Of a DNA stretch of 5,747 nt, positions 1-5,747 are shown piece after piece. Location of the stretch: contig DHAH01000037.1 in NCBI GenBank assembly GCA_002397345.1, forward strand, positions 6,039 through 11,785. The letters run 5' to 3'. Made by a program: the position numbers and the translations under genes. Position 1 is the stretch's first letter; every line of letters starts with the position of its first letter. The notes beneath the pieces were generated by a model. The model was not told the DNA's origin. It made no database searches and saw nothing but the letters and a program-made list of their open reading frames with translations. The DNA is from Clostridiales bacterium UBA4959. Lineage in GTDB: Bacteria; Bacillota; Clostridia; Oscillospirales; CAG-272.

Positions 1-352
1 TGGCGTTGCTGTAGGAGTATTCGGAAGGTGTGAAAACGAGTTTAATTTTAAGTTTTTCTTCGATTTTGGCGTTGCGGTTATAAACGGCATCGTTGACAAT
101 CTCGGCGTTCATAACGCCGGAGCCCGCGATCATGGCGTTGGCGTTGGTTGCGTCGCTCGAGTCCGAGGAGCTTTGCACGCGGAATTCGCGTCCGCCAAAG
201 TCTATGTTGTCAAACCTGGTGTCGGCGGTATCCGCGTCGGATACTGTTTCATCGGTGGTACCGCCGGATGCGTTTGTACCCGAACTTTTACCGCAGCCTG
301 CCGCTGTGATAAAAATCAGTACTGTGAGCAATAAAGAAATGAAACGTTTCAT
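1..352 (-). CDS. Extracellular solute-binding lipoprotein, N-terminal part (cut by window edge)
   Basis: Translation from ATG at 352 gives 117 residues before the window ends. Residues 1-20 form a lipoprotein signal peptide: basic MKRF, a hydrophobic core, then lipobox AAGC with the lipidated Cys at position 20. A Ser/Thr/Asp-rich linker (about 21-45) follows, as is usual for lipoproteins tethered outside the membrane. The mature part begins with a DFGGREFRV-type segment and continues with VNDAVYNRNAKIEEKL. This is the pattern I associate with Clostridia ABC-transporter substrate-binding proteins, often for sugars. The role would be ligand capture at the outer membrane face and delivery to an ABC permease. 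The ligand-binding core is outside the window, so the substrate cannot be assigned. The start is supported by a strong GGGAGG site 7 nt upstream and a near-consensus promoter. It is divergent from sigG. Confidence 0.75.
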   Translation of the reverse strand, partial: MKRFISLLLTVLIFITAAGCGKSSGTNASGGTTDETVSDADTADTRFDNIDFGGREFRVQSSSDSSDATNANAMIAGSGVMNAEIVNDAVYNRNAKIEEKLKIKLVFTPSEYSYSNA

Positions 353-359
353 ACGATAT

Positions 360-367
360 CCTCCCTT
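360..367 (-). promoter_or_regulatory. RBS of the solute-binding lipoprotein gene
   Basis: On the minus strand this reads AAGGGAGG and lies 7 nt before the ATG at 352. It is a near-perfect Shine-Dalgarno match and fixes the start of the lipoprotein. Confidence 0.85.
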
Positions 368-401
368 AATTGTGACCCGTATTATCGGTTATAATATTAC
401 T

Positions 402-430
402 ATAATACCAGCATATTACAGCAGTGTCAA
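402..430 (-). promoter_or_regulatory. Sigma-A promoter of the solute-binding lipoprotein gene
   Basis: The minus strand shows a perfect -35 TTGACA (425-430), a 17-nt spacer and -10 TATTAT (402-407, one mismatch to consensus). Transcription should begin near 395, giving a short leader of roughly 40 nt before the ATG at 352. I see no clear operator dyad next to it. The strength of the elements suggests high basal expression. Confidence 0.8.
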
Positions 431-576
431 TAGATAAATATAAAATTGCACACCATTATTATAACTATAAAGGTAGTCTTAATCTATTTTGAATAAAAAA
501 CGCAGTTGAAAGCCTGTTTTTATACAGACGCGGCTTTAATCGGCTGACATCTGAAGCGCGTGCCGTTTATTCCCAT

Positions 577-607
577 GCATAAAGCATGTAATATCGCGGC
601 AATACTC
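577..607 (+). promoter_or_regulatory. Candidate SigF/SigG-type promoter of sigG
   Basis: GCATA (577-581), a 16-nt spacer and GGCAATACTC (598-607) fit the forespore SigF pattern as I recall it: GYWTA, 15-16 nt, then GGNNANAMTR. Every specified position matches except the last base. In Bacillus subtilis sigG is transcribed first by SigF and then by SigG itself, so such an element is expected here. The start would be near 614, about 33 nt before the ATG. The -35 lies inside a perfect small dyad, CATGC (574-578) and GCATG (584-588). This is a pattern match by eye, not a measured promoter. Confidence 0.55.
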
Positions 608-633
608 TTAGCACGATGATTTTTCTTTCGTGT

Positions 634-638
634 AGGAG
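634..638 (+). promoter_or_regulatory. RBS that sets the sigG start at ATG 647
   Basis: AGGAG ends at 638. It lies 8 nt before the ATG at 647, the ideal distance. It overlaps the alternative in-frame GTG at 638 and therefore cannot serve it, so the upstream GTG start is ruled out. Confidence 0.8.
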
Positions 639-646
639 TGAGCCGG

Positions 647-1441
647 ATGTTTTACGGTAAAGTTGAAATCTGCGGGGTTGACACCTCGAAGCTTAAGACG
701 CTGACCGAAAATGAGAAAAAAACGCTGCTTGCCGCCGCATCAAAAGGCGACGGTGAAGCGCGTCAAAAACTCATTGGCGGGAATCTGCGCCTGGTGCTGA
801 GTATCATCCAGCGGTTTGCGAACCGGGGAGAGAACCTCGACGACCTGTTTCAGGTCGGATGCATCGGGCTGATTAAGGCGGTTGACAATTTTAATACCGA
901 ACTTGACGTGCGATTCTCGACGTACGCCGTACCCATGATAATCGGCGAATTGAAACGATATCTGCGTGACAATAACGCGATACGGGTCAGCCGCTCGACG
1001 CGCGATTTGGCGTATCGGGCGCTGTCGATAAGGGAACGGTTATCAAAGTCGATGGCACGCGAGCCGACGGTGGACGACATCGCCGCGGAGCTGCAAAAGG
1101 AAGGCGACACACACAAGCGCGAAGAAATCATCGACGCGCTCGAAGCAATAATCGACCCGGTCAGTCTGTACGATCCAGTTTACGGTTCTGATGGCAGCGG
1201 AGATTCCGTCTGCGTAATGGATACCGTAAGCGATAACGGAGGTACAGAGGAAGTGTGGCTCGACGATATTTCGCTGCGCGAAGCGATGCGCGCGTTGTCC
1301 GACCGCGAAAAGGCGATACTCGGACTGCGGTTTTTCGGAGGCAAGACTCAAATGGAAATTGCCAGTGAGATCGGTATCTCTCAGGCGCAGGTATCGCGTC
1401 TGGAGAAGGGCGCGCTTGAGCATATGAGAAAATGTTTATAA
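647..1441 (+). CDS. sigG: RNA polymerase sporulation sigma factor SigG (forespore-specific)
   Basis: 264 residues, close to the usual length of about 260. SigG is the late forespore sigma factor. It directs RNA polymerase to genes for spore DNA protection, germination receptors and core maturation after engulfment. The N-terminus carries the diagnostic KVEICGVDTSKL block (residues 5-16). Region 2 follows with NLRLVLSIIQRF (46-57), core-binding DDLFQVGCIGL (65-75) and FSTYAVPMIIGELKRYLRDN (90-109). DPVSL, typical of SigF/SigG, lies in region 3. Region 4 ends with the helix-turn-helix GISQAQVSRLEK (243-254). The segment before DPVSL (AELQKEGDTHKREEI) looks a few residues longer than in Bacillus. 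ATG 647 is preferred over GTG 638 because the RBS overlaps the latter and because clostridial homologues start with a few residues before KVEICGV. The gene stands alone here, not next to spoIIGA-sigE. A SigF/SigG-like promoter precedes it. Confidence 0.95.
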   Translation: MFYGKVEICGVDTSKLKTLTENEKKTLLAAASKGDGEARQKLIGGNLRLVLSIIQRFANRGENLDDLFQVGCIGLIKAVDNFNTELDVRFSTYAVPMIIGELKRYLRDNNAIRVSRSTRDLAYRALSIRERLSKSMAREPTVDDIAAELQKEGDTHKREEIIDALEAIIDPVSLYDPVYGSDGSGDSVCVMDTVSDNGGTEEVWLDDISLREAMRALSDREKAILGLRFFGGKTQMEIASEIGISQAQVSRLEKGALEHMRKCL

Positions 1442-1451
1442 CCTCGTAACT

Positions 1452-1478
1452 TGAAAATCCCGCGAGTGCGGATTTTCA
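1452..1478 (+). other. Hairpin just after the sigG stop
   Basis: TGAAAATCC (1452-1460) pairs with GGATTTTCA (1470-1478) around a 9-nt loop. An alternative fold extends the stem with CGC/GCG around GAGT and leaves one C bulged. No T-run follows (AGGCGGCG), so it is more likely a 3'-end stabilising or processing structure than a terminator. Confidence 0.45.
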
Positions 1479-1558
1479 GGCGGCGTATGGCGGAGCCGGC
1501 ACGTCGGCGAGCAGCATTTATGCAAAAAGCGCCGCGGTAGGCTTATAAACAAGGCAAT

Positions 1559-1586
1559 AAAACGGCGGGATAACACCCGCCGTTTT
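1559..1586. terminator. Intrinsic terminator of sigG, bidirectional type
   Basis: AAAACGGCGGG (1559-1569) and CCCGCCGTTTT (1576-1586) form a perfect 11-bp stem with loop ATAACA. Plus-strand RNA ends in TTTTGATT. On the minus strand the A-rich left flank gives a TTTTATT tail. It lies about 120 nt after the sigG stop and separates sigG from the next operon. Confidence 0.8.
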
Positions 1587-1694
1587 GATTGAGTACGGGG
1601 AAAAGTTCCGCTTGGCATTATGTCCCAATAATTTTAATTAAAGTTTTTGCGGAGCTTTTTTTAAAAAGCGACCGTATCCCCGTTTCTTTTTTAT
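1587..1694. other. Non-coding spacer with AT-rich palindrome, possible dispersed repeat
   Basis: No gene is visible. The segment holds a 16-nt palindrome, GCTTTTT-TT-AAAAAGC (1654-1669), directly before the promoter of the ECF operon. The motif order 'TTTTTGCGGAGC', T/A palindrome, 'GACCGTATCCCCG' resembles sequences I have seen often between genes of gut Clostridia, which suggests a dispersed repeat. Only one copy is in this window, so this cannot be tested here. Confidence 0.3.
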
Positions 1695-1723
1695 TTGACA
1701 AATTATCCGGAATATGATATAAT
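1695..1723 (+). promoter_or_regulatory. Perfect sigma-A promoter of the ECF/kinase operon
   Basis: TTGACA (1695-1700), a 17-nt spacer and TATAAT (1718-1723) match the vegetative consensus at all twelve positions. Transcription should begin near 1730, leaving an untranslated leader of about 205 nt before the ATG at 1935. So strong a promoter in front of a terminator suggests that control is exerted in the leader rather than at initiation. Confidence 0.9.
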
Positions 1724-1729
1724 ACGCCC

Positions 1730-1913
1730 AATTGTTCCGCATGAAGCGGGACGTCTGCCGTGGTAAACGGTATAACCATTCAAGGGACGATGCCGCGTAA
1801 AGTATTAGCGGTTTCATCCAAACACAACAATAAAATTAGTCAACGGCCCGCACAAGCGGGCGCGCGATACCATGAAGGCGTCGGATATATTTCCGGCGTT
1901 TATTTTTTTATTT
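1730..1913 (+). promoter_or_regulatory. Structured leader of ECF/kinase operon, candidate riboswitch or attenuator
   Basis: By eye the leader splits into three parts. The upstream folded part (1734-1818) holds hairpin 1 (GTTCCGC 1734-1740 with GCGGGAC 1746-1752, loop ATGAA), hairpin 2 (TGCCGT 1756-1761 with ACGGTA 1767-1772, one G-U) and hairpin 3 (GATGCCGC 1789-1796 with GCGG 1808-1811 and CATC 1815-1818, bulged TTT). A-rich linker 1819-1843 follows. The downstream part has a perfect 6-bp GC hairpin (GCCCGC 1846-1851, GCGGGC 1856-1861) and an intrinsic terminator. Alternative pairings exist, including CGGTAT (1768-1773) with ATGCCG (1790-1795). The layout is that of a transcription-terminating riboswitch for a vitamin-type transporter operon. 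I do not recognise TPP, FMN, cobalamin, THF, preQ1, T-box or c-di-GMP signatures, so the ligand is unassigned. Confidence 0.6.
1877..1913 (+). terminator. Intrinsic terminator in the leader, just before the ECF gene RBS
   Basis: CGTCGGA (1879-1885) pairs with TCCGGCG (1892-1898, one U-G) around loop TATATT. Weak G-U pairs extend the stem by about two base pairs. It is followed at once by the U-rich run TTTATTTTTTTATTT (1899-1913). The RBS AGGAG begins at 1914. A terminator after the promoter and before the first gene is only sensible if read-through is regulated. Confidence 0.75.
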
Positions 1914-1934
1914 AGGAGATTAAAACCCGACACT

Positions 1935-2489
1935 ATGAAAAACAGAACCAGAAAAAACATGCTCCGCCTTACATATTCGGCGGTCTGCCTTGCGCTGTGT
2001 CTTGTCCTGCCGTTTTTGACCGGGGGAATCCCGCAGATCGGGAAAGCGCTGTCGCCCATGCACATCCCCGTGCTGCTTTGCGGCTTCATCTGCGGTCCGC
2101 TTTGGGGCGCGGCGGTAGGCGTAATCGCACCGTTATTGCGCTCGGTACTGTTCCAGTCGCCGCCGATGTTCCCGGTGGCGATCTCGATGGCGTTCGAGCT
2201 TGCCGTTTACGGTGTCGCGACCGGTATAATTTATAAGCTGCTGCCTAAAAAATTCTCCTACATATACGTCACGCTGATCGCGTCGATGATAATCGGGCGC
2301 GTCGCGGGCGGCATCGCACAGTTCGCGCTGCTGGGATTTGACCCCGCTAAATTTTCGCTTCCGATGTTTTTCTCGGCATATTTTGTCGGCGCGCTGCCCG
2401 GTATAATCCTGCATATCGCGCTGATCCCGCCGATTGTATGGACGCTGCGCAGGTTTAAGCTGACCGTAAATGAAAACACTGATACCTGA
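1935..2489 (+). CDS. ECF transporter S component (vitamin-type substrate-binding membrane protein)
   Basis: 184 residues, the normal size of an S component of energy-coupling factor transporters. These proteins bind a vitamin or related micronutrient in the membrane and dock on a shared EcfA/EcfA'/EcfT module, which is not in this window. After a basic N-terminus (MKNRTRK) there are about six hydrophobic segments: roughly 12-28, 43-58, 59-73, 80-100, 109-133 and 144-171. Conserved-looking stretches are SPMHIPVLLCGFICGP (40-55), IAPLLRS (64-70) and AFELAVYG (86-93). The start is ATG 1935. AGGAG at 1914-1918 is its only RBS candidate, at a long 16-nt spacing. An in-frame ATG at 1872 would translate through the terminator and has no RBS. 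The gene overlaps the kinase gene by 20 nt, so both are probably translated together. Substrate is unknown. The kinase neighbour suggests a compound trapped by phosphorylation. Confidence 0.82.
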   Translation: MKNRTRKNMLRLTYSAVCLALCLVLPFLTGGIPQIGKALSPMHIPVLLCGFICGPLWGAAVGVIAPLLRSVLFQSPPMFPVAISMAFELAVYGVATGIIYKLLPKKFSYIYVTLIASMIIGRVAGGIAQFALLGFDPAKFSLPMFFSAYFVGALPGIILHIALIPPIVWTLRRFKLTVNENTDT

Positions 2490-3048
2490 AGCGCTTTTAA
2501 AACTTTATGACGCGATATCAGCGCTCCCAAAAAATCGGCGCGCCGCAGTCGCGTTCGACGGACGCTGCGCATCGGGCAAATCGACCGCGGCAGAGTTGTT
2601 CGCGCGCATATTTGATGCGGATGTCATACACTGCGACGACTTTTTCCTGCCGCCCGAGCTGCGCACATCGGAGCGGTACGCCGAGCCGGGCGGGAATATC
2701 CATTACGAGCGTTTCATGGATGAAGTGGTTGAAAAACTGCCGTCGGGCGAGGATTTTTCATACGGCGTTTTCGACTGCGCGGAGCGAAAGATCACGCGAA
2801 CCGCGAATGTCGGCGCAAATTCGCTCGTGATTATAGAAGGCGCGTATGCGACCCACCCGCGTTTTGGCAGGTATTATGACCTGTCGGTGTTTTTCGACGT
2901 TTCACCCGCCGTCCGACGCGAACGTATTGCGGCGCGCGACGGCGCGGACGCGCTGCGCATGTTCGAGGAGAAATGGATACCGTTTGAAGAGGCGTATATC
3001 ACCGCGACTGCGGCGGATACACGCGCGGATTTACGCGTGATGATATAA
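2470..3048 (+). CDS. P-loop kinase of the uridine kinase/phosphoribulokinase type
   Basis: 192 residues, a compact single-domain kinase. Walker A is GRCASGKST (31-39), with Lys37 contacting ATP phosphates. HCDDFFLP (54-61) carries the acidic pair seen in uridine, nicotinamide riboside and pantothenate kinases. EPGGNIHYERF (72-82) lies where that superfamily binds the acceptor, and VIIEGAY (120-126) is the Walker B-like strand. RRERIAARDG (149-158) is the likely Arg-rich lid. The family is usually annotated 'uridine kinase', but the acceptor is not established by sequence alone; a nucleoside or a vitamin precursor is possible. ATG 2470 lies inside the end of the ECF gene and has only a weak RBS, so translation is probably coupled. 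The pairing suggests import by the S component followed by cytosolic phosphorylation. Confidence 0.8.
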   Translation: MKTLIPEALLKLYDAISALPKNRRAAVAFDGRCASGKSTAAELFARIFDADVIHCDDFFLPPELRTSERYAEPGGNIHYERFMDEVVEKLPSGEDFSYGVFDCAERKITRTANVGANSLVIIEGAYATHPRFGRYYDLSVFFDVSPAVRRERIAARDGADALRMFEEKWIPFEEAYITATAADTRADLRVMI

Positions 3049-3052
3049 GCAG

Positions 3053-3092
3053 CGCCGCCTGTCCGGGCAGATGATGACCCGGGCAGGCGGCG
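3053..3092 (+). terminator. Very strong 15-bp stem after the kinase gene, probable terminator
   Basis: CGCCGCCTGTCCGGG (3053-3067) pairs fully with CCCGGGCAGGCGGCG (3078-3092), with one U-G pair and a 10-nt loop. It begins 5 nt after the stop codon. The following tail is only GATTTATG, a poor U-tract, so it may act mainly as a 3'-end stabiliser. Confidence 0.6.
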
Positions 3093-3110
3093 GATTTATG
3101 TACCGATAAC

Positions 3111-3130
3111 GGCGGGGGCAAGCTCCCGCC
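3111..3130. repeat. REP-like GC-rich inverted repeat between convergent genes
   Basis: GGCGGGGG (3111-3118) pairs with CTCCCGCC (3123-3130) around CAAG, with one G-U pair. The core 'GGGCGGGAGCTTGCCCCCGCC' type, read on the minus strand and followed by GTTATCGG, resembles short dispersed palindromes common between genes of gut Clostridia. It lies 24 nt past the purE stop and may end purE transcription from the other side, although there is no T-run. Confidence 0.5.
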
Positions 3131-3153
3131 CTACGATAATACTATTTATTCTA

Positions 3154-3645
3154 TTACAATTTCTCCTGTAACGCCATATCTTTTTCAAGCGTTTCGGCGG
3201 CGAGCTTCGCCTTGTATTCCACCAGCTTCGCGGCGAGCGTATCCTCGGCGAGCGCAAGCATCTGCACGGCGAGCAACGCGGCGTTTGCCGCTCCGTCGAT
3301 TGCCACCGTTGCGACGGGCACGCCGGAGGGCATCTGCACGGTCGAGAGCAGCGCGTCAAGCCCATCGAGCGTTGACGACTTCACCGGCACGCCGATAACC
3401 GGCAGGGTTGTGTTCGCGGCAATCGCGCCCGCCAGATGCGCGGCTTTACCGGCAGCGGCGATCATAACGCCGAACCCGTTGGCGGCAGCTTCCGACGCGT
3501 ATTTCGCGGCGACCTCGGGCGTGCGGTGGGCGGAGATAACGCGCGCTTCATATTCCACGCCGAACGACGCCAGCGCTTTAAAGGCAGGGCGCAGCGTGTC
3601 AAGGTCGCTGTCGCTGCCCATTATAATTGCAACTTTTTTTGGCAT
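3154..3645 (-). CDS. purE: 5-(carboxyamino)imidazole ribonucleotide mutase (class I PurE)
   Basis: 163 residues, the usual size for PurE. The enzyme converts N5-carboxyaminoimidazole ribonucleotide to carboxyaminoimidazole ribonucleotide in de novo purine synthesis, in the cytosol as an octamer. Signatures in order: MGSDSD (9-14) for phosphate binding, SAHRTP (38-43) with the catalytic His40, [10 protein letters not shown] (64-73), and [19 protein letters not shown], the substrate loop before [16 protein letters not shown]. Lys67 stands where E. coli has Gly. I believe AGKAAHL also occurs in clostridial homologues. GAGG lies 10 nt upstream of ATG 3645. No other pur gene is in the window, and the two genes upstream are unrelated. 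The start overlaps the stop of a small ORF (TAATG), so coupled translation is likely. Confidence 0.95.
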
Positions 3646-3716
3646 TAATTATTATCCTCATCACACATATAATTTTCTTCTTTAAACGCATTACAGAAGT
3701 TTTCAAATTTTTTCAT
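3645..3716 (-). pseudogene. Short ORF, probable remnant of a HEPN nucleotidyltransferase-partner gene
   Basis: ATG at 3716 opens a 23-codon frame that overlaps the last 14 bases of the MNT gene in another frame. It begins MKKFENFCNAFK. From memory, HEPN-type 'nucleotidyltransferase substrate binding' proteins that follow this class of MNT gene begin with almost the same residues (KFENFCNAL...), normally continuing for about 130 residues. Here the frame turns acidic ([11 protein letters not shown] at the end) and stops at TAA 3647-3645, whose last A is the A of the purE ATG. I infer an internal deletion that removed nearly the whole HEPN domain, including its RNase-type motif. It could still be translated as a short leader peptide coupling the MNT gene to purE. 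The family match rests on about twelve residues and should be checked. Confidence 0.5.
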
Positions 3717-3999
3717 ATATAATTATTCCCTCTTTTTGAATCGTATCAAGCAATTCCATCTGATTTGGCACGTCTAAATTTACAACATCAAATTTTAGCA
3801 ACGTGGATGTTTTTTCATCAACGTTTATTGTAAATTCACCCGTTTTTCCGCCGGAAACCGCTAAATCTATATCGCTTCGCTCTTTGTAGTCGCCGCGCGC
3901 TCTGGAACCGAAAAGAATGACTTTTTTAATATTGCACTCTTTTGCGATTTTTTGTATTTCATCAATTACGATGTAATTTATACCGGTATTTTTATACAT
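3703..3999 (-). CDS. MNT-type nucleotidyltransferase domain protein (antitoxin-like)
   Basis: 98 residues, the typical size of a minimal nucleotidyltransferase. The pol-beta-type active site is complete: FGSRARGD (30-37) with the GS motif, SDIDLAV (42-48) giving metal ligands Asp43 and Asp45, and a third acidic position, Asp71, in LLKFDVVNLD. Such MNT proteins are normally paired with a HEPN protein. In characterised MntA/HepT pairs the MNT enzyme adds AMP to the HEPN RNase toxin and silences it. Here the expected partner, immediately downstream, is reduced to a small remnant. The gene starts inside the end of the ADP-ribosylglycohydrolase gene (ATGTATAA overlap, 8 nt) and has no strong RBS, so coupling is likely. 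Its DNA is strikingly AT-rich (hand count 38 G+C in 120 nt, 3721-3840) against about 60% nearby, suggesting later acquisition. Confidence 0.85.
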   Translation of the reverse strand: MYKNTGINYIVIDEIQKIAKECNIKKVILFGSRARGDYKERSDIDLAVSGGKTGEFTINVDEKTSTLLKFDVVNLDVPNQMELLDTIQKEGIIIYEKI

Positions 4000-5344
4000 T
4001 CTTCAATCTTTTATAAATCTCAAACGACCTGCGCGCGCACTCCGAGATTTTTATCGGGTGGAAATCGGGGATCTCCGAATAAAGCGTATCGCGCAGCGGC
4101 GCGGTCCACTTTTCGGGCAGGTTTGACGCGCCCTGCATCGCGCCGGCTATCGAGCCGACTGTCGCGCCGTTGCAGTCGGTGTCCCAGCCGCACAAAACCG
4201 CCGTGGCGATCGACTTCTCGAAATCGCCGTTGCCCCATATTACAGAAGCCGCGACAGCGGCGACGTTGTTGTTGGTATGCACCCAGTTGTAATGGCTGAA
4301 CTCGCTCCACAACTTGCCGCACAGCTCCTCGACCGTCGCCGATTCTTCCGCGAACAGGACGGCTTTTTTTATGTCCGCATACAAACGCGAGGTTTTGGGA
4401 ATCACCGCCAAACCCGTGTCGACGCATTCGCGCGGACCGGCTCCGGCAAGCGCCGCCGCGATTGCAGCTGCGGTGAACATCGCGCCGTAAATACCGTTTT
4501 TCACATGCGAGAACGCCGCGTCGTTATACGCCATCTTCGCGGCGAGCCACGGATTTCCCGCCGCCGCATAAGCATAGCCGTCAATACGGATCTCCGCGCC
4601 TATCCACTCGCGGTAAGGATTGCGGTGGCACCGCACATAGTCGAGCTGCGTCCTGTAATCTTCGAAAGCCTTTATATTGGCATAGTTTATATAAGCGATA
4701 TTTTCGGCTGTGCAGACCTGGTTAAGCGTCAGCTTGTCATGCCACATATCGCCGACGTTGAACGGGTCGAAATCCGCTCCATGCCGCTCGAGCATGAGCA
4801 GCGCGGTAACCATATAACGGATATCGTCGTCGGAGCACATGGTGTCGATTTTTTCCGCCGTGCAGTTATGGCATATAATGTCGAGCCCGTGTTTCTCTTT
4901 CGCGGGCGAACTACGCGGCGCGTAATAGGAAATCGGCCACTGCCCGGCTTCCTCGAACCATCGTTTTACCCATGTCCAGCCGCCCTCGCCGTCCTTGCCG
5001 CAGACATAGGGATACGCCTCGAACGGTTTGCCCAGCGCGCAGGCGCAGCAGCGCCCCAGCCACGCGCCATGGATACGGTCGGCAATTTCATCGTCGCCGG
5101 GCTTGGCAAGCGCCGGCAAATCGCCTGTTGAAAGCGCCGTTATCTCCTCCCAGCCGTTGGGTTCGTTAAATGGATAATCGGGTGAAATCGTTAATTTCTC
5201 CATTTCATCAAGCAAAGCGATAATCGCGGCGATATCTCCGCCGCAAGCGTCGAGCCGTTCGCGGCAGCCGGTTACGTCGCAGCCCTCTTCCCCGCGCTGC
5301 TTGATTTCCTCATAAGCGATGTTTTTCAAATCGTTCCACGCCAT
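3992..5344 (-). CDS. ADP-ribosylglycohydrolase family protein
   Basis: 450 residues with the DraG/ARH fold signature. RIHGAWLGRCCACALGKPFE (90-109) is the typical entry helix. SDDDIRYM (171-178) is the first acidic cluster, and WDTDCNGATVGSIAGAM (387-403) supplies the second, with Asp388 and Asp390. In known members these residues hold two Mg2+ ions and the enzyme removes ADP-ribose from proteins or small molecules. The actual substrate of this subgroup is unknown. About 90 residues precede the catalytic domain, with many charged residues and no recognisable domain. The start is ATG 5344: AAGGA (5354-5358) is 9 nt before it but directly abuts the in-frame TTG at 5353. No signal peptide is visible, so it is cytosolic. 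It lies 27 nt after the metallo-beta-lactamase gene and overlaps the MNT gene by 8 nt. Confidence 0.88.
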   Translation of the reverse strand: MAWNDLKNIAYEEIKQRGEEGCDVTGCRERLDACGGDIAAIIALLDEMEKLTISPDYPFNEPNGWEEITALSTGDLPALAKPGDDEIADRIHGAWLGRCCACALGKPFEAYPYVCGKDGEGGWTWVKRWFEEAGQWPISYYAPRSSPAKEKHGLDIICHNCTAEKIDTMCSDDDIRYMVTALLMLERHGADFDPFNVGDMWHDKLTLNQVCTAENIAYINYANIKAFEDYRTQLDYVRCHRNPYREWIGAEIRIDGYAYAAAGNPWLAAKMAYNDAAFSHVKNGIYGAMFTAAAIAAALAGAGPRECVDTGLAVIPKTSRLYADIKKAVLFAEESATVEELCGKLWSEFSHYNWVHTNNNVAAVAASVIWGNGDFEKSIATAVLCGWDTDCNGATVGSIAGAMQGASNLPEKWTAPLRDTLYSEIPDFHPIKISECARRSFEIYKRLKNV

Positions 5345-5353
5345 TTTCGGCAA

Positions 5354-5358
5354 TCCTT
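5354..5358 (-). promoter_or_regulatory. RBS that sets the ADP-ribosylglycohydrolase start at ATG 5344
   Basis: Minus-strand AAGGA, within GGAAGGA (5354-5360), is 9 nt before ATG 5344. It leaves no spacing for the upstream in-frame TTG at 5353, which is therefore rejected as the start. Confidence 0.75.
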
Positions 5359-5371
5359 CCGTTATGTATAT

Positions 5372-5747
5372 TTATTTTGTGATTACTTCGATATTTTCGC
5401 CGTCGGTGCGCATGACAATCGTGCCGAAATCGTATGTGCCGTATACTTTTACTCCGGCATTCTCAAACTTTTTCAATGTTTCTGCGTGCGGATGACCGTA
5501 ATCGTTTATCTTTGCGCAGGAAATAACCGCTGTAGACGGGTCAGCCGCGTCGAGATATTTTTGCGAGGTTGAGGAAACCGAGCCGTGATGTCCTGCCTTC
5601 AGCACATCGCAGCGCAGTCCGTCCGCGCCGTATTTTTTAAGTTGGTCATTCTCTGATTTCACTTCGGCGTCGCCGGTAAAAAGAAACGACGCGCCGCCGT
5701 AATCGAGCCGGAGCACTACGCTTGAATCATTGAGATCACCGTAATCG
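5372..5747 (-). CDS. ComEC/Rec2-like metallo-beta-lactamase protein, C-terminal part (cut by window edge)
   Basis: The frame is open to the window edge, so the gene begins beyond 5747; 124 codons are visible before the stop. It reads NDSSVVLRLDYGGASFLFTGDAE, then KAGHHGS, then ISCAKINDYGHPH. These are the late metal-ligand motifs (Asp of TGDAE, His of GHHGS, His of GHPH) of the metallo-beta-lactamase domain found at the C-terminus of ComEC/Rec2. They also occur in stand-alone secreted hydrolases of this group in Clostridia. The missing N-terminal part (HxHxDH site) would decide whether membrane segments are present. In ComEC-type proteins the domain is thought to act as a nuclease during DNA uptake; for stand-alone versions the substrate is unknown. 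It is the first visible gene of the minus-strand cluster. Confidence 0.85.
   Translation of the reverse strand, partial: DYGDLNDSSVVLRLDYGGASFLFTGDAEVKSENDQLKKYGADGLRCDVLKAGHHGSVSSTSQKYLDAADPSTAVISCAKINDYGHPHAETLKKFENAGVKVYGTYDFGTIVMRTDGENIEVITK

Follow-up and report, generated by a model that had tools for sequence, protein, structure and literature searches.

Upstream of the genes for an ECF transporter S component and a P-loop kinase in Clostridiales bacterium UBA4959 lies a leader RNA that is very probably, on the comparisons set out below, an attenuator belonging to a regulon of nickel and the nickel-pincer nucleotide (NPN). Alignment of homologous leaders establishes at the sequence level that a conserved RNA family with two mutually exclusive, covarying folds stands before this set of genes, and the other operons behind the family point to nickel and NPN. 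The overall explanation that we propose, in which the leader is such an attenuator, DUF3842 its probable sensor and the S component and kinase a salvage route, we would put at a probability of about 0.6. The window, as the term is used here, is the whole 5,747-nt stretch of DNA that was analysed; its features are collected in Table 1.

The leader in the window

The first-pass annotation had described a twelve-of-twelve sigma-A promoter driving an orphan structured leader, and a terminator whose U-tract touches the ribosome-binding site of the first gene of an ECF S component/kinase operon. All of these elements were recovered. A pattern scan of the window found TTGACA and TATAAT separated by 17 nt (12/12 consensus), with a TG ahead of the -10 element. 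The leader that follows is about 183 nt long, with a folding energy of -63.4 kcal/mol; shuffled sequences averaged -47.3 (sd 3.6; z -4.45), and none of the 200 folded as well. The terminator stem was placed by pattern scan at 1876-1901, followed by the U-tract and, immediately 3' of it, AGGAG. We adopted the ATG at 1935 as the start of the S component; the mechanical ORF call begins at an ATG at 1872, within the leader. The S component exceeds the cut-off for PF12822, the kinase is of the uridine kinase/PRK type with family matches below their cut-offs, and the two genes overlap.

Across the whole window, terminator-like sites numbered 7 against 9.6 expected from shuffles, which is no excess, and promoter-like sites 8 against 5.7 (sd 2.2), which is scarcely more. 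Since these pattern scans stay near the shuffle level, the credibility of the leader rests on conservation instead. Its standing outside the known classes, as the annotation had supposed, agrees with our Rfam searches: no family matched anywhere in the window at gathering score, the matches within 1690-1960 at E <= 10 were at chance level (best E 2.7), and the leaders of six relatives' loci gave none at E <= 1. A known Rfam class for the leader was rejected on this basis.

Table 1. Features of the window discussed in the text
Feature	Positions	Strand	Basis or remarks
Sigma-A promoter, extended -10	1695..1723	+	-35 TTGACA, 17 nt spacer, TGATATAAT
Leader RNA	1730..1912	+	leader family of the nickel-pincer regulon; divergent member
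Hairpin H1, GUUCCGC-AUGAA-GCGGGAC	1734..1752	+	sequence; aligns with the first hairpin of model R2
Possible degenerate H2, UGCCGU-GGUAA-ACGGUA	1756..1772	+	sequence only; mostly unaligned in the R2 match
Hairpin GCCCGC-ACAA-GCGGGC	1846..1861	+	descriptor scan and fold
H3, putative antiterminator hairpin, CGAUACC-AUGAA-GGCGUCG, one mismatch	1865..1883	+	sequence and local fold
Intrinsic terminator and U-tract	1876..1912	+	5' strand GGCGUCGG includes the 3' strand of H3
ECF transporter S component, predicted importer of NPN (or pincer nucleoside)	1935..2489	+	PF12822; regulon and co-occurrence
P-loop kinase, uridine kinase/PRK type, predicted pincer-nucleoside kinase	2470..3048	+	families below cut-offs

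A leader family with two exclusive folds

Leaders upstream of S-component loci follow a common plan: a promoter, hairpin H1, a few nucleotides, H2, an AU-rich linker, and then H3 and H4, which abut one another. The linker between H1-H2 and H3-H4 varies among leaders, and the loops are mostly of the form C-NGAA-G. Written in DNA letters, the loop and closing pair read CAGAAG for H2 in 34 of 43 leaders and for H1 in 20, and CAGAAG or CTGAAG for H4 in 21, while in 39/43 the loop of H3 has GAA as its last letters, with G or A next. The family H3 (GAUACU-AUGAA-GGUGUC) and H4 are able to coexist. In the alternative fold, the GGUGUC strand of H3 pairs downstream and extends H4 into the terminator. 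The 3' strand of H3 is shared in this way with the terminator, and so the H3-H4 read-through fold and the termination fold are mutually exclusive. In one relative's leader (L112), the terminator fold is worth -18.7 kcal/mol against -11.5 for H3 plus H4, which favours the terminator by about 7 kcal/mol. A short upstream open reading frame in the H3 region was also considered and ruled out, as the loops vary (AAGAA, GUGAA, AGGAA) and the start is not conserved.

Covariation, which the first-pass annotation had suggested looking for in the leaders of homologous operons, is present in both folds. In 21 leaders, 97.2% of cells were paired in the antiterminator fold, with 18/26 pairs changed on both sides, and 96.5% in the terminator fold, with 21/26; none of 500 shuffles reached any of these measures and slid controls paired 39-63% of cells, it being understood that the structure was drawn on those same 21 sequences and that shuffles do not keep relatedness. 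The hairpin equivalent to H3 was 99.2% paired in relatives, and H3 itself changed on both sides in just 1/6 pairs. With 43 leaders, 95.6% of cells were paired and 24/26 pairs were two-sided, in an alignment that was made to the model and is hence biased towards its structure. The leaders thus have what characterizes a transcription attenuator, namely two exclusive conserved helices of which one is an intrinsic terminator.

The covariance model R2 was built from these 43 leaders, with the window and its genus mates (L002 and L003) excluded. Training was limited to matches at E <= 3e-4, a threshold that drops opposite-strand echoes and also some true leaders (L048, L017, L024 and L003). On 80 S-component loci from public genome contigs, R2 found a coding-strand leader in 33, of which 28 were training sequences. 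On 70 such loci of relatives it found one in 20, nine being training sequences, three (the window's own locus included) reaching E 0.02-0.17 only, and one (L009) having the kinase first; these locus counts contain doubles, the same contig having been fetched twice in places (e.g. L026 and L104). At many of the other loci, by reading and uncounted, the S component sits inside an operon. At L014, L120, L123, L129 and L155 the model also matches the opposite strand over the terminator hairpin, which we read as palindrome echoes.

Within the window, R2 matches 1733-1905 at 23.1 bits (E 4.7e-4 for the window, filters off), the best of the nine matches listed, and the next-best match inside the window scores 8.5 bits. 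The genus mates give E 0.017 (L002) and 1.7e-4 (L003). The E-value of the window leader rises to 0.02 when all 70 S-component loci are searched; the genome-wide searches with R2 and with an earlier model, R1, listed no match for the window's genome, and R1 did not find the window leader. The S component and kinase stand directly 3' of it, as in the family gene set, and the AUGAA loop of H1 is present. H3 overlaps the 5' strand of the terminator stem, as in the family, and the two fold at -4.1 (H3 alone) and -13.0 kcal/mol, respectively. H2 is degenerate or displaced. The hairpin at 1846..1861, just 5' of H3, carries a family-type C-NNAA-G loop and may substitute for H2 in this leader. On these comparisons the window leader is a divergent member of the family, with a modest score, in which H1 and H3/terminator are clear and H2 is unclear.

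Genes behind the leader

A search of 345 genomes of the order with R2 gave 50 sites in 49 genomes at E <= 1e-3, at least ten of them training sites. In 46 of the 50, the operon behind the site is of the S-component, kinase, lar or nickel-/metal-type uptake kind. The first recognised gene behind the site encodes the S component in 22 cases, the kinase in one (a kinase-S operon), LarE in nine, the uncharacterised membrane protein TM180 in seven, NikA/NikB-type proteins in three, a NikM-type protein (NikM-NikQ) in two and a FecCD-type protein (FecCD-FecE) in two, with none recognised in four; the reference proteins came partly from the same loci, and some of these matches are self-matches. All nine LarE operons also have LarB and LarC, and LarB or LarC lies behind TM180 in six of seven cases, the locus L239 stopping at a contig end. 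The LarB, LarC and LarE representatives score above curated cut-offs. The NikA- and NikB-type matches fall short of the NCBIfam cut-offs, and the NikM-type protein is over the cut-off of Pfam CbiM (cobalt uptake), its NCBIfam name being cobalt transporter CbiM; that the Nik-type transporters carry nickel we infer from the lar genes. Homologues of larB, larC and larE, all NPN genes, thus stand behind the leader, and larA homologues co-occur with the S component. The R1 search had already placed the leader before LarB and LarE operons and a FecCD-type transporter. At E <= 0.05, 5/19 of its places were without such a gene (G118, G123, G143, G023:96342 and an opposite-strand echo in G023), and a sixth exception, G021, has an alaS-like gene behind the leader.

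Solitary kinase genes were considered as further carriers of the leader and rejected: none of 29 had one by eye (30 loci, up to 210 nt upstream), and a leader scan that overlooks some true leaders was negative for L071-L103. The kinase-first operon with an S component in G072 does carry the leader.

Several loci have features of their own. G229 has two leaders, one (L225) before an S component followed by LarC and the other (L244) before NikM-NikQ-type genes. In L190 (1577-2458), two small membrane-type proteins of about 125-165 and 105-125 aa stand between the leader and LarB or LarC. The same pair occurs in L237, L241, L245, L248, L250 and L262, where the L262 stretch is without LarB/LarC; the pair of L190, which was the one tested, has no Pfam or NCBIfam family, and these proteins are perhaps a new nickel or cofactor transporter. 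In G021 (contig C59, L260/L301), a leader of 63.8 bits at the contig end is followed, by eye, by an alanyl-tRNA synthetase gene, and its first 60 nt are identical to those of the L128 leader, where an S component comes next.

The S component, the kinase and probable NPN salvage

Among 146 relatives, the S component was matched in 98 genomes and the kinase in 58 (E <= 1e-3). For co-occurrence, the S component was counted at E <= 1.2e-24, which keeps 70 genomes and leaves out the weaker matches among the 98, and the kinase list comprised 53 of its 58 genomes. LarA was over its cut-off in 52 of the 146, LarC in 30 and LarB in 23. The S component is found in 28/38 LarA genomes without LarB/LarC, as against 4/14 of those with them; it is present in only 1/23 LarB genomes versus 69/123 others (Fisher 1.6e-6, a test that ignores relatedness), and in 6/30 LarC genomes. 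In G029 the S component and LarA are joined in one 605-aa frame, and in G032 the S component and the kinase share one of 549 aa. Because the S component is common in LarA genomes lacking LarB/LarC and in one genome forms a single frame with LarA, we consider that S component and kinase probably serve NPN salvage; what counts against this is that 38 of the 70 S-component genomes are without LarA over the cut-off. The window's genome (G000; assembly 2.07 Mb, 74% complete) and those of its genus mates (G001 and G002) each hold LarA (43-51 bits, divergent and over the cut-off), the S component, the kinase and DUF3842, with no LarC match and no LarB over the cut-off. At that completeness, the window's genome therefore has an NPN-type enzyme without the LarB/LarC synthesis genes.

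The kinase homologue of L008 has weak relatives in the PDB, nicotinamide riboside kinase (E 0.006) among them. An additional N-terminal domain, some 170 aa long and absent from the window kinase, is present in many of that kinase's homologues (L008:2024-3088 and others); it bears the motifs YQ..FG.GH and HSE.YR..Y.PAYR and has no Pfam match.

DUF3842 as a candidate sensor

Of 87 leader loci, counted with any doubles, 46 have a DUF3842 gene immediately 5' of the leader and in the same orientation; none has it there on the opposite strand. DUF3842 occurs in 44/49 leader genomes versus 78/296 others (Fisher 1.5e-17, again ignoring relatedness), the leader and DUF3842 searches each covering 345 genomes of the order and being treated as one draw. 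Gene content and position thereby establish that DUF3842 is linked to the leader. Some of the 78 genomes with DUF3842 and no R2 leader are cases of missed leaders. Leader genomes without a DUF3842 match are G168 (leader with lar genes), G386, G021 (leader at a contig end), G111 and G123; the R2 matches in the last two, with no nickel or NPN gene behind them, may be false. G141 is counted among the 44 through L238, a match that has no recognised gene behind it.

All 45 DUF3842 genomes among the 146 relatives have LarA, LarB, LarC or the S component. The predicted structure is Rossmann-like (pLDDT 87), and a structural search with it returned common Rossmann-type folds; a sequence search of the PDB gave nothing better than E 0.059. 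DUF3842 also tracks LarB/LarC (21/30 versus 24/116 genomes), so that an enzyme or chaperone of NPN is another possible role for it. From its position and distribution we regard it as a candidate sensor of the leader, a role whose chances we would place a little short of even.

Proposed mechanism and its alternatives

We propose that the leader is a transcription attenuator and that the importer and kinase are read through under NPN scarcity, with DUF3842 as the probable mediator. The RNA unaided would terminate, the terminator being the more stable fold, and since it is more stable than H3 plus H4, something would have to hold H3 for read-through to occur. Apo-DUF3842, a predicted Rossmann-type nucleotide-binding protein, may do so by binding the C-NGAA-G hairpin loops and holding H3-H4, and binding of NPN would then make it release them, allowing the terminator to form. 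The S component would import NPN or its nucleoside, and the kinase would restore the phosphate. That this amounts to a new system, with DUF3842 as an NPN-sensing RNA-binding antiterminator on a four-hairpin leader and the first NPN import and rephosphorylation salvage route, is a proposal that we advance with reserve. A literature search, with subscription papers mostly outside its reach, found, among the papers listed, no report of how NPN is imported or of lar genes being controlled through RNA; nor did it find papers on an ECF transporter with a riboswitch candidate, an NPN riboswitch, NPN transport or salvage, or DUF3842.

Such an arrangement has partial precedents. Cobalamin riboswitches form a regulon in which one leader family stands before genes for metal uptake, cofactor synthesis and cofactor import, much as the present leader stands before metal uptake, synthesis and probable import genes; here, however, there is no Rfam match and the cofactor would be NPN. 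Antiterminators of the LicT/GlcT type are RNA-binding regulators encoded just upstream of their attenuators, as the candidate regulator DUF3842 is of its putative attenuator, although DUF3842 is predicted to be Rossmann-like and is without a known RNA-binding domain. Guanidine-II (mini-ykkC) riboswitches bind their ligand with tandem small hairpins bearing short conserved loops, but the loops and gene set here are different, there is no Rfam match and control is terminator-based.

The cobalamin and guanidine-II cases lend some weight to direct ligand binding, in which the hairpin array itself would bind NPN or a precursor and give up H3 to the terminator, DUF3842 being a co-travelling NPN enzyme or chaperone. 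So does the fact that neither protein tested is found in every leader genome (ANTAR 24/44, DUF3842 44/49), though two of the five leader genomes without DUF3842 are G111 and G123, with their possibly false matches. The leaders have little conserved unpaired sequence beyond the loops and H3, the linker is variable, and loops that recur almost unchanged are commoner in repeats bound by proteins; we think direct binding unlikely, while counting it the main rival. The same evidence bears on the first-pass annotation, which had seen in the leader the layout of a riboswitch: a conserved, terminator-controlled leader it is, yet in place of a compact aptamer core we see repeated hairpins, and their resemblance to those of protein-bound antiterminators, together with DUF3842 next door, weakens the strict riboswitch reading. 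Its expectation of a ligand related to the imported compound remains plausible, with the regulon pointing to nickel/NPN rather than to a vitamin or nucleoside. Nickel ion itself could be the signal, the leader, alone or with a protein, reporting nickel supply and the NPN genes being the main nickel user; leader-bearing uptake operons of the NikM/NikQ, NikA/NikB and FecCD types would suit this. Genomes without detected LarB/LarC nevertheless have the leader on the S component (the window, L002 and L003), which would import a finished or nearly finished cofactor, so that NPN fits better; moreover, the leaders match no Rfam family. We hold Ni2+ to be an improbable signal.

As described in one source (PMC3369931), ANTAR target RNAs (the EutV, NasR and AmiR leaders) have small conserved-loop hairpins with an alternative terminator fold, the hairpin form leading to read-through, and an ANTAR protein binding the tandem hairpins here as EutV does at eut leaders would account for the same layout. 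By the same account, ANTAR hairpins carry a hexaloop with A1 and G4, unlike the 43 leaders, which read C-AGAA-G, C-UGAA-G, AYGAA and similar and have up to four hairpins in two pairs. In addition, an ANTAR domain had no match in 20 of 44 chosen leader-positive genomes (41 of the 49 R2 leader genomes plus G000, G016 and G057), the window's 74% complete G000 among them. On the loops and the missing domain, ANTAR-type antitermination was rejected, its probability being negligible. Chance structure, or a plain attenuator without a signal, would be in keeping with promoter- and terminator-like patterns at shuffle frequency across the window, but is made very improbable by the strong covariation of two exclusive folds and the coherent gene set behind 46/50 matches. 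With regard to the substrate, NPN is made from nicotinic acid adenine dinucleotide according to two papers (PMC7583248, PMC11770544), and this, with the weak resemblance of the kinase to nicotinamide riboside kinase, could mean that what the S component brings in is a different pathway compound, such as a nicotinate-type precursor, on which the kinase acts. A precursor importer should accompany LarB/LarC, yet the S component is rarer in those genomes, and the single frame that it shares with LarA in G029 also counts against this reading; import of a precursor seems rather unlikely.

NPN is a recently found cofactor whose route of synthesis is known, and the leader described here addresses both its import and the control of its genes. 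The gene set behind it names the players (an importer, a kinase, membrane proteins and an unstudied DUF), hints at what an orphan ECF S component, an orphan kinase and DUF3842 may do, and offers a switch that can be tested. A further prediction is that many LarA-bearing Clostridia are NPN auxotrophs living on shared cofactor.

Other features of the loci

Upstream of the leader, the window encodes the sporulation sigma factor SigG (638-1441), and in both genus mates (L002 and L003) the end of a SigG-like frame also lies upstream. The PurE gene at 3154-3645 is on the minus strand and converges on the S-kinase operon. LarB belongs to the AIR carboxylase family as PurE does, but the window protein scores 199 bits as PurE against 27 as LarB. 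The L129 locus, which has a leader, also has an AdoCbl-II riboswitch match just short of threshold (2185-2261, minus strand; 34.7 bits against a cut-off of 36.5), and at L253 (803-981, minus strand) a lysine riboswitch (E 1.7e-24) is encoded on the strand opposite to the FecCD operon's leader, some 1 kb away from it.
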